From contig NZ_PCOZ01000002.1 in the NCBI RefSeq assembly GCF_002979555.1, positions 124,001 to 188,000 of the forward strand: a DNA stretch of 64,000 bases, written 5' to 3'. Each line of letters begins with the position of its first letter. Within the stretch, counting starts at the first letter, position 1. Positions 1 to 64,000 of the stretch are shown piece by piece. The notes under the pieces are model-generated. The model saw only the letters and a program-made list of their open reading frames with translations, was not told where the DNA came from and ran no database searches. The DNA comes from Pseudomonas sp. MYb60. GTDB lineage: Bacteria; Pseudomonadota; Gammaproteobacteria; Pseudomonadales; Pseudomonadaceae. A program made the position numbers and the translations under genes.

Positions 1-1135
1 TGAAGTCTTCGGTCACCGAGGCCGTGACCGTCAGGTCGCCGTCGGCCAGGTCTTCGATTTCATCCAGCAGGCGCATGATCGCGTTCTGGTTACGCTCGTT
101 CTTCTCGGCGGTTTCGTGCAGTTGACGATTGGTCTCGCGCACCATCACCAGGCCGATCAGGATGATCGACGCCAGCGCCAGCAGGCCCAGCACGTAGCCG
201 CCAATGGTATCCAGGCTGCGCCCGCTGGCGAGGTTCTCGAACCCGGTGGCCAGGTGCGAGGCTTCGTCCAACAGGGTTTGCGACAGGTTGAAGATATTGC
301 TCGCCGACGCCCGCACCTGGAACAGCTGCGGCGAGGTTTCGAGGATTTCATCCACGGAGCCTGAGACAAACTCGAACAGCTCGGCGATTTCCGCCAGCCG
401 TGCGCGGGCGTCGCGGTCCTCGACCTGAGTGATGCGCAGCCCAGGGTTGCCGTTGAGCATGCCGTTGAGCACCTGGCCAAAGCGGTTGGCGTCGCGGCCA
501 AAGGCATCGGCGGCTTGCACGGCGGTTTCGTCGCCGGCCAGCACGGTGTTCACCGCGCCCAGAATTCGCTCGGCCAGCAACGACTGGCGCTGGGCCAACG
601 CCACCTGGCTGGCCGGCGCGCCGCGTTGCAGCAGGATGTCGACGACCTTCTCCGACTCCAACTGCAATTGCGGCACGGTTTCGGCGAGGGTCGCAGCCAC
701 TTGGTGCAGCGACAACACGGTCTGTTCGCTGGCAAGGATGGCGTCGGTGTTTTTCAGCAGGGCTTCCCAGTCGGTCTGCACCGCGCGCATTTCCGCGCGC
801 ACGGCACTGGGTGCGGCCGGCAGCCCGGTTTGCGAGTCACCTTTTTTCAGGTAGCCCCAGCGCTGGGCGAAGTCATTGCGCGCGTCCCCCAGCAACTTGA
901 AGGCGGCGGCCTTGCCGGCGGCGGCTTCGGTGGCGTTCTTGGCGATGCGCTGGGACAGCACACGCAACTCACCGGCGTGGCCGATGTACTGCTTGTCGTA
1001 GGTGGACTGGGTGTTGAGGTACGCGAAGTTGGCGAACAGCAGCATGATGAACACAATCAACGCAATGAACAGCACGATGATCTGCGAGCGGCTGCGCGAG
1101 CCCGCCTGGGTCTTGGACGGGGTGACAGTGGTCAT
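1..1135 (-). CDS. pilJ: PilJ, Pil-Chp methyl-accepting chemotaxis protein (3' part missing)
   Basis: Inner-membrane chemoreceptor of the Pil-Chp system, which controls type IV pilus twitching and cAMP. The reading frame opens at an ATG ending at 1135 and runs off the left edge, giving about 378 residues of a protein normally near 680. A first membrane segment is visible at about residues 18-38 (IIVLFIALIVFIMLLFANF) and a second at about 308-332. Between them is the long periplasmic region containing 'ELRVLSQRIAKNA'. The visible part ends in a HAMP-like stretch (LLDEIEDLADGDLTV). The C-terminal signalling domain lies outside the window. The start overlaps the pilI stop by 4 bases (ATGA), so the two are translationally coupled in a pilG-pilH-pilI-pilJ operon. 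Identity rests on sequence and context and is firm. Confidence 0.95.
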   Translation of the reverse strand, partial: MTTVTPSKTQAGSRSRSQIIVLFIALIVFIMLLFANFAYLNTQSTYDKQYIGHAGELRVLSQRIAKNATEAAAGKAAAFKLLGDARNDFAQRWGYLKKGDSQTGLPAAPSAVRAEMRAVQTDWEALLKNTDAILASEQTVLSLHQVAATLAETVPQLQLESEKVVDILLQRGAPASQVALAQRQSLLAERILGAVNTVLAGDETAVQAADAFGRDANRFGQVLNGMLNGNPGLRITQVEDRDARARLAEIAELFEFVSGSVDEILETSPQLFQVRASASNIFNLSQTLLDEASHLATGFENLASGRSLDTIGGYVLGLLALASIILIGLVMVRETNRQLHETAEKNERNQNAIMRLLDEIEDLADGDLTVTASVTEDF

Positions 1136-1656
1136 GCGGCGACATCCATGAAGCCTGGAGCCTGGGCCAGGGCGAAGGGGCTGAAGACCTGCCATTGCGG
1201 GTCACCGTCGAAGCAGCCCTGGATAAACGGCGCGGCTGGGGCGTCGCTGGGCAACAGTGCGTCTTGTGCAAAATGCTGCATGCCCATCACCTCATCCACC
1301 AGCAGCCCGACAAACAAGTCGTTGTATTCCACCACCAGCACGCGCCGTTGCTTGCGCGCGCGGGACAATGCCAGGCCGAGGAACGCACCCAGGTCCATCA
1401 CCGGCAGCAGGCGCCCGCGCAGGTTGGCCACGCCCTTGACCCAGGCCTTGACCCCCGGCATCAAGGTGCAATGCGGTTCATGCAGGACTTCGGCGACTTC
1501 GCCCATGGGCGCCACGTACCAATGCTGGCCCAGGCGAAAACCGATGCCGCTCCAGCGTTGCTGGCGGGTTTCCTGGGACGGCAGGTCGGCGGCCAGCAGG
1601 CGACAGCGGCGGTCGATATCCAGCAGCAACTCGAAGGCGGTCTGCGACTCGCTCAT
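1132..1656 (-). CDS. pilI: PilI, CheW-like adaptor of the Pil-Chp system
   Basis: A 174-residue CheW-domain protein. In the known system, PilI couples the PilJ receptor to the histidine kinase ChpA. The CheW fold is recognisable from 'IGFRLGQHWYVAPMGEVAEVL', 'GVANLRGRLLPVMDLGAFLG' and 'VLVVEYNDLFVGLLVDEVMG' (quoted in parts, about residues 37-125). No membrane segment or signal peptide is seen, consistent with a cytoplasmic adaptor. It sits between pilH (12-base gap upstream) and pilJ (4-base overlap), the standard Pseudomonas order. Length matches the family. Confidence 0.95.
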   Translation of the reverse strand: MSESQTAFELLLDIDRRCRLLAADLPSQETRQQRWSGIGFRLGQHWYVAPMGEVAEVLHEPHCTLMPGVKAWVKGVANLRGRLLPVMDLGAFLGLALSRARKQRRVLVVEYNDLFVGLLVDEVMGMQHFAQDALLPSDAPAAPFIQGCFDGDPQWQVFSPFALAQAPGFMDVAA

Positions 1657-1668
1657 GATGGCCTGCCG

Positions 1669-2034
1669 TCAGCCGGCCAGCACCTTGTTCAGCGTGGCGA
1701 TCAGGGTGTCTTCGTCCACCGGTTTGGTCAGGTAGTCCTTGGCGCCCTGGCGCGCGCCCCAGATCTTGTCGGTTTCCTGGTCCTTGGTGGTGATGATGAT
1801 GATCGGGATACCGTTGGTTTCCGGTTCCTTGGACAGCTGACGGGTAGCCTGGAAGCCATTGAGGCCCGGCATCACGATGTCCATCAGCACGGCATCGGGT
1901 TTTTCCTGACGGGCCAGGGCCACGCCGTCTGCGCCGTTTTCGGCCTTGAGGACCTGGTGGCCATGCTTTTCCAGCATGCCGGTGAGTTTGTACATTTCGG
2001 TCGGCGAATCGTCGACGATCAGAACACGTGCCAT
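1669..2034 (-). CDS. pilH: PilH, single-domain response regulator
   Basis: A 121-residue CheY-like receiver without an output domain. The acidic pocket is D8/D9, the phosphorylation site is D52 (AVLMDIVMPG), T82/T83 follow, and the conserved lysine is K104 (YLTKPVDED). In P. aeruginosa PilH acts with PilG downstream of ChpA to control pilus extension and retraction; it is tied to retraction or acts as a phosphate sink. I chose the ATG at 2034 (MARVLIVDDSP), not a four-residue-longer start at 2046, because the receiver fold begins at once there and the 121-residue length fits the family. Confidence 0.95.
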   Translation of the reverse strand: MARVLIVDDSPTEMYKLTGMLEKHGHQVLKAENGADGVALARQEKPDAVLMDIVMPGLNGFQATRQLSKEPETNGIPIIIITTKDQETDKIWGARQGAKDYLTKPVDEDTLIATLNKVLAG

Positions 2035-2080
2035 GGTTTTCCCCACTACTTTGGTAAACGCCGGCCCTTGTGAGGCGGCG

Positions 2081-2488
2081 TCAGTGTGCTTGTTCTGCTG
2101 CGGCGAACGCAGGCACGTAGGCCTTGATCGCGCCCAGCAGTTCTTCCTTGCTGAAAGGCTTGGTCAAAAACTGATCGACACCCACGATTCGGCCCTTGGC
2201 CTTGTCGAACAGGCCGTCCTTGGAGGACAGCATGATCACCGGGATCGACTTGAACGCCGGGTTGTTCTTCACCAGCGCGCAGGTCTGATAGCCATCCAGG
2301 CGCGGCATCATGATGTCGACAAAGATAATGTGCGGGTGATGGTCAACGATACGGGCCAGGGCATCGAAACCGTCGATGGCCGTGATGACGTCGCACCCCA
2401 CGTTCTTCAACAAGGTCTCGGCGGTGCGGCGGATCGTCTTTGAGTCGTCGATCACCATCACCCTCAAGGCGTTGGAATGCTGTTCCAT
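2081..2488 (-). CDS. pilG: PilG, single-domain response regulator
   Basis: A 135-residue CheY-like receiver, first gene of the pilGHIJ cluster. The acidic pair is D14/D15, the phospho-acceptor is D58 (IIFVDIMMPRLDG), and the conserved lysine is in 'FLTKPFSKEEL'. In the known Pil-Chp system PilG promotes pilus extension and CyaB-dependent cAMP synthesis. It is transcribed away from gshB across a 238-base gap that must hold both promoters. A short low-identity tail after the receiver (AYVPAFAAAEQAH) is usual for this protein. No anomalies seen. Confidence 0.95.
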   Translation of the reverse strand: MEQHSNALRVMVIDDSKTIRRTAETLLKNVGCDVITAIDGFDALARIVDHHPHIIFVDIMMPRLDGYQTCALVKNNPAFKSIPVIMLSSKDGLFDKAKGRIVGVDQFLTKPFSKEELLGAIKAYVPAFAAAEQAH

Positions 2489-2562
2489 ATCTGCTCTACC
2501 ATCGCCACAGCGAATCGGTTTTCGGTGTGTACTGCCTGATGTTGCCCGGGACGAGCCCGCAA

Positions 2563-2580
2563 GCCTTGGAATTCAAAGGC
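2563..2580. promoter_or_regulatory. Imperfect 18-bp palindrome in the pilG-gshB gap
   Basis: GCCTTGGAATTCAAAGGC matches its own reverse complement at 16 of 18 positions. It lies near the middle of the 238-base divergent gap, so it could be an operator or a short cruciform. I do not recognise a regulator for it. The rest of the gap holds no gene I can support. Confidence 0.25.
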
Positions 2581-2726
2581 TGCTGCGCCGTGGCAGTCTT
2601 TTTAGCACAGTCTCGGGGAGCAATCTATCGAGGCACCCGCCCGGTGGTTTTTCCTTGACCCACAACAGCCGCAGCGCCACTCTGACGCCACTTTTATGCG
2701 CCCCAATTTGCTAGAGGAAATCCCCC

Positions 2727-3680
2727 ATGAGCGTTCGCGTCGGCATTGTCATGGACCCTATCGCCAGCATTTCCTATAAAAAGGACAGTTCGCTGGCCAT
2801 GCTCCTGGCCGCCCAGGCCCGTGGCTGGAGCCTGTTCTACATGGAACAGCGCGACCTGTACCAGGGCGAAGGCCAGGCCCGCGCGCGCATGCGCCCGCTG
2901 CAGGTGTTCGCCAACCCTGAGAAATGGTTTGAACTGCAGGATGAAATCGACAGCCCGTTGAGCGACCTCGATGTGATCCTGATGCGCAAGGATCCGCCAT
3001 TCGACATGGAGTTCGTCTACTCCACCTACCTGCTGGAGCAAGCCGAAGCCGCTGGTGTACTGATCGTCAACAAGCCGCAAAGCCTGCGCGACTGCAACGA
3101 AAAGCTGTTCGCCACCCTGTTCCCACAGTGCACGCCGCCGACCGTGGTCAGCCGCCGCGCCGATGTGCTGCGTGAATTCGCCGCCAAGCACGGTGACGTG
3201 ATCCTCAAGCCGCTGGACGGCATGGGCGGCACCTCGATCTTCCGTCACCGCGCCGGCGACCCGAACCTGTCGGTGATCCTGGAAACCCTGACCGCACTGG
3301 GCACCCAGCAGATCATGGGCCAGGCCTACCTGCCAGCGATCAAGGACGGCGACAAGCGCATCCTGATGATCGACGGCGAGCCGGTGGATTACTGCCTGGC
3401 ACGTATCCCGGCGGCGGGCGAGACCCGGGGCAACCTGGCGGCCGGTGGTCGCGGTGAAGCGCGCCCCTTGTCGGAGAAAGACCGCTGGATTGCCGCTCAG
3501 GTTGGCCCGACCCTGCGGGAAAAGGGCTTGTTGTTTGTAGGACTTGATGTAATTGGTGAGCACCTCACCGAAATCAACGTCACCAGCCCTACTTGCATCC
3601 GCGAGATAGACAACGCGTTTGGCACCAACATCGGCGACATGCTGATGGCGGCCATCGAGCGCAAGCTACAAGCCAAGTGA
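2727..3680 (+). CDS. gshB: Glutathione synthetase
   Basis: A 317-residue ATP-grasp ligase that joins gamma-glutamylcysteine and glycine with ATP hydrolysis to make glutathione in the cytoplasm. The N-terminal start 'MSVRVGIVMDPIASISYKKDSS' (read in two parts) is typical, as are 'DVILMRKDPPFDMEFVYSTY' and the ATP-grasp block 'VILKPLDGMGGTSIFR'. The metal/ATP end 'GLDVIGEHLTEINVTSPT' is also present. Length is the family norm. A good ribosome site (AGAGGA) lies 8 bases before the ATG. The position between pilG and a TonB gene is the conserved Pseudomonas arrangement. No oddities. Confidence 0.97.
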   Translation: MSVRVGIVMDPIASISYKKDSSLAMLLAAQARGWSLFYMEQRDLYQGEGQARARMRPLQVFANPEKWFELQDEIDSPLSDLDVILMRKDPPFDMEFVYSTYLLEQAEAAGVLIVNKPQSLRDCNEKLFATLFPQCTPPTVVSRRADVLREFAAKHGDVILKPLDGMGGTSIFRHRAGDPNLSVILETLTALGTQQIMGQAYLPAIKDGDKRILMIDGEPVDYCLARIPAAGETRGNLAAGGRGEARPLSEKDRWIAAQVGPTLREKGLLFVGLDVIGEHLTEINVTSPTCIREIDNAFGTNIGDMLMAAIERKLQAK

Positions 3681-3757
3681 CATAGAACAGCCGGACACAA
3701 ACCAACATTGCGTTATCATGCGCCACCTGTGAAACGCGCGATGTTGGTTCCTTTGTC

Positions 3758-4663
3758 ATGACACTCCCGTCCGATCTGCCCCCCGAACTCTCCCACAGCG
3801 GCGTGCGCCCGGCTGATCGGCTCGGATTTACCCTGTTCCTGGCCGCACTGGTTCACCTGGCCTTGATTCTCGGCCTGGGCTTCACCATGGTCGAGCCCAA
3901 GCAGATCAGCAAAACCCTGGAAATCACCCTGGCCACCTTCAAGAGCGAGAAGAAGCCCGAGAAGGCGGATTTCCTTGCCCAGGAAAACCAGCAGGGCAGC
4001 GGCACCCTGGACAAGAAGGCCGTGCCCAAGACCACCGAAGTGGCGCCGTTCCAGGACAACAAGGTCAACAAGGTCACTCCGCCGCCAGCACCCAAGCCCG
4101 AAGTCCGGCAGGCCGCGCCCAAGGCTGCCGTGACCACCGTCGCGCCCAAGCCGCAGAAAGCCCCGACCCAGCGCGAAAAGACCAAGACCGAACCCAAACC
4201 CGAGCCGGTCAAGCCGGCGCCGACCTTCGACAGTTCGACACTGACCGATGAAATTTCCAGCCTGGAGGCCGAACTGGCCCAGGAACAACAGCTCTATGCC
4301 AAGCGCCCGCGCATCTACCGGCTGAACGCGGCCTCCACCATGCGCGACAAAGGCGCCTGGTATAAGGACGAGTGGCGCAAAAAGGTCGAGCGCATCGGTA
4401 ACCTCAACTACCCCGAAGAGGCACGGCGCCAACAGATCTATGGCAATTTGCGCCTGTTGGTGTCGATCAACCGCGATGGTTCGTTATATGAGGTGCTGGT
4501 ACTCGAGTCATCCGGCCAGCCGCTGCTGGACCAGGCCGCCCAGCGCATCGTGCGCCTGGCCGCGCCTTTTGCGCCGTTCACCGGTGACCTGAACGACGTC
4601 GACCGCCTGGAAATCATCCGCACCTGGAAATTCGCCAAGGGTGATCGGCTTTCCAGCAATTGA
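3758..4663 (+). CDS. tonB3: TonB-type energy transducer (TonB3-like)
   Basis: A 301-residue protein with TonB architecture. It has a short cytoplasmic start, one membrane anchor at about residues 26-48 (FTLFLAALVHLALILGLGF), a Lys/Pro-rich periplasmic spacer at about 65-170, and a C-terminal TonB domain (YPEEARRQQIYGNLRLLVSI ... LDQAAQRIVRLAAPFAPF). Family members transmit proton-motive force to outer-membrane transporters. In P. aeruginosa the gene at this locus (tonB3) is reported to affect twitching motility and pilus assembly rather than iron uptake, which fits its place beside the pil genes. No exbB/exbD lies nearby. Specific function here is inferred. Confidence 0.88.
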   Translation: MTLPSDLPPELSHSGVRPADRLGFTLFLAALVHLALILGLGFTMVEPKQISKTLEITLATFKSEKKPEKADFLAQENQQGSGTLDKKAVPKTTEVAPFQDNKVNKVTPPPAPKPEVRQAAPKAAVTTVAPKPQKAPTQREKTKTEPKPEPVKPAPTFDSSTLTDEISSLEAELAQEQQLYAKRPRIYRLNAASTMRDKGAWYKDEWRKKVERIGNLNYPEEARRQQIYGNLRLLVSINRDGSLYEVLVLESSGQPLLDQAAQRIVRLAAPFAPFTGDLNDVDRLEIIRTWKFAKGDRLSSN

Positions 4664-4731
4664 TGACAATTTGCCCGGGGCAGCACATCCCCAGCTTGTC
4701 AGTTCGCCCCTCCAACGCCACACTAGCGGAC

Positions 4732-5301
4732 ATGAAAAACGTCAGCCCGACCTACCTCAAGCACCAATTCCTGATCGCCATGCCCCATATGGCCGACCCG
4801 AACTTTGCGCAGACCTTGACCTACATCGTCGAGCACACTGCCAACGGTGCCATGGGGTTGGTGGTCAACCGCCCGCAAGAGCTGAGCCTGGCGGATATCC
4901 TTGAGCAGCTGCGCCCCGAAATCGACCCACCGGCCCGTTGCCAGGGCGTGCCCATCTATATAGGCGGGCCGGTACAGACCGATCGCGGGTTTGTGCTGCA
5001 CCCCACCGGGCCGAAGTTCCAGGCCACGGTTGACCTGGAGGGCGTGTCGCTGTCCACCTCCCAGGACGTGCTGTTCGCCATCGCCGACGGCGTGGGGCCC
5101 GAGCAAAGCGTAATCACCCTCGGCTACGCCGGTTGGGAAGCAGGCCAGCTGGAGGCCGAACTGGCCAGCAATGCCTGGCTGACGTGCCCATTCGATGCCG
5201 ACATCCTCTTCAATACCGCCAGTGAACAGCGCCTGGAAGCGGCCGCCGCCAAGCTGCGGGTCAACCTCAGTCTGTTGACCAGCCAGGCGGGGCACGCCTG
5301 A
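4732..5301 (+). CDS. yqgE: YqgE/AlgH family protein (UPF0301, DUF179)
   Basis: A 189-residue cytoplasmic protein of the DUF179 family (called AlgH in P. aeruginosa), whose biochemical role is unsettled. Family marks are 'YLKHQFLIAMPHMADPNFAQ' at the start, 'GAMGLVVNRPQELSLADIL', 'IYIGGPVQTDRGFVLH' and 'LGYAGWEAGQLEAELASNAW'. A longer frame begins at 4660 overlapping tonB, but its extra 24 residues are unlike the family, so I take the ATG at 4732. The stop TGA shares its last base with the ATG of ruvX, a pairing conserved in many gamma-proteobacteria. Confidence 0.92.
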   Translation: MKNVSPTYLKHQFLIAMPHMADPNFAQTLTYIVEHTANGAMGLVVNRPQELSLADILEQLRPEIDPPARCQGVPIYIGGPVQTDRGFVLHPTGPKFQATVDLEGVSLSTSQDVLFAIADGVGPEQSVITLGYAGWEAGQLEAELASNAWLTCPFDADILFNTASEQRLEAAAAKLRVNLSLLTSQAGHA

Positions 5302-5738
5302 TGGCTTTGCGTCTGATATTGGGTTTTGACTACGGCACCAAACAGATCGGCGTAGCAGTTGGCCAGGTCATCACCGGCCAGGCCCGCGAGTTGTGCACCT
5401 TGAAAGCCCAGAACGGCATTCCGGACTGGAACCAGGTCGAGGCCCTCATTAAAGAGTGGAAACCCGACGCCGTCGTGGTCGGCCTGCCGCTGAACATGGA
5501 CGGCACCCCCAGCGACATGTGCCTGCGCGCTGAAAAGTTCGCCCGCCGCCTCAATGGCCGCTACAACCTGCCCTTCTATACCCACGACGAGCGCCTCACC
5601 ACCTTTGAAGCCAAAGGTGAGCGCCGTGACCGGGGCGGGCAGAAAGGCAGCTACCGCGACAATCCTGTGGACGCCATCGCCGCCGCCCTGTTGTTGCAGG
5701 GATGGCTGGATGAAAACACCGCTTTATTTGAATCCTGA
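5301..5738 (+). CDS. ruvX: RuvX/YqgF, pre-16S rRNA processing nuclease family
   Basis: A 145-residue RNase H-fold protein. In E. coli YqgF is needed for 16S rRNA 5'-end maturation; a Holliday-junction role was once proposed. The first acidic residue is in '[16 protein letters not shown]', the middle motif is '[16 protein letters not shown]', and the last is '[12 protein letters not shown]' with '[19 protein letters not shown]' after it. Length is normal. It overlaps the yqgE stop by one base, indicating translational coupling. It is followed by a REPIN and then pyrR. Confidence 0.93.
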
Positions 5739-5755
5739 ATTGCCGCATTGCTTTT

Positions 5756-5856
5756 TGCAGGAGCGAGCTTGCTCGCGAAAAACGTCAACGATTACGCGCG
5801 CATCCAGTGATGCACGCGGCGCCTGTGAGTTCTTCGCGAGCAAGCTCGCTCCTGCA
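5756..5856. repeat. REPIN of the GAGCGAGCTTGCTCGC type
   Basis: Two inverted REP palindromes enclose a spacer. The left arm reads TGCAGGAGCGAGCTTGCTCG and the right arm is its reverse complement with the outer end TGCA instead of the usual TACA. It lies between ruvX and pyrR, two genes in the same direction, so it may end or attenuate transcription. Six further copies of this type are in the window (8730, 39585, 40237, 45336, 50460, 61740). Confidence 0.9.
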
Positions 5857-5913
5857 GTGTCTTTTACGTTTGAGCCCGGACCTTGCCTGCGCCAAGGTCC
5901 TGAAGGAGCCACC

Positions 5914-6420
5914 ATGAGCCTGCCGAACCCCGCCGAACTGATCAGCCAGATGGCCACCCGCCTCACGGCCCATCTGCAACACCGCAACATCAGCGAGCCG
6001 CGCTTCATCGGCATTCGCACCGGCGGTGTGTGGGTCGCCCAGGCGCTGCTGGAAGCATTGGGCAGCGATTCGCCCCTCGGCACCCTCGACGTGTCCTTTT
6101 ACCGTGACGATTTCAGCCAGAACGGCCTGCATCCGCAAGTGCGCCCCTCGGCCCTGCCGTTCGAGATCGAAGGCCAGCACCTGGTACTGATCGACGACGT
6201 GCTGATGAGCGGCCGCACCATCCGCGCCGCCCTGAACGAACTGTTCGACTACGGCCGTCCGGCCAGCGTGACCCTGGTGTGCCTGCTGGACCTGGACGCC
6301 GGCGAATTGCCGATCAGCCCGGATGTGGTCGGCGCAACGCTGTCGCTTGCGCCCCACCAGCGGGTAAAATTGTCCGGTCCCACGCCGCTCGTACTCGAAC
6401 TGCAAGACCTCGCCCTTTAA
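5914..6420 (+). CDS. pyrR: PyrR, bifunctional pyr regulator / uracil phosphoribosyltransferase-like
   Basis: A 168-residue type I phosphoribosyltransferase. The PRPP loop is '[19 protein letters not shown]', and the N-terminal '[15 protein letters not shown]' is the PyrR signature. PyrR either converts uracil plus PRPP to UMP or regulates pyrimidine genes, or does both. In Pseudomonas it sits directly before pyrB and its mechanism there is less clear than Bacillus attenuation. The start is the ATG at 5914, preceded by AAGGAG (5902-5907); the frame is open further upstream through the REPIN but that part is not coding. 24 bases separate it from pyrB. Confidence 0.93.
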
Positions 6421-6444
6421 ACCGCCTTGTAAAGAGTCCCCGCG

Positions 6445-7449
6445 ATGACGCCTCTAGATGCCAAGCGCCCGCTGCAGCTCAATGCTCAGGGTCAGTTGCA
6501 ACACTTCTTGTCCCTCGACGGTTTGCCCCGCGAACTGCTCACCGAAATCCTCGACACCGCCGACTCGTTCCTGGAAGTCGGTGGCCGCGCGGTGAAGAAG
6601 GTCCCGCTGCTGCGCGGCAAGACCATCTGCAATGTGTTCTTCGAGAACTCCACCCGCACCCGCACCACCTTTGAGCTCGCTGCCCAGCGGCTGTCGGCCG
6701 ACGTGATCACGTTGAACGTGTCCACGTCGTCGGCGAGCAAGGGCGAGACCCTGCTCGACACCCTGCGCAACCTGGAAGCCATGGCCGCCGACATGTTCGT
6801 GGTGCGTCACGGCGACTCTGGCGCCGCGCACTTCATCGCCGAGCACGTGTGCCCGCAGGTGGCGATCATCAACGGCGGCGACGGCCGTCACGCCCACCCG
6901 ACCCAGGGCATGCTCGACATGCTCACCATCCGTCGGCACAAGGGCAGCTTCGAAAACCTCTCGGTGGCCATTGTCGGCGACATCCTGCATTCGCGGGTTG
7001 CGCGCTCGAACATGCTGGCCCTGAAAACCCTGGGTTGCCCGGACATCCGAGTGATCGCACCGAAAACCCTGCTGCCGATCGGCATCGAGCAGTACGGCGT
7101 GAAGGTCTACACCGACATGGCTGAAGGCCTCAAGGATGTGGACGTGGTGATCATGCTGCGCCTGCAACGCGAGCGCATGGCCGGAGGCCTGTTGCCGAGC
7201 GAGGGCGAGTTCTACCGCCTGTTCGGCCTGACCACCGCGCGCCTGGCCGGCGCCAAGCCGGACGCCATCGTCATGCACCCGGGCCCGATCAACCGTGGCG
7301 TGGAGATTGAGTCGGCGGTGGCCGACGGCAGCCAGTCGGTGATTCTCAACCAGGTTACCTACGGCATCGCCGTCCGCATGGCCGTATTGTCCATGGCCAT
7401 GAGCGGGCAAACCGCCCAACGTCAATTCGAGCAGGAGAACGCCCAGTGA
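6445..7449 (+). CDS. pyrB: Aspartate carbamoyltransferase catalytic chain
   Basis: A 334-residue enzyme that makes carbamoyl-aspartate from carbamoyl phosphate and aspartate, the committed step of pyrimidine synthesis. The carbamoyl-phosphate loop is '[19 protein letters not shown]', followed by '[20 protein letters not shown]' and '[18 protein letters not shown]'. The aspartate-side loop is 'MLRLQRERM' and the end motif is '[13 protein letters not shown]'. The N-terminal extension of about 20 residues is typical of the class A Pseudomonas enzyme, which forms a dodecamer with PyrC'. It overlaps the next gene by 4 bases (GTGA). Confidence 0.97.
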
Positions 7450-8717
7450 AGCTCAGCATCCTCGGCGCCCGCGTTATCGATCCGGCCAGTGGCCTGGACC
7501 ACGTCACCGATCTGCATCTGGAAGCCGGCAAGATCATCGCCCTCGGCGCTGCACCCGTTGGTTTCAGCGCGCTGGACACCATCGACGCCCAAGGCCTGGT
7601 GGCCGCGCCCGGGCTGGTGGACCTGAACGTCGCCCTGCGCGAGCCGGGCTACAGCCGCAAAGGCAGCATCACCAGCGAAACCCGCGCCGCTGCCGCCGGT
7701 GGCGTGACCAGCCTGTGCTGCCCGCCGCACACCAAGCCGATCCTGGACACCTCGGCCGTGACCGAGCTGATCCTAGACCGCGCCCGTGAAGCCGGCAACT
7801 GCAAGGTGTTCCCCATCGGCGCCCTGAGCAAAGGCCTGGAAGGCGAACAACTCGCCGAACTGATCGCCTTGCGTGACGCGGGCTGCGTAGCGTTCGGCAA
7901 CGGCCTGGAAAGCTTTCGCAGCACCCGCACGTTGTTGCGCGCGCTGGAATACGCAGCCACGTTCGACCTGACAGTAATCTTCAATTCCCAGGACCGCGAC
8001 CTGGCCGAAGGTGGCCTGGCCCATGAAGGCGCCGTGGCCAGCTTCCTCGGTTTGCCGGGCATTCCGGAAACCGCCGAGACCGTGGCCCTGGCCCGCGACC
8101 TGCTGCTGGTGGAACAAAGCGGCGTGCGCGCGCACTTCAGCCAGTTGACCAGCGCACGCGGTGTCGCCCTGATCGCCCAGGCTCAAGCCCGTGGTCTGCC
8201 GGTGACGGCGGATGTGGCGTTGTATCAGCTGATTCTGACGGATGAAGCGCTGATCGACTTTTCCAGCCTGTACCACGTGCAGCCGCCGCTGCGCACCCTG
8301 GGCGACCGCGACGGTTTGCGTGCGGCGGTCAAGTCCGGTGTGGTCTCGGCGATTTCCAGCCATCACCAGCCCCATGAACGCGATGCCAAGCTGGCACCGT
8401 TTGGCGCGACAGAGCCGGGCATCAGCAGTGTCGAACTGTTGCTGCCGCTGGCGATGACGTTGGTGGAAGATGGTTTGCTCGACTTGCCAACGTTGCTGGC
8501 ACGCCTGAGCGCCGGCCCGGCCGAGGCCCTGCGTCTGCCGGCGGGTAAATTGGCGGTGGGTGCGGCGGCGGATCTGGTGCTGTTTGACCCGGCCAGCTCC
8601 ACGGTTGCCGGAGAGCAGTGGCTGTCCAAAGGTGAGAACTGCCCGTTCATCGGGCATAGCCTGCCGGCGACGGTACGCTACACCTTGGTCGACGGACGCA
8701 TCAGCTACCAGGCCTGA
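7446..8717 (+). CDS. pyrC': PyrC', non-catalytic dihydroorotase homologue (PyrB partner)
   Basis: A 423-residue amidohydrolase-fold protein of the dihydroorotase family. In active enzymes the strand-1 metal motif is DxHxHLREPG. Here it reads '[16 protein letters not shown]', so both metal histidines are lost (Asn and Ala instead). This is the known inactive PyrC' of Pseudomonas, which scaffolds the PyrB dodecamer. Family landmarks still present are '[20 protein letters not shown]', '[15 protein letters not shown]' and '[13 protein letters not shown]'. It starts by GTG (7446) overlapping the pyrB stop. A separate active pyrC must exist elsewhere. Confidence 0.93.
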
Positions 8718-8729
8718 TGCTATCAACAC

Positions 8730-8830
8730 TGTAGGAGCGAGCTTGCTCGCGAAGAACGGATAGGCAACGCGGGCTACCTGATAGCGCTGCGTTATCGTTA
8801 ACGTTCTTCGCGAGCAAGCTCGCTCCTACA
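8730..8830. repeat. REPIN of the GAGCGAGCTTGCTCGC type
   Basis: Inverted pair of REP palindromes. Left end TGTAGGAGCGAGCTTGCTCG, right end its reverse complement. The central part (GCAACGCGGGCTACCTGATA) is almost the same as in the copy at 40237. It separates the convergent pyrC' and TM2 genes and could form a long bidirectional hairpin. Confidence 0.92.
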
Positions 8831-8836
8831 GGTTAT

Positions 8837-9265
8837 TTACCGCCCGTTATTGCGCTCGGCATTGCGGATCGAAATCTGCGTATTCAACGTCCAGAAGTCA
8901 TACAGCACCCCCACCAGGAACAAACCGCCGGTCAGCAGGTAGATCAGGCCGGTGATCCATTTGCCTTGGTACATGCGGTGCACGCCAAACACACCGAGAA
9001 ATGCCAACAAGACCCAGGCCACGTTGTATTCAATGGGCCCGGCGGTAAAACGCAGGTCGGCTTCACGGTCCATGGCCGGGATCAGGAAAAAGTCGATCAA
9101 CCAGCCAATACCCAGCAAACCCAGCGTGAAGAACCAGATCGTGCCGGTGACGGGCTTGCCGTAATAGAAGCGATGCGCCCCGGTAAAACCGAAAATCCAG
9201 AGCAGGTAACCGATCACCTTGCTGTGAGTGTCTTGCTGCGGACCAATCTGCTGATAGGTGTTCAT
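8837..9265 (-). CDS. TM2 domain-containing membrane protein with two TM2 units
   Basis: A 142-residue protein with two copies of the TM2 unit. First: 'GYLLWIFGFTGAHRFYYGK' with a second helix 'TIWFFTLGLLGIGWLIDFF'. Second: 'WVLLAFLGVFGVHRMYQGK' with 'GLIYLLTGGLFLVGVLYDF'. Each has the G-x-H-R-x-Y hairpin mark. Four membrane helices are expected. TM2 proteins are widespread and of unknown biochemical role. The gene is alone between a REPIN and the divergent NlpC/P60 gene. Family membership is clear; function is not known. Confidence 0.85.
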   Translation of the reverse strand: MNTYQQIGPQQDTHSKVIGYLLWIFGFTGAHRFYYGKPVTGTIWFFTLGLLGIGWLIDFFLIPAMDREADLRFTAGPIEYNVAWVLLAFLGVFGVHRMYQGKWITGLIYLLTGGLFLVGVLYDFWTLNTQISIRNAERNNGR

Positions 9266-9514
9266 CGCGTACCTCTTTTGCCTCGATAGATAAATTTTTT
9301 CACTTTCTTTGTGACTTTTTTACGGGCGCCCGACGTACGGCAAATGGTATCTTCCCTGCCCTGAAAGCCTTATGCCACCTGACTTGTGTAGGACAATTCC
9401 GGCGATTCGTCGCGTTTTTCCTGATTTTGACGTCAAGGTTCAGTCGACAAACGGCCTGAGAACGACACAAAAAGCTGTTATAAAGTTGCGCGCAACCCAC
9501 AAGAGCCACGCCTA

Positions 9515-10153
9515 ATGCGACCATTTTTCAAGACATGGCTAACCATTTGCCTATTAATGCCACTGGCCGCCCACGCCACCAATCGTGAGCAACGACTTCC
9601 AAACGTCAACGGTTTCACCCCCAAGGTTCACAGCACCCCAGGCACCGCCAAAGCGGTGAAGCTGACCGTCAACCGCCCGACTCAACTGAGCAAGGCCCAC
9701 AACGGCAAAGCAGTTTCCAGCCTGGTCGGCGTCAACACCAAGCAAAGCAGCAACGTCCTCAGCCGCGCCGTCAACGTGCTCGGTACTCCTTATCGTTGGG
9801 GCGGCAGCAGCCCAAGTAAAGGGTTCGATTGCAGCGGCTTGGTAAAATATGCGTTTAATGATGTTGCAGCAGTAGACCTGCCACGCACCTCCAACGCCAT
9901 GGCTGCCGGCCACGGGCAGAAGGTTGATCGCAAGGATCTGAAGCCGGGCGACCTGTTGTTCTTCAAACTGAAGAGCCGCCAGGTGAATCACGTTGCTATC
10001 TACCTGGGCAACGACCGCTTCATCCACGCACCGCGCCGTGGCAAGTCGGTGAGCATCGACACGCTGAAGAAGCCGTTCTGGGACAAGAACTACGTGATTG
10101 CCAAGCGGGTACTGCCTAAAGAGCAGAATAACCTGCGAGTAGTCCAGCGCTGA
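9515..10153 (+). CDS. NlpC/P60 family cell-wall peptidase, secreted
   Basis: A 212-residue protein with a signal peptide (about residues 1-21, ending LAAHA), a low-complexity linker to about residue 78, and a C-terminal NlpC/P60 domain. The cysteine-protease triad is visible: C106 (GFDCSGLV), H159 (NHVAIYLG) and H171 (FIHAP). Family members cut D-Glu-meso-DAP or similar bonds in peptidoglycan stem peptides. 'GTPYRWGGSSPSKGFDCSG' is the domain hallmark. The preceding 249-base gap has a TATAAA box at about 9480 and a TTGACGTCAA palindrome at 9427-9436. Substrate is inferred from family. Confidence 0.9.
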   Translation: MRPFFKTWLTICLLMPLAAHATNREQRLPNVNGFTPKVHSTPGTAKAVKLTVNRPTQLSKAHNGKAVSSLVGVNTKQSSNVLSRAVNVLGTPYRWGGSSPSKGFDCSGLVKYAFNDVAAVDLPRTSNAMAAGHGQKVDRKDLKPGDLLFFKLKSRQVNHVAIYLGNDRFIHAPRRGKSVSIDTLKKPFWDKNYVIAKRVLPKEQNNLRVVQR

Positions 10154-10172
10154 TTCCAAGCTGTAATGCGGT

Positions 10173-10208
10173 AAAAATATGGGAGGAGGCAAGCCCCCTC
10201 CCACATTT
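10173..10208. repeat. Single REP hairpin of the GGGAGGGGGCTTGCCCCC type
   Basis: A single inverted repeat, ATGGGAGGAGGCAAGCCCCC followed by CTCCCACAT, with flanking A and T runs. It lies between the convergent NlpC/P60 and pilT genes and could serve as a two-way terminator. Confidence 0.75.
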
Positions 10209-10228
10209 AATTGCAGGGTTCTTGAGCG

Positions 10229-11263
10229 TTATAGATCACCCGGCACCCTCGCCTTCTCCAGGGCGTCCTCCCGACTGACCACCCCCGCCCCGACCAAGCC
10301 CTTCAAACTCATATCCAACGTCTTCATCCCCAGCGCCCCGCCGGTCTGGATCGCCGTGACCATCTGCGCCACCTTGTCCTCGCGAATCAGATTCCGAATG
10401 GCCGGCGTGCCCAGCATGATTTCATGGGCCGCCACCCTTCCGCCGCCGATCTTCTTCACCAGTACCTGCGATACCACCGCCTGCAACGACTCCGACAACA
10501 TTGAGCGGACCATCGCTTTTTCCCCCGCCGCAAACACATCCACCAACCGGTCCACGGTTTTGGCTGCCGATGAAGTGTGCAGCGTACCGAACACCAGATG
10601 ACCGGTTTCTGCCGCCGTCAGCGCCAGGCGGATGGTATCCAGGTCACGTAACTCGCCCACCAGGATCACATCCGGGTCTTCCCGCAGCGCCGAGCGCAGG
10701 GCGGTGGCAAAACTATGGGTGTCGCGGTACACCTGGCGCTGGTTGACCAGTGCGGTTTTCGGCCTGTGGATAAATTCGATGGGGTCTTCCAGGGTGAGGA
10801 TGTGCTGGCGCCGGTGTTGGTTGAGATGGTCGATCATCGCCGCGAGCGTGGTGGACTTGCCCGAACCGGTCGGCCCGGTGACCAGCACCAGGCCGCGGGG
10901 CAGTTGCGCGATACGCTGGAACACCTCGCCCAGTCCCAGGTTTTCGAGGCTTTGGACCTCGGAGGGGATCGTGCGGAACACCGCCCCCATGCCGCGGTCC
11001 TGACGGAAGACATTCGCGCGGAACCGCCCCACACCCGGCAGTTCGAAGGCAAAGTCTGTATCAAGAGATGTTTCGAAATCCTTTTGCTGGTGCTGATTGA
11101 GCAAAGGGCTCAACAAGTCCGCCACTTGCGGTGCTGAAAGCACCGGCCAATCCAGCGGCCAGACCTCGCCATCGACCCGCAGCATCGGCGCCAGACCGGC
11201 AGATAAATGCAGGTCGGAGGCGCCACGGCGCACGCTGGCCGTCAGCAGTTCAGTGATATCCAT
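10229..11263 (-). CDS. pilT: PilT, type IV pilus retraction ATPase
   Basis: A 344-residue GspE-family hexameric ATPase that powers pilus retraction. Walker A is GPTGSGKST (130-138), the Asp box is 'ILTLEDPIEFIH' (155-166), the Walker B region is 'ILVGELRDLDTIRLALTAA' (200-218), and the His box is 'TGHLVFGTLHT'. The PilT-specific AIRNLIRE motif is at 288-295. I start it at the ATG at 11263 (MDITELL), which gives exactly the P. aeruginosa length and has GGAAAG upstream; an ATG four codons earlier is possible. In P. aeruginosa pilU follows pilT; here the next gene is the convergent NlpC/P60 gene, so pilU is absent from the locus. Confidence 0.95.
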   Translation of the reverse strand: MDITELLTASVRRGASDLHLSAGLAPMLRVDGEVWPLDWPVLSAPQVADLLSPLLNQHQQKDFETSLDTDFAFELPGVGRFRANVFRQDRGMGAVFRTIPSEVQSLENLGLGEVFQRIAQLPRGLVLVTGPTGSGKSTTLAAMIDHLNQHRRQHILTLEDPIEFIHRPKTALVNQRQVYRDTHSFATALRSALREDPDVILVGELRDLDTIRLALTAAETGHLVFGTLHTSSAAKTVDRLVDVFAAGEKAMVRSMLSESLQAVVSQVLVKKIGGGRVAAHEIMLGTPAIRNLIREDKVAQMVTAIQTGGALGMKTLDMSLKGLVGAGVVSREDALEKARVPGDL

Positions 11264-11320
11264 AGGGCTTTCCATTTCCAGTAGAATGCCGCGGACTCCA
11301 TATCCACGGGCGCATCTTGA

Positions 11321-12016
11321 ATGTCGACGATAGCAGACAACATCGACCTGGTTAGCCAGCGCATCCGCGCCGCAGCCGACGCCGTGCAACGTGACGCCAG
11401 CAGCATCCACCTGCTGGCCGTGAGCAAGACCAAGCCTGCACAGGCCGTGCGAGAAGCCTTCGCCGCAGGGGCCCGTGACTTTGGCGAAAACTACCTGCAG
11501 GAAGCCTTGGGCAAACAGGCCGAATTAACCGACCTGCCCTTGAGTTGGCACTTTATCGGCCCCATTCAATCGAACAAGACGCGCGCTATCGCCGAGAACT
11601 TCGACTGGGTGCATTCCGTGGATCGCCTCAAAATTGCACAACGCCTGTCCGAGCAACGCCCGGCCGACCTGCCACCGCTGAACATCTGCATCCAGGTCAA
11701 CGTCAGTGGCGAAGCCAGCAAGTCCGGCTGCTCACCCGCCGACCTGCCGGCCTTGGCCGATGCCATCAGCGCCCTGCCGCGCCTGACGCTGCGTGGCCTG
11801 ATGGCAATCCCCGAGCCAACGGACGATCGCGCCGAGCAAGATGCAGCGTTCGCCACGGTGCGCGTGTTGCAAGCCGGTTTGAACCTGCCGCTGGACACAC
11901 TTTCCATGGGCATGAGCCATGACCTTGAGTCGGCCATTGCCCAAGGCGCCACGTGGGTGCGGATCGGTACCGCGCTGTTTGGCGCCCGCGATTACGGCCA
12001 GCCAGCAAATGGCTGA
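11321..12016 (+). CDS. yggS: YggS family PLP homeostasis protein
   Basis: A 231-residue fold-type III PLP-binding protein (PLPBP/YggS). The PLP lysine is K36 in 'LLAVSKTKPAQAVREAF'. Other marks are 'FGENYLQEALGKQ', 'WHFIGPIQSNKTR' and 'SMGMSHDLESAIAQGATWVR'. It binds pyridoxal phosphate without known catalysis and affects vitamin B6 and amino-acid balance. It is divergent from pilT across 57 bases and begins the conserved yggS-proC-yggT set, with 24 bases to proC. Confidence 0.95.
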   Translation: MSTIADNIDLVSQRIRAAADAVQRDASSIHLLAVSKTKPAQAVREAFAAGARDFGENYLQEALGKQAELTDLPLSWHFIGPIQSNKTRAIAENFDWVHSVDRLKIAQRLSEQRPADLPPLNICIQVNVSGEASKSGCSPADLPALADAISALPRLTLRGLMAIPEPTDDRAEQDAAFATVRVLQAGLNLPLDTLSMGMSHDLESAIAQGATWVRIGTALFGARDYGQPANG

Positions 12017-12040
12017 CTTTTCACTGAATAAGGACCTGTC

Positions 12041-12859
12041 ATGAGCAACACGCGTATTGCCTTTATCGGCGCCGGTAACATGGCGGCCAGCCTGATCGGC
12101 GGCCTGCGGGCCAAGGGCCTGGACGCCGCGCAGATCCGCGCCAGCGACCCGGGCGCCGAGACCCGTGCCCGCGTCAGCGCCGAGCACGGCATTGAAACCT
12201 TTGCCGACAACGCCGAGGCCATCCAGGGCGTCGATGTGATCGTGCTGGCGGTGAAGCCCCAGGCCATGAAGGCCGTGTGCGAAAGCCTGCGCCCGAGCCT
12301 GCAGCCGCACCAGTTGGTGGTGTCCATCGCCGCCGGCATTACCTGTGCCAGCATGAACAACTGGCTCGGCGCCCAGCCAATCGTGCGCTGCATGCCCAAC
12401 ACCCCGTCGCTGCTGCGCAAGGGTGTGAGCGGCCTGTTCGCGACTGAGCAGGTCAGCGCCGCACAACGTGATCAGGCTCAGGAGCTGCTGTCCGCCGTGG
12501 GTATCGCCCTGTGGCTGGAACAGGAACAGCAACTGGACGCGGTCACCGCGGTGTCGGGCAGCGGCCCGGCATATTTCTTCCTGCTGATCGAGGCCATGAC
12601 CGCCGCCGGCGTAAAGCTGGGCCTGTCCAAGGACGTCGCCGAGCAACTGGCCGAGCAAACCGCCCTGGGCGCCGCGCACATGGCGGTGTCCAGTGAGGTG
12701 GATGCGGCCGAGCTGCGCCGTCGCGTAACCTCCCCGGGCGGCACCACCCAGGCCGCCATCGAATCGTTCCAGGCCGGGGGCTTTGAAGCCCTGGTGGAAA
12801 CCGCACTGAGTGCCGCGGCGCATCGTTCGGCCGAAATGGCTGAGCAGTTGGGCAAATAG
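12041..12859 (+). CDS. proC: Pyrroline-5-carboxylate reductase
   Basis: A 272-residue enzyme that reduces 1-pyrroline-5-carboxylate to proline with NAD(P)H. The Rossmann start is 'IAFIGAGNMAASLIGGL'. The mid motif is 'VIVLAVKPQAM' and the C-terminal signature is 'VTSPGGTTQAAIESFQAGGF'. Length is typical. It has a good ribosome site (AAGGACC) before the ATG and stands between yggS and yggT, the usual order in gamma-proteobacteria. Confidence 0.97.
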   Translation: MSNTRIAFIGAGNMAASLIGGLRAKGLDAAQIRASDPGAETRARVSAEHGIETFADNAEAIQGVDVIVLAVKPQAMKAVCESLRPSLQPHQLVVSIAAGITCASMNNWLGAQPIVRCMPNTPSLLRKGVSGLFATEQVSAAQRDQAQELLSAVGIALWLEQEQQLDAVTAVSGSGPAYFFLLIEAMTAAGVKLGLSKDVAEQLAEQTALGAAHMAVSSEVDAAELRRRVTSPGGTTQAAIESFQAGGFEALVETALSAAAHRSAEMAEQLGK

Positions 12860-12881
12860 TCGTCCCTACAAGGAATCAAAC

Positions 12882-13469
12882 ATGCTTGGAATCAATGACG
12901 CTGCCGTATTCATCATCCAGACCCTGGGCAGCCTGTACCTGCTGATCGTGCTGATGCGCTTTATCCTGCAATTGGTGCGGGCGAACTTCTACAACCCGCT
13001 GTGCCAGTTCGTGGTCAAGGCCACCCAGCCACTGCTCAAGCCACTGCGCCGCGTGATCCCGAGCCTGTTTGGCCTGGACATGTCGTCGCTGGTACTGGCG
13101 CTGCTGCTGCAGATCCTGTTGTTCGTGGTGATCCTGATGCTCAACGGCTACCAGGCCTTCACCGTGCTGCTGTTGCCATGGGCGCTGATCGGGATCTTCT
13201 CGCTGTTCCTGAAGATCATTTTCTGGTCGATGATCATCAGCGTGATCCTGTCCTGGGTCGCCCCCGGCAGCCGCAGCCCTGGCGCCGAACTGGTCTACCA
13301 GATTACCGAGCCGGTGCTGGCACCGTTCCGTCGCCTGATCCCCAATCTGGGCGGCCTGGATATTTCGCCGATCTTCGCGTTCATAGCGATCCAGTTGGTG
13401 CAGAGCTGGGTGATTCCGCGACTGGCGTTCTATGCGTTCATGCCAAAAGAACTGTTTGGCCTGATCTGA
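12882..13469 (+). CDS. yggT: YggT family integral membrane protein
   Basis: A 195-residue protein with two YGGT repeats, each starting with a hydrophobic helix and holding 'NPLCQFVVKATQPLLKPLRR' (first) and 'YQITEPVLAPFRRLIPNLGG' (second). About four to five membrane segments. The family's function is not settled, with reported effects on osmotic tolerance and cell division in some bacteria. I place the start at the ATG at 12882 (MLGINDAAVF), preceded by AAGGAAT; a longer frame overlapping proC is not family-like. Probably co-transcribed with yggS-proC. Confidence 0.93.
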   Translation: MLGINDAAVFIIQTLGSLYLLIVLMRFILQLVRANFYNPLCQFVVKATQPLLKPLRRVIPSLFGLDMSSLVLALLLQILLFVVILMLNGYQAFTVLLLPWALIGIFSLFLKIIFWSMIISVILSWVAPGSRSPGAELVYQITEPVLAPFRRLIPNLGGLDISPIFAFIAIQLVQSWVIPRLAFYAFMPKELFGLI

Positions 13470-13482
13470 TTCACCGCGGTAA

Positions 13483-13519
13483 AAATGTGGGAGGGGGGGC
13501 AAGCCTCCTCCCACATTTT
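13483..13519. repeat. Single REP hairpin of the GGGAGGGGGCTTGCCCCC type
   Basis: AAATGTGGGAGG... pairs with ...CCTCCCACATTTT, flanked by A and T runs, 13 bases after the yggT stop. It resembles a REP-derived transcription terminator. Confidence 0.75.
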
Positions 13520-13605
13520 GTATCTGCTCACTGAAGCAGGCCTTTGCTTGCCGCTAGCGGCCCCGCTCTTTAGACTTACGCCTCATTTAAACGAGAGCAG
13601 GGTCG

Positions 13606-14745
13606 ATGCCAGCTGCCTTTCCCCCCGATTCTGTTGGACTGGTCGTGCCCCACGTGGCGCACTTCAGCGAACCGCTGGCCCTGGCCTGCGGCCGTTCGCT
13701 GCCTGCCTATGACCTGATTTACGAAACCTACGGCCAACTGAACGCCACGGCGAGCAACGCCGTGCTGATCTGTCACGCCCTCTCCGGCCATCATCACGCC
13801 GCCGGTTTCCACTCGGCCGACGACCGCAAGCCCGGTTGGTGGGACAGCTGCATCGGCCCCGGCAAGCCCATCGACACCAACAGGTTCTTTGTGGTCAGCC
13901 TCAACAACCTTGGCGGTTGCAACGGTTCCACCGGTCCCAGCAGCCTCAACCCGGAAACCGGCAAGCCGTTCGGCGCCGACTTCCCGGTGCTCACCGTGGA
14001 AGACTGGGTGCACAGCCAGGCGCGTCTCGCCGATCTGCTGGGCATCAACCAATGGGCTGCCGTGATCGGTGGCAGCCTGGGCGGCATGCAAGCGCTGCAA
14101 TGGACCATCACCTACCCGGACCGCGTGCGTCATTGCCTGGCCATCGCCTCGGCGCCGAAGCTGTCGGCGCAGAACATCGCCTTCAACGAAGTGGCGCGCC
14201 AGGCGATCCTCACCGATCCCGAGTTCCACGGCGGTTCGTTCCAGGAAGCCGGGGTGATCCCCAAGCGCGGCCTGATGCTGGCGCGGATGGTGGGGCATAT
14301 CACCTACCTGTCCGATGACTCCATGGGCGAGAAATTCGGCCGTGGGCTCAAGAGCGAAAAGCTCAACTACGATTTCCACAGCGTCGAGTTCCAGGTGGAA
14401 AGCTACTTGCGCTATCAGGGTGAGGAGTTCTCCGGGCGTTTCGATGCCAATACCTACCTGCTGATGACCAAGGCCCTGGACTACTTCGACCCGGCCGCCA
14501 ACCACAACGACGACCTGGCCAAGACTTTCGAAGGCGCCACGGCCAAGTTCTGCGTGATGTCCTTCACCACCGACTGGCGCTTCTCGCCGGCGCGTTCGCG
14601 CGAACTGGTGGATGCGCTGATGGCTGCACGCAAAGACGTCTGCTACCTGGAGATCGACGCTCCGCAGGGCCACGATGCCTTCCTGATCCCGATCCCGCGC
14701 TACCTGCAAGCGTTCAGCAACTACATGAACCGAATTACTTTGTGA
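13606..14745 (+). CDS. metX: MetX, homoserine O-acyltransferase
   Basis: A 379-residue alpha/beta-hydrolase-fold enzyme that activates homoserine for methionine synthesis. The nucleophile is S157 in '[14 protein letters not shown]'. The acid is in 'TDWRFSP' and the histidine is in '[10 protein letters not shown]'. '[20 protein letters not shown]' is the family signature. MetX enzymes use acetyl-CoA or succinyl-CoA; Pseudomonas MetX proteins are usually described as succinyltransferases, but I cannot prove donor choice from sequence alone. It is followed 7 bases later by metW, the conserved Pseudomonas pair. Confidence 0.95.
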
Positions 14746-14752
14746 GAACGCC

Positions 14753-15373
14753 ATGAGAGCCGACCTGGACATCATCCAAGAATGGATCCCCGCCGGCAGC
14801 CGCGTGCTCGACCTGGGCTGCGGCGATGGCGAACTGCTGAGCTGGCTGCGGGACAACAAGCAAGTCACCGGCTATGGCCTGGAAAACGACCCGGACAACA
14901 TCGCCCAGTGCGTGGCCAAGGGCATCAACGTGATCGAACAGGACCTGGACAAGGGCTTGGGCAACTTTGCCAGCAACAGCTTCGACATCGTGGTGATGAC
15001 CCAGGCCCTGCAAGCGGTGCACTACCCGGACCGGATTCTCGACGAAATGCTGCGCGTCGGCCGCCAGTGCATCATTACCTTCCCGAACTTCGGGCACTGG
15101 CGCTGCCGCTGGTACCTGGCGACCAAGGGTCGCATGCCGGTGTCGGACTTCCTGCCGTACACCTGGTACAACACGCCGAACATCCACTTCTGCACCTTCG
15201 AAGACTTCGAAGCGCTGTGTGGCGAGCGTGAAGCCAAGGTGATCAACCGCCTCGCCGTCGATCAGCAGCACCGCCACGGCTGGGCGAGTAAACTATGGCC
15301 CAACCTGTTGGGCGAAATCGGGATTTACCGGGTCAGCAGTCCTGGCCTGACCGACCACAAGATTGCCGTCTAA
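14753..15373 (+). CDS. metW: MetW, methionine biosynthesis protein
   Basis: A 206-residue SAM-methyltransferase-fold protein. SAM motif I is 'SRVLDLGCGDGELLSWL'. The later block 'MLRVGRQCIITFPNFGHWRC' and 'YTWYNTPNIHFCTFEDFE' are MetW marks. MetW proteins form a pair with MetX and are needed for full homoserine acylation in several proteobacteria; no methyl transfer has been firmly shown. The gap to metX is 7 bases, so the two are co-transcribed. Confidence 0.93.
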   Translation: MRADLDIIQEWIPAGSRVLDLGCGDGELLSWLRDNKQVTGYGLENDPDNIAQCVAKGINVIEQDLDKGLGNFASNSFDIVVMTQALQAVHYPDRILDEMLRVGRQCIITFPNFGHWRCRWYLATKGRMPVSDFLPYTWYNTPNIHFCTFEDFEALCGEREAKVINRLAVDQQHRHGWASKLWPNLLGEIGIYRVSSPGLTDHKIAV

Positions 15374-15394
15374 TCATCTTCACGAGGGACGTTC

Positions 15395-15829
15395 ATGAGT
15401 CGTTTGGCTATTTTTCTACTGACTGCCTGCCTGGGCGCAAGCGCCATGGCCGCGGACACTATCGACGCTAATCGCAAGAAAGACTTCGGCGACATCACCG
15501 TTCACTACAACACCTTCACGTCCAGCTTCCTGCAACCGGAAACCGCCCAGGCCGTCGGCGTGGTGCGCAGCAAGAACAAGGGGTTGATCAACGTGACGGT
15601 GATCAAGGGCGTCACTCCGGTGGCCGCGCAAGTGACCGGCACCATCAAGGACCTGGGCGGCAAGAGCGAGATCCTGACCTTCAAGCAGATCAACGAGAAA
15701 GGCGGGATCAATTACCTCGCGCCCTACTCCGTCACGCAGCGTGAATACAAGACGTTTACCATCAACGTTGAAACCGGCGGCAAAGCCCATAGCTTCCAAT
15801 TCAACCAAGAACTGTTCCCGGCCGAATAA
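15395..15829 (+). CDS. DUF4426 periplasmic protein
   Basis: A 144-residue protein with a clear signal peptide (residues 1-19, cleaved after SAMA) and a compact beta-rich remainder. It fits the DUF4426 family that lies between metW and rdgB in pseudomonads. The family has no assigned function. Visible marks are '[20 protein letters not shown]' and '[16 protein letters not shown]'. The stop shares a base with the ATG of rdgB (TAATG), so the genes are coupled. I infer periplasmic location only. Confidence 0.85.
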
Positions 15830-16422
15830 TGAACCTCACCCAACTCGTATTGGCCAGCCATAACGCCGGCAAACTCAAAGAACTCCAGGCCATGCTCGGC
15901 GACTCCGTGCAACTGCGCTCGATTGGCGAGTTCAGCCAGGTCGAGCCGGAAGAGACCGGCCTGTCGTTCGTCGAGAACGCCATCCTCAAGGCGCGCAATG
16001 CCGCACGCATCTCCGGCCTGCCGGCGCTGGCGGACGACTCGGGCCTGGCGGTGGACTTCCTTGGCGGCGCCCCTGGCATCTATTCGGCGCGTTATGCCGA
16101 CGGCAAAGGCGACGCGGCCAACAACGCCAAGTTGCTGGAGGCCCTCAAGGACGTGCCGGACGCCGAGCGCGGCGCGCAGTTCGTCTGCGTGCTGGCATTG
16201 GTGAGGCATGCCGATGACCCGTTGCCAATCCTCTGCGAAGGCCTGTGGCACGGGCGCATCCTGCATGCGGCCAGCGGTGAGCATGGCTTTGGCTATGACC
16301 CGCTGTTCTGGGTGCCTGAGCGCAATGTGTCCAGCGCCGAACTGAGCCCGGCCGACAAGAACCAGATCAGCCACCGCGCCCGCGCAATGGATTTGCTGCG
16401 CCAACGCCTGAGCCTGAAATGA
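15829..16422 (+). CDS. rdgB: RdgB/HAM1 non-canonical purine NTP pyrophosphatase
   Basis: A 197-residue house-cleaning enzyme that hydrolyses ITP, dITP and XTP to monophosphates, keeping deaminated purines out of DNA. The signature '[18 protein letters not shown]' opens the protein. '[20 protein letters not shown]' and '[20 protein letters not shown]' form the active site, and '[10 protein letters not shown]' appears here as '[16 protein letters not shown]'. The end '[11 protein letters not shown]' is standard. It overlaps the hemW start by 4 bases. Confidence 0.96.
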
Positions 16423-17621
16423 CCCAGAACACCTCTGCGCAGCCGCTGATCCACGGCGGCGCGCAAACGCCGCGGGCGCCCCTGACTGTGTTGCCGCCCC
16501 TGGCGCTGTACATCCACATCCCGTGGTGTGTGCGTAAATGCCCTTACTGCGACTTCAACTCCCATACCGCCAGCAAGGTGCTGCCGGAAGACGAGTATGT
16601 GGACGCATTGCTGGCCGACCTCGATCAGGACCTGCATGCGGTGTATGGCCGCGAGCTGAGTTCGATCTTCTTCGGTGGCGGCACGCCGAGCCTGTTCAGC
16701 GCCGCTGCCCTGGGCCGCCTGCTCAAGGGTGTGGAAGCGCGCATCCCGTTTGCCAGTGATATCGAGATCACCCTGGAAGCCAACCCCGGTACGTTCGAGC
16801 AAGAGAAGTTCGTGGCGTACCGCAAGCTGGGGATCAACCGCCTGTCCATCGGCATCCAGAGCTTCCAGCAGCAGAAGCTTGAAGCCCTGGGGCGTATCCA
16901 CAATGGCGACGAAGCCGTGCGTGCTGCCGGCATGGCACGCCAGGCCGGGTTCGACAACTTCAACCTGGACTTGATGCACGGCTTGCCCGATCAGTCCCTG
17001 GACGACGCTCTGAGCGACCTGCGCCAGGCCATCGCACTCAAGCCGACGCACTTGTCGTGGTATCAACTGACCCTGGAACCCAACACCGTGTTCTGGAACC
17101 AGCCGCCGGCGCTGCCGGAGGACGACACCTTGTGGGACATCCAGGAAGCCGGGCAAGCGCTGCTGGCCGAGCACGGTTACGCGCAATACGAAGTGTCGGC
17201 CTACGCCCAGCCCGGTCGCCCGGCGCGGCATAACCTGAACTACTGGAGCTTCGGCGACTTCATCGGCATCGGTGCCGGCGCCCACGGCAAGCTCAGCCAC
17301 CCGGACGGGCGCATCGTGCGCTCCTGGAAGACACGGGCACCGAAGGACTACCTCAACCCGGCCAAAAGCTTTCAGGCCGGTGCGAAGGCGCTGACCAACG
17401 AAGAACTGCCGTTTGAGTTCCTGATGAATGCCCTGCGCCTCACCGATGGCGTTGACGCCACGCTGTACGCCGAACGCACCGGGCTGGACCTGGCCAGCCT
17501 GGACGAAGGCCGCCGCGACGCAGAACAAAGTGGCTTGATGCAGGTCGAACCGTCACGCCTGGCGGCGACCGACCGCGGGCAACTCTTTCTCAATGACCTG
17601 TTGCAGAAGTTTTTGAGCTGA
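16419..17621 (+). CDS. hemW: HemW, radical SAM heme chaperone
   Basis: A 400-residue radical SAM protein. The 4Fe-4S motif is C37-x3-C41-x2-C44 ([17 protein letters not shown]). This is the HemW/HemN-like arrangement and lacks the extra N-terminal region of true coproporphyrinogen dehydrogenase HemN. HemW proteins bind heme and deliver it to apoproteins. Other marks are '[14 protein letters not shown]', '[11 protein letters not shown]' and '[11 protein letters not shown]'. Many databases still call it a coproporphyrinogen III oxidase, which I consider unlikely. It ends the metX-to-hemW run. Confidence 0.92.
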
Positions 17622-17639
17622 TCGCTCTAAGGAAATCGA

Positions 17640-17963
17640 ATGGATTTGGTACTCGACCTGCTCGCCACCGTATCCCGCTGGAGCCGTAGCAACCTGTCGG
17701 AAATCTCACTGGCACTCGTGGGCTGCCTGCTGGTGCTGTTTGGCGCCGACATCAAGGGCTGGGTGGAAGCGCGCCTGGGCAGCATCGCGGGTGCGTTGCG
17801 CGTACCGCTGATGGCGCTGGTGTGCATGATTGGCAGCGGCGCGGCGCTGATCTACGCCACGCCGTGGATTGTGCGCGGGTTGAGCCAATTCAATAACTAC
17901 AGCCTGGCGCCGGTGTTGGTGGTCGTATTGGTACTGATTGGCGTAGTAGCAGACCGCCGCTAA
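17640..17963 (+). CDS. DUF3392 small membrane protein
   Basis: A 107-residue protein with three hydrophobic segments at about 22-38, 56-78 and 85-104. It resembles the DUF3392 family of short inner-membrane proteins near hemW in pseudomonads. The start has AAGGAAA before the ATG, 18 bases after hemW, so it is likely in the same operon. No functional residue pattern is evident and I do not assign a role. Confidence 0.75.
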   Translation: MDLVLDLLATVSRWSRSNLSEISLALVGCLLVLFGADIKGWVEARLGSIAGALRVPLMALVCMIGSGAALIYATPWIVRGLSQFNNYSLAPVLVVVLVLIGVVADRR

Positions 17964-17983
17964 CCCCAACTACACCACAAAAC

Positions 17984-18019
17984 AAATGTGGGAGGGGGCA
18001 AGCCCCCTCCCACATTTTT
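17984..18019. repeat. Single REP hairpin of the GGGAGGGGGCTTGCCCCC type
   Basis: AAATGTGGGAGGGGGCAAGC followed by CCCCTCCCACATTT forms one near-perfect hairpin. It lies between the convergent DUF3392 gene and trmB and may terminate both. Confidence 0.8.
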
Positions 18020-18031
18020 GACCGCGTACTG

Positions 18032-18760
18032 TCAGTCGACTTTCTCGAATTTCAAATCCCACACCCCGTGCCCGAGTCGCTCGCCACGACGTTCGAACTT
18101 GGTGATCGGGCGCTCTGCCGGGCGTGGTACGCATTGGCCGTCTTCGGCCAGGTTGCGGTAACCAGGAGCGACGTTCATCACTTCCAGCATGTACTCGGCA
18201 TACGGTTCCCAGTCGGTGGCCATGTGCAGGATACCGCCCACCTTCAGCTTGCTGCGTACCAGTTCCGCGAAGGAGGCCTGGACGATGCGGCGCTTGTGGT
18301 GACGGGCTTTGTGCCACGGGTCGGGGAAGAACAGCATCAGGCGGTCGAGGCTATTGTCGGCGATGCAGCGGTTGAGCACTTCGATCGCGTCGCAGTCGTA
18401 CACGCGCAGGTTGGTCAGGCCTTGGGTCAGCACGCCGTTGAGCAGCGCACCCACACCTGGGCGGTGCACTTCCACGCCGATGAAATCCTGCTCCGGCGCA
18501 GCGGCAGCCATCTCCAGCAGGGAGTGGCCCATGCCGAAGCCAATTTCCAGGGAACGCGGGGCCGAACGGCCGAACACCTGGTCGTAGTCCACCGGCGCAT
18601 CAGCCAGGGGCAGCACGAACAGCGGCGTACCTTGCTCCAGGCCTTTTTGCTGGCCTTCGGTCATGCGACCGGCGCGCATCACAAAACTCTTGATGCGGCG
18701 GTGCTTGGACTCGTCGCCTTCTTCTACGGTGTTCGGCGTTTCGTTTGATTCAGTCATCAA
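18032..18760 (-). CDS. trmB: tRNA (guanine-N7)-methyltransferase
   Basis: A 242-residue SAM enzyme that makes m7G46 in tRNA. SAM motif I is '[20 protein letters not shown]'. Family blocks are '[15 protein letters not shown]' and '[18 protein letters not shown]'. The N-terminal 50 residues hold the usual '[18 protein letters not shown]' substrate region. It starts six bases after the thiG stop, so it is co-transcribed with thiS-thiG. Two ATGs in a row (18760 and 18757) are possible starts. Confidence 0.95.
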
Positions 18761-18766
18761 TAGCTC

Positions 18767-19561
18767 TTACTTGATCAGACCATCCAGCGGCGAAGAGGCG
18801 CTGGCATAGAGTTTTTTCGGCATGCGACCGGCGAGGTACGCGAGGCGGCCCGCGACGATGGCATGTTGCATGGCTTGGGCCATCATGACCGGCTGTTGGG
18901 CATGGGCAATGGCCGAGTTCATCAGCACCGCGTCGCAGCCCAGTTCCATCGCGATGGTCGCGTCGGAGGCCGTGCCCACGCCCGCATCCACCAGCACCGG
19001 AATCTTGGCTTCTTCGAGGATGATCTGCAGGTTGTACGGATTGCAGATACCCAGGCCGGAACCGATCAGACCGGCCAGCGGCATGACCGCGATGCAGCCG
19101 ATTTCCGCCAACTGGCGGGCGATGATCGGGTCATCGCTGGTGTAGACCATCACGTCGAAGCCTTCCTTGACCAGGGTTTCGGCGGCCTTGAGGGTTTCGA
19201 TCACGTTGGGGAACAGGGTTTTCTGGTCGGCCAGCACTTCCAGCTTCACCAGGTTGTGGCCGTCGAGCAGCTCACGGGCCAGGCGGCAGGTGCGCACGGC
19301 TTCGATGGCGTCGTAGCAACCAGCGGTGTTCGGCAGGAAGGTGTAGCGGTCCGGCGACAACACTTCGAGCAGGTTCGGTTCGCCTTCGATCTGGCCCAGG
19401 TTGGTGCGGCGCACGGCGAAGGTGACGATCTCGGCGCCCGAGGCTTCGATGGCCAGGCGGGTTTCTTCCATGTCGCGGTACTTGCCAGTGCCGACCAGCA
19501 GACGGGACTGGTAGGTACGACCGGCCAGGACGAAGGGCTTGTCGCTACGAACGATGCTCAT
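18767..19561 (-). CDS. thiG: Thiazole synthase
   Basis: A 264-residue TIM-barrel enzyme that builds the thiazole phosphate of thiamine from deoxyxylulose phosphate, dehydroglycine and ThiS thiocarboxylate. The Schiff-base lysine is K106 in '[13 protein letters not shown]'. Phosphate loops are '[17 protein letters not shown]' and '[20 protein letters not shown]'. It follows thiS by 52 bases and precedes trmB. No TPP-riboswitch features are seen upstream of thiS. Confidence 0.96.
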
Positions 19562-19613
19562 GGGAAATCCTCGAAATGGGGTGAGGTTCTGCAGAATTCA
19601 GAAAGCTGCGCGA

Positions 19614-19814
19614 CTAGCCGCCGCCGATGGCGTGGACCACTTCGACCTGGTCGCCTTCGGTGAGCGCGGTCTGTGCATGCAGGCTACGCGGGACGATATC
19701 CAGGTTGAGTTCCACTGCGACGCGACGCCCGGTCAGGTCCAGACGGGTCAGCAGGGCCGCAACGGTTTCACCGTCGGGCAGTTCAAAGGATTCGCCGTTC
19801 AACTGAATGCGCAT
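19614..19814 (-). CDS. thiS: ThiS sulfur carrier protein
   Basis: A 66-residue ubiquitin-like protein ending in the required Gly-Gly (HAIGGG). ThiF-type enzymes adenylate that end, and it is converted to a thiocarboxylate that donates sulfur to ThiG. The start is the ATG at 19814 (MRIQLNGESFELPDG). A long open frame extends upstream but does not resemble any protein and is a shadow of mtgA. Gene order thiS-thiG-trmB is conserved in Pseudomonas. Confidence 0.94.
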   Translation of the reverse strand: MRIQLNGESFELPDGETVAALLTRLDLTGRRVAVELNLDIVPRSLHAQTALTEGDQVEVVHAIGGG

Positions 19815-19885
19815 GCCACGGGCCGCCATCGTTTTTAGGGGCCCGCATTCTAGCCCGATTGACGTTGCCGGCCCAAGCCCCTTGG

Positions 19886-20263
19886 TCAGGCAGCCTGCAG
19901 GCGCCATGCCGCCAGGCCGAGGAAAAACCAACCCAGCAGGAACGCCAGCCCGCCGAAGGGTGTGATGATCCCGAGCTTGCTGAAACCTGTCAGCGTCAAC
20001 ACATACAGGCTGCCGGAGAACAGCAGGATACCGACGGCAAACGAAATACCCGCCCAATTGACCAACCGGCCAGGAATATGGGCCGCCAGCAGCGCCACGC
20101 CGAACAGCGCCAGGGCGTGCACCAGTTGATAAGTGACGCCGGTGTGGAAGATCGCCAGATAGTCGGCGCTCAGGCGGTTTTTCAGGCCATGGGCGGCGAA
20201 CGCGCCAAGGGCCACGCCGGTGAAGCCGAAAAAGGCCGCCAACATCAGAAAGCCACGCAACAT
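19886..20263 (-). CDS. DUF423 family membrane protein
   Basis: A 125-residue protein with four predicted membrane helices and the DUF423 marks 'GFTGVALGAFAAHGLK' and 'FHTGVTYQLVHALALF'. It ends with 'GGLAFLLGWFFLGLAAWRL'. The family (YgdD/YwdK-like) is widespread and uncharacterised. It lies between thiS and the divergent mtgA. A function cannot be given from sequence. Confidence 0.85.
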   Translation of the reverse strand: MLRGFLMLAAFFGFTGVALGAFAAHGLKNRLSADYLAIFHTGVTYQLVHALALFGVALLAAHIPGRLVNWAGISFAVGILLFSGSLYVLTLTGFSKLGIITPFGGLAFLLGWFFLGLAAWRLQAA

Positions 20264-20298
20264 AAGGAACTCCAGTCAGACTCAAGGGGCCGGGTCTG

Positions 20299-20304
20299 TA
20301 TAAT
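20299..20304 (+). promoter_or_regulatory. Perfect -10 box (TATAAT) before mtgA
   Basis: TATAAT lies 34 bases before the mtgA ATG in the 74-base gap to the divergent DUF423 gene. No good -35 hexamer is seen 16-18 bases upstream, so strength is uncertain. If used, the 5' leader would be about 25 bases. Confidence 0.45.
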
Positions 20305-20337
20305 GGCCCGCTCAACGGGTTCGGCCAAGCCATCTCT

Positions 20338-21060
20338 ATGCTGCGTCTCCTCTTCAAACGCTTTCTCAACGTCGTGAAATGGTTTGCCATCGGCAGTGTG
20401 CTGCTGGTGCTGCTATTGCGTGTCGTCCCGCCGCCGTTCACGGCGCTGATGGTGGAACGCAAGGTCGAATCCTGGTTCGACGGCGAGCCCATCGACCTGC
20501 AACGCAGCTGGGTGCCGTGGGACCAGATCTCCGACGACCTCAAGGTGGCGGTGATGGCCGGTGAAGACCAGCGCTTTCCGCAACACTGGGGCTTTGATTT
20601 CGGCGCGATCCAGGCAGCCATCCTGCACAACGAGCGCGGTGGGTCGATTCGCGGTGCCAGTACGTTAAGCCAGCAGGTGTCGAAAAACCTCTTCCTGTGG
20701 GCCGGCCGCAGTTATTTGCGCAAAGGGCTGGAAGCCTGGTTTACCGGTTTGATCGAGGTGTTGTGGCCCAAGCAGCGGATTCTTGAGGTGTACCTCAATA
20801 GCGTGGAATGGGACGAAGGCGTGTTTGGCGCAGAAGCGGCGGCGCGGCATCACTTCGGGGTGAGTGCCAAGGGGCTTTCGCGGCAGCAGGCGAGTTACCT
20901 GGCGGCGGTGTTGCCTAACCCTCGGGTATGGAGTGCCAGTCATCCCACCGCGTATGTGGCGCGGCGCGCGGCGTGGATTCGCCAGCAGATGAGTCAACTC
21001 GGTGGGGATGGCTATCTCGTCGAACTGAACAACACCCGCAAAGCGCCCTGGTCAGACTGA
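20338..21060 (+). CDS. mtgA: Monofunctional peptidoglycan glycosyltransferase
   Basis: A 240-residue GT51 enzyme that polymerises lipid II into glycan strands without a transpeptidase domain. It has one N-terminal membrane anchor at about residues 12-32. The catalytic motif 1 glutamate is in 'VMAGEDQRFPQHWGFD'. Motif 2 is 'GASTLSQQVSKNLFLW', followed by 'RKGLEAWFTGLIE' and 'KQRILEVYLNSVEWDEGVFG'. Length and motif spacing are normal. It is preceded by a TATAAT box. Confidence 0.95.
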   Translation: MLRLLFKRFLNVVKWFAIGSVLLVLLLRVVPPPFTALMVERKVESWFDGEPIDLQRSWVPWDQISDDLKVAVMAGEDQRFPQHWGFDFGAIQAAILHNERGGSIRGASTLSQQVSKNLFLWAGRSYLRKGLEAWFTGLIEVLWPKQRILEVYLNSVEWDEGVFGAEAAARHHFGVSAKGLSRQQASYLAAVLPNPRVWSASHPTAYVARRAAWIRQQMSQLGGDGYLVELNNTRKAPWSD

Positions 21061-21074
21061 AACAACGCAGAAAC

Positions 21075-21106
21075 AAATGTGGGAGGGGGCAAGCCCCCTC
21101 CCACAT
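21075..21106. repeat. Single REP hairpin of the GGGAGGGGGCTTGCCCCC type
   Basis: AAATGTGGGAGGGGGCAAGC with CCCCTCCCACAT forms one hairpin between the convergent mtgA and rpoH genes, 15 bases after the mtgA stop. Probably acts as a bidirectional terminator. Confidence 0.78.
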
Positions 21107-21131
21107 GTTTGACCCAGTGTTGCCGGTTGGG

Positions 21132-21986
21132 TCAGGCAGCGATCGACAACTTCAGCTTGTTCATCGCGCTTTTCTCAAGCTGACGAATCCGCTCGGCCGA
21201 CACGTTGTACTTCTGCGCCAGGTCGTGCAGCGTGGCTTTTTCTTCCGCCAGCCAGCGCTGGTAGAGAATGTCACGGCTGCGGTCGTCCAGCACTTCCAGC
21301 GCTTCGTGCAGGTTGTGGTTGGAGTTGTCGCTCCAGTCCGCATCCTCCAGTTGACGCGCCGGGTCATACCGGTGGTCTTCCAGGTAATTGGCTGGCGATT
21401 GGAAGGCGCTGTCGTCGTCCGCTTCGGCGGCCGGGTCGAAGGCCATGTCATGGCCGGTCAGGCGGCTTTCCATCTCGCGCACTTCACGGGGCTCCACGCC
21501 GAGGCTTTCGGCCACGCGGTGGACTTCCTCGTTGTTCAGCCACGCCAGGCGTTTTTTCTGGCTGCGCAGGTTGAAGAACAGTTTGCGCTGGGCCTTGGTG
21601 GTCGCCACTTTCACGATGCGCCAGTTGCGCAGGATGAACTCGTGGATTTCCGCCTTGATCCAGTGCACGGCAAACGACACCAAACGCACACCCATCTCAG
21701 GGTTGAAGCGTTTAACGGCCTTCATCAGGCCAACGTTGCCTTCCTGGATCAGGTCAGCCTGCGCCAAGCCGTAGCCGCTATAGCTACGGGCAATGTGTAC
21801 GACAAAACGCAGGTGGGCGAGCACCATCTGCCGAGCCGCCCCCAAATCCTGCTCATAATAGAGACTCTCGGCCAGTTCACGCTCCTGCTCGGGCGTCAGC
21901 AATGGAATGCTGTTGACCGTGTGCACATACGCCTCCAGGTTTGCACCCGGGACCAGAGCATAAGCAGGTTGCAAAGAAGTGGTCAT
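21132..21986 (-). CDS. rpoH: RNA polymerase heat-shock sigma factor RpoH (sigma-32)
   Basis: A 284-residue sigma-70 family factor that directs heat-shock transcription. Region 2 is '[20 protein letters not shown]', '[20 protein letters not shown]' and '[19 protein letters not shown]'. The RpoH box '[15 protein letters not shown]' follows at about residue 130. Region 4 is '[20 protein letters not shown]'. I start at the ATG at 21986 ([11 protein letters not shown]), which gives the P. aeruginosa length; a frame to 22055 exists but would include the likely promoter. It lies downstream of ftsX, the conserved ftsYEX-rpoH order. Confidence 0.97.
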
Positions 21987-22033
21987 ACGAAACCTCCGAC
22001 TTACATAACTCGTGCAGTTCAGCACTGCGAAAA

Positions 22034-22059
22034 TTGACCGGGAACCGTAGGACAAGTTC
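22034..22059 (-). promoter_or_regulatory. Candidate sigma-E (AlgU) promoter of rpoH
   Basis: On the minus strand GAACTT (22059-22054) is followed by a 16-base spacer and TCAA (22037-22034), close to the AlgU/sigma-E consensus GAACTT-N16-TCnAA. It is 48 bases before the rpoH ATG. AlgU-driven rpoH transcription is known in P. aeruginosa; this assignment for the window is inferred from the match. Confidence 0.55.
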
Positions 22060-22112
22060 CCTAAACCACTGATACGGTCAATACAAACGAAACCACATTA
22101 AACTGACATTAA

Positions 22113-23138
22113 CTACTTCGGCGCCAACTCACGTAAATGACGTGCCACCGCAATCCAGGCACCGATATAACCCAACAATACCGCGCCAAGCAAGAGACTC
22201 AGACCATCGGCTACCGGCACGCCGGCCAGGGCAAAATCACTGCCGTAGAGCCCGGCCAGCCCGACCACCGCATCGTTCAGCCAATCAAGGCCAAACGCCA
22301 GCACTCCCCAGGACAAAATCCCTGCACCGAAGCCATAGAGCGCGCCCATGTAGAGAAAGGGCCTACGCACATAGCTGTCCGTGCCGCCGACCAGTTTAAT
22401 CACTTCTATCTCGGTGCGGCGGTTTTCAATATGAAGACGAATGGTATTGCCTATCACCAAAAGTAATGCAGACACCAACAGCACCGTCAACCCGAACACG
22501 AAGCGGTCGCCGAGCTTGAGGATCGCCGCCAGGCGCTCCACCCAGACGAGGTCCAACTGGGCCTGTTGCACCTTGGGCATCTCTGCGAGTTTTTGACGCA
22601 GGGCTTCCAGTGCGGGCTTGTCGACTTCATTCGGGGTCACCAGCACCACGCCCGGCAGTGGGTTCTCTGGCAACTCCTTGAGCGCTTCGCCCAGGCCGGA
22701 TTGCTGCTGGAACTCTTCAAGGGCCTGGTCGCGGCTGATGTACTCGGCATCGGCCACGCCCGGCAGGTTCTTGATGTCATCGCGCAGCGACTCACCGTCC
22801 TTGGCGCTGGCGTCGATGTTCAGGTACAGGGAAATCTGCGCCGCGCGCTGCCAGGAACCGCCCAGGCGCTCGACATTATTGAGCAGCAACGACAAGCCCA
22901 TCGGCAAGCTCAGCGCGACAGCCATCACCAGGCAGGTGAAAAAGCTGCCGATGGGCTGCTTGCCCAGGCGACGCAGGCTGTCGAGCAGGCTGGCGCGATG
23001 GCTTTCGATCCAGGCGCGCAACAGGGTGCTGAAGTCCGGGCCATCGTCATCGTGATCGTGTTTTTTCTTCTGCGGTTGCGGGTCGGCCGGTTTCGGCGCC
23101 ACGCGTTCGGAGACTTTAGGGCTGCGTGTCGCACTCAT
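22113..23138 (-). CDS. ftsX: FtsX, cell-division ABC-transporter-like membrane protein
   Basis: A 341-residue protein with an N-terminal cytoplasmic tail rich in Lys, Pro and His (residues 1-55) and a first membrane helix at about 68-90. A periplasmic domain of about 110 residues follows, then three C-terminal helices. FtsX pairs with FtsE at the divisome and activates peptidoglycan hydrolases through EnvC-type partners in E. coli. The motif 'IEVIKLVGGTDSYVRRPFLY' is the FtsX signature. It overlaps the ftsE stop by 4 bases. Confidence 0.95.
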   Translation of the reverse strand: MSATRSPKVSERVAPKPADPQPQKKKHDHDDDGPDFSTLLRAWIESHRASLLDSLRRLGKQPIGSFFTCLVMAVALSLPMGLSLLLNNVERLGGSWQRAAQISLYLNIDASAKDGESLRDDIKNLPGVADAEYISRDQALEEFQQQSGLGEALKELPENPLPGVVLVTPNEVDKPALEALRQKLAEMPKVQQAQLDLVWVERLAAILKLGDRFVFGLTVLLVSALLLVIGNTIRLHIENRRTEIEVIKLVGGTDSYVRRPFLYMGALYGFGAGILSWGVLAFGLDWLNDAVVGLAGLYGSDFALAGVPVADGLSLLLGAVLLGYIGAWIAVARHLRELAPK

Positions 23139-23806
23139 ACCCCGGCCTCCCCGTCACCGATCAGGCGGCCGCGTTGCAGGGTCAGCATGCGGTGGCGCAT
23201 GCGGGCGATCAGCGCCAGGTCGTGACTGGCGATCAATACGCTGGTACCGAGCCGGTTGATGTCTTCAAACACCCCCATGATCTCGGCCGCCAGGCGCGGG
23301 TCGAGGTTACCGGTGGGTTCGTCCGCCAGCAGCAGGGCCGGGCGGTGCACGATGGCGCGGGCGATGCCGACGCGCTGTTGCTGGCCGGTGGACAGGTCGC
23401 CGGGGTAGAGATCGGTCTTGTCCGACAGCGCCACGCGCTCCAGGGCAGAATCGACACGCTTGGCGATCTCGGCCTTGGACAGCCCGAGGATCTGCAGCGG
23501 CAGGGCGACGTTATTGAACACGGTGCGATCGAACAGCAACTGATGGTTCTGGAACACCACGCCGATCTGGCGGCGCAGGTAAGGAATCTGCGCATTGCTG
23601 ATGGTGGCCAGGTCCTGGCCCGCCAGCAGCAATTTGCCGGTGGTTGGGCGCTCCATGGCCAGCAGCAGGCGCAACAAGGTACTTTTGCCAGCCCCGGAGT
23701 GGCCGGTTACGAACAAGAATTCGCCGCGACGCACTCGAAAGCTCAGCTCATGCAAGCCCACATGCCCGTTGGCATAGCGTTTACCGACCTGTTCGAATCG
23801 AATCAT
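23135..23806 (-). CDS. ftsE: FtsE, cell-division ATP-binding protein
   Basis: A 223-residue ABC ATPase. Walker A is 'VTGHSGAGKSTLLRLLL', the Q-loop is 'IGVVFQNHQLL', the signature is 'LSTGQQQRVGIARA', and Walker B is 'ALLLADEPTGNLD'. FtsE with FtsX links ATP hydrolysis to septal wall hydrolysis. Start and stop overlap ftsY and ftsX by 4 bases each, so the three genes form one tightly coupled operon. Confidence 0.96.
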   Translation of the reverse strand: MIRFEQVGKRYANGHVGLHELSFRVRRGEFLFVTGHSGAGKSTLLRLLLAMERPTTGKLLLAGQDLATISNAQIPYLRRQIGVVFQNHQLLFDRTVFNNVALPLQILGLSKAEIAKRVDSALERVALSDKTDLYPGDLSTGQQQRVGIARAIVHRPALLLADEPTGNLDPRLAAEIMGVFEDINRLGTSVLIASHDLALIARMRHRMLTLQRGRLIGDGEAGV

Positions 23807-25197
23807 GAACGCTCCCGCTCGGCGAAAAGTGCCTGTACAAAGGGTTCGGCTTCAAAGGTGCGCAAGTCGTCGATGCCTTCACCCACACCGATGTAACGAA
23901 TCGGCAACCCGAACTGTTTGGCCAGGGCGAAGATCACGCCGCCCTTGGCCGTGCCGTCGAGCTTAGTCAATGCCAGGCCGGTGAGTTGCACCGTCTGGTT
24001 GAATTGCTTGGCCTGGCTGATGGCGTTCTGGCCGGTGCCGGCATCCAGCACCAGCAGAACCTCATGCGGGGCGTCTGCGTCAAGCTTGCCGATCACGCGG
24101 CGGACTTTCTTCAGCTCTTCCATCAGATTGTCTTTGGTGTGCAGGCGACCGGCGGTATCGGCGATCAGTACGTCGATGTTACGGGCCTTGGCGGCTTGCA
24201 CGGCGTCGAAGATCACCGAAGCGGAATCGGCGCCGGTGTGCTGGGCGATCACCGGGATCTTGTTGCGCTCGCCCCAGACCTGCAACTGCTCAACCGCAGC
24301 GGCGCGGAAGGTGTCGCCGGCGGCCAGCATGACTTTCTTGCCCTCGGACTGCAGCTTCTTGGCCAGCTTGCCGATGGTGGTGGTCTTGCCGGCGCCGTTG
24401 ACGCCCACTACCAGGATCACGAACGGCTTGTTCGGGGTGATCACCAGCGGCGCTTCCACGGGCTTGAGCATCGCGGCCAGTTCGGCCTGCAGGGATTTGT
24501 AGAGCGCATCGGCGTCGGTCAGTTGCTTACGCGCGACCTTCTGGGTCAGGCTCTGGATGATCACGGCGGTGGCTTCGACGCCCACGTCGGCGGTGAGCAG
24601 GCGGGTTTCGATGTCTTCCAGCAGTTCGTCATCGATGACTTTCTTGCCGAGGAACAGGCTGGCCATGCCTTCGCCGATGCTGGCGCTGGTCTTGCTCAGG
24701 CCTTGCTTGAGGCGGGCGAAGAAGCCGGTCTTGCTGGTTTCGACCGCCGCAACGGCAACAGGCTCGGGCTCGGGCTCGATAACCGCCGGCACAGGGGCTT
24801 CGGTCACCACGGCCACCGGCTCGACCAAGGCAGGAATCGGCGGGGCGATATGCTCGGCCTGCACGTCTTCAACCAGCGCCACCGGCTCTTCGGCCACTGG
24901 CAGTTCCAGCCATGGTTTAGGTTCTGGTTCTGGTGCTTGCTCGATTTCTGGCTCTGGCTCTGGCTCTGGCACAGCCTCGACCACCGGCTGCAACACCGGC
25001 TCGGCCATCGGCAACACCACCGGGGCCGGGGTTTCGGCAACCGGTTCGGCTTCTACTATTGGCTCAGGCGTCGGCTCAGGCTGAACCGGCGGCTGTTCCT
25101 CGACGGTTTCCTGCGGCTTTTTGCGCAGCCATCCGAACAGGCCTTTTTTCTCGCCAGCCGCAGCTGGGGTCTTCTTGTCGTCGTTGGAACCAAACAT
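23803..25197 (-). CDS. ftsY: FtsY, signal recognition particle receptor
   Basis: A 464-residue SRP-type GTPase that docks ribosome-SRP complexes at the inner membrane. The N-terminal A domain (about 1-165) is acidic and dominated by Pro-Glu runs such as '[18 protein letters not shown]'. The NG domain follows: G1 '[20 protein letters not shown]', '[11 protein letters not shown]', '[10 protein letters not shown]' and '[10 protein letters not shown]'. Short hexamer repeats in the A domain DNA (around 24946-24970) make its length prone to in-frame change. First gene of ftsYEX. Confidence 0.96.
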
Positions 25198-25219
25198 GGA
25201 GACGGCTATCTCAAGGTAG

Positions 25220-25241
25220 CGACGCGCCAGCAGGCGCGTCG
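25220..25241. promoter_or_regulatory. Perfect 9-bp hairpin in the ftsY leader
   Basis: CGACGCGCC - AGCA - GGCGCGTCG is a perfect 9-bp inverted repeat with a tetraloop, 22 bases before the ftsY ATG on its leader side. It has no T run in the ftsY direction, so it is not a standard terminator. It may influence ftsY mRNA stability or be a protein site. Confidence 0.45.
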
Positions 25242-25429
25242 GTAAATAAAATTCGATGCGTAACAGACTGTTTTTTAGCCAGCTCGTTCATGCGCAACAT
25301 TTTGTAAGGCCTAAATAGGGCCCCGACAAGACTGCCGCAGTGGCCGTCCGTAAATCCGACCAGTATCCTAGCACCTCCTCGCCCGCCTACGCTAAGACCA
25401 AGCGGGCAGCCCAACAGGTTAAAAAACGA

Positions 25430-26785
25430 ATGAATGCTCTAGCCCGCCGCGCCGCAGGCCTGCTGTTCAGCACAGTTTGTCTGCCTCTTTCAGCTTTGGC
25501 TGCCGACCCACAACCCACCCATGAATTCACCCTCGACAACGGCCTCAAGGTGGTCGTGCGCGAAGACCATCGCGCGCCGGTGGTGGTTTCACAGGTGTGG
25601 TACAAGGTCGGGTCGAGCTACGAAACCCCGGGCCAGACCGGTTTGTCCCACGCCCTGGAGCACATGATGTTCAAGGGCAGCGCCAAGGTCGGGCCCGGCG
25701 AAGCCTCGCTGATCCTGCGCGACCTCGGCGCCGAAGAGAACGCCTTCACCAGCGACGACTACACCGCCTATTATCAGGTGCTGGCCCGAGACCGCCTGGG
25801 CGTGGCCTTCGAGCTGGAAGCCGACCGCATGGCCAGCCTGCGCCTGCCGGCCGACGAGTTCAGCCGCGAAATCGAGGTCATCAAGGAAGAACGCCGCCTG
25901 CGCACCGACGACAACCCCATGTCCAAGGCCTACGAGCGCTTCAAGGCCATGGCGTTCCCGGCCAGCGGTTACCACACGCCGACCATCGGCTGGATGGCCG
26001 ACCTGGACCGCATGAAGGTCGAAGAACTGCGCCACTGGTACCAATCCTGGTACGTGCCCAACAACGCCACCCTGGTGGTGGTCGGCGACGTCACCCCGGA
26101 CGAGGTGAAAACCCTGGCCCAGCGCTACTTTGGCCCGATCCAGAAGCGTGACGTCCCACCCGCCAAGATTCCGATGGAACTGGCCGAGCCCGGCGAGCGC
26201 CTGCTGACCCTGCACGTGCAGACCCAATTGCCGAGCGTGATCCTGGGCTTCAACGTGCCGGGCCTCGCGACCGCCGAAGACAAACGCTCGGTCCAGGCCC
26301 TGCGCCTGCTCTCGGCGTTGCTGGACGGCGGCTACAGCGCGCGCATCTCCGAGCAACTCGAACGCGGTGAAGAGCTGGTTTCCGCCGCCTCCACCAACTA
26401 CGACGCCTACACCCGTGGCGACACGCTGTTCATGCTCAGCGCCACCCCCAACCAGCAGAAAAAGAAAACCATCGCCCAAGCCGAAGCCGGCCTGTGGCGC
26501 CTGCTGGATGAGCTGAAAGCCAAGCCGCCAACGGCCGAAGAACTGGAACGCATCCGCGCCCAGGTCATCGCCGGCCTGGTCTACCAGCGTGATTCCATCA
26601 CCAGCCAGGCCACGGCCATCGGCTCGCTGGAAACGGTCGGCCTGTCCTGGAAGCTGATGGACACCGAGCTCGCCGACCTGCAAAGCGTGACTCCGGAAGA
26701 TATTCAGAAGGCCGCGCGCACCTACTTTACCCGCGAACGTCTCAGCGTCGCCCATGTCCTGCCCCAGGAGACCGCTCATGAGTGA
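25430..26785 (+). CDS. M16 family zinc metallopeptidase (active subunit)
   Basis: A 451-residue pitrilysin-family protein with a signal peptide (about 1-24, ending LSALA). The inverted zinc motif HxxEH is present as 'GLSHALEHMMFKGS', and the distal zinc glutamate is probably in 'FSREIEVIKEERRLRTDD'. Family members cleave small proteins or peptides; this periplasmic two-gene form is common in proteobacteria with unknown substrate. I start at the ATG at 25430 because it opens the signal peptide. Eight bases overlap the next gene (ATGAGTGA), so the two subunits are coupled. Confidence 0.92.
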   Translation: MNALARRAAGLLFSTVCLPLSALAADPQPTHEFTLDNGLKVVVREDHRAPVVVSQVWYKVGSSYETPGQTGLSHALEHMMFKGSAKVGPGEASLILRDLGAEENAFTSDDYTAYYQVLARDRLGVAFELEADRMASLRLPADEFSREIEVIKEERRLRTDDNPMSKAYERFKAMAFPASGYHTPTIGWMADLDRMKVEELRHWYQSWYVPNNATLVVVGDVTPDEVKTLAQRYFGPIQKRDVPPAKIPMELAEPGERLLTLHVQTQLPSVILGFNVPGLATAEDKRSVQALRLLSALLDGGYSARISEQLERGEELVSAASTNYDAYTRGDTLFMLSATPNQQKKKTIAQAEAGLWRLLDELKAKPPTAEELERIRAQVIAGLVYQRDSITSQATAIGSLETVGLSWKLMDTELADLQSVTPEDIQKAARTYFTRERLSVAHVLPQETAHE

Positions 26786-28259
26786 TCGCAACAGCAGCCG
26801 CCTGATTTTCCCCGGTCTCATCGCCGTGACCCTGATGGCCGCCAGCGCCGTGTATTTCCTGCGCCCGAGCGAGTCCGTCGCCAGCCCGGCGCTGGACAAG
26901 GCCAATAAACTGCAATCCCTCGCGGAGCTGGACGGCAAGGCGCCGACCAACCGCAAGCTCGACGTGCAGACCTGGACCACCGCCGAAGGCGCCAAGGTGC
27001 TGTTCGTCGAAGCCCACGAGCTGCCGATGTTCGACATGCGCATCCTGTTCGCCGCCGGCAGCAGCCAGGACGGCGACGTGCCCGGCCTGGCGCTGATGAC
27101 CAACGCCATGCTCAACGAAGGTGTACCGGGCAAGGACGTGAGCCAGATCGCCCGCGACTTCGAAGGCCTGGGCGCGGATTTCGGCAATGGCGCCTACCGC
27201 GACATGGCGCTGGTGTCCCTGCGCAGCCTGAGCGCCGGCGACAAGCGCGACGCGGCCCTGAAGCTGTTTGACGAGGTGATCGGCAAGCCGACCTTCCCCG
27301 CCGACTCGCTCGCGCGGATCAAGAACCAGATCCTCGCCGGTTTCGAATACCAGAAGCAGAACCCGGGCAAGCTGGCCAGCCTCGAGTTGTTCAAGCGCTT
27401 GTACGGCGATCATCCTTACGCGCACCCGAGCGAAGGCACGCCAGAAAGTGTGCCGAAGATCTCCCTCGCGCAGATGCAGGCGTTTCATGCCAAAGCCTAT
27501 GCCGCCGGTAACGCGGTCATTGCGGTGGTGGGTGACCTCAGCCGCGCCGAAGCCGAGGCCATGACGGCCAAGGTGTCGGCATCGCTGCCCAAGGGCCCGG
27601 CACTGGCGAAGATCGCCCAACCGACCGAACCGAAAGCCGGCCTGAGCCATATCGAGTTTCCGTCCAAGCAGACGCACCTGCTGTTTGCCCAACTGGGTAT
27701 CGACCGCGCCGACCCCGACTACGCAGCCTTGTCCCTGGGCAACCAGATCCTCGGCGGCGGCGGTTTCGGCACGCGCCTGATGAGTGAAGTGCGCGAGAAA
27801 CGCGGCCTGACCTACGGCGTGTACTCCGGTTTCTCGCCGATGCAGGTGCGTGGCCCGTTCATGGTCCAGTTGCAGACCCGCGCGGAAATGAGCGGCGGCA
27901 CCCTGCGCCTGGTGGAAGACGTGGTGGCCGACTACCTCAAGACTGGCCCGACGCAAAAGGAACTGGATGACGCCAAGCGCGAACTGGCCGGCAGCTTCCC
28001 GCTGTCCACGGCGAGCAACGCCGATATCGTCGGGCAGTTGGGGGCGATGGGGTTCTACAACCTTCCGCTGACCTATCTGGAAGATTTCATGAAACAATCC
28101 CAGGCCCTGACCGTAGAGCAGGTCAAGGCTGCCTTGAACAAACACTTGAGCGCCGACAAGATGGTCATCGTGACCGCCGGCCCGACGACTGCGCAAAAGC
28201 CACTACCGCCCCCCACTGATAAACCCGCCGAGCAGCCGCTCGGGGTTCCGGAGCATTAA
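26778..28259 (+). CDS. M16 family protein lacking the zinc motif (partner subunit)
   Basis: A 493-residue M16-fold protein with an N-terminal membrane/signal segment at about 10-28 (LIFPGLIAVTLMAASAVYFL). At the position of HxxEH it has 'PGLALMTNAMLNEGV', so it cannot bind zinc in the normal way. The C-terminal M16 domain has the R/Y pair in 'VREKRGLTYGVYSGFSPMQV'. By analogy with mitochondrial processing peptidase, an active subunit (the preceding gene) and this inactive one probably form a heterodimer. The stop shares a base with the rsmD start (TAATG). Confidence 0.9.
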   Translation: MSDRNSSRLIFPGLIAVTLMAASAVYFLRPSESVASPALDKANKLQSLAELDGKAPTNRKLDVQTWTTAEGAKVLFVEAHELPMFDMRILFAAGSSQDGDVPGLALMTNAMLNEGVPGKDVSQIARDFEGLGADFGNGAYRDMALVSLRSLSAGDKRDAALKLFDEVIGKPTFPADSLARIKNQILAGFEYQKQNPGKLASLELFKRLYGDHPYAHPSEGTPESVPKISLAQMQAFHAKAYAAGNAVIAVVGDLSRAEAEAMTAKVSASLPKGPALAKIAQPTEPKAGLSHIEFPSKQTHLLFAQLGIDRADPDYAALSLGNQILGGGGFGTRLMSEVREKRGLTYGVYSGFSPMQVRGPFMVQLQTRAEMSGGTLRLVEDVVADYLKTGPTQKELDDAKRELAGSFPLSTASNADIVGQLGAMGFYNLPLTYLEDFMKQSQALTVEQVKAALNKHLSADKMVIVTAGPTTAQKPLPPPTDKPAEQPLGVPEH

Positions 28260-28876
28260 TGGCCAGTTCATCTCGCCCGAAAAAACCCGTCCACAACGTC
28301 CACAACGGTGTGGGCCAGCTGCGCATCATTGGCGGCGAATGGCGCAGCCGCAAGCTGAGCTTCCCCGACGTAGTGGGCCTGCGCCCGACGCCAGACCGCG
28401 TGCGTGAAACCCTGTTCAACTGGCTCGCGCCCTACATCGCCGGCGCCAAGGTGCTGGACCCGTTCGCGGGCAGCGGCGCGCTGTTCCTGGAGGCGCTGTC
28501 CCGTGGCGCCGCCCTGGGACAGGCGCTGGACGCCAGCAACGTGGCGGTTTCCAGCCTCAAGGAACACTTGGGCACGCTGCGTTGCACCACCGGCCAGGTA
28601 CAGACCGCCGACGCGCTGCGCTACCTGGAAACCCAGCCGGCCAGTGAGTTCGACGTGGTGTTCCTGGACCCACCGTTCAACCAGAACCTGCTCCCCACCG
28701 TGTGTGCCCTGCTGGAAGAACGCCAATGGCTGGCGCCCGACTCGTGGATCTACACTGAAAGCGAGACCGCCCCGTCCACCCTCGGCCTCCCGGCAACATG
28801 GCGCCTGCATCGGGAACAGAAGTCCGGGCGAGTGTATTACGCGCTGTGGCAGCGCTCGGTCGAAAGCGCCGCTTAA
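28259..28876 (+). CDS. rsmD: 16S rRNA (guanine966-N2)-methyltransferase
   Basis: A 205-residue SAM enzyme. It carries 'LRIIGGEWRSRKLSFPDVVG', 'LRPTPDRVRETLFNWL', SAM motif 'VLDPFAGSGALFLEALSRGA' and the catalytic 'VVFLDPPFNQNL' (DPPF). RsmD makes m2G966 of 16S rRNA. It overlaps the preceding M16 gene by one base and is followed by a REP-like palindrome. In many bacteria rsmD is next to ftsY; here the M16 pair lies between them. Confidence 0.95.
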   Translation: MASSSRPKKPVHNVHNGVGQLRIIGGEWRSRKLSFPDVVGLRPTPDRVRETLFNWLAPYIAGAKVLDPFAGSGALFLEALSRGAALGQALDASNVAVSSLKEHLGTLRCTTGQVQTADALRYLETQPASEFDVVFLDPPFNQNLLPTVCALLEERQWLAPDSWIYTESETAPSTLGLPATWRLHREQKSGRVYYALWQRSVESAA

Positions 28877-28879
28877 CCT

Positions 28880-28946
28880 GTGGTGAGGGAACGTGCTCCC
28901 GCTGGGGCCGCTGCGCCACCAGCGCGGGACAAGCCCGCTCACCACG
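28880..28946. repeat. REP-like inverted repeat of a separate subtype
   Basis: The left arm GTGGTGAGGGAACGTGCTCC and right arm GGACAAGCCCGCTCACCAC are loosely complementary at their ends (GTGGTGAG / CTCACCAC). They differ from both main REP types in the window. The element lies between rsmD and the YheT-like gene. Confidence 0.5.
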
Positions 28947-28974
28947 ACAGGCCCGCCATAGCACCGAGAGTTAC

Positions 28975-29967
28975 ATGAAGCCCTCCACCCCGCTGTTCAC
29001 TCCGGCCTTCGGCCTCGGCAACCCCCACCTGCAAACACTGTGGGGGCCGCTGTGGCGCGCGACCACCCACCTCGAGCGCCAGCGTGAACGCCTGTGGCTG
29101 GACGACGGCGATTTCCTCGACCTCGACTGGCACGGTCCTCACGATGCGCAAGCGCCGTTGGTGCTGGTGCTGCACGGGCTGACCGGCTCTTCCAACTCGC
29201 CCTATGTCGCCGGCCTGCAAAAAGCCCTCGCCGCCCAGGGTTGGGCCAGTGCTGCGCTGAACTGGCGGGGCTGTTCGGGCGAACCGAACCTGTTGGCACG
29301 CAGCTATCACTCGGGCGCCAGCGAAGACCTGGCGTCAGCGATTGCCCATCTGCGTGCCAAGCGGCCGTTGGCGCCGCTGTATGCCGTGGGTTACTCGCTG
29401 GGCGGCAATGTGCTGCTCAAACACCTGGGTGAAACCGGGGCGGCATCGGGGTTGCAAGGTGCGGCGGCAGTGTCGGTGCCGTTTCGTCTGGATCAGTGCG
29501 CGGACCGCATCGGGCTGGGCTTTTCGCGGGTTTATCAGAAGCACTTCATGCGTGAGATGCTGGCGTATATCCGCGTCAAGCAGAGCCGTTTCCTACAGGA
29601 CGGCCGCGCGGACGGGCTAAAAACGCTGGAAGCTCTGGGCTCGCTGGAGAAAATGCGCACGTTCTGGGATTTCGATGGGAGGGTGACAGCGCCGCTGCAC
29701 GGTTTCCTCAATGCCGAAGACTATTACCGCCGTGCGTCCAGCCGCTATTACCTGGGCAGTATCCGCACGCCCACCCTGATCATCCACGCCGCCGATGACC
29801 CGTTCGTGTTCGCCCACAGCCTGCCTGAGCCAGTTGAGTTGTCGGAGTGCACTGAATTTGAGCTGACAGCCAAGGGCGGACATGTCGGGTTTGTCGATGG
29901 AACCTTAAAGCGCCCCGGTTATTACCTGGAGCGCCGCATTCCCGCGTGGTTGCTCAGTCACCGGTAG
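28975..29967 (+). CDS. YheT-family alpha/beta hydrolase
   Basis: A 330-residue alpha/beta hydrolase. The family start is 'FGLGNPHLQTLWGPLWR'. The oxyanion region is 'LVLHGLTGSSNSPYVAGL', the nucleophile elbow is 'VGYSLGGNVLLKHLGE', the acid is in 'HAADDPFVF', and the histidine is in 'GGHVGFVDG'. Substrate is unknown; the eukaryotic ABHD1/3 relatives act on lipids. I use the ATG at 28975 because upstream in-frame sequence overlaps rsmD in another frame. It overlaps the convergent sulfurtransferase gene by 14 bases. Confidence 0.9.
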   Translation: MKPSTPLFTPAFGLGNPHLQTLWGPLWRATTHLERQRERLWLDDGDFLDLDWHGPHDAQAPLVLVLHGLTGSSNSPYVAGLQKALAAQGWASAALNWRGCSGEPNLLARSYHSGASEDLASAIAHLRAKRPLAPLYAVGYSLGGNVLLKHLGETGAASGLQGAAAVSVPFRLDQCADRIGLGFSRVYQKHFMREMLAYIRVKQSRFLQDGRADGLKTLEALGSLEKMRTFWDFDGRVTAPLHGFLNAEDYYRRASSRYYLGSIRTPTLIIHAADDPFVFAHSLPEPVELSECTEFELTAKGGHVGFVDGTLKRPGYYLERRIPAWLLSHR

Positions 29968-30808
29968 CGATGGCCCGCGCGGGATCGGTAATCCACTCAC
30001 TCCACGACCCCGCATACAACTTGCCCAACGGATAACCCGCCAAGCTCAGGGCAAAGAGGTTGTGGCACGCGGTCACGCCCGAGCCGCAGTACGCCACCAG
30101 TTCATCCGGCGAGCGCCCTTGCAAGTGAGCGGCGAAACGCTGCTTGAGCTGATCGGCCGGCAAGAATCGCCCGTCGCTGCCCAGGTTCTCGTTGAACGCC
30201 GCACATTGCGCCCCGGGGATATGCCCGGCGACTGGATCAATCGGCTCCACTTCGCCGCGAAAACGCGGCTGGGCGCGAGCATCGATCAGCGTCAGCCCCG
30301 GCTGGCCCAAGCGCTTTTGCAGGTGCTCCGCGTCCAGCAGCAGGTGGTTGTCCGGTGTACCCGCCAAGGTACCGACCTCCACCAGCGGCGCGTCCAGGCT
30401 TAACGGGAAACCTGCGGCATGCCAGGCCTTGAGGCCGCCATCGAGGATAAACACGCCCTCCCGCTTGCCCAGCCACGCCAGCAACCACCACGCCCGGGCG
30501 GCAAACGCGCCGGGGCCATCGTCATACAACACCACGTCGGTATCGTCGCTGATGCCCCACGCCCGCAATTGCTGAACCAAGGTATCTGCCGCCGGCAACG
30601 GATGACGACCGGTCACGCCTTTGGTCACTGGTCCACTGAGATGTCGCTCCAGGTCGGCGTATTGCGCACCGTCAATATGCCCTTCGGCATAGCTGCAACG
30701 CCCGTAGTCCGGGTCTTCCAAGGCAAATCGGCAATCCAGGATCACCAACCCGCCGGCCTTCTGGCGTTCGGCCAATTGCGTAGGGCTGATCAGTTGGGCA
30801 AGCGGCAT
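29954..30808 (-). CDS. sseA: Thiosulfate / 3-mercaptopyruvate sulfurtransferase (tandem rhodanese)
   Basis: A 284-residue protein with two rhodanese domains. The active cysteine is in the second domain: 'LVAYCGSGVTACHNLFAL'. The CGSGVT loop is characteristic of mercaptopyruvate sulfurtransferases (SseA), but substrate preference is not decided by this alone. The inactive first domain has 'VVLYDDGPGAFAARAWWLL' with Asp replacing the cysteine. It overlaps the convergent hydrolase gene at the 3' end and is separated from the TetR gene by 33 bases on the same strand. Confidence 0.92.
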   Translation of the reverse strand: MPLAQLISPTQLAERQKAGGLVILDCRFALEDPDYGRCSYAEGHIDGAQYADLERHLSGPVTKGVTGRHPLPAADTLVQQLRAWGISDDTDVVLYDDGPGAFAARAWWLLAWLGKREGVFILDGGLKAWHAAGFPLSLDAPLVEVGTLAGTPDNHLLLDAEHLQKRLGQPGLTLIDARAQPRFRGEVEPIDPVAGHIPGAQCAAFNENLGSDGRFLPADQLKQRFAAHLQGRSPDELVAYCGSGVTACHNLFALSLAGYPLGKLYAGSWSEWITDPARAIATGD

Positions 30809-30841
30809 GACGGACTCCTGTGGATAAATTCGGGAAAGGTC

Positions 30842-31513
30842 CTACTTCACTTCTTCCAGTGCCTGACTCAACGGCACGTAAAACTCTTTGAACAGCGCGT
30901 CAACTGCGTCCTTGGCCTGGGGGGTGACAAACCCCGCTTCCAGCACGAGGACCTGATACACCCCGCGCTTGATCGCTTCGGCGCTCAAGTGCGCGGAGTT
31001 TTCATTGGTGGTGCACAAAAAGCGCACCCACGAGGTGAGGATGATCCACGCGTTGAGGGTGAGGGCTTCGGTTTGGATCGGGTCCATATTGAGGATGCCC
31101 GCATCGACAAAACCTCGATAAATGGCATTGCCCTGGGTCAGGCAGCGCTGGGAAAAACGCCGGTAGCCGGTGGCCAGTTCCGGGTCGCTCTCCAGCAAGT
31201 GTTCGAGATCGCGGTGCAGGAAGCGATAGCGCCACATGCCCGCCAGCAGGGCCTGCAGGTAGAAACGCTTGTCCTGGACCGTGGCTGCACGCCCCTCGGG
31301 TGGGCGCAGGAAACTGTCCACCAAGGCTTCGTATTCACGGAACAGCACGGCGATGATCGCCTGCTTGTTGGGGAAGTGGTAGTACAGGTTGCCCGGTGAA
31401 ATTTCCATATGGGCAGCGATATGGTTGGTGCTCACACTGCGCTCTCCCTGCTGGTTAAAAAGCTCCAGGCTGGTTTGCACAATGCGCTCGCTGGTCTTTA
31501 CTCGTGGTGCCAT
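30842..31513 (-). CDS. TetR/AcrR family regulator of the adjacent alcohol/aldehyde module
   Basis: A 223-residue TetR-type protein. The helix-turn-helix is at about 28-50: 'STNHIAAHMEISPGNLYYHF'. The C-terminal part is an all-helical ligand domain. It is divergent from the aldehyde dehydrogenase gene, and the 147-base gap has two perfect palindromes, so autoregulation and control of that operon are likely. The P. aeruginosa locus has the same arrangement (PA0367 beside PA0366-PA0364), and I recall it being tied to long-chain alcohol or alkane responses; ligand here is unproven. Confidence 0.88.
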   Translation of the reverse strand: MAPRVKTSERIVQTSLELFNQQGERSVSTNHIAAHMEISPGNLYYHFPNKQAIIAVLFREYEALVDSFLRPPEGRAATVQDKRFYLQALLAGMWRYRFLHRDLEHLLESDPELATGYRRFSQRCLTQGNAIYRGFVDAGILNMDPIQTEALTLNAWIILTSWVRFLCTTNENSAHLSAEAIKRGVYQVLVLEAGFVTPQAKDAVDALFKEFYVPLSQALEEVK

Positions 31514-31556
31514 AGGGGAATCAGCTTCTATACACGTGAAGGGGCATCTTACGGCC

Positions 31557-31572
31557 TATCCCGGCCGGGATA
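31557..31572. promoter_or_regulatory. Perfect 16-bp palindrome, candidate operator nearer tetR
   Basis: TATCCCGGCCGGGATA is a perfect palindrome 44 bases from the tetR ATG. Its centre is exactly 50 bases from that of the second palindrome at 31606-31623, about five helical turns. Confidence 0.55.
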
Positions 31573-31597
31573 AAACAGCATGTTGCTGCAATGATAT

Positions 31598-31626
31598 TTG
31601 ACAACTTAGAGTAATAACTCTAAAAA
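31598..31626 (+). promoter_or_regulatory. Promoter of the aldehyde dehydrogenase gene with embedded operator
   Basis: A perfect -35 box TTGACA (31598-31603) is followed, 17 bases later, by a moderate -10 box TAAAAA (31621-31626). The spacer holds the inverted repeat TTAGAGT-AATA-ACTCTAA (31606-31623; 7-4-7, perfect). A repressor on that site would block polymerase, which fits a TetR repressor. The ATG is 35 bases downstream of the -10. Confidence 0.6.
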
Positions 31627-31660
31627 TCCAGGCAGACCTATAACAATCGGGAACTGCGCC

Positions 31661-33088
31661 ATGTCTGCCAACATTGCCTACCTGCAAGATTCCCAGGCGC
31701 TGGATCAACTCCAGGACCTGTTCGACGCCCAGCGCCACGCCTACGCGGCCAATCCCATGCCGCCTGCAGCCCAGCGCCAGCAATGGCTCAAGGCGCTGCG
31801 CGAATTGCTCAGCGATGAACGCCAGGCACTCATCAGCGCGATCAGCCAGGACTTCAGCCACCGCAGCGCCGACGAAACGCTGTTCGCCGAACTGATGCCG
31901 AGCCTGCATGGCATCCACTACGCCAGCAAACACCTCAAGGGCTGGATGAAACCTTCGCGCCGCGCTGTAGGCATTGCCTTCCAGCCGGCGTCCGCCAAGG
32001 TCATCTATCAGCCGTTGGGCGTGGTCGGCGTGATCGTGCCATGGAACTACCCGCTGTACCTGGCCATCGGCCCGCTGGTCGGTGCGTTGGCGGCGGGTAA
32101 CCGGGTGATGCTCAAGCTCAGCGAATCCACCCCGGCCACCGGCGAATTGCTTAAAAAGCTGCTGGCAAAGATCTTCCCCGAAGACCTGGTGTGCGTGGTC
32201 TTGGGCGAAGCCGAAGTGGGCATGGCGTTTTCCAGACTGCGTTTCGACCATCTGCTCTTCACCGGCGCTACCAGCATTGGCAAACATGTGATGCGCGCGG
32301 CGGCCGAGCACTTGACCCCGGTCACCCTGGAATTGGGCGGCAAGTCGCCGGCCATCGTCTCGGCCGATGTGCCCCTCAAGGACGCCGCCGAACGCATCGC
32401 CTTCGGTAAAGCGCTGAACGCCGGGCAAACCTGTGTGGCGCCGGACTATGTGTTGGTGCCGGAAGAGCGCGTGGACGCCTTCGTCGAGGCCTACACCCAG
32501 GCCGTGCGCGGGTTTTACCCCACGCTCGCCGACAACCCGGACTACACGGCCATCATCAACGAGCGGCAATTGGCGCGCCTGAATGCCTACATCAAGGACG
32601 CCATCGACAAAGGCGCCACGCTGGTTCCGCTATACGATCAAGGCCAGGCCCGGCGCATGGCCCACAGCCTGCTGCTGAATGTCAGCGATGACATGACGGT
32701 GATGCAGGACGAGATCTTCGGCCCGGTGCTGCCCATCGTGCCCTATCGCGGCATCGACCAGGCGTTTGCCTACGTCAACCAGCGCCCTCGCCCGTTGGCC
32801 CTTTACTACTTCGGCTACAACAAGGGCGAGCAGAACCGCGTGCTGCACGAGACCCATTCCGGCGGCGTATGCCTGAACGACACGCTGCTGCACGTGGCCC
32901 AGGACGATATGCCTTTCGGCGGTATCGGCCCTTCAGGCATGGGCCACTACCACGGGCATGAAGGCTTTCTCACTTTCAGCAAGGCCAAGGGTGTGCTGGT
33001 CAAGCAGCGCTTGAATGCGGCGAAGTTGATCTACCCGCCCTACGGAAAATCGATCCAGAAGCTGATCCAGAAGCTGTTTATCCGTTGA
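31661..33088 (+). CDS. Coniferyl-aldehyde-dehydrogenase-like NAD(P)-dependent aldehyde dehydrogenase
   Basis: A 475-residue class 3-like aldehyde dehydrogenase. The catalytic cysteine is in 'NAGQTCVAPDYVLVPE' and the general base glutamate is in 'VTLELGGKSPAIVS'. The cofactor block is 'GVVGVIVPWNYPLYLAIGPL' and 'LFTGATSIGKHVMRAAAEHL'. Such enzymes are annotated as coniferyl aldehyde dehydrogenases but often act on fatty or aromatic aldehydes. With the downstream GMC oxidoreductase it forms an alcohol-to-acid pathway. It is divergent from, and probably repressed by, the TetR protein. Confidence 0.9.
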   Translation: MSANIAYLQDSQALDQLQDLFDAQRHAYAANPMPPAAQRQQWLKALRELLSDERQALISAISQDFSHRSADETLFAELMPSLHGIHYASKHLKGWMKPSRRAVGIAFQPASAKVIYQPLGVVGVIVPWNYPLYLAIGPLVGALAAGNRVMLKLSESTPATGELLKKLLAKIFPEDLVCVVLGEAEVGMAFSRLRFDHLLFTGATSIGKHVMRAAAEHLTPVTLELGGKSPAIVSADVPLKDAAERIAFGKALNAGQTCVAPDYVLVPEERVDAFVEAYTQAVRGFYPTLADNPDYTAIINERQLARLNAYIKDAIDKGATLVPLYDQGQARRMAHSLLLNVSDDMTVMQDEIFGPVLPIVPYRGIDQAFAYVNQRPRPLALYYFGYNKGEQNRVLHETHSGGVCLNDTLLHVAQDDMPFGGIGPSGMGHYHGHEGFLTFSKAKGVLVKQRLNAAKLIYPPYGKSIQKLIQKLFIR

Positions 33089-33116
33089 TATCGCCACTCT
33101 CGGGACAATAAAAACA

Positions 33117-33662
33117 ATGAACCCCAGCCTGACTGATACACCCGCGCTGTCACGGCGCGGCGTCCTGAAAATCGGCCTGTGCGCCAGCGCCTTCCTGGCC
33201 ACCGCCGGGTTGGGCGCCAGCCTCAGCGGCTGTTCCAGCAGCACGCCGGCCAGCGGATTTGCGATGTTGCGCAGCAGTGACCTGCCGTTCCTGCGCGCGG
33301 TGATCCCGGTGCTGCTGGAAGGTGTCGCGAGCACCGAGGCAGTCGCCAGCGGAATCGAGGGCACGCTGAAAAAACTCGACTTCAGCCTGCAGCACCTGTC
33401 GCCAGAAATGTTCAAGCTTACCCAGCAATTGTTTGACGTGCTCGGCATGGGCATTACCCGAGGCCCGTTGACCGGGATCTGGGGCAGCTGGGAAAACGCC
33501 GAGCCCGAGCAGATCCGCAACTTCCTGCACCGCTGGGAGAACAGCTACCTGAACCTGCTGCGCATGGGCCAGGGCTCGCTGCTCAAGCTGGTGATCATGG
33601 CGTGGTATTTCCAGCCGGCATCGTGGGCCCACTGTGGCTATCCCGGCCCACCGAAGATCTAG
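33117..33662 (+). CDS. Small Tat-exported (lipo)protein, GMC partner subunit
   Basis: A 181-residue protein with a twin-arginine signal (SRRGVLKIGLCASAFLATAG) and a possible lipobox Cys at about residue 40 (LSGCSSS). The rest is helical and has no cofactor motif. Its place between an aldehyde dehydrogenase and a GMC oxidoreductase recalls the small subunit 3 of membrane-bound gluconate/sorbitol dehydrogenases, which is Tat-exported and carries the flavoprotein with it. That role is inferred from context; I see no specific domain. Confidence 0.7.
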   Translation: MNPSLTDTPALSRRGVLKIGLCASAFLATAGLGASLSGCSSSTPASGFAMLRSSDLPFLRAVIPVLLEGVASTEAVASGIEGTLKKLDFSLQHLSPEMFKLTQQLFDVLGMGITRGPLTGIWGSWENAEPEQIRNFLHRWENSYLNLLRMGQGSLLKLVIMAWYFQPASWAHCGYPGPPKI

Positions 33663-33680
33663 CCTTGAAAACCTAATCAA

Positions 33681-33770
33681 ATGTGGGAGGGGGCTTGCCC
33701 CGGATGGCGGTGTATCAGAAAAAATTTATTGCCTGACCCTCCGCTTTCGGGGGCAACCCCCCTCCCACAT
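33681..33770. repeat. REPIN of the GGGAGGGGGCTTGCCCCC type
   Basis: Two inverted REP units, ATGTGGGAGGGGGCTTGCCC and its reverse complement with a few changes, about 90 bases end to end. It interrupts the run between the Tat protein and GMC genes, so expression of the latter may be lowered or separately started. Confidence 0.85.
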
Positions 33771-33801
33771 TGGCTGCCTATAACAACAAGAGTGCACACC
33801 T

Positions 33802-35397
33802 ATGCCCGTACCCGATCTGTTCCGCGAGGGCCTGGCCCGCGGCTGGAAAACCCACAACGGCGCCGCCCTCGACAGCGACCTGACCCTGGAAGCCGACGTT
33901 GCCATCATTGGCAGTGGCGCGGGTGGCGGTACAACGGCTGAAATCCTCAGCGCCGCTGGCTACAAGGTGCTGCTGATCGAAGAAGGCCCGCTCAAGACCA
34001 GCAGCGACTTCAAACTGCTCGAAGACGAGGCCTACACCAGCCTCTATCAGGAGGGTATCGGGCGCATGAGCAAGGACGGTGCGATTACCATCCTGCAAGG
34101 CAGGGCGGTGGGCGGCACCACCTTGATCAACTGGACGTCGAGCTTTCGCACGCCCGACGCCACCCTTTCCCACTGGGCCAGCGAATACGCGGTGAAAGGC
34201 CATAGCAGTGCCGAAATGGCCCCCTGGTTCGAAAAGATGGAGCAACGCCTCGGCATCGCGCCCTGGGCCCTGCCACCCAACCCCAACAACGATGTCATCC
34301 GCAAAGGCTGCGAACAGCTCGGCTACAGCTGGCACGTGATCCCGCGCAACGTGCGTGGCTGCTTCAACCTGGGGTATTGCGGCATGGGCTGCCCGGTCAA
34401 TGCCAAACAGTCGATGCTGGTGACCACCATTCCCTCCACCCTGGAAAAAGGCGGCGAGCTGCTTTACCTCGCCCGCGCTGATCGCCTCAGGTACAGCGGC
34501 GACACCATCAGTAGCCTCGAATGCGTGGCGATGGACGAACGATGTGTAGCGCCCACCGGTCGCAAGATCACGGTAAAGGCCAAGCATTACGTACTCTCCG
34601 GCGGCGGCATCAACAGCCCGGCGTTGCTGATGCGTTCGGACGCCCCCGACCCGCACTCGCGCGTTGGCAAGCGCACCTTCCTGCACCTGGTGAATTTCTC
34701 CGCCGGACTGTTCGACGAGGTCATCAACCCGTTCTACGGCGCGCCGCAGTCGATCTATTCGGACCATTTCCAATGGCAAGACGGCACCACCGGAAAAATG
34801 TCTTACAAGCTGGAGGCTCCGCCCTTACATCCAGCGCTGGCCAGCACCTTGCTCGGCGGATACGGCGCGCAGAACGCCCTGGACATGAGCCAATTGCCCA
34901 ACACCCACGCCATGCTGGCCCTGCTGCGCGATGGCTTTCACCCGGACAGCGTCGGCGGCACTGTGGAACTGCGTGGCGATGGCACGCCGGTGCTCGACTA
35001 TCAGGTCTCGGCTTACGCCTGGGACGGCCTGCGTCGCGCCTTCCACAGCATGGCCGAGATCCAGTTCGCCGCTGGCGCGCAGTCAGTCAAGCCACTGCAC
35101 CACGACGCGCGCTACGTGAAAACCCTGGGTGAGGCCCGCGCGATGATCGATGGCCTGAACCTTGAGCTGCATCGAACCTGCCTGGGCAGTGCTCATGTGA
35201 TGGGCGGTTGTGCGATGGGTGAAGACCCCAAAAATGCGGTGGCCGACAGCCTGGGTCGTCATCACCAGTTACGCAACCTGTCGATCCACGATGGCTCCCT
35301 GTTCCCCACCAGTATTGGCGCCAACCCACAATTATCCGTGTATGGATTAACCGCCCAACTGGCGACAGCATTGGCCGAACGTCTGAAAACGGCATGA
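33802..35397 (+). CDS. GMC family FAD-dependent oxidoreductase
   Basis: A 531-residue glucose-methanol-choline family flavoprotein. The FAD Rossmann loop is 'DVAIIGSGAGGGTTAEILSA' (about 30-50). GMC marks are 'GRAVGGTTLINWTSSFRTPD', 'NLGYCGMGCPVNAKQS', 'YVLSGGGINSPALLMRSDA' and the active-site end 'TSIGANPQLSVYGLTAQLA'. A histidine in 'SAHVMGGCAMGED' completes the site. No signal peptide is seen, so export would need the Tat partner encoded just before it. Likely oxidises an alcohol to the aldehyde used by the dehydrogenase. Confidence 0.9.
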   Translation: MPVPDLFREGLARGWKTHNGAALDSDLTLEADVAIIGSGAGGGTTAEILSAAGYKVLLIEEGPLKTSSDFKLLEDEAYTSLYQEGIGRMSKDGAITILQGRAVGGTTLINWTSSFRTPDATLSHWASEYAVKGHSSAEMAPWFEKMEQRLGIAPWALPPNPNNDVIRKGCEQLGYSWHVIPRNVRGCFNLGYCGMGCPVNAKQSMLVTTIPSTLEKGGELLYLARADRLRYSGDTISSLECVAMDERCVAPTGRKITVKAKHYVLSGGGINSPALLMRSDAPDPHSRVGKRTFLHLVNFSAGLFDEVINPFYGAPQSIYSDHFQWQDGTTGKMSYKLEAPPLHPALASTLLGGYGAQNALDMSQLPNTHAMLALLRDGFHPDSVGGTVELRGDGTPVLDYQVSAYAWDGLRRAFHSMAEIQFAAGAQSVKPLHHDARYVKTLGEARAMIDGLNLELHRTCLGSAHVMGGCAMGEDPKNAVADSLGRHHQLRNLSIHDGSLFPTSIGANPQLSVYGLTAQLATALAERLKTA

Positions 35398-35431
35398 AAA
35401 AACCCGGTCTATCGAGGCTTCTTCTGCATAA

Positions 35432-36335
<904 letters not shown>

Positions 36336-36341
36336 GGGCCT

Positions 36342-36430
36342 CATCGGGGGCAAGCCCCCTCCCACATTTGACCGGGTTCACAGCTAGCTGTTGGTGAATA
36401 CAGTCAGTGTGGGAGGGGCTTGCCCCGGTA
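36342..36430. repeat. REPIN-like pair of the GGGAGGGGGCTTGCCCCC type
   Basis: ATCGGGGGCAAGCCCCCTCC and an inverted second unit (TGTGGGAGGGGCTTGCCCCG) face each other in outward orientation over about 89 bases. They lie between the convergent ferredoxin and mutM genes. Confidence 0.85.
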
Positions 36431-36454
36431 GCAATCTCAGCCCTCACACAGCAA

Positions 36455-37267
36455 TCAGCGCTGGCACTTGGGGCAAAACACACTCGCCCGCTGCCCCAGC
36501 ACCACATTGCGCAGTTCAGTCCCGCAGACCTTGCAGCCATCGCCCCCACGGCCGTACACGAACAGCTCCTGCTGGAAGTATCCCGGCTGCCCGTCGCCAC
36601 CGATAAAGTCCCGCAACGTGGTACCGCCACGCTCAATGGCCGCCGCCAGTACCCGTTTGATCTCGATCGCCAGCTTCAAATAACGCGCCCGTGAAATGCC
36701 GCCTGCTGCGCGACGTGGGTCGATCCCCGCCGCAAACAGGGCTTCGGTCGCGTAGATATTGCCCACGCCCACCACCACCGCGTTGTCCATGATGAATGGT
36801 TTCACCGCCATCGACTTCCCACGGGACAGCTGGAACAGCCGCTCGCCATCGAATAGGTCGGTCAACGGCTCCGGCCCCAGGCGAATCAGCAGCTCATGGT
36901 TGTGCGGGTCCTGGCTCCAGAGCATCGCGCCAAAGCGTCGCGGGTCGGTGTAGCGCAGGGCCAGGCCCGACTCCAGTTCGATGTCCACATGCTCATGCTT
37001 GGCCGCCGGCAACCCGGCTTCCACCAGGCGCAGGTTGCCGGACATGCCCAAGTGGCTGATCAAGGTGCCCACTTCGGCATTGATCAACAAATACTTGGCC
37101 CGCCGCTCCACCAGCACGATGCGCTGCCCGGACAGGCGCACATCCAGGTCTTCCGGGATCGGCCAGCGCAGGCGCCGCTCTCGCACCACCACGCGGCTGA
37201 CGCGCTGGCCTTCCAGATGCGGGGCAATGCCGCGTCGGGTGGTTTCGACTTCGGGTAACTCGGGCAT
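36455..37267 (-). CDS. mutM: Formamidopyrimidine-DNA glycosylase
   Basis: A 270-residue base-excision repair enzyme for 8-oxoguanine and Fapy lesions. The N-terminal catalytic proline and glutamate are P2-E3 in '[20 protein letters not shown]'. The lesion/helix motif is '[20 protein letters not shown]'. The C-terminal zinc finger has four cysteines: '[15 protein letters not shown]' and 'FCPKCQR'. All required residues are present. It is followed 21 bases upstream on the same strand by the HDOD gene. Confidence 0.97.
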
Positions 37268-37288
37268 GCATACCTCGTGTAGGAAGGG

Positions 37289-38155
37289 TCAGTGGGCGCC
37301 CAGTTCGCGGATCGACAGCTTCATGCTTTCGAAGTCGTAATCCGACAGGCCCACGTAGTCCAGCACCAGATGGCTGATGGCGTTCCACTCATGGTCCACC
37401 GCCTGGTTGCCCAGTACGCGGTAGGACGAGCAGATATGCTCGGCCATTTTCAGCATCGCCAGCAGGTTTTTCAGCTGCGGGTTGCGCGACGATTCATCGC
37501 TGAAGATCGCCAGGGCGTTGTGGTGGTTGGCGATGGCGTCGGTCACGTGTTCCGGCAGGCGCCAGGACTTGGCGGTGTAGTAGCCGACCACCGCATGGTT
37601 GGTGTTGAACGCGCGGTTCTCGGTGTCGACCACCCGGCAGTCAGGGCCGGCATTGGCGTAGGCTTCTTCGAGCACCGCCATGTAATTGGGGAAGCGCTTG
37701 AGCATCAGCGGCACGCCGCAGTCGTGGAACAGGCCCAAGGCATAGGCTTCGTCCACGGCCTGGGAGCCGGTGCGCTTGGCCAGGGTGAGGCAGGTCATGG
37801 CCACATCCTGGGCGGTGTCCCAGAAGCGGTTGAGGGTGACGATGGTGTCGTCGCTCATCTCGCCCTTGATCGACTGCGCGTTGATCAGGTTGATGATCGA
37901 GCGGCTGCCTAACAGGTTCACGGCGCGCTGGATCGAGGCGATCTTGTTGCTCAGGCCGTAGTACGGCGAGTTGACGATCTTCAGCAACGCGCCGGACAGG
38001 CCCGGGTCCTGGGCGATCAGCCGCGCGATCACTTCCAGGTCCGGATCGGGCATGTACTGCTCCATCTGCAAATCCACCATGATTTGCGGTTGGGGCGGCA
38101 CGCTGATGCCTTGCAGGGCCTGTTGGATCTGTTCGGCGGATAGCTCTTGGGACAT
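37289..38155 (-). CDS. HDOD domain protein
   Basis: A 288-residue protein with an HDOD domain over most of its length: 'LIAQDPGLSGALLKIVNSPY', 'IQRAVNLLGSRSIINLINAQ', 'ALGLFHDCGVPLMLKRFPNY'. HDOD is a non-catalytic HD-like fold found in signalling proteins. The first 30 residues are a short helical lead. Function in this locus is unknown. It probably shares a transcript with mutM. Confidence 0.85.
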   Translation of the reverse strand: MSQELSAEQIQQALQGISVPPQPQIMVDLQMEQYMPDPDLEVIARLIAQDPGLSGALLKIVNSPYYGLSNKIASIQRAVNLLGSRSIINLINAQSIKGEMSDDTIVTLNRFWDTAQDVAMTCLTLAKRTGSQAVDEAYALGLFHDCGVPLMLKRFPNYMAVLEEAYANAGPDCRVVDTENRAFNTNHAVVGYYTAKSWRLPEHVTDAIANHHNALAIFSDESSRNPQLKNLLAMLKMAEHICSSYRVLGNQAVDHEWNAISHLVLDYVGLSDYDFESMKLSIRELGAH

Positions 38156-38240
38156 AAGTACTTACTCTGGACTAGGGTGCGATTCTACCCTCTTAGCAAA
38201 CCTGACCGACACCTCAAAAACCCGAACGAAATAGGATCAA

Positions 38241-38329
38241 ATGTGGAAGCGGGCTTGCCTGCAACAGCATCACCGCCGTACGTCTGATACACCGCGCCGT
38301 CTGCATCGCGGGCAAGTCCGCTCCCACAT
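38241..38329. repeat. REPIN of the GGAAGCGGGCTTGCCTGC type
   Basis: ATGTGGAAGCGGGCTTGCCT at the left and GCGGGCAAGTCCGCTCCCAC at the right, about 89 bases. This is a third REP flavour in the window, between the divergent HDOD and rlmI genes, so it could overlap their promoters. Confidence 0.8.
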
Positions 38330-38379
38330 GAACCGCGCCGCAACAGGTATACTCCCGCTCTTTTTTCCGGAGCGACGTC

Positions 38380-39576
38380 ATGTCCCTGCCAAGCCTGCGT
38401 CTCAAAGCCAACGCCGATCGTCGTTTGCGCAACGGCCACCTGTGGGTCTACAGCAACGAAATCGACGTGGCCGCCACCCCACTCCACGGCTTCCAGGCGG
38501 GCGACCAGGCTATCCTGGAAGCGGCCGGCGGCAAGACCCTGGGCATCGTGGCCATGAGCCCGAACAACCTGATCTGCGCGCGCCTGCTGTCGCGCGACAT
38601 CAAGTTGCCGCTGGACAAGTCGCTGCTGGTGCATCGCCTGAACGTCGCCCTGTCCCTGCGTGATCGCCTGTTCGACAAGCCGTTCTACCGCCTGGTCTAC
38701 GGTGATTCCGACCTGTTGCCAGGCCTGGTGGTCGACCGTTTCGGCGACATCCTGGTGGTGCAGATCGCCTCGGCGACCATGGAAGCCCATAAAGAAGACG
38801 TGATCGCAGCGCTGACCCAGGTGCTCAAGCCAAGCGGCATCCTGTTCAAGAACGACTCCGCCGCGCGCGACGCCGAAGGCCTCAACCGCTACGTCGAGAC
38901 CGTGTTCGGCCTGGTGCCGGAGTGGGTTGCACTGGAAGAAAACGGCGTGAAATTCGAAGCCCCGGTGATCCAGGGCCAGAAGACCGGCTGGTTCTACGAC
39001 CACCGCATGAACCGCGCCCGCCTGGCCCCGTATGCCAAAGGCAAGCGCGTGCTCGACCTGTACAGCTACATTGGCGGCTGGGGCGTGCAGGCTGCTGCCT
39101 TCGGCGCCAGTGAAGTGTTCTGCGTCGACGCCTCCGCCTTCGCCCTCGACGGCGTCGAGCGCAACGCCGCGCTGAACGGCTTTGCCGAGAAGATGACCTG
39201 CATCGAAGGCGACGTGTTCGAAGCGCTCAAAGAGCTCAAAGCCAGCGAAGAACGCTTCGACGTGATCGTCGCCGACCCACCGGCCTTCATCAAGCGCAAG
39301 AAAGACATGAAGAACGGCGAAGGCGCCTACCGCCGCCTGAACGAGCAAGCCATGCGCCTGCTCAGCAAGGACGGCATCCTGGTCAGCGCGTCGTGCTCCA
39401 TGCACCTGCCGGAAGACGACCTGCAAAACATCCTGCTGACCAGCGCCCGCCACCTGGACCGCAACATCCAGATGCTGGAGCGTGGCGGCCAGGGCCCGGA
39501 TCATCCGGTGCACCCGGCGATTGCCGAGACGCGCTACATCAAGAGCATTACGTGCCGTCTGCTGCCCAATAGCTAA
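38380..39576 (+). CDS. rlmI: RlmI, 23S rRNA (cytosine1962-C5)-methyltransferase
   Basis: A 398-residue protein with an N-terminal PUA-like domain ('LRLKANADRRLRNGHLWVYS') and a C-terminal SAM domain ('LDLYSYIGGWGVQAAAFGAS', 'DVIVADPPAFIKRKKDMKNG', 'SASCSMHLPEDDLQ'). RlmI-type enzymes methylate C1962 of 23S rRNA. The catalytic cysteine is in the 'SCSMH' stretch. Family length fits. It is followed by a REPIN and the RAYT transposase gene. Confidence 0.93.
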   Translation: MSLPSLRLKANADRRLRNGHLWVYSNEIDVAATPLHGFQAGDQAILEAAGGKTLGIVAMSPNNLICARLLSRDIKLPLDKSLLVHRLNVALSLRDRLFDKPFYRLVYGDSDLLPGLVVDRFGDILVVQIASATMEAHKEDVIAALTQVLKPSGILFKNDSAARDAEGLNRYVETVFGLVPEWVALEENGVKFEAPVIQGQKTGWFYDHRMNRARLAPYAKGKRVLDLYSYIGGWGVQAAAFGASEVFCVDASAFALDGVERNAALNGFAEKMTCIEGDVFEALKELKASEERFDVIVADPPAFIKRKKDMKNGEGAYRRLNEQAMRLLSKDGILVSASCSMHLPEDDLQNILLTSARHLDRNIQMLERGGQGPDHPVHPAIAETRYIKSITCRLLPNS

Positions 39577-39584
39577 CCGACACC

Positions 39585-39685
39585 TGTAGGAGCGAGCTTG
39601 CTCGCGAAAAACGTATCGACGACTCGGGCTAACTGACAGCGCTGCGTCATCGTTGGCGATTTTCGCGAGCAAGCTCGCTCCTACA
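39585..39685. repeat. REPIN of the GAGCGAGCTTGCTCGC type, upstream of the RAYT gene
   Basis: TGTAGGAGCGAGCTTGCTCG and its reverse complement enclose a 50-base middle. This copy is 97 bases before the RAYT gene, and a second copy follows it, so the transposase gene sits between two matching elements. Confidence 0.92.
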
Positions 39686-39782
39686 ACCAGTGTTCGGGAC
39701 ATAGCTGAAAACACTGTTTAAGCGCCTATAAACGCCTAAGACTTCTACCGTTCTTCTTCCATCAGAAGAAGGGGACGAAGGA

Positions 39783-40241
39783 ATGTCCAGCCAGCAAAAC
39801 GCGCATCGGCTCCGTACCGGACGTTACTCCGAGACGGACCGGATTTACCTACTCACCGCCGTCACTCATCAACGCCTGCCAATCTTCAAGGATTGGCGTA
39901 CCGGGCGCCTGCTTGTCAGCCAATTCAAAAATGCCCAGGAAGAAGGCGAGGCAACGTCTTTGGCCTGGGTGGTCATGCCAGACCATTTCCACTGGCTGGT
40001 GCAATTGCATAACGGCGATCTGCCAAGGCTAATGCGAATCACCAAGTCACGAAGTGCTCGTGCCATCAACCAGGCGAGGCACTCCTTCGGGACTATTTGG
40101 CAAAAAGGCTACTTCGACCAAGCACTACGCAAAGAGGATGACTTGAAGGCCATGGCCCGCTATATCGTGGCCAACCCGTTGCGAGCCGGCCTGGTGGAGC
40201 ATATCGGCCAATACCCGCTGTGGGACGCAAGCTGGCTGTAG
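39783..40241 (+). CDS. REP-associated tyrosine transposase (RAYT)
   Basis: A 152-residue single-strand transposase related to IS200/IS605 TnpA (Y1 transposase fold). The HUH metal motif is H68-F69-H70 in 'WVVMPDHFHWLVQLHNG'. The likely nucleophilic tyrosine is Y110 in 'TIWQKGYFDQALRKEDD'. RAYTs bind and cleave REP sequences and are thought to spread REPINs, and they are vertically kept rather than mobile themselves. It is flanked by two REPINs of one type, which identifies its probable cognate family. The stop TAG is formed by the first bases of the downstream REPIN. All catalytic residues are intact, so it is probably active. Confidence 0.92.
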   Translation: MSSQQNAHRLRTGRYSETDRIYLLTAVTHQRLPIFKDWRTGRLLVSQFKNAQEEGEATSLAWVVMPDHFHWLVQLHNGDLPRLMRITKSRSARAINQARHSFGTIWQKGYFDQALRKEDDLKAMARYIVANPLRAGLVEHIGQYPLWDASWL

Positions 40242-40337
40242 GAGCGAGCTTGCTCGCGAAGCACTCACAGGCAACGCGGGCTACCTGATAGCACTGCGTT
40301 ATCGTTGACGATCTTCGCGAGCAAGCTCGCTCCTACA
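40237..40337. repeat. REPIN of the GAGCGAGCTTGCTCGC type, downstream of the RAYT gene
   Basis: TGTAGGAGCGAGCTTGCTCG with its inverted partner. The first five bases belong to the last two codons (CTG TAG) of the RAYT gene. The middle section closely matches the copy at 8730. Confidence 0.92.
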
Positions 40338-40443
40338 GGAAGACGGTGTAGAATCGGGCTATTCATCGCCAGTCATCCCCCGGCGGGTTTATGAGCTCAA
40401 GGCCAATGCGCACGGCGATCCCGTAACGTTTGCGGCAACTTCC

Positions 40444-40472
40444 GGACACCAGGGCCATTTTTCGGGTGCTCC
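40444..40472 (+). other. Hairpin in the 202-base leader before ilvD
   Basis: GGACACC pairs with GGTGCTCC (seven base pairs, one bulge) around a 14-base loop. It lies 67 bases before the ilvD ATG in an otherwise unassigned stretch from 40338 to 40539. It could be part of a leader RNA or attenuator, but no leader peptide rich in Ile/Val/Leu codons is seen. Confidence 0.3.
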
Positions 40473-40539
40473 AGACGTCAATAGAAGCTCACTCCCCTTT
40501 GCACCTGATTAGTAAGTGATTAGCCGCCCGGAGTGCTCC

Positions 40540-42381
40540 ATGCCAGATTACCGCTCGAAAACATCCACCCACGGCCGCAACATGGCCGGCGCGCGCGCAC
40601 TGTGGCGTGCCACGGGGATGAAAGATGACGACTTCAAGAAGCCGATCATCGCGATTGCCAACTCGTTCACCCAGTTCGTACCGGGCCACGTCCACCTCAA
40701 GGACCTGGGCCAACTGGTAGCCCGCGAGATCGAACGCGCTGGCGGCGTCGCCAAGGAATTCAACACCATCGCCGTGGATGACGGCATCGCCATGGGCCAT
40801 GACGGCATGCTGTATTCCCTGCCGAGCCGCGAGATCATCGCCGACTCCGTGGAATACATGGTCAACGCCCACTGCGCCGACGCCATCGTGTGCATCTCGA
40901 ACTGCGACAAGATCACCCCCGGCATGCTGATGGCCGCTCTGCGCCTGAACATCCCGGTGATCTTCGTCTCCGGCGGCCCGATGGAAGCCGGCAAGACCAA
41001 GCTCGCCTCCCACGGCCTCGACCTGGTCGACGCCATGGTCATCGCCGCCGATTCCAGCGCTTCTGACGAGAAGGTCGCGGAATACGAGCGCAGCGCCTGC
41101 CCGACCTGCGGTTCGTGCTCCGGCATGTTCACCGCCAACTCGATGAACTGCCTGGTGGAAGCCCTGGGCCTGGCATTGCCAGGCAACGGTTCCACCCTGG
41201 CCACCCACAGCGACCGCGAGCAGTTGTTCCTGCAGGCTGGCCGCACCATCGTCGAGCTGTGCAAGCGTTACTACACCGAGAACGATGAGTCGGTGTTGCC
41301 GCGCAACATCGCCAACTTCAAGGCGTTCGAAAACGCCATGACCCTGGACATCGCCATGGGCGGTTCCACCAACACCATCCTGCACTTGCTGGCTGCCGCC
41401 CAGGAAGCCGAGATCGATTTCGACCTGCGCGACATCGACCGTCTGTCCCGTCACGTACCGCAACTGTGCAAAGTCGCGCCGAACATCCAGAAGTACCACA
41501 TGGAAGACGTGCACCGCGCCGGCGGGATCTTCTCGATCCTCGGCTCCCTGGCCCGTGGCGGCCTGCTGCACACCGACCTGCCGACCGTGCACAGCAAGTC
41601 CATCGCCGAAGGCATCGCCAAGTGGGACATCACCCAGACTGACGATGAAGCCGTGCACACCTTCTTCAAGGCCGGCCCGGCGGGCATCCCGACGCAAACC
41701 GCGTTCAGCCAGTCGACCCGTTGGGACACCCTGGACGACGACCGTGAAAACGGCTGCATCCGCAGCGTTGAGCATGCCTACTCGCAAGAAGGCGGCCTTG
41801 CCGTGCTGTACGGCAACATCGCCCTCGACGGCTGCGTGGTGAAAACCGCCGGTGTGGATGAATCCATCCACGTCTTCGAAGGTCGTGCCAAGATCTACGA
41901 AAGCCAGGACAGCTCGGTTCGCGGCATCCTCGCCGACGAAGTGAAGGAAGGCGACATCGTGATCATCCGCTACGAAGGCCCGAAAGGCGGCCCGGGTATG
42001 CAGGAGATGCTCTACCCGACGTCCTACCTGAAATCCAAGGGTCTGGGCAAAGCCTGCGCGCTGCTGACCGACGGCCGTTTCTCCGGCGGTACGTCGGGCC
42101 TGTCCATCGGCCACGCTTCGCCAGAAGCCGCTGCCGGCGGCGCGATTGGCCTGGTACAGGATGGCGACAAGGTGCTGATCGACATTCCGAACCGCTCGAT
42201 CAACCTGTTGATCAGCGACGAAGAACTGGCTGCGCGCCGGGTCGAGCAGGACAAGAAAGGCTGGAAACCGGTGGAGAAGCGTCCGCGCAAAGTCACCACC
42301 GCGCTGAAAGCCTACGCCCTGCTGGCCACCAGTGCCGACAAGGGTGCGGTGCGTAACAAGGCCATGCTCGACGGCCTGTAA
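40540..42381 (+). CDS. ilvD: Dihydroxy-acid dehydratase
   Basis: A 613-residue Fe-S dehydratase of isoleucine, valine and pantothenate synthesis. Cluster and metal residues are in '[19 protein letters not shown]' and '[20 protein letters not shown]'. The C-terminal signature is '[20 protein letters not shown]' with the active serine. I choose ATG 40540 ([20 protein letters not shown]); an upstream start adds eight residues with no support. The gene ends 12 bases before a strong terminator. Confidence 0.97.
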
Positions 42382-42392
42382 GCCCCGCCCAT

Positions 42393-42425
42393 AAAAATGC
42401 CCCGCCCTGTGCGGGGCATTTTTTT
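42393..42425 (+). terminator. Rho-independent terminator of ilvD
   Basis: AAAAATGCCCCGC - CCTG - TGCGGGGCATTTTTTT: a GC-rich stem of about 12 bp followed by seven or more T. It starts 12 bases after the ilvD stop and looks strong. Confidence 0.9.
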
Positions 42426-42458
42426 GCCTGGCCCAACCCCCTGGAACACTGAAGTCAA

Positions 42459-42629
42459 ATGTGGGAGGGGCGGTGCGACGTTTCGACTTGCCCACGATAG
42501 CAATGTGTCAGCCAACTAATCATGTGCTGATACACCGCCATCGGGGGCAAGCCCCCTCCCACAGTTGGCTGGGTTCACACATTTGTATCTGTGAACGCGG
42601 TCGCTGTGGGAGGGGGCTTGCCCCCGATG
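42459..42629. repeat. Cluster of three REP units, the first interrupted
   Basis: Unit 1 (from 42460) begins GTGGGAGGGG, then has about 15 foreign bases (CGGTGCGACGTTTCG) before ACTTGCCCACGATAGC. Units 2 (42540-42563) and 3 (42605-42629) are normal and face each other. The cluster separates the ilvD terminator from the convergent phosphatase gene. Confidence 0.8.
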
Positions 42630-42634
42630 CGGTG

Positions 42635-43693
42635 TTACTGAATATCCTCTGGCTTGACGATCACCCAGTTCTTGTCCGCCGTCACCGGCAACCCTTCCTT
42701 GGCCTGCGCTGCCGCGTGCTTGGCCATCATGCCGTTGAGCTGGGTCATGTATTTGTCTTTGCGGTTGATCCACAGGTGCACGCCGCCCTTGGCCACGTCC
42801 ACATCGTGGAACAGCATGTAGCCGTCACTGGTGGGGGTATCGCCGCCGACAATCACTGGTTTTTTCCATTCGTCGATGTAGGTGAGGATTGCCGCGTGCT
42901 TGCCGGCCATCCAGGTCGCCGGGGTCCACAGGTACGGGGTGAGTTCCAGGCCGAGGTTGGCCTTTTCGTCATACTTGCCGACGCTGATTTGCTTGCGCGC
43001 GGTGGTCAGTTCGCCGGTGGTGCGGTCCTTGAGCAGGGTGGTCACGCCGATGACGTTTTCGGGTTTGACGTTATAGCCGTACTTCGGGTCGGCGGCGACC
43101 ATGCGCACCAGCTCTTCCGACGCGGCGGTCATTACGTACACCTCGATGCCGTTTTCCATCAGCTTGTTGTACAGCTCCTGCTGGCCCGTGAAAATTTTCG
43201 GCGGCTGCACTTCGGATTTCTTCACCGCATCGCCTTCGTAATAGCTGACCGGCACCGGCTTGCCGGACGCCATCAGCTCATCCACCTGGACCTTGAGCTC
43301 CTTGAGGGTGAAACCGGAAAACACCTGGGCGACCCACGGATAGCAGACCATGTCGTCCACTTCGCACAGGCGATAGTAATAGCTGAACAGGCTTTCTTTA
43401 TGGTCGGCGGTGTCTTTGAACGGCATCAGCTTGAGCGAAGGGTCGAGGCTGTCGCGGGTGATCAGGCCCTTGTTTTCCATGAAGGGCAGCAGGGATTCTT
43501 CGAGGTCGTAGCGGTAACTGGTGTTGTCCATGTCGAACACCGCGAAGTTACCCTTGTTGGCGTTGGCGGCGATCATCGCGTTCAGTTGCTTGGCGGCCGG
43601 CGCTGGCCAGTGTTTCAACTCGGTGGCGGCCATGGTTTGACCGGCAAGGCCCAGGCACAGCGCGGCGGTGAACAGTTTCGAAGCGAGCTTCAT
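42635..43693 (-). CDS. Secreted HAD phosphatase, phosphorylcholine-phosphatase-like
   Basis: A 352-residue HAD-superfamily protein with a signal peptide (about 1-22, ending TMAA). Motif I is D54-M-D56-N-T in 'VFDMDNTSYRYDLEESLLPF', and motif III is 'GGDTPTSDGYML' near residue 285. These match P. aeruginosa PchP, a periplasmic phosphatase that removes phosphate from phosphorylcholine. The start is ATG 43693; the long frame upstream lacks family likeness. It is divergent from tcyP. Substrate is inferred by similarity to PchP. Confidence 0.82.
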   Translation of the reverse strand: MKLASKLFTAALCLGLAGQTMAATELKHWPAPAAKQLNAMIAANANKGNFAVFDMDNTSYRYDLEESLLPFMENKGLITRDSLDPSLKLMPFKDTADHKESLFSYYYRLCEVDDMVCYPWVAQVFSGFTLKELKVQVDELMASGKPVPVSYYEGDAVKKSEVQPPKIFTGQQELYNKLMENGIEVYVMTAASEELVRMVAADPKYGYNVKPENVIGVTTLLKDRTTGELTTARKQISVGKYDEKANLGLELTPYLWTPATWMAGKHAAILTYIDEWKKPVIVGGDTPTSDGYMLFHDVDVAKGGVHLWINRKDKYMTQLNGMMAKHAAAQAKEGLPVTADKNWVIVKPEDIQ

Positions 43694-43931
43694 CAGCGTT
43701 TCTCCCTGAGTGAAAGACACCGACGCTAACAAATCTGGATGACCATGACCTCCCGAGCGCGACCGCTTGCATCGTGATAACGCCAATGTCATACGCCTGG
43801 GCGCCAGTCGCTTATTCCAAAAACGACGGTCACCATTCCATCTTGTTATTAATTCATTAGATATCAAGCTGTTAGGCTTTCCGGTTCGCAATCGCCGGCT
43901 CACGCGATTGGCAGCCTCTGACGGAGCTTCA

Positions 43932-45323
43932 ATGAATCTGCCCCTGATTCTCAACTTACTGGTGTTCGCGGCCCTGTTACTGGGCCTGGCACAAACTCGC
44001 CACACAAACTGGAGCCTCGCCAAGAAGGTCTTGTTCGCTCTGGTCCTGGGTGTCGCATTTGGCGTAGCCCTGCATACCCTCTACGGCGCTGGCAACCCGG
44101 TGCTCAAGGCCTCCATCGCTTGGTTCGACCTGGTCGGCAACGGCTATGTGCAATTGCTGCAAATGATCGTCATCCCGCTGGTATTTGCCTCGATCCTAAG
44201 TGCCGTGGCCCGCCTGCATAACGCCTCGTCCTTGGGCAAGATCAGCTTCCTGACCATCGGCACGCTGCTGTTCACGACGGCAATTGCGGCGCTGATCGGC
44301 ATCGGCCTGACCAACCTGTTCGGCCTCACCGCCGAAGGCCTGGTGGCCGGCACTCAGGAAATGGCGCGCCTGCAAGTGATCCAGAATGATTACGCGGGCA
44401 AGGTCGCCGACCTGAATATCCCGCAGTTGCTGCTGTCGTTCGTGCCGGCCAACCCGTTTGCCGACCTGGCGCGCGCCAAGCCAACGTCGATCATCAGCGT
44501 GGTGATTTTCGCCGCCTTCCTGGGGGTTGCCGCGCTGCAACTGCTCAAGGATGACGTGGAAAAAGGCCAGAAAGTCCTTAACGCCATCGATACCCTGCAA
44601 GCCTGGGTGATGCGCCTGGTGCGCCTGGTGATGAAGCTCACGCCCTACGGCGTATTGGCGCTGATGACCAAGGTAGTCGCCGGTTCCAACCTGCAGGACA
44701 TCATCAAGCTCGGCAGTTTCGTGGTGGTGTCGTACCTGGCCCTGGGCCTGATGTTTATGGTGCACGGCCTGCTGCTGTCGCTGGCCGGGATCAACCCGCT
44801 GCGCTTCTTCCGCAAGGTGTGGCCAGTGCTGACGTTTGCCTTCACCAGCCGCTCCAGCGCGGCGGCGATTCCGCTGAGCATTGAAGCGCAGACCCGTCGC
44901 CTGGGTATCCCGCAGTCCATCGCCGGTTTCGCCGCCTCGTTTGGCGCGACCATCGGCCAGAACGGTTGCGCCGGTCTCTACCCGGCCATGTTGGCGGTGA
45001 TGGTGGCGCCCACCGTGGGCATCAACCCGCTGGACCCGCTGTGGATCGCGACCCTGGTAGCGATTGTGACTTTGAGTTCGGCCGGTGTGGCTGGTGTGGG
45101 CGGCGGTGCGACCTTTGCCGCGCTGATCGTGCTGCCGGCGATGGGCTTGCCGGTGTCACTGGTGGCGTTGCTGATTTCCGTGGAGCCGCTGATCGACATG
45201 GGCCGCACGGCGCTGAACGTGAACGGTTCGATGACGGCCGGGGCAATTACCAGCCAGGTCATGGGGCAGACGGATAAGGCGTTGTTGGATGCCGATGAGC
45301 ATGCTGAATTAGCGCAGGCCTGA
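43932..45323 (+). CDS. tcyP: L-cystine symporter TcyP
   Basis: A 463-residue dicarboxylate/amino acid:cation symporter. The N-terminus '[20 protein letters not shown]' and '[20 protein letters not shown]' closely resemble E. coli YdjN/TcyP, a cystine importer. Eight membrane helices with two re-entrant loops are expected; the HP1/TM7-like serine-rich loop is '[20 protein letters not shown]'. The end loop is '[20 protein letters not shown]'. Start is ATG 43932 with GGAG 8 bases before it. The AT-rich gap upstream (43840-43890) probably holds the promoter. Confidence 0.92.
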
Positions 45324-45335
45324 AGCCGAATCAAC

Positions 45336-45435
45336 TGTAGGAGCGAGCTTGCTCGCGAAGAACGTCAACGATGACGCGGGCATGCTGAATGAACGCGGCG
45401 CCCTCAGGTTTTTCGCGAGCAAGCTCGCTCCTACA
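45336..45435. repeat. REPIN of the GAGCGAGCTTGCTCGC type
   Basis: TGTAGGAGCGAGCTTGCTCG with inverted partner, about 100 bases. It fills the whole space between the convergent tcyP and folA genes; its end lies one base from the folA stop. Confidence 0.92.
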
Positions 45436-45436
45436 A

Positions 45437-45949
45437 TCAGTTCCGTTCCCAGACTTCGAAGTGGTACGCCGGCTTGTCACCTTCAGCTGGATTCTCCAGA
45501 TTGGAAACCAGCTTCCACTGGCCCCGATCAAACTCCGGAAACCACGCATCCCCTTCCGGACTCAACGCCACCCGCGTCAAATACAGGCGATCCGCCTGTT
45601 CCAACCCCTGCGCATACAACTGCGCGCCGCCGATCAGCATCAGCTCATCCACGCCCTGCCCCCGCGCCCATGCTTCGGCTCGCTCAACGGCGGCCTCCAG
45701 CGACGGAAAAACTTCCGCACCTTCCAGCACAAGATGGGTCTGACGGCTGACCACGATGTTCAAGCGCCCCGGCAGCGGTCGGCCCAGGGAATCCCAGGTC
45801 TTGCGCCCCATGATGATCGGCTTGCCAAGCGTGGTGGCCTTGAAATATTTGAAATCCCCCGGCAAATGCCAGGGCATGCTGTTGTCGACGCCGATCACGC
45901 GGTTTTCACCGAGGGCTGCGATCAGGCTTAAAGGGAGAGTTTTTTTCAT
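45437..45949 (-). CDS. folA: Dihydrofolate reductase
   Basis: A 170-residue NADPH-dependent reductase that makes tetrahydrofolate. The N-terminal motif is 'LIAALGENRVIGVDNSMPWH', with the catalytic acid in 'LPGDFKYFKATTLGKPIIMG' and 'RKTWDSLGRPLPGRLNIVVS' following. Later 'ELMLIGGAQLYAQGLEQADR' gives the cofactor loop. Length is normal. Trimethoprim sensitivity cannot be judged from sequence alone. Confidence 0.96.
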   Translation of the reverse strand: MKKTLPLSLIAALGENRVIGVDNSMPWHLPGDFKYFKATTLGKPIIMGRKTWDSLGRPLPGRLNIVVSRQTHLVLEGAEVFPSLEAAVERAEAWARGQGVDELMLIGGAQLYAQGLEQADRLYLTRVALSPEGDAWFPEFDRGQWKLVSNLENPAEGDKPAYHFEVWERN

Positions 45950-46018
45950 GCCGACGAGAATACCAGAGCCCCGAGCCAGGGGTTATGCTCCAGGCTCACA
46001 AACACAACAGGACGGCGC

Positions 46019-47398
46019 GTGACTGCACTGAACCCCTTGCACAGACTCTGGCTGACGGAAACCGTGCGCCTGCGCGAAGAACACGCAGGCCCTCTGGAAG
46101 ACCTGGAAGCCAACCGCCTGGCCCGCGCCGCTGGTGGCGACTTGCCCACGCGCATCCAGCAGCGTGCCCTGCACCTGGCCGAGCGCGATGGTCTCACTGC
46201 CGCCCTCACCCGCTGGCTGCAAGGTGCGCGACTGGCACTGGTGCTGCTGGCGATCGTGGCGGTGTTCAGCGGCGCCGGCCTGGCATTGGCTGCGCTGGGC
46301 AACGGCCTGACCCCAGTGAATGTGTTCTGGGCATTGGGCAGCCTGCTCGGCCTGAACCTGATCCTGCTGATCAGCTGGGCCCTGGGCCTGCTGTTCGCCG
46401 GGGAACACAGCGCCAGCCTGGGACGCCTGTGGTTGTGGCTCAGCGAAAAGCTCGCCCGCGACGCCAAGGCGGCCCAACTGGCACCGGCACTTTTAGTCTT
46501 GCTGCAACGCCAGAAGCTCAACCGCTGGGCCGTCGGCGTGCTGGTAAACGGCCTGTGGCTGCTCGCATTGCTCAGTGCCCTCGTGATTCTGCTGACGCTG
46601 CTCGCCACGCACCGCTACGGCTTTGTGTGGGAAACCACCATCCTCAGCGCAGACACGTTTGTCGCCGCGACCCAGGCACTGGGCAGCCTGCCGGCGCTGC
46701 TGGGCTTCAGCGTGCCGACCGTCGACATGATCCGCGCCAGCGGCGACGCCGCGCTGAATATCGAAAGCGCCCGCCAGGCATGGGCTGCCTGGCTGGTAGG
46801 CGTGCTGCTGGTGTACGGCCTGCTGCCGCGCCTGATCCTCGCGCTGTTGTGCCTGTGGCGCTGGAAACGCGGGCGCGCCGCCCTGCGCCTGGACCTCAAC
46901 CTTCCCGGCTACAGCCCCTTGCGCGAACGCCTGATGCCCAGCAGCGAACGCCTTGGAGTCAACGACGCCGCACCCGAACAGTTGCACCACGTCACGGGCG
47001 GCGTCAGCGAATTGCACAGCGACGGCGCATTGCTGGTCGCTATCGAGCTGGACGACCAACACCCCTGGCCACCGAAATTGCCGGCCGGCGTCAACAACGC
47101 TGGCGTCCTCGACAGCCGCGAATCGCGCAACAGGCTGCTGGAACAACTCACCCGCTTCCCACCGGCACGCCTGTTGATCGCCTGCGACCCGCGCCGCTCG
47201 CCGGATCGCGGCAGCCTCGCGCTGATCGCCGAACTGGCCCGCAGCGCCACCGCCACTCGCGTGTGGCTGCTGCAAGCGCCGCCCGGCCAGGCGCTGGACG
47301 CCGAACGCCTGGGGGATTGGCACACCGCGCTGCAACAGCTGGAATTGCCTTTCGCCGACTGCGCGCCGCTGAACTGGCTGGAGACCGGTCATGACTAA
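46019..47398 (+). CDS. DUF2868 membrane protein
   Basis: A 459-residue protein with a GTG start (ACAGGA 8 bases before it). Hydrophobic segments lie at about 70-95, 100-130, 180-202 and 262-285, so four helices are expected. The N-terminal 'RLREEHAGPLEDLEANRLAR' and the C-terminal half, which is soluble and Rossmann-like, match the DUF2868 family, whose function is unknown. It overlaps the next gene by 8 bases (ATGACTAA), a tight pair with the DUF3482 GTPase. Partnership is inferred from overlap. Confidence 0.8.
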   Translation: MTALNPLHRLWLTETVRLREEHAGPLEDLEANRLARAAGGDLPTRIQQRALHLAERDGLTAALTRWLQGARLALVLLAIVAVFSGAGLALAALGNGLTPVNVFWALGSLLGLNLILLISWALGLLFAGEHSASLGRLWLWLSEKLARDAKAAQLAPALLVLLQRQKLNRWAVGVLVNGLWLLALLSALVILLTLLATHRYGFVWETTILSADTFVAATQALGSLPALLGFSVPTVDMIRASGDAALNIESARQAWAAWLVGVLLVYGLLPRLILALLCLWRWKRGRAALRLDLNLPGYSPLRERLMPSSERLGVNDAAPEQLHHVTGGVSELHSDGALLVAIELDDQHPWPPKLPAGVNNAGVLDSRESRNRLLEQLTRFPPARLLIACDPRRSPDRGSLALIAELARSATATRVWLLQAPPGQALDAERLGDWHTALQQLELPFADCAPLNWLETGHD

Positions 47399-48758
47399 AC
47401 CGCTGAAACTCGCTGTGGTCGGCCATACCAATGTGGGCAAGACCTCGCTGCTGCGCACCCTGACCCGCGACGTGGGCTTCGGCGAAGTCTCCCATCGCCC
47501 CAGCACCACGCGGCATGTAGAGGGCGCCCGGTTATCCGTGGACGGCGAAGCCTTGCTGGAGCTGTACGACACGCCGGGACTTGAAGATGCCATCGCCCTG
47601 CTCGATTACCTCGAGCGCCTGGACCGCCCTGGCGAACGCCTCGACGGCCCGGCCCGCTTGGCACGGTTCCTCGACGGCAGCGAAGCACGCCAGCGTTTCG
47701 AACAGGAGGCGAAGGTGCTGCGCCAGTTGCTGGCGTCGGATGCGGGCCTGTATGTGATCGACGCCCGCGAGCCGGTGCTGGCCAAATACCGCGACGAGCT
47801 GCAAGTGCTGGCCAGTTGCGGCAAACCGTTGCTGCCGGTGCTCAATTTCGTCAGCAGCAGCGACCACCGCGAGCCGGACTGGCGCGAAGCCCTGGCGCGC
47901 CTGGGCCTGCACGCGCTGGTGCGCTTCGACAGCGTCGCGCCGCCGGAAGATGGCGAACGCCGGCTGTATGAAAGCCTTGCGCTGTTGCTGGAAAATGCCC
48001 GGCCGCAGTTGGAACGGCTGATTCTCGATCAGGAGGCTCAGCGCCAGGCCCGCCAGCACAGCGCCGCGCGGTTGATCGCCGAGCTGTTGATCGACTGCGC
48101 TGCCTGCCGCCGCAGTGTGCTCACCGAAGATGAACAACACGCCATCGGCGACCTGCGCAAAGCCGTGCGTCAACGCGAACAGAAATGCGTGGAAGCCCTG
48201 CTCAAACTCTTCGGCTTCCGCCCCCAGGACGCCGCCGCCAGCGACCTGCCTTTGCTCGACGGGCGTTGGGGCGATGACCTGTTCAACCCGGAAACCCTCA
48301 AGCAACTCGGCGTGCGCGTTGGCGGCGGCATCGCCGCAGGCGCAGCGGCCGGTGCGGGGGTGGATTTGCTGGTCGGTGGATTAACGCTGGGCGCCGCCGC
48401 CATCGCCGGTGCGATTGCCGGTGGCGCGCTGCAAACCGCCCGCAGTTACGGCAGCCGGTTGCTGGGCAAAATCAAAGGCCAGCGAGAGTTGACAGTCGAC
48501 GACAGCGTGTTGCGCCTGCTTGCCCTGCGCCAGCGCCAGTTGCTCAAGGCCCTGAACCTGCGCGGGCATGCGGCGATGCACAGCATCAAGGTCGACACGC
48601 CGCAGGACAAGACCTGGCGCGAAGGCAAGTTGCCGGACGCCCTGCACAAGGCCCGCGCCCATCCGCAATGGTCGTCCCTCAACCCTCACGCCAGGTTGAG
48701 CCAGGCCGAGCGCCAGGAACAGGTCGAAGCCCTGGCCCAGCGCCTCGACGAAACCTAA
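47391..48758 (+). CDS. DUF3482 GTPase
   Basis: A 455-residue protein with an N-terminal GTPase domain: G1 'VVGHTNVGKTSLLRTL' (10-25), G3 'YDTPGLED' (about 60), and a probable NxxS/S-type G4 near 'PVLNFVSSSDH'. The C-terminal half is DUF3482 and contains a glycine-rich hydrophobic stretch at about 308-345 ('GGGIAAGAAAGAGVDLLVGG') that looks membrane-active. It overlaps the DUF2868 gene at the start by 8 bases and the convergent HD gene at the end by 4. Role unknown. Confidence 0.82.
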   Translation: MTKPLKLAVVGHTNVGKTSLLRTLTRDVGFGEVSHRPSTTRHVEGARLSVDGEALLELYDTPGLEDAIALLDYLERLDRPGERLDGPARLARFLDGSEARQRFEQEAKVLRQLLASDAGLYVIDAREPVLAKYRDELQVLASCGKPLLPVLNFVSSSDHREPDWREALARLGLHALVRFDSVAPPEDGERRLYESLALLLENARPQLERLILDQEAQRQARQHSAARLIAELLIDCAACRRSVLTEDEQHAIGDLRKAVRQREQKCVEALLKLFGFRPQDAAASDLPLLDGRWGDDLFNPETLKQLGVRVGGGIAAGAAAGAGVDLLVGGLTLGAAAIAGAIAGGALQTARSYGSRLLGKIKGQRELTVDDSVLRLLALRQRQLLKALNLRGHAAMHSIKVDTPQDKTWREGKLPDALHKARAHPQWSSLNPHARLSQAERQEQVEALAQRLDET

Positions 48759-49312
48759 GCCGCCAACACCTGCCGCGCCTTGGCCTTGAGGACCTCCAGG
48801 TCGAGCAGCGGCACGTGCATAGCCTTGGCCTGCTCGTCCCAATGACGCAGGCGCAGGCTCACCGCACACAGCGGGTCCTGTTCGAAGGCGTGGGCTTCTT
48901 CGGCGCTCATCACGCCGCCCTGATAGCCCAAGGTGCGGCGGCTGGCTTCGCTCAAACGCGCGTAGTAGTCCGGCTGGCAGAACGTCAGGTAGCGCTTGGC
49001 TTGCACGTGATATTCCACCAGCCTGGCCACACGCTCGCTGAAACCTGCGCGGCGCAGATAATCGGCCCCCAGGCGTTCATGGCTGACCACGCCATAACCG
49101 CCCATGTTCTCGTGGCCATCGCCGCACAGATGCCCGATATCGTGGAAGAATGCCGCCAGCACCACTTCATCGTCAAAGCCCTCGGCCATCGCGCACTGCG
49201 CGGCCTGGGACATGTGCTCGATCTGCGACACCGGCTCGCCGATGTAATCCGCCGCCCCGTAGCGCTCGTACAGGCCGAACACCTCGGCAATCGCGTGCTC
49301 GGGGCTGATCAT
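48755..49312 (-). CDS. PhnZ-like HD-domain oxygenase for phosphonate breakdown
   Basis: A 185-residue HD-domain protein. Metal ligands expected of PhnZ are visible: H33, H57-D58, H78, H102 and D159. The lid pair Y23/E26 ('DYIGEPVSQIEH') and phosphonate-binding K106 ('YHVQAKRYL') are also in place. PhnZ is a mixed-valence diiron oxygenase that splits (R)-2-amino-1-hydroxyethylphosphonate to glycine and phosphate. I prefer ATG 49312 because it overlaps the FAD gene stop (ATGA). Its usual partner PhnY is not next to it. Function is inferred from residues and neighbours. Confidence 0.85.
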   Translation of the reverse strand: MISPEHAIAEVFGLYERYGAADYIGEPVSQIEHMSQAAQCAMAEGFDDEVVLAAFFHDIGHLCGDGHENMGGYGVVSHERLGADYLRRAGFSERVARLVEYHVQAKRYLTFCQPDYYARLSEASRRTLGYQGGVMSAEEAHAFEQDPLCAVSLRLRHWDEQAKAMHVPLLDLEVLKAKARQVLAA

Positions 49313-50442
49313 GCCGCGCCCCACAATGCGTTGATATTGCGCTCGGCCAGCGCCGGCCCGACGCTCATGCCCACGCCGGTGTGCATCAACGCCGCGCTCA
49401 CCCCCGGCGCGACACGCAGGAACGAAAACGGCCCCGGCCCGCGTGAGCCGTACACACCCTGCCAGCGCTCAACGACCTGAATGTTGCAACCCAGGGTCTG
49501 CTCGGCCAGTTCGATCATCCAGTCATCGACGTGCTCGGCGTTGAACGGCGACGCATCGCGGCCGTAATCGTGGGAATCGCCGATGATCAGATCGCCATGG
49601 GGCGTCGGGCTGATCAGCAGGTGAATGCCGTGTTCGTGCAGGTGCGGGGCTTCGCGCAGGATCTGTGCCTGCACCGGTGCAGCCTCGGGCAAATCGGCGA
49701 ACGCGCCGTAATGCACGCAGCTGAGACCGGTGAGCAAGGCGTGTTGCAGGTTCAAGTTGACGGTGGGCCGCGCACGCAGCATTTGCAGGCGACAAATACT
49801 CGGGTTGAGTTCGGCCATCGCCTCGGCCAGCAGGGTTTGATAGTCGTGGCCGGAGCACACGATGATTTGCCCGCCGCGAAAGCTGCCCGCCGTGCTGTGC
49901 ACCAGGCCCGGCTCGACGTCGCGCACCAGGGTGGAGAAATGAAACTCCACGTTCAATTCACTGCTCAGGTAGCTGATCAGCGCCGGGATCGCTTCGCGCG
50001 AATACAGCTGCTGGTCGTCCTTGCCGTGCAACGCAGCGCGATGATGGCGGAACTGGCCGCCATACAGATCCTTCATCGCCGCGCCTTGCAGCAGCTCGAC
50101 GTTGTAGCCGTGCTCTTGGGCGCGACCGGCGCAGAATGCTTCGAGCAGGTGCTCTTCGGCTTCGGTGCGCGCGAACAGGTAGGCACCATTACGCTTGAGC
50201 TGCAGGCCGGCGACCTGGGCCCAATGGCCCCAGATGGCACGGCTTTCACGCGCCAGGTCGAGCATGGGTCCCGGTGGCTGGCCGGTGACCAGGGCCTGGC
50301 CGAAGTTGCGGACCGAGGCGCCGAGCGGCGTGGCGCTGCGTTCGAAGACCTTGACCTTGAGGCCGCGTTTGGCGGCGGCAAAGGCGTGGGACAGGCCGAG
50401 GATGCCGGCGCCGATGATCAGTAGGTCACTCTGTTGCGTCAT
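49309..50442 (-). CDS. FAD-dependent oxidoreductase of phosphonate clusters (TIGR03364-like)
   Basis: A 377-residue DAO-fold flavoprotein. The FAD loop is 'LLIIGAGILGLSHAFAAAKR' (about 7-26). It resembles the FAD oxidoreductases that recur in phosphonate operons. Some of these have been reported to oxidise N-alkylated aminoethylphosphonate, which would yield aldehyde or AEP products. The start is ATG 50442. It overlaps the HD gene by 4 bases and is separated from the transporter genes by a REPIN. The substrate is not decided from sequence. Confidence 0.82.
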   Translation of the reverse strand: MTQQSDLLIIGAGILGLSHAFAAAKRGLKVKVFERSATPLGASVRNFGQALVTGQPPGPMLDLARESRAIWGHWAQVAGLQLKRNGAYLFARTEAEEHLLEAFCAGRAQEHGYNVELLQGAAMKDLYGGQFRHHRAALHGKDDQQLYSREAIPALISYLSSELNVEFHFSTLVRDVEPGLVHSTAGSFRGGQIIVCSGHDYQTLLAEAMAELNPSICRLQMLRARPTVNLNLQHALLTGLSCVHYGAFADLPEAAPVQAQILREAPHLHEHGIHLLISPTPHGDLIIGDSHDYGRDASPFNAEHVDDWMIELAEQTLGCNIQVVERWQGVYGSRGPGPFSFLRVAPGVSAALMHTGVGMSVGPALAERNINALWGAA

Positions 50443-50459
50443 GGATTGATGCTCTCCCC

Positions 50460-50559
50460 TGTAGGAGCGAGCTTGCTCGCGAAGCACTCAAGAACACCGC
50501 GTTTAACCAGACAGCACGCGTTATCGTTGACGTTTTTCGCGAGCAAGCTCGCTCCTACA
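50460..50559. repeat. REPIN of the GAGCGAGCTTGCTCGC type
   Basis: TGTAGGAGCGAGCTTGCTCG with inverted partner, about 100 bases, inside the phosphonate cluster between the binding-protein gene and the FAD gene, all on one strand. It may lower expression of the catabolic pair relative to the transporter. Confidence 0.92.
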
Positions 50560-50575
50560 GTGACGGTGATGAAGG

Positions 50576-51589
50576 TTATTGTTTTTCCGACTTGCCGTCA
50601 TAGCGCTTGCGCCACTCAGCCAGAATGCTGTCGCGGTTCTTCGAGGCCCAGGCAAAGTCGTTCTTGATCAGGCGCTGCTCATAGTCCGCCGGCAATTCGG
50701 TCTGCGGCTTGGCGATGCCCGGCTGGGCGAGCACGGCAAAGTTGTCCTTGTACAGGTCCATCGCGGCGGCGCTGGCGGAGAAGTCCGCGAGTTTTTTCGC
50801 TGCGTCGACGTGGGCGGTGCCTTTCATCACCGCCGTCGCTTCGATATCCCAACCCAGGCCTTCCTTCGGCAGGATGATGTCCAGCGGCGCGCCCTGGCGC
50901 TTGAGCTGTACGGCCGGGTATTCGAACGAAATCCCGATCGGGAACTCGCCCGACGCCGCCAACTTGCACGGCTTGGAACCGGAATGCACGTACTGGCCGA
51001 TGTTCTGGTGCAGGTCGTCCATGTACTGCCAGCCCTGCTTTTCGCCGTAGGTCTGCAACCAGGCGCTGACGTCCAGGAAACCGGTGCCGGACGAAGCCGG
51101 GTTGGGCATCACGATCTTGCCCTTGTACTCAGGCTTGGTCAGGTCCTGCCAGCTCACCGGCTTGGTCAGGCCCTGTTTTTCGGCTTCGACGGTGTTGAAG
51201 CAGATGGTCGCGGCCCACACGTCCATGCCGACCCAGGCCGGGGGGTTGGCAGGGTCACGGTAGTTCTTGCCGATCTTGTCCAGATCCTTGGGGGCGTAGT
51301 TGTCCAACATGCCTTGCTGATCGAGGATCGCCAGGCTGGAAGCGGCCAGCCCCCACACCGCGTCGGCCTGCGGACGGTCTTTCTCGGCCAGCAGCTTGGC
51401 GGTGATGATGCCGGTGGAGTCACGCACCCACTTGATCTCGATGTTCGGGTTGGCTTGTTCGAAAGCCTTTTTGTAGCTCTTCAACTGCTCGGCTTCGAGG
51501 GCCGTGTACACGGTGAGCTCGGTCTTGGCGAAGGCATTCAGGCTGAATGCGGTGAGTACGGCAGCGACCAGCGCCAGGGGCTTGAACAT
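50576..51589 (-). CDS. Aminoethylphosphonate-type ABC transporter substrate-binding protein
   Basis: A 337-residue periplasmic binding protein with a signal peptide (1-21, ending LNAFA). It belongs to the iron/phosphonate-like family: 'LTVYTALEAEQLKSYKKAFE', 'IEIKWVRDSTGIITAKLLAE', 'VMPNPASSGTGFLDVSAWLQ', 'GEFPIGISFEYPAVQLKRQG'. The set matches the aminoethylphosphonate binding protein of PhnSTUV/AepXVW-type clusters. It follows the permease gene by 23 bases. Ligand is inferred from cluster context. Confidence 0.88.
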   Translation of the reverse strand: MFKPLALVAAVLTAFSLNAFAKTELTVYTALEAEQLKSYKKAFEQANPNIEIKWVRDSTGIITAKLLAEKDRPQADAVWGLAASSLAILDQQGMLDNYAPKDLDKIGKNYRDPANPPAWVGMDVWAATICFNTVEAEKQGLTKPVSWQDLTKPEYKGKIVMPNPASSGTGFLDVSAWLQTYGEKQGWQYMDDLHQNIGQYVHSGSKPCKLAASGEFPIGISFEYPAVQLKRQGAPLDIILPKEGLGWDIEATAVMKGTAHVDAAKKLADFSASAAAMDLYKDNFAVLAQPGIAKPQTELPADYEQRLIKNDFAWASKNRDSILAEWRKRYDGKSEKQ

Positions 51590-51612
51590 CTAACACCTCC
51601 TTCAAGGATGAT

Positions 51613-53325
51613 TTATTGGCCTGGCGCGCTCTGGCGCCAGGCTTGGGAGCGGCGCAGCGCGCCACGTGAGGCCCACGCCAGCAGCAGCGAGACGCCGGCC
51701 GATGTGAACAGGATCAGGGTCGACATGGCCGCCGCGCCGCCGACGTTGCCGGCGTCGTCCATGTTCAGCACGGCGACGGCGGCGAGGATGGTGTCGGGGC
51801 TGTAGAGGAAGATCGCGGCGGACACGGTGGTCATCGCCGACACGAACAGGTAGCGCAGGATGTCCAGCAGCGCCGGCAGGCAAATCGGCACCGTCACCTT
51901 CAGGAAATGCCGGTAAAGCGGCGCCTTGAGGGACAGCGCAGCGGCTTCGAACTCGGCGTCCAGCTGGCGCAGGGCGGTGGTGGCGGTCATCTGCGCGGTG
52001 GTCAAATAGTGAGCAATGGTGCACACAACCAGCAGGGTCATGCTCCCGTAGAACACGTGCAGCGGGTTGCCGTTGAGGTTGAAAAAGAACACGTAGCCCA
52101 ACCCCAGCACCAACCCCGGCACGGCCATCGGCACGAAACTGAGCAGGCGCAACGCCAGGTTGAGGCCTTTCTGGCCCTTGGTCTTCTCCATCAGGTAGGC
52201 GCCGGTGAAGATCAGCACGCTGCCGATCAACGCGGTGCACACGGCCAGCGTCAGGCTGTTGCGATAGGCCAACCAACCGCCGCCGGCGGTGTCTTCAAAC
52301 TGATAGTGGTTCAGCGACAGCGACAGGTTGTACGGCCAGAACTTCACCAGCGAGGAATACACCGCCATGCCGAACACCAGCAGCAACACCGCGCAGATCA
52401 ACAGCACGATGGCCAGGTAGCAGGCGTCCCTCGACCGCGACGGCAGCGGTTGGAAGACCTGGGCACGGCCGCTCATCGAACCGCCCTGGCGGCGGCGCAA
52501 CCACGCATCCACGCCAAAGCTGAACAGCGCCGGTAGCAGCAAGACCATGCCGATCAACGCACCGCGGCCGAACTGTTGCTGGCCCACCACGGCTTTATAG
52601 GCTTCGAGCGCCAGCACCTGGTAATCACCGCCGACCACCACGGGCACGCCGAAGTCGGTGATGGTCAGGGTAAACACCAGGCAAAACGCGGCGAATACCG
52701 CCTGGCGCGTGGCCGGCCAGGTGATGCTGCGAAACGCTCGGGCCGGGCTGGCGCCCATGCTTGAGGCCGCGTCGAACAATCGCGCATCCGCCAGGGACAG
52801 CGCCGACAGCAGAATCATCAAGGCGTGTGGGAAGGTGTAGATCACCTCACCCAGCACAATGCCCCAGAAGCCGTAGATATTCTCCGAAAGCAGCCCGCGC
52901 AGCATGCCCTGGTTGCCGAACAGGTAGACCAGCGCAATGCCCGGCAACATCGACGGCGCCATCAACGGCAACAACGACAGGCCACGCCAGATAGGCTTGC
53001 CGGGGATCAGCGTGCGCTGCAAGGCGTAGGCGAACAGGTAGGCCAGCGGTACGACGATGGCCGCGACGCTGAGGGACACTTTCAGGCTGTTGCCGAGCAG
53101 CCAGTGGAAGTTGGCGCTGGTGATCAATGCCTGTGCGGCGACCAGCCCTCCGCCCTGCCCGGCTTCACTGCTGAAGCCGCGCCAGAAGATCGCCAGCAAA
53201 GGCAGCAACACCGCAAGGCCCAGCAACAACAGCCAGAGCACTTTGCCACCGACCACGAACACGCGGTCGCCCCATTCAGCGCGGGACACCGGACGTGCGG
53301 CAGGCAATGTCATGACCGCGGCCAT
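51613..53325 (-). CDS. Aminoethylphosphonate-type ABC transporter permease (two fused domains)
   Basis: A 570-residue permease with two homologous halves, each with about six membrane helices and an EAA-type loop. First half: 'DAASSMGASPARAFRSITWP'. Second half: 'EFEAAALSLKAPLYRHFLKV'. The fused two-domain form is that of the 2-aminoethylphosphonate permeases and of Fe3+ SfuB-like permeases. I use ATG 53325, one base after the ATPase gene stop, which gives a full N-terminus; 53313 is a second choice. Confidence 0.88.
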   Translation of the reverse strand: MAAVMTLPAARPVSRAEWGDRVFVVGGKVLWLLLLGLAVLLPLLAIFWRGFSSEAGQGGGLVAAQALITSANFHWLLGNSLKVSLSVAAIVVPLAYLFAYALQRTLIPGKPIWRGLSLLPLMAPSMLPGIALVYLFGNQGMLRGLLSENIYGFWGIVLGEVIYTFPHALMILLSALSLADARLFDAASSMGASPARAFRSITWPATRQAVFAAFCLVFTLTITDFGVPVVVGGDYQVLALEAYKAVVGQQQFGRGALIGMVLLLPALFSFGVDAWLRRRQGGSMSGRAQVFQPLPSRSRDACYLAIVLLICAVLLLVFGMAVYSSLVKFWPYNLSLSLNHYQFEDTAGGGWLAYRNSLTLAVCTALIGSVLIFTGAYLMEKTKGQKGLNLALRLLSFVPMAVPGLVLGLGYVFFFNLNGNPLHVFYGSMTLLVVCTIAHYLTTAQMTATTALRQLDAEFEAAALSLKAPLYRHFLKVTVPICLPALLDILRYLFVSAMTTVSAAIFLYSPDTILAAVAVLNMDDAGNVGGAAAMSTLILFTSAGVSLLLAWASRGALRRSQAWRQSAPGQ

Positions 53326-53326
53326 C

Positions 53327-54391
53327 TCAGGCAAACACCTGCAGGCTGCGCGGCGGCAGGGCCACCCAGATGTCCTGGGCGCCCAGGCGTGGCATGGCTT
53401 CCGGGGCCAGTTCGGCCAACAGCGCGTGACCGGGCAGGTGCTCCAGCTCAAAACTCATGCGGCAGCGGTTGCCGAGAAAGGTGATCTCGCGGACCTTGGC
53501 CGGGAACAGGTTTTCCTCATGCACCGGCGGGTTGACGCTGATGGCTTCCGGGCGGCAAAAGAGACGCCCGGAGCTGGCCACGCCGGCATCGTCGGCCAGG
53601 CGCATGTTCATCCCGCCGACCTGGGCGTGACTGGCACTGTTGCGGCTGAACGGCAACCAATTGCCCTGGCCGACAAACTCGGCCACGAACGGTGTGGCTG
53701 GGCGGTCGTAGATTTCCTGGGGCGTGGCATATTGCTCGACCTTGCCGTTGTTCATCACCGCAATACGGTCGGCCATCAACATGGCTTCGTCCTGGTTGTG
53801 GGTGACCATCAGCGTGGTAATGCCCAGGCGACGTTGCAGTTGGCGCAGTTCGGTACACAGGTGCTCACGCACGCGGGCGTCGAGGGCCGACATCGGTTCA
53901 TCCAGCAGCAACAACGACGGCGCGGGCGCCAGTGCGCGGGCCAGGGCGACCCGTTGCTGCTGGCCGCCGGAGAGTTGGCCGGGGTACTTCTTTTCGCTGC
54001 CGACCAGGCCGACCAGTTCCAGCATCTGGCCGACACGCTGGCGTACTTCATCGCGACCGTTGCCGATGAGGCCGTAGGCGATGTTCGCTTCGACGCTCAG
54101 GTTGGGAAACAGCGCGTAGGACTGGAACAGAATGCCGTAGTCCCGCGCCTGGGGTGGCAGTCGGGAAACGTCGCGGTTGCCCAAGTACAGCTCACCGCTG
54201 TCCTGGCGCTCCAGGCCGGCAATGCAGCGCAACAAGGTGGTCTTGCCACAGCCGGACGGACCCAGCAGGCACACCAACTCGCCGGCGGCGACGTCCAGGG
54301 ACACGTTGTCCAGCGCAGTGAAGGCGCCGAAGCGCTTCTGCACGTTGCGCACCTTCATCGGCGCGCCGGGTTGGGTCAGGGCTGTGTTCAT
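53327..54391 (-). CDS. Aminoethylphosphonate-type ABC transporter ATPase
   Basis: A 354-residue ABC ATPase. Walker A is GPSGCGKTT (44-52), the Q-loop is 'YGILFQSYALFPNLSV', the signature is LSGGQQQR (140-147), and Walker B is LLLLDEPMSALD (160-171). The C-terminal TOBE region follows. This ATPase type (PotA/FbpC-like) occurs with AEP transporters. First gene of the transporter operon; the 247-base gap to lysR must hold its promoter. Confidence 0.9.
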   Translation of the reverse strand: MNTALTQPGAPMKVRNVQKRFGAFTALDNVSLDVAAGELVCLLGPSGCGKTTLLRCIAGLERQDSGELYLGNRDVSRLPPQARDYGILFQSYALFPNLSVEANIAYGLIGNGRDEVRQRVGQMLELVGLVGSEKKYPGQLSGGQQQRVALARALAPAPSLLLLDEPMSALDARVREHLCTELRQLQRRLGITTLMVTHNQDEAMLMADRIAVMNNGKVEQYATPQEIYDRPATPFVAEFVGQGNWLPFSRNSASHAQVGGMNMRLADDAGVASSGRLFCRPEAISVNPPVHEENLFPAKVREITFLGNRCRMSFELEHLPGHALLAELAPEAMPRLGAQDIWVALPPRSLQVFA

Positions 54392-54530
54392 GGGGACACC
54401 TCATCAAACGAATGAGGGCCATGCTAGGGAGGGAATGCGTCGAGGGTGTGGCAGGAAGGCAAAAGGCAGTGATAGTGGTATTTGTGGATTTGGGTTGAGG
54501 TCACAAAGGTGTGGTGTGTGGACTACCGCT

Positions 54531-54614
54531 ATCGGGGGCAAGCCCCCTCCCACATTTGACCGAGTTCCCACAGGGGAATGGGGTCAAAAGGTGGGAGGGG
54601 GCTTGCCCCCGATG
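54531..54614. repeat. REPIN-like pair of the GGGAGGGGGCTTGCCCCC type
   Basis: ATCGGGGGCAAGCCCCCTCC and an inverted GTGGGAGGGGGCTTGCCCCC are 80 bases apart between lysR and the ATPase gene, on the same strand. It likely separates the regulator transcript from the transporter transcript. The rest of the 247-base gap (54392-54530) holds no ORF I can support. Confidence 0.85.
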
Positions 54615-54638
54615 AGGCCCGGAAGGCCACCCACCCCT

Positions 54639-55502
54639 TCAGATCGGCGACATTTCCTGCGCCAACCCCAGAAACGCCGCTGGCAGCCGCGCCGACTTTC
54701 GTTCTTTCAAGCAGTACAGATATTCCGCAATCTGCGGCGCATTTTCGATGGTCAACACCCTTAACTGTGGGTCATGGGGCACTTCCTGGCGGGCGATGAT
54801 GCTGATCCCTATGTTGCGCAAAACCGCCTCACGGATTGACTCGCGGCTGCCGATTTCCAGCAACGGGCCGTAGCTCACGTTGGCGCTTTGCAAGAGCTCT
54901 TCGGTCAGGCGTCGCGTGGTTGAGCCTGCTTCGCGCATCAGCAGGGTGTGCCCGGCCAGCGCCCCCAGCGGCACGTGATCCAGCTTGGCCAACGGGTGAT
55001 TGCGGTGCACCGCCAGCACCAGGGGATCGGTGCCTAATACACGGCGGATCAAGCGCGGGTCTTCCAGCAGTTGGGAGGACGCGGCGACATCGACGCGATA
55101 ATCGTCCAGCGCCTCGAGCACCTGCTGGGAGTTGCCGATTTCCACCGACACTTCCACCTGCGGCAGGCGCTCGCGGAAGGCTTTGACCAGGTCGAGGATG
55201 TAATACGGCGCCGTCGCGGCAATCCTCAATGCGCCCTGGACCTGGCCGTTGTTGCGCAGGAAAAACTCGATGTCCGCTTCCTGCTGCAACAGTGCCTTGA
55301 CCATCGGCAGCAGCCGCGCGCCTTCGTCGCTGACGGTGAGGCGGCGTCCGCCACGGTAGAACAATTCAACCCCGTACTGGCTTTCGAGGTTGCGAATCTG
55401 GGTAGTGACCGTGGGCTGGCTGAGGCCGAGTTTTTTCGCCGCCTGGGTAATGCTGCCCAGGCGCGCGACCATGAAAAAAGCCTTCAACTCGGCACTCAGC
55501 AC
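54639..55502 (-). CDS. LysR-type regulator of phosphonate catabolism
   Basis: A 287-residue LysR protein. The helix-turn-helix is 'GSITQAAKKLGLSQPTVTTQ' (16-35). The rest is a periplasmic-binding-like effector domain. It resembles the LysR regulators tied to aminoethylphosphonate clusters. It has a GTG start at 55502 with GAGGAA 5 bases before it. It starts 16 bases after the cadA stop on the same strand, so it may be read from the metal ATPase promoter. The target is inferred from neighbours. Confidence 0.85.
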   Translation of the reverse strand: MLSAELKAFFMVARLGSITQAAKKLGLSQPTVTTQIRNLESQYGVELFYRGGRRLTVSDEGARLLPMVKALLQQEADIEFFLRNNGQVQGALRIAATAPYYILDLVKAFRERLPQVEVSVEIGNSQQVLEALDDYRVDVAASSQLLEDPRLIRRVLGTDPLVLAVHRNHPLAKLDHVPLGALAGHTLLMREAGSTTRRLTEELLQSANVSYGPLLEIGSRESIREAVLRNIGISIIARQEVPHDPQLRVLTIENAPQIAEYLYCLKERKSARLPAAFLGLAQEMSPI

Positions 55503-55518
55503 ACCCGTTCCTCATCGT

Positions 55519-57729
55519 CTATTTGCGCAACAGGCGCAGGCCATTGAACACCACCAACAGGCTCACGCCCATGTCCGCAAACACCGCCATCCACATGGTG
55601 GCCATGCCCAGAAAGGTGACGGCCAGGAAGATCGCCTTGATCACCAGCGCCAGGGCGATGTTCTGCTTGAGGATACTCGACGTTTGCCGCGACAGCCGAA
55701 TGAATGCCGGGATCTTGCGCAAATCATCGTCCATCAGCGCGACGTCAGCGGTCTCGATGGCGGTGTCGGTACCGGCCGCAGCCATGGCAAACCCGATCTC
55801 GGCGCGGGCCAGGGCCGGGGCGTCGTTGATGCCGTCGCCCACCATGCCGACGCGGTAGCCCTGGGCGTAGAGGCTTTCGATGGCTTGCAGCTTGTCGGCG
55901 GGCAGCAGGTCGCCCCGGGCCTGATCGATACCGACCTGGGCCGCAATCGCCTCGGCGGTGTGGGTGTTGTCGCCGGTGAGCATCAGGGTCTTGATCCCCA
56001 ACTCATGCAATTGTGCGATGGCTTCGCGGCTGCTGTCCTTGACCGTGTCGGCCACGGCGAACAGCGCCAGCGGGCCGGATTTGTCGAGCAGCAGCACCAC
56101 GGACTTGCCCTGTTTCTCCAGGGCGAAGAGCTTGTCTTCCAGCGCCGGCGAGCACAGGCCGAGGTCTTCCACCAAGCGGTGATTACCCAGGTAGTAGGTG
56201 TCGCCGTTGATGTCGCCACGCACACCACGGCCGGGCAACGCCTCGAAGTTATCCACAGCGTGGTCAGCCAGGTTTTTATCCACAGCCGCGTTGGCAATCG
56301 CCACGGACACCGGGTGATCGGAACGCCCGGCCAAACTGGCGGCCAGGGCCGGCGCGCTGTCTTGCACGTTGGGGAACAGTGCCAGGTAATCGGTTTGCAC
56401 CGGCTTGCCGTGGGTCAGGGTGCCGGTCTTGTCGAGGGCCAGGTAGTCGAGCTTGTAACCCCCTTCCAGGTACACGCCACCCTTGATCAGAATACCTTTG
56501 CGCGCCGCCGCCGCGAGGCCGCTGACGATGGTCACCGGGGTGGAAATCACCAGCGCACAGGGGCATGCAACCACCAGCAACACCAGGGCGCGGTAGATCC
56601 AGTCAAACCATGCGCCAGCCATGAACAGCGGCGGGATCACGGCCACGCCGAGGGCAAACAGGAACACCGCCGGGGTGTAGATTTTCGAGAAACTGTCGAC
56701 AAAACGCTGGGTCGGGGCGCGTGCGCCTTGGGCCTGTTCCACCGCGTGGATGATCCGGGCCAAGGTGGAATGGTTGGCCGCCGCGGTCACTTTGAATTCC
56801 AGGGAGCCCGACTGATTGATCGTACCGGCGAAGACTTTATCGCCCAGGGTCTTTTCAATCGGCAGGCTTTCACCGGTGATCGGCGCCTGGTCGATAGTGG
56901 ACTGGCCGGCACTGACTTCGCCGTCCAGGCCGATGCGCTCGCCGGGCCTGACTCGGACGATGGCGCCAATATCGATGTTTTTGACTTCAACTTCGCTCCA
57001 CGACCCATCGGCCTGCTTCACCGTGGCTTGCTCGGGCGTCATCTGCATCAGACCGCTGATGGCATTGCGCGCGCGGTCCAGGGATTTGGCTTCGATCAAT
57101 TCGGCGACGGTGAACAGGAACATCACCATCGCGGCTTCCGGCCATTGGCCAATCAACACAGCGCCGGTCACCGCGATGCTCATCAGCGCATTGATGTTCA
57201 GGTTGAGGTTTTTCAGGGCAATCCAGCCCTTTTTATAGGTGGTGAGGCCACCGCTGAGGATCGACACCAGTGCCACCAGGGCAATCACCCAGGTCGGCGC
57301 CGCATCGGTGAAGTGCAGCACTTCGGCGACCAACGCACCGACACCGGACAGCACCAGCGGCCACACGTGTTTCTTGGCGGGTGACGCGGCGGCTGGAGCG
57401 CCTTCTTCAAGAGGATCGGCTTGCATGCCGATGGACTTGATCGCTTCGATGATCGGCGCGGTGCTCGGCAGGTCGTGGGTGACGCCGAGGATGCGGTTGA
57501 TCAGGTTGAATTCCAGCTGCTGGATACCGGCGAGCTTGCCCAGTTTGTTCTGGATCAGCGTCTGTTCGGTGGGGCAATCCATGGCGTCGATGCGAAAGGT
57601 GCTCACGCGCGAGCCGGCGGTCGGGGCTTCGCTCAGTTGCACCACCGCAGGGGTCGGGCTGCCGGAACAGCAGGAGCCCGCGTGGCAGTGGTTATGCACA
57701 GGGGTCAGTTTTAGCGGGGAATCACTCAT
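55519..57729 (-). CDS. cadA: Zn/Cd/Pb P1B-type ATPase
   Basis: A 736-residue heavy-metal exporter. The N-terminus is Cys/His-rich ('HNHCHAGSCCSGSP'), then an HMA domain with 'DAMDCPTEQTLIQNKL'. Membrane segments follow, with the metal motif CPC ('VVACPCALVISTP'). The phosphorylation motif is DKTGTLTHGKP, the nucleotide domain has 'SDHPVSVAIANAAV', and the hinge is 'GDGINDAPALARAEIG'. CadA/ZntA pumps export Zn2+, Cd2+ and Pb2+. It is divergent from cadR with a MerR-type operator between. Confidence 0.95.
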   Translation of the reverse strand: MSDSPLKLTPVHNHCHAGSCCSGSPTPAVVQLSEAPTAGSRVSTFRIDAMDCPTEQTLIQNKLGKLAGIQQLEFNLINRILGVTHDLPSTAPIIEAIKSIGMQADPLEEGAPAAASPAKKHVWPLVLSGVGALVAEVLHFTDAAPTWVIALVALVSILSGGLTTYKKGWIALKNLNLNINALMSIAVTGAVLIGQWPEAAMVMFLFTVAELIEAKSLDRARNAISGLMQMTPEQATVKQADGSWSEVEVKNIDIGAIVRVRPGERIGLDGEVSAGQSTIDQAPITGESLPIEKTLGDKVFAGTINQSGSLEFKVTAAANHSTLARIIHAVEQAQGARAPTQRFVDSFSKIYTPAVFLFALGVAVIPPLFMAGAWFDWIYRALVLLVVACPCALVISTPVTIVSGLAAAARKGILIKGGVYLEGGYKLDYLALDKTGTLTHGKPVQTDYLALFPNVQDSAPALAASLAGRSDHPVSVAIANAAVDKNLADHAVDNFEALPGRGVRGDINGDTYYLGNHRLVEDLGLCSPALEDKLFALEKQGKSVVLLLDKSGPLALFAVADTVKDSSREAIAQLHELGIKTLMLTGDNTHTAEAIAAQVGIDQARGDLLPADKLQAIESLYAQGYRVGMVGDGINDAPALARAEIGFAMAAAGTDTAIETADVALMDDDLRKIPAFIRLSRQTSSILKQNIALALVIKAIFLAVTFLGMATMWMAVFADMGVSLLVVFNGLRLLRK

Positions 57730-57759
57730 CAGGTCGCGTCCGTAAGGTGCCTGTTGCCA

Positions 57760-57790
57760 AGTAAAGACCCTGTAGCCACTATAGGGTCAA
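57760..57790 (-). promoter_or_regulatory. MerR-type cadA promoter and CadR operator
   Basis: On the minus strand: -35 TTGACC (57790-57785), a long 19-base spacer, and a -10-like TTTACT (57765-57760). The spacer is filled by the dyad ACCCTGTAG-CCA-CTATAGGGT (57767-57787; one mismatch). The over-long spacer with a central dyad is the hallmark of MerR-family activation. It is close to the known CadR site of P. putida as I recall it. Confidence 0.75.
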
Positions 57791-57813
57791 GCACCCATTT
57801 GGAGATTGCTGCG

Positions 57814-58251
57814 ATGAAGATCGGCGAATTGGCGAAACTGACCGACTGTCAGGTGGAAACCATCCGGTATTACGAGAAGGAGGGCCTGCTGCCACCCCCG
57901 GCACGCACCGAGGCCAATTACCGCGTATACACCCAGACACATACCGAGCGGCTGATCTTTATCCGCAATTGCCGCAGCCTGGACATGACGCTCGAAGAGA
58001 TTCGCAGCCTGCTGGGGTTGCGCGACAGCCCCCAGGACCAGTGCGAAAGCGTGAATGCGTTGATCGACGAGCATATCCACCATGTGAAAGCGCGGATCGA
58101 TGGGTTGCTGGCGTTGCAGGAACAATTGCTGGACCTGCGCCAGCGCTGTGGTGGCGGGCCGGAATGCGGGATTCTGCAGCGGTTGGAGGTCAGCGGGAGT
58201 GTGACCCATGATGCCGAGCCTTCACACGTGGGCAGAAGCCACGGCCATTAA
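57814..58251 (+). CDS. cadR: CadR, MerR-family heavy-metal regulator
   Basis: A 145-residue MerR protein. The DNA-binding part is 'MKIGELAKLTDCQVETIRYY' with 'EGLLPPPARTEANYRVYT'. The dimer helix and metal loop follow, with cysteines in 'QCESVN' and 'CGGGPEC' that fit a Cd/Pb/Zn sensor. The His-rich tail 'HDAEPSHVGRSHGH' is typical of CadR. I use ATG 57814, which starts MerR-family; an upstream start adds 20 residues across the operator. It activates the divergent cadA. Confidence 0.93.
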   Translation: MKIGELAKLTDCQVETIRYYEKEGLLPPPARTEANYRVYTQTHTERLIFIRNCRSLDMTLEEIRSLLGLRDSPQDQCESVNALIDEHIHHVKARIDGLLALQEQLLDLRQRCGGGPECGILQRLEVSGSVTHDAEPSHVGRSHGH

Positions 58252-58272
58252 CCCAAGCGAACATGGACTAAC

Positions 58273-58300
58273 TGTGGGAGGGGACTTGCCCCCTCCCATA
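58273..58300. repeat. Single REP hairpin of the GGGAGGGGGCTTGCCCCC type
   Basis: TGTGGGAGGGGACTTGCCCC with CTCCCATA forms a single hairpin between the convergent cadR and thyA genes, 22 bases after the cadR stop. Confidence 0.7.
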
Positions 58301-58331
58301 CAAGCCCACACCTCTAGTCCTGAGGCGATCT

Positions 58332-59165
58332 TTAGATGGCAACGTCGGCCTTGATGCTTGGGTCGGCGTCGTAGCCCACGATTTCGAAGTCTTCGAACTT
58401 GTAGTCGTAGATCGACTCAGGCTTACGCTTGATCACCAACTCCGGCAGCTTCTTGGGCGTGCGCGCCAACTGGGTCTGGATCTGTTCCATATGGTTGCTG
58501 TACGCATGGGTGTCGCCTGTGGTGACGATGATCTCGTGAGGGATCAGGTCGCACTGCTGCGCCAGCATATGGGTGAGCAGCGCAAGCGCCGCGGTGTTGT
58601 AAGGCAGGCCGAGGAACACGTCGGAGCTGCGGATATACAACTGCATCGACAGGTGACCATCATGCACGAACGCCTGGTACAGCAGGTGGCACGGTGGCAG
58701 GGCTTGCTTGCCGTCGCGGGCGTTTTGCTGGGGGCTCTTGGTTTCGTCGGGCAGGTACTCGACGTTCCAGCCGTGGAACAGGATGCGGCGGCTGTTGGGG
58801 TTGGTCTTGAGCGTGTGGACCATGTAGTCGATCTGGTTGATCGTGCCGCCGTCCTTGGTCGGCCAGGCGGTCCACTGCTCGCCGTACACCGGGCCCAGGT
58901 CACCGTCTTCAGTGGCCCATTCGTCCCAGATCTTCACCCCGTTTTCATTCAGCCACTTGATGTTGGTGTTGCCACTCAACATCCAGATCAATTCGTTGGC
59001 GATGCTCTTGAAATGAAGCTTCTTGGTGGTGAGCAGCGGGAAGCCGTCGGCCAAGTTATGCCGATACTGACGGGCAAACACAGCCTTGGTGCCGGTGCCG
59101 GTGCGATCGCCCTTGGTCAATCCATTGGTCACGACGTCGTTCAGTAGTTCGAGATATTGCTTCAT
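58332..59165 (-). CDS. thyA: Thymidylate synthase
   Basis: A 277-residue enzyme that methylates dUMP to dTMP using methylene-tetrahydrofolate. The nucleophile is in '[14 protein letters not shown]'. The start is '[20 protein letters not shown]' and '[20 protein letters not shown]' is the substrate motif. The end '[10 protein letters not shown]' is standard. I choose ATG 59165 (MKQYLELL); 15 upstream residues have no family match. It follows lgt by 51 bases. Confidence 0.97.
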
Positions 59166-59216
59166 TTTTTTACCCGTATCGTTGAAGCCGAGGCGCGCAG
59201 GCCTCGGCATTCGTAT

Positions 59217-60029
59217 TTAAAGCGCGGTGTTCTTCAGCGGCTGCGGGCGATTGTACGCCCACCACAACAGGCCCAGGCCCACGAGAATCATCGGAATACT
59301 GAGGATCTGACCCATGGTCACCCAACCCCACGCCAGGTAACCCAGCTGTGCATCCGGCACGCGCACGAACTCGACGATGAAGCGGAAGATCCCATAGAAC
59401 AACGCGAACATGCCTGACACCGCCATGGTGGGGCGTGGCTTGCGCGAGAAGAGGTAAAGGATAAGGAACAGCGCCACGCCTTCCAACGCAAACTGGTAGA
59501 GCTGCGACGGATGGCGCGGCAGTTGCGCCGGGTCGCTGAATGGCGGGAACACCATGGCCCACGGCACGTCGGTCGGCTTGCCCCACAGCTCGGCATTGAT
59601 GAAGTTGCCGATGCGACCGGCGCCCAGGCCGATCGGCACCAGAGGCGCCACGAAGTCCATCAGTTGGAAGAACGACTTGCCGTTGCGACGGCCGAACCAC
59701 CAGGCCGCGACCATCACGCCGATAAAGCCACCGTGGAACGCCATGCCGCCCTTCCACACTTCGAAGATCAGCGTCGGGTTGGCGATGTACGCCGACAGAT
59801 CGTAGAACAGCACGTAGCCGAGTCGCCCGCCGACGATCACCCCCATCGACAGCCAGAAGACCATGTCGGAGAGTTTCTCCTTGGTCCAGGTCGGGTCGAA
59901 ACGGTTCAAGCGCCGGGAGGCCAGCAGCCAGGCGCCGCCGATGCCGATCAGGTACATCAACCCGTACCAGTGGATTTTCAGCGGACCGATGGCCAGGGCC
60001 ACCGGGTCGATCTGCGGGTAAGGCAGCAT
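59217..60029 (-). CDS. lgt: Prolipoprotein diacylglyceryl transferase
   Basis: A 270-residue inner-membrane enzyme that adds diacylglycerol to the lipobox cysteine of prolipoproteins. The signature '[20 protein letters not shown]' is present, as is '[20 protein letters not shown]' with the catalytic histidine. Seven membrane segments are expected. It lies between a TauE/SafE gene and thyA, all on the minus strand. Length is normal. Confidence 0.96.
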
Positions 60030-60094
60030 TGCGACTCCTCGTTAAATCATTCGTTATAGCGACCGGACCATGCCGGGGCGCGATTAAGGCTGCA

Positions 60095-60877
60095 TTACAG
60101 TAAAAAATTCAAACCGACGCAAAACAGCAAGGCGGCAAACAACCGCTTGAGCAAGCGCGGCGACAACCTGTGCGCCAGCCGTGCACCAAATCGGGCAAAC
60201 ACCATGCTGGTAAGGGCGATGCCCAGCAGCGCCGGCAAATACACGAACCCTAGACTATGAGCGGGTAGCAGCGGGTCATGCCAGCCCAGAATCATGAAAC
60301 TTAATGCACTGGCCAGCGCAATCGGCAAGCCGCAGGCAGATGAAGTGGCCACCGCCTGCTGCATCGGCACACTGCGCCAGGTCAGGAACGGCACAGTCAG
60401 CGAGCCGCCGCCGATGCCGAAAATCGCCGAGGCCCAGCCGATCACGCTGCCGGCCAGTGTCAGGCCGACCTTGCCCGGCACGGTGCGACTGGCCTTGGGC
60501 TTGACCTCCAGGGCCAGCTGCACGGCAATCAGCAGGGCAAACACACCGATGACTTTCTGCAGATGCGGGCCGGAGATGGCCTCGGCGGTCAGCGCGCCGA
60601 AACCGGCGCCGATCAGGATACCCACGGTCATCCACACAAAGATCGGCCACCGCACTGCGCCACGCCGGTGGTGCTCGCGCACGGCGTTGATCGAGGTAAA
60701 GATGATGGTCGCCAGGGAGGTGCCCACGGCCAGGTGCGTCAGTACCTGCGGGTCGAAGCCTTGCAGGGTGAAGCTGAACACCAGCACCGGCACGATGATG
60801 ATCCCGCCGCCCACGCCGAACAGCCCGGCGAGCACACCCGCACACGCGCCCAGCAGCAAATACAGCAGAAATTCCAT
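60095..60877 (-). CDS. TauE/SafE family membrane protein
   Basis: A 260-residue protein with eight or so membrane helices and two TauE/SafE half-repeats: 'GVLAGLFGVGGGIIIVPVLV' and 'WASAIFGIGGGSLTVPFLTW'. Family members are proposed sulfite/organosulfonate exporters. Substrate here is not known. It probably shares a transcript with lgt and thyA (65 bases to lgt). Confidence 0.88.
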   Translation of the reverse strand: MEFLLYLLLGACAGVLAGLFGVGGGIIIVPVLVFSFTLQGFDPQVLTHLAVGTSLATIIFTSINAVREHHRRGAVRWPIFVWMTVGILIGAGFGALTAEAISGPHLQKVIGVFALLIAVQLALEVKPKASRTVPGKVGLTLAGSVIGWASAIFGIGGGSLTVPFLTWRSVPMQQAVATSSACGLPIALASALSFMILGWHDPLLPAHSLGFVYLPALLGIALTSMVFARFGARLAHRLSPRLLKRLFAALLFCVGLNFLL

Positions 60878-60997
60878 GGCAGCCCCCGAATCAAGTCCGG
60901 CATGTTAACGGATGGAAGGCATGCGACCCAACTGGAGACGATGGAACGTGCCTGCCCGAGTGGGTAGAGTGGGGAAAACCACAAAAGGGATCGCCTG

Positions 60998-61744
60998 ATG
61001 TGCCTGATTGTTTTCGCCTGGCGGCCGGGGCATGCCCAGCCGCTGATCGTTGCGGCCAACCGCGATGAATTCTACGCCCGCCCTAGCCTGCCATTGGCCC
61101 AGTGGCTGGATGCGCCCGAGGTCTACGCGGGCCGCGATCAGGAAGCCGGCGGCACCTGGCTGGGGGTGAATGCCGGAGGGCGCTTTGCCGCGCTGACCAA
61201 TATTCGCGACCCGCACCAACCGCCGGCGCGCAAGTCCCGAGGCGAATTGGTCGCGCGTTTTCTCAACGGTTCGCTGCCGATTGACCAGTATTTGGCCGAC
61301 GTTAACGGCCGATCGATTGAGTATGCCGGGTTCAACCTGTTGCTGGGCACGGGGGATGAGCTATGGCATTACAACGCCAACCACACCGAGCCGACGCGAT
61401 TGGCTGCCGGGGTGTATGGGTTATCCAACGCCGGGCTGGATACGCCGTGGCCCAAATTGCTCAAGGCCAAGGCGGCATTGAGCGCGGCGCTGGAGGATCC
61501 GCAGCCGGAGGCGTTGTTGGCGATTCTGAGTGACCCGCAGACGGCGCCGTTTGCAGACCTGCCGGATACCGGGGTGGGGTTGGCGACGGAGAGTCTGCTA
61601 TCGAGCGTGTTTATCGCCAGCCCCAGTTATGGAACGCGGGCGAGTACGGCATTGATTGTGAATGCGGATGGAACGCGGCGGATGGTGGAGCGCAGTTTTG
61701 GGCCCCATGGTGGGCGGTTGGGTGAGGTCGAACTCAACCTGTAG
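60998..61744 (+). CDS. NRDE family protein (TANGO2-like)
   Basis: A 248-residue protein starting with the N-terminal cysteine motif 'MCLIVFAWRPGHAQPLIVAA' and the family name motif 'ANRDEFYARPSLPLAQW'. Later 'GGTWLGVNAGGRFAALTNIR' and 'GVYGLSNAGLDTPWPKLLKA' are family marks. Processing to free Cys2 would make an Ntn-hydrolase-like enzyme. Function is unknown; TANGO2 proteins are linked to heme or lipid balance in eukaryotes. The stop TAG is formed by the first bases of the adjacent REPIN. Confidence 0.87.
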   Translation: MCLIVFAWRPGHAQPLIVAANRDEFYARPSLPLAQWLDAPEVYAGRDQEAGGTWLGVNAGGRFAALTNIRDPHQPPARKSRGELVARFLNGSLPIDQYLADVNGRSIEYAGFNLLLGTGDELWHYNANHTEPTRLAAGVYGLSNAGLDTPWPKLLKAKAALSAALEDPQPEALLAILSDPQTAPFADLPDTGVGLATESLLSSVFIASPSYGTRASTALIVNADGTRRMVERSFGPHGGRLGEVELNL

Positions 61745-61839
61745 GAGCGAGCTTGCTCGCGAAAAACCTGAGAGCGCTGCGGGGAACCAGATACCCCGCG
61801 TTATCGTTAACGTTTTTCGCGAGCAACCTCGCTCCTACA
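61740..61839. repeat. REPIN supplying stop codons to both flanking genes
   Basis: TGTAGGAGCGAGCTTGCTCG and its inverted partner (one change: CAACCTCG). At the left the TAG in TGTAGG is the NRDE gene stop (61742-61744). At the right the mirrored TAG (61835-61837, minus strand) is the ptsP stop. The convergent genes therefore end within the repeat. Confidence 0.92.
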
Positions 61840-64000
61840 AGGTTTTGGCGGAGGCCGGGTTGATCATCCGCGTCAGCCCCAGGTTTTTCAGCGCCAGCTG
61901 CAGCGAGCTGTGGATAACTTGCGGGTTGTCGATGGTCATCAACTGCGCCAGCAGATCCTTGGCCATGCCCAGGTCCACCTGGCGCAACATCCACTTCACC
62001 TTTGGCAAGTTGGTGGCGTTCATCGACAGGCTGTCAAAGCCCATCGCCATCAGCAGCACCGCCGCCGCCGGGTCGCCGGCCATTTCGCCGCAGATACTCA
62101 CCGGCTTGCCTTCGGCATGGGCGTCGCGCACCACGTGTTGCAGCGCTTGCAACACTGCCGGGTGCAGGTAGTCGTAGAGGTCGGCCACCCGTGGGTTGTT
62201 GCGGTCCACGGCCAGCAGGTATTGGGTCAGGTCGTTGGAGCCCACCGACAGGAAGTCCACCTGCCGCGCCAGCTCTTTGGCCTGGTACACCGCCGCCGGG
62301 ATTTCGATCATCACGCCAATCGGCGGCATCGGCACGTCGGCGCCTTCGTCACGCACTTCGCCCCACGCACGGTGAATCAGGTGCAGCGCCTCTTCCAGCT
62401 CATGGGTGCCGGAGATCATCGGCAGCAGAATGCGCAGGTTGTTCAGGCCCTCGCTGGCCTTGAGCATGGCGCGGGTCTGCACCAGGAAAATCTCGGGATG
62501 GTCGAGGGTCACGCGGATACCGCGCCAGCCAAGGAAGGGGTTATCTTCCTTGATCGGGAAATACGACAGTGACTTGTCGCCGCCGATGTCGAGGCTGCGC
62601 ATGGTCACCGGCAGCGGGTGGAAGGCCTGCAGTTGCTCGCGATAAATCGCCAGTTGCTCCTTCTCGCTCGGGAAACGCTGGTTGATCATGAACGGCACTT
62701 CGGTGCGATACAGCCCCACACCCTCAGCACCGCGCTGTTGTGCACGGGCCACGTCGGCCAGCAGGCCGGTGTTGACCAACAGCGGCACACGGTGACCATC
62801 GGTGGTCACGCACGGCAGCTCGCGCAAGGAATCCAGGCCCAGCGCCAGTTGTTTCTCTTCTTCAACCACCTCGGCGTATTGCTTGCGCAGTACTTCGCTG
62901 GGGTTGGTGAACACTTCACCGCGATGGCCATCGACGATCATGCCGATGCCGTCGACCTTGGCGTATGGCAGGTCGACCAGGCCCATCACCGTCGGGATGC
63001 CCATGGCGCGGGCCAGGATCGCGACGTGGGAGTTGCCCGAACCCAGTACCGAAACCAGGCCCACCAACTTGCCCTCTGGCACTTCGCCGAGCATGGTGGC
63101 GGTCAGTTCTTCACTGATCAGGATGGTGTTGTCGGGATAAACCAGGTTGGTGGTGCGGTCTTCCTGCAGCTTGGCCAGCAGACGGCGACCAAGGTCGCGC
63201 ACATCCGAGGCCCGCTCACGCAGGTAGTCGTCATCCATCATTTCGAAGCGATTGACGTGATCGGTGACCACCTGGCGCAGCGCGCCCTGGGCCCACTGGC
63301 CGGTCTTGATCACGGTCTTGACTTCGTTACCCAGAGACGCGTCATCGAGCATCATCTGGTAAACGTCGAACAGCGCGCGCTCTTCAGGGCGCAACTGCGT
63401 GGCCAGCTTGTTCGACAGGTTGCGCATGTCGGCGCGCACGCCTTCGAGGGCCGTCTTGAACAGTTTGATTTCAGCGTCGATGTCGCTGACGGTCTTGTCC
63501 GGCACCACATCCAGATCCGCCGGCGGCAACATGACCACCGCCGTACCGACCGCAGCGCCCGGTGAGCCCGGCACGCCGACGAACTTGGCTTCCTGGATGC
63601 CCTTGCCTTCACGCCCCAGGCCGCGGATCGAGCCCGTGGCTTCAGCGTGGGCAATAACCCCGGCGAGCTGCGCGCTCATGGTCACGAGGAAGGCTTCTTC
63701 GCCCTCATCGAACTGACGGCGTTCTTTTTGCTGGATGACCAACACGCCGACGACGCGGCGGTGGTGAATGATCGGCGCACCGAGGAACGAGGCATAACGC
63801 TCTTCACCGGTTTCGGCAAAGTAGCGATAACGCGGGTGATCGGCCGCATTTTCGAGGTTGAGGGGTTCTTCACGCGTCCCCACCAGGCCCACCAGACCTT
63901 CATTGGGCGCCATGCTGACCTTGCCGATGGAGCGCTTGTTCAAGCCCTCGGTGGCCATCAGCACAAAACGGTTGGTCTCGGGGTCCAGCAGGTAAACCGA
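61835..64000 (-). CDS. ptsP: PtsP, nitrogen PTS enzyme I (5' end missing)
   Basis: The final 722 or so residues of a protein near 760 residues; the frame runs past the right edge. An N-terminal GAF domain is partly visible ('LLDPETNRFVLMATEGLNKR'). The PTS enzyme I part follows: phospho-histidine loop 'GSGNSHVAILARAMGIPTVM', PEP-binding 'TVMRSLDIGGDKSLSYFPIK' and 'FLSVGSNDLTQYLLAVDRNN'. PtsP takes phosphate from PEP and passes it to NPr and EIIA-Ntr in the nitrogen-related PTS. The GAF domain may sense glutamine. The C-terminus ends in the REPIN. Confidence 0.96.
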   Translation of the reverse strand, partial: SVYLLDPETNRFVLMATEGLNKRSIGKVSMAPNEGLVGLVGTREEPLNLENAADHPRYRYFAETGEERYASFLGAPIIHHRRVVGVLVIQQKERRQFDEGEEAFLVTMSAQLAGVIAHAEATGSIRGLGREGKGIQEAKFVGVPGSPGAAVGTAVVMLPPADLDVVPDKTVSDIDAEIKLFKTALEGVRADMRNLSNKLATQLRPEERALFDVYQMMLDDASLGNEVKTVIKTGQWAQGALRQVVTDHVNRFEMMDDDYLRERASDVRDLGRRLLAKLQEDRTTNLVYPDNTILISEELTATMLGEVPEGKLVGLVSVLGSGNSHVAILARAMGIPTVMGLVDLPYAKVDGIGMIVDGHRGEVFTNPSEVLRKQYAEVVEEEKQLALGLDSLRELPCVTTDGHRVPLLVNTGLLADVARAQQRGAEGVGLYRTEVPFMINQRFPSEKEQLAIYREQLQAFHPLPVTMRSLDIGGDKSLSYFPIKEDNPFLGWRGIRVTLDHPEIFLVQTRAMLKASEGLNNLRILLPMISGTHELEEALHLIHRAWGEVRDEGADVPMPPIGVMIEIPAAVYQAKELARQVDFLSVGSNDLTQYLLAVDRNNPRVADLYDYLHPAVLQALQHVVRDAHAEGKPVSICGEMAGDPAAAVLLMAMGFDSLSMNATNLPKVKWMLRQVDLGMAKDLLAQLMTIDNPQVIHSSLQLALKNLGLTRMINPASAKTL

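Follow-up and report, generated by a model that had tools for sequence, protein, structure and literature searches.

An aminophosphonate cluster of Pseudomonas in which a PbfD-type enzyme and a PhnZ-side oxygenase probably form parallel branches

Described systems and the cluster in the window

Several systems close to the one analyzed here have been described, and each is cited from the sections of the papers used in this work. PbfD1 belongs to the family TIGR03364; enzymes of the PbfD type convert N-methyl-aminoethylphosphonate (N-methyl-AEP) to phosphonoacetaldehyde, the substrate of PhnX, PbfD2 also converts AEP to this product with fair efficiency, and PhnW can be replaced by such enzymes (PMC10590968). 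PhnZ is specific for (R)-alpha-hydroxyphosphonates, and among its relatives TmpB takes the trimethyl form and GmPhnZ takes hydroxymethylphosphonate (PMC10574752); the roles of the diiron ligands and of the YxxE substrate loop have been described (PMC8177086). (R)-1-hydroxy-AEP, or (R)-HAEP, is not properly processed by PhnW-PhnX, and the same source counts PhnZ homologues in 15 of 1,186 phnWX clusters and 24 of 75 phnWAY clusters, never together with PbfA, another (R)-HAEP enzyme (PMC8154272).

The Achromobacter HpnW-PhnX-PhnHD clusters share with the window the TIGR03364 and TIGR03276 proteins, phnS/U/T importer genes and a nearby LysR gene. As in the window's genome, phnW lies elsewhere and the sections used report no PhnY*; they differ in having phnX inside the operon and an HD protein reported as 30% identical to PhnZ (PMC11203657). 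The same paper noted in 2024 that some pseudomonads encode PhnW, PhnX and TIGR03276 proteins yet lack PhnY*, and it left both choices standing, HpnW feeding the phosphonatase or feeding PhnHD. Additionally, the AepXVW locus of Pseudomonas putida BIRD-1 has an importer that bears the same name as the window's, and 2AEP operons of pseudomonads are often fragmented over the genome (PMC8316502).

The window is the whole 64-kb stretch of Pseudomonas DNA that was analyzed (G000:C12:124001-188000). Six aminophosphonate genes occupy positions 48755-55502, all on the minus strand, together with two inverted repeats:

48755-49312, minus strand: HD-domain mixed-valent diiron oxygenase, PhnZ side (TIGR03276), predicted (R)-1-hydroxy-2-aminoethylphosphonate dioxygenase; the open reading frame reaches GTG 49324
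49309-50442, minus strand: PbfD-type FAD amine oxidoreductase (TIGR03364, "HpnW"), predicted to convert N-methyl-AEP/AEP to phosphonoacetaldehyde; the listed frame runs from GTG 50487
50459-50560, unstranded: inverted repeat between the binding-protein and FAD genes, which we take to be REPIN-like; 25-nt arms, 100% complementary
50576-51589, minus strand: predicted AepX-type periplasmic 2-aminoethylphosphonate-binding protein (TIGR03261)
51613-53325, minus strand: AepW-type fused permease (TIGR03262); the listed frame extends to 53451
53327-54391, minus strand: AepV-type ATPase (TIGR03265)
54531-54613, unstranded: second, REP-like inverted repeat between the ATPase and regulator genes; 27-nt arms, 96%
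54639-55502, minus strand: aminoethylphosphonate-associated LysR regulator (TIGR03339)

The sequence-only reading had described a same-strand cluster for phosphonate uptake and breakdown that encodes a PhnZ-like HD oxygenase as well as an FAD enzyme and lacks adjacent phnW, phnX and phnY, and this description holds. All six products exceed their NCBIfam cut-offs: the HD oxygenase with 228.4-228.5 bits (cut-off 214.6), the FAD enzyme with 445.1 (285.1), the binding protein with 531.0 (392.75), the fused permease with 745.2 (593.25), the ATPase with 520.8 (457.7) and the LysR regulator with 422.7 (341.1). Pfam assigns the FAD enzyme a DAO domain (PF01266, 124 bits), and by the scores of its three components the importer is classed as AepXVW type. 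No phnW, phnX or phnY* was found within the six-gene cluster, and the scanned flanks carry genes for a DUF3482 GTPase-like protein and a metal P-type ATPase. The closest named relatives of the locus, among the best 80 of at least 175 stretches, are Pseudomonas loci, with P. costantinii (L124) among them.

The FAD stop codon overlaps the HD start codon as ATGA, which suggests translational coupling, and the HD start is most likely the ATG at 49312. For the FAD gene, ATG 50442 is the likelier start because the listed GTG 50487 falls between the arms of the perfect 25-nt inverted repeat (50459-50483 and 50536-50560). Similarly, a permease start near 53325 is likelier than one at 53451 because the TIGR03262 alignment begins at residue 71, model position 8. 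A search for the PHO-box consensus with up to three mismatches gave no match in the cluster and one in the window (at 2224, with 3.3 expected by chance), whereas AepX of BIRD-1 is reported to be induced in a PhoBR-dependent manner (PMC8316502).

NCBIfam places the window's FAD enzyme together with PbfD1 (Zangelmi et al. 2023, PMC10590968) in one family, and the genome also encodes PhnX. The enzyme differs from the PbfD relatives in not lying beside phnX and in its identity of about 30-36% to the five TIGR03364 proteins compared, the Acinetobacter one standing at about 30%. The low identity to this Acinetobacter relative counts against the reading that we prefer below.

The rest of the genome and the type of the HD oxygenase

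The window belongs to a 5.58-Mb assembly rated 100% complete. Of the genes missing beside the cluster, phnW and phnX turned up next to each other on another contig (G000:C42:268444-270332; the window is on C12), with 563.8 bits against a cut-off of 400.8 and 337.4 bits against a cut-off of 220, respectively, after a genome-wide search and re-scoring. The PhyH family (PF05721), to which PhnY* is assigned, gave zero matches at E 0.001 across the same genome. The core phosphonatase pathway is present but unlinked to the cluster, and by this search the PhyH hydroxylase is absent. Since the standard breakdown pathway is encoded elsewhere in the genome, no new chemical route is needed for the cluster.

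The sequence-only reading had held that the cluster must either use an unlinked PhnY or have its HD oxygenase supplied by the FAD enzyme. An unlinked PhnY* was rejected as the HD partner because of the missing PhyH match. Across the 199 genomes of the genus survey described below, PhyH matches (E 1e-6) were likewise rejected as an associate of HD, occurring in 69 of 117 genomes with HD and 52 of 82 without it (p 0.56).

The HD oxygenase matched PhnZ (4mlm) at E 6.4e-45 and TmpB (6npa) at E 7.7e-30, with identities of 50.6% to the PhnZ fragment over 156 residues and 41.3% to the TmpB fragment. A tree of 104 rows places it among the 63 rows that include PhnZ, with TmpB among the other 41 (branch 100/96), a division to be read as an unrooted split and not as a rooted clade because the tree was midpoint-rooted. 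All six iron ligands (H...HD...H...H...D) are kept in the residue table, as are Y24 and E27 of the YxxE loop and K108, S126, Q133 and R158 (PhnZ numbering), the last four of which we count among the substrate-loop or functional residues. The enzyme is alike to PhnZ (4MLM) in tree side, ligands, loop and identity; it differs in that a PhyH-family PhnY* was found neither in its cluster nor in its genome.

Long branches separate the Pseudomonas and Bacteroidota rows from PhnZ, and the PhnZ fragment itself scores 178.7 bits against TIGR03276, under the cut-off that the window's enzyme exceeds. Two narrower models gave scores below those required, with 129.4 of 300 bits for the TmpB model NF049941 and 112.5 of 300 bits for the HMP dioxygenase model NF052439. 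A PhyH partner does accompany some of the relatives on the PhnZ side, as a neighbor in L122, L123, L147 and L166 and as a fusion in L174; judged from such neighbors, the same type of HD enzyme would work with and without a PhyH partner. Those PhyH proteins reach 164-225 of the 500 bits required by the methylphosphonate hydroxylase model, and the HD partners of methylphosphonate-hydroxylase-like PhyH proteins may not all be (R)-HAEP enzymes.

We regard the cluster as, probably, a satellite of the phosphonatase pathway with two parallel branches, in which PbfD would feed the unlinked PhnX and the HD enzyme would cleave imported (R)-HAEP without a hydroxylase. Gene content, residues and co-occurrence were observed, and the substrates are what we infer for these particular proteins. 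The AepXVW-type importer, under LysR control, would bring in AEP and close relatives. PbfD would convert N-methyl-AEP, and perhaps AEP, to phosphonoacetaldehyde, from which PhnX would yield acetaldehyde and phosphate; the HD enzyme would turn imported (R)-HAEP and O2 into glycine and phosphate, also clearing a compound that PhnW and PhnX handle improperly. The two enzymes would act in parallel, not in series. Direct action of the HD enzyme on imported (R)-HAEP is a third option that the two-way choice of the sequence-only reading had left out, and it fits better than either.

For the HD substrate, (R)-HAEP is our best guess. The alternative that survives best keeps PbfD as the supplier of PhnX and makes the HD enzyme a stand-alone oxygenase with a different alpha-hydroxyphosphonate as its substrate, for instance N-methyl-(R)-HAEP or hydroxymethylphosphonate. 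Family members do differ in substrate, as TmpB and GmPhnZ show (PMC10574752), the long branches between the Pseudomonas and Bacteroidota rows and PhnZ point the same way, and an N-methyl substrate would go well with the tie to an N-methyl-AEP oxidase. Against this, the window's enzyme lies on the PhnZ side with half of its aligned residues identical to PhnZ, and its NF052439 score is low, so that we hold another substrate to be unlikely, if worth keeping in mind.

Co-occurrence of the HD and FAD genes

The genus survey covered 199 genomes, 134 with PhnX, 108 with PbfD, 117 with HD (E below 1e-30) and 121 with PhnW. The HD figure is the 136 matches listed less 19 weak ones and includes G169, whose match comes in two pieces in different frames and was scored as present. 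Four of the 117 (G041, G042, G146 and G185) were set aside as carrying another HD type, and among the remaining 113 the type was looked at only where the locus was fetched.

PhnX accompanies PbfD in all 108 genomes with PbfD, against a base rate of 134 in 199. Fourteen of the 199 genomes have PbfD and PhnX without PhnW, a pattern to be expected were PbfD able to take over from PhnW. In eight of nine PhnW-less genomes inspected (L077, L083-L085, L088-L090 and L093), phnX lies inside the transporter-PbfD operon, and in the ninth (L080) it is about 8 kb from PbfD. The survey agrees with the published role of PbfD in making phosphonoacetaldehyde.

The HD and PbfD genes occur together in 94 genomes; 19 have the window-type HD alone, 14 have PbfD alone and 72 have neither. 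Their association is due in large part to the company of PhnX that both keep. Within the genomes bearing PhnX an odds ratio of 3.6 remains (p 0.017, kinship ignored), and this residual linkage, which goes beyond chance and is also seen across phyla, counts against fully independent branches.

Loci with only one of the two genes lie beside DUF3482 at the same chromosomal site, for example, L060-L063, L065-L070 and L094 with HD only and L078, L079, L081, L082, L086 and L087 with PbfD only. On a tree of the transporter (permease and binding protein, 46 loci chosen to include many exceptions), HD shows at least 11 changes and PbfD shows 4. In seven independent pairs that differ in HD across supported branches, PbfD never moved along in 200 pairings, although seven pairs are too few for significance and the rows are enriched in exceptions. 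The HD gene and the FAD gene come and go separately. Furthermore, six PhnX-bearing genomes have a window-type HD with no PbfD or PhyH match, and the combined data fit an HD enzyme that would not depend on PbfD and would act on an alpha-hydroxyphosphonate taken up from outside the cell.

Two further genomes, G037 and G068, have an intact HD gene without PhnX, PhnW, PbfD or an adjoining transporter, at a dN/dS of about 0.09-0.16 against relatives, with synonymous sites near saturation. Both carry PhyH genes elsewhere in the genome, so a hydroxylase is possible there and they are not clean cases. A lone HD gene in these genomes is outside what the satellite picture predicts.

Beyond the genus, we took the 80 most similar of at least 175 stretches with HD relatives, a sample that leans to the window's type, and searched the neighborhood by tblastn (E 1e-10) over about 8 kb around HD, less at contig ends. 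In 42 of these 80 loci HD has PbfD nearby, and these loci come from Pseudomonadota, Bacteroidota and Planctomycetota. The PhnZ side accounts for 52 of the 80, of which 36 have PbfD nearby, 27 a phosphonatase or phosphonatase-like gene nearby and 3 a PhyH gene nearby or fused; near the other 28 are a TmpA-type gene in 13, PbfD in 6 and PhnW in 3. Thus, in the loci sampled, PbfD and phosphonatase, not PhnY*, are the commoner company of PhnZ-side oxygenases. Comamonas and Asticcacaulis plasmids carry phnX-PbfD divergent from HD. A functional tie between PbfD and HD is kept alive, most simply as a common substrate family and importer. A lost catalytic lysine in the phosphonatase-like (TIGR03351) neighbors of the Bacteroidota loci, which would have hinted at other chemistry, was rejected, the lysine being present in every covering aligned row.

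These counts bear on the sequential route, in which PbfD would make or leak an oxidized aminophosphonate that HD cleaves, giving a second oxidative C-P route without an alpha-ketoglutarate hydroxylase. The adjacent genes with their ATGA overlap and the recurrence of the pair in 42 of the best 80 loci, over three phyla, would suit such a route, which is also an option left standing by the Achromobacter paper in the sections used (PMC11203657). It is opposed by the constant presence of PhnX with PbfD, by the 19 genomes with the window-type HD but no PbfD and the 14 with the converse, and by the chemistry, as phosphonoacetaldehyde has no alpha-hydroxyl and PhnZ is specific for (R)-alpha-hydroxyphosphonates (PMC10574752). 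A supply of the HD oxygenase by the FAD enzyme is not supported, given a product that is the PhnX substrate and genes gained and lost separately, and we consider the sequential route very improbable.

Equally hard to credit is a non-PhyH hydroxylase elsewhere, a TauD/TfdA-type relative of TmpA making (R)-HAEP from AEP for HD: the TmpB-clade HD of L109 does adjoin a TauD/TfdA-family gene, taken as TmpA, with relatives near 13 of the 28 TmpB-side loci, but tblastn matched it near 0 of the 52 PhnZ-side loci among the best 80 of at least 175, and phnWX is essential for 2AEP growth in P. putida BIRD-1, a strain that may or may not carry this HD gene (PMC8316502).

Wider meaning and the PbfA check

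The ideas of PbfD as a supplier of PhnX and of a stand-alone oxygenase are already in print in outline. What is new is the comparative test at the genome-wide and genus-wide levels, which favors parallel branches, and the finding that, in the sampled loci, oxygenases of the PhnZ side have PbfD as a neighbor more often than PhnY*. These results offer a comparative answer to the question posed in 2024 of what HpnW/PbfD and PhnHD do without PhnY* (PMC11203657, as far as the sections used set it out). If the preferred reading of a phosphonatase satellite with parallel branches is true, PhnZ-type oxygenases would often be stand-alone scavengers of (R)-HAEP, and surveys that score oxidative AEP breakdown by the presence of phnZ (e.g., PMC9381506, in the part used) may overstate that pathway.

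PbfA was found in 0 of the 199 genomes of the genus by a query that matches elsewhere in the class and passes the PbfA model. The idea that HD and PbfA strictly exclude each other was dropped as an argument, the genus being uninformative and the class sample weakly consistent. In that sample of 369, PbfA occurs in 5, HD in 9 and both in 2, and the HD proteins of the two genomes with both lie on the TmpB side, one of them (L121) on a long branch whose place is unsure.

HD loci in Bacteroidota and possible transfer between phyla

Several Bacteroidota loci share a recurring gene group in which the gene for the PhnZ-like HD-domain oxygenase (HD) is followed by a TIGR03351 phosphonatase-like gene, DUF5690 and TIGR03364, the family of the FAD oxidoreductase PbfD. 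The family names were assigned on one locus (L153:7974-11684), and further Bacteroidota examples are L142, L144, L146, L162 and L163. DUF5690, a family without an assigned function, was matched close to 25 of the 80 HD loci from the wider collection (the best 80 of at least 175 stretches); a word search of the available papers for DUF5690 and PF18943 returned no mention of either name. Guessing from gene position, it may be an aminophosphonate transporter.

In the 104-row HD tree, the Pseudomonas rows are placed among Bacteroidota rows, which hints at transfer of the HD gene between phyla. A close HD relative (60%) is encoded on a Hymenobacter plasmid (L105:8001-8597), neighboured by MFS transporter, SusC/SusD, PhoX and sulfatase-like genes.

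Other settings and a fused form

Three genomes of the genus (L057, L073 and L206) carry a second, TmpB-side HD type, directly adjoined by a distant phosphonatase-like gene and not by PbfD. Two genomes retain an intact HD gene (L056:9261-9860 and L058:9217-9786) that lacks an adjacent importer, and neither genome has a match to PbfD, PhnW or PhnX. On a Variovorax plasmid, C-P lyase and phnCDE genes form a run, and the HD gene (L108:6992-7540) comes immediately after it.

In a gammaproteobacterial MAG, a single 439-aa reading frame (L174:1172-2491) fuses two domains:

Residues 5-177, PhnZ-type HD domain
Residues 190-388, PhyH hydroxylase domain

A fungal fused PhnY/PhnZ enzyme, PhoF, is already known (PMC10574752).

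Inverted repeats in the window cluster

Two gaps in the cluster hold REP-type inverted repeats:

50459-50560, REP-type inverted repeat
54531-54613, REP-type inverted repeat

The repeat at 50459-50560 casts doubt on the GTG that is listed as the FAD gene's start codon.
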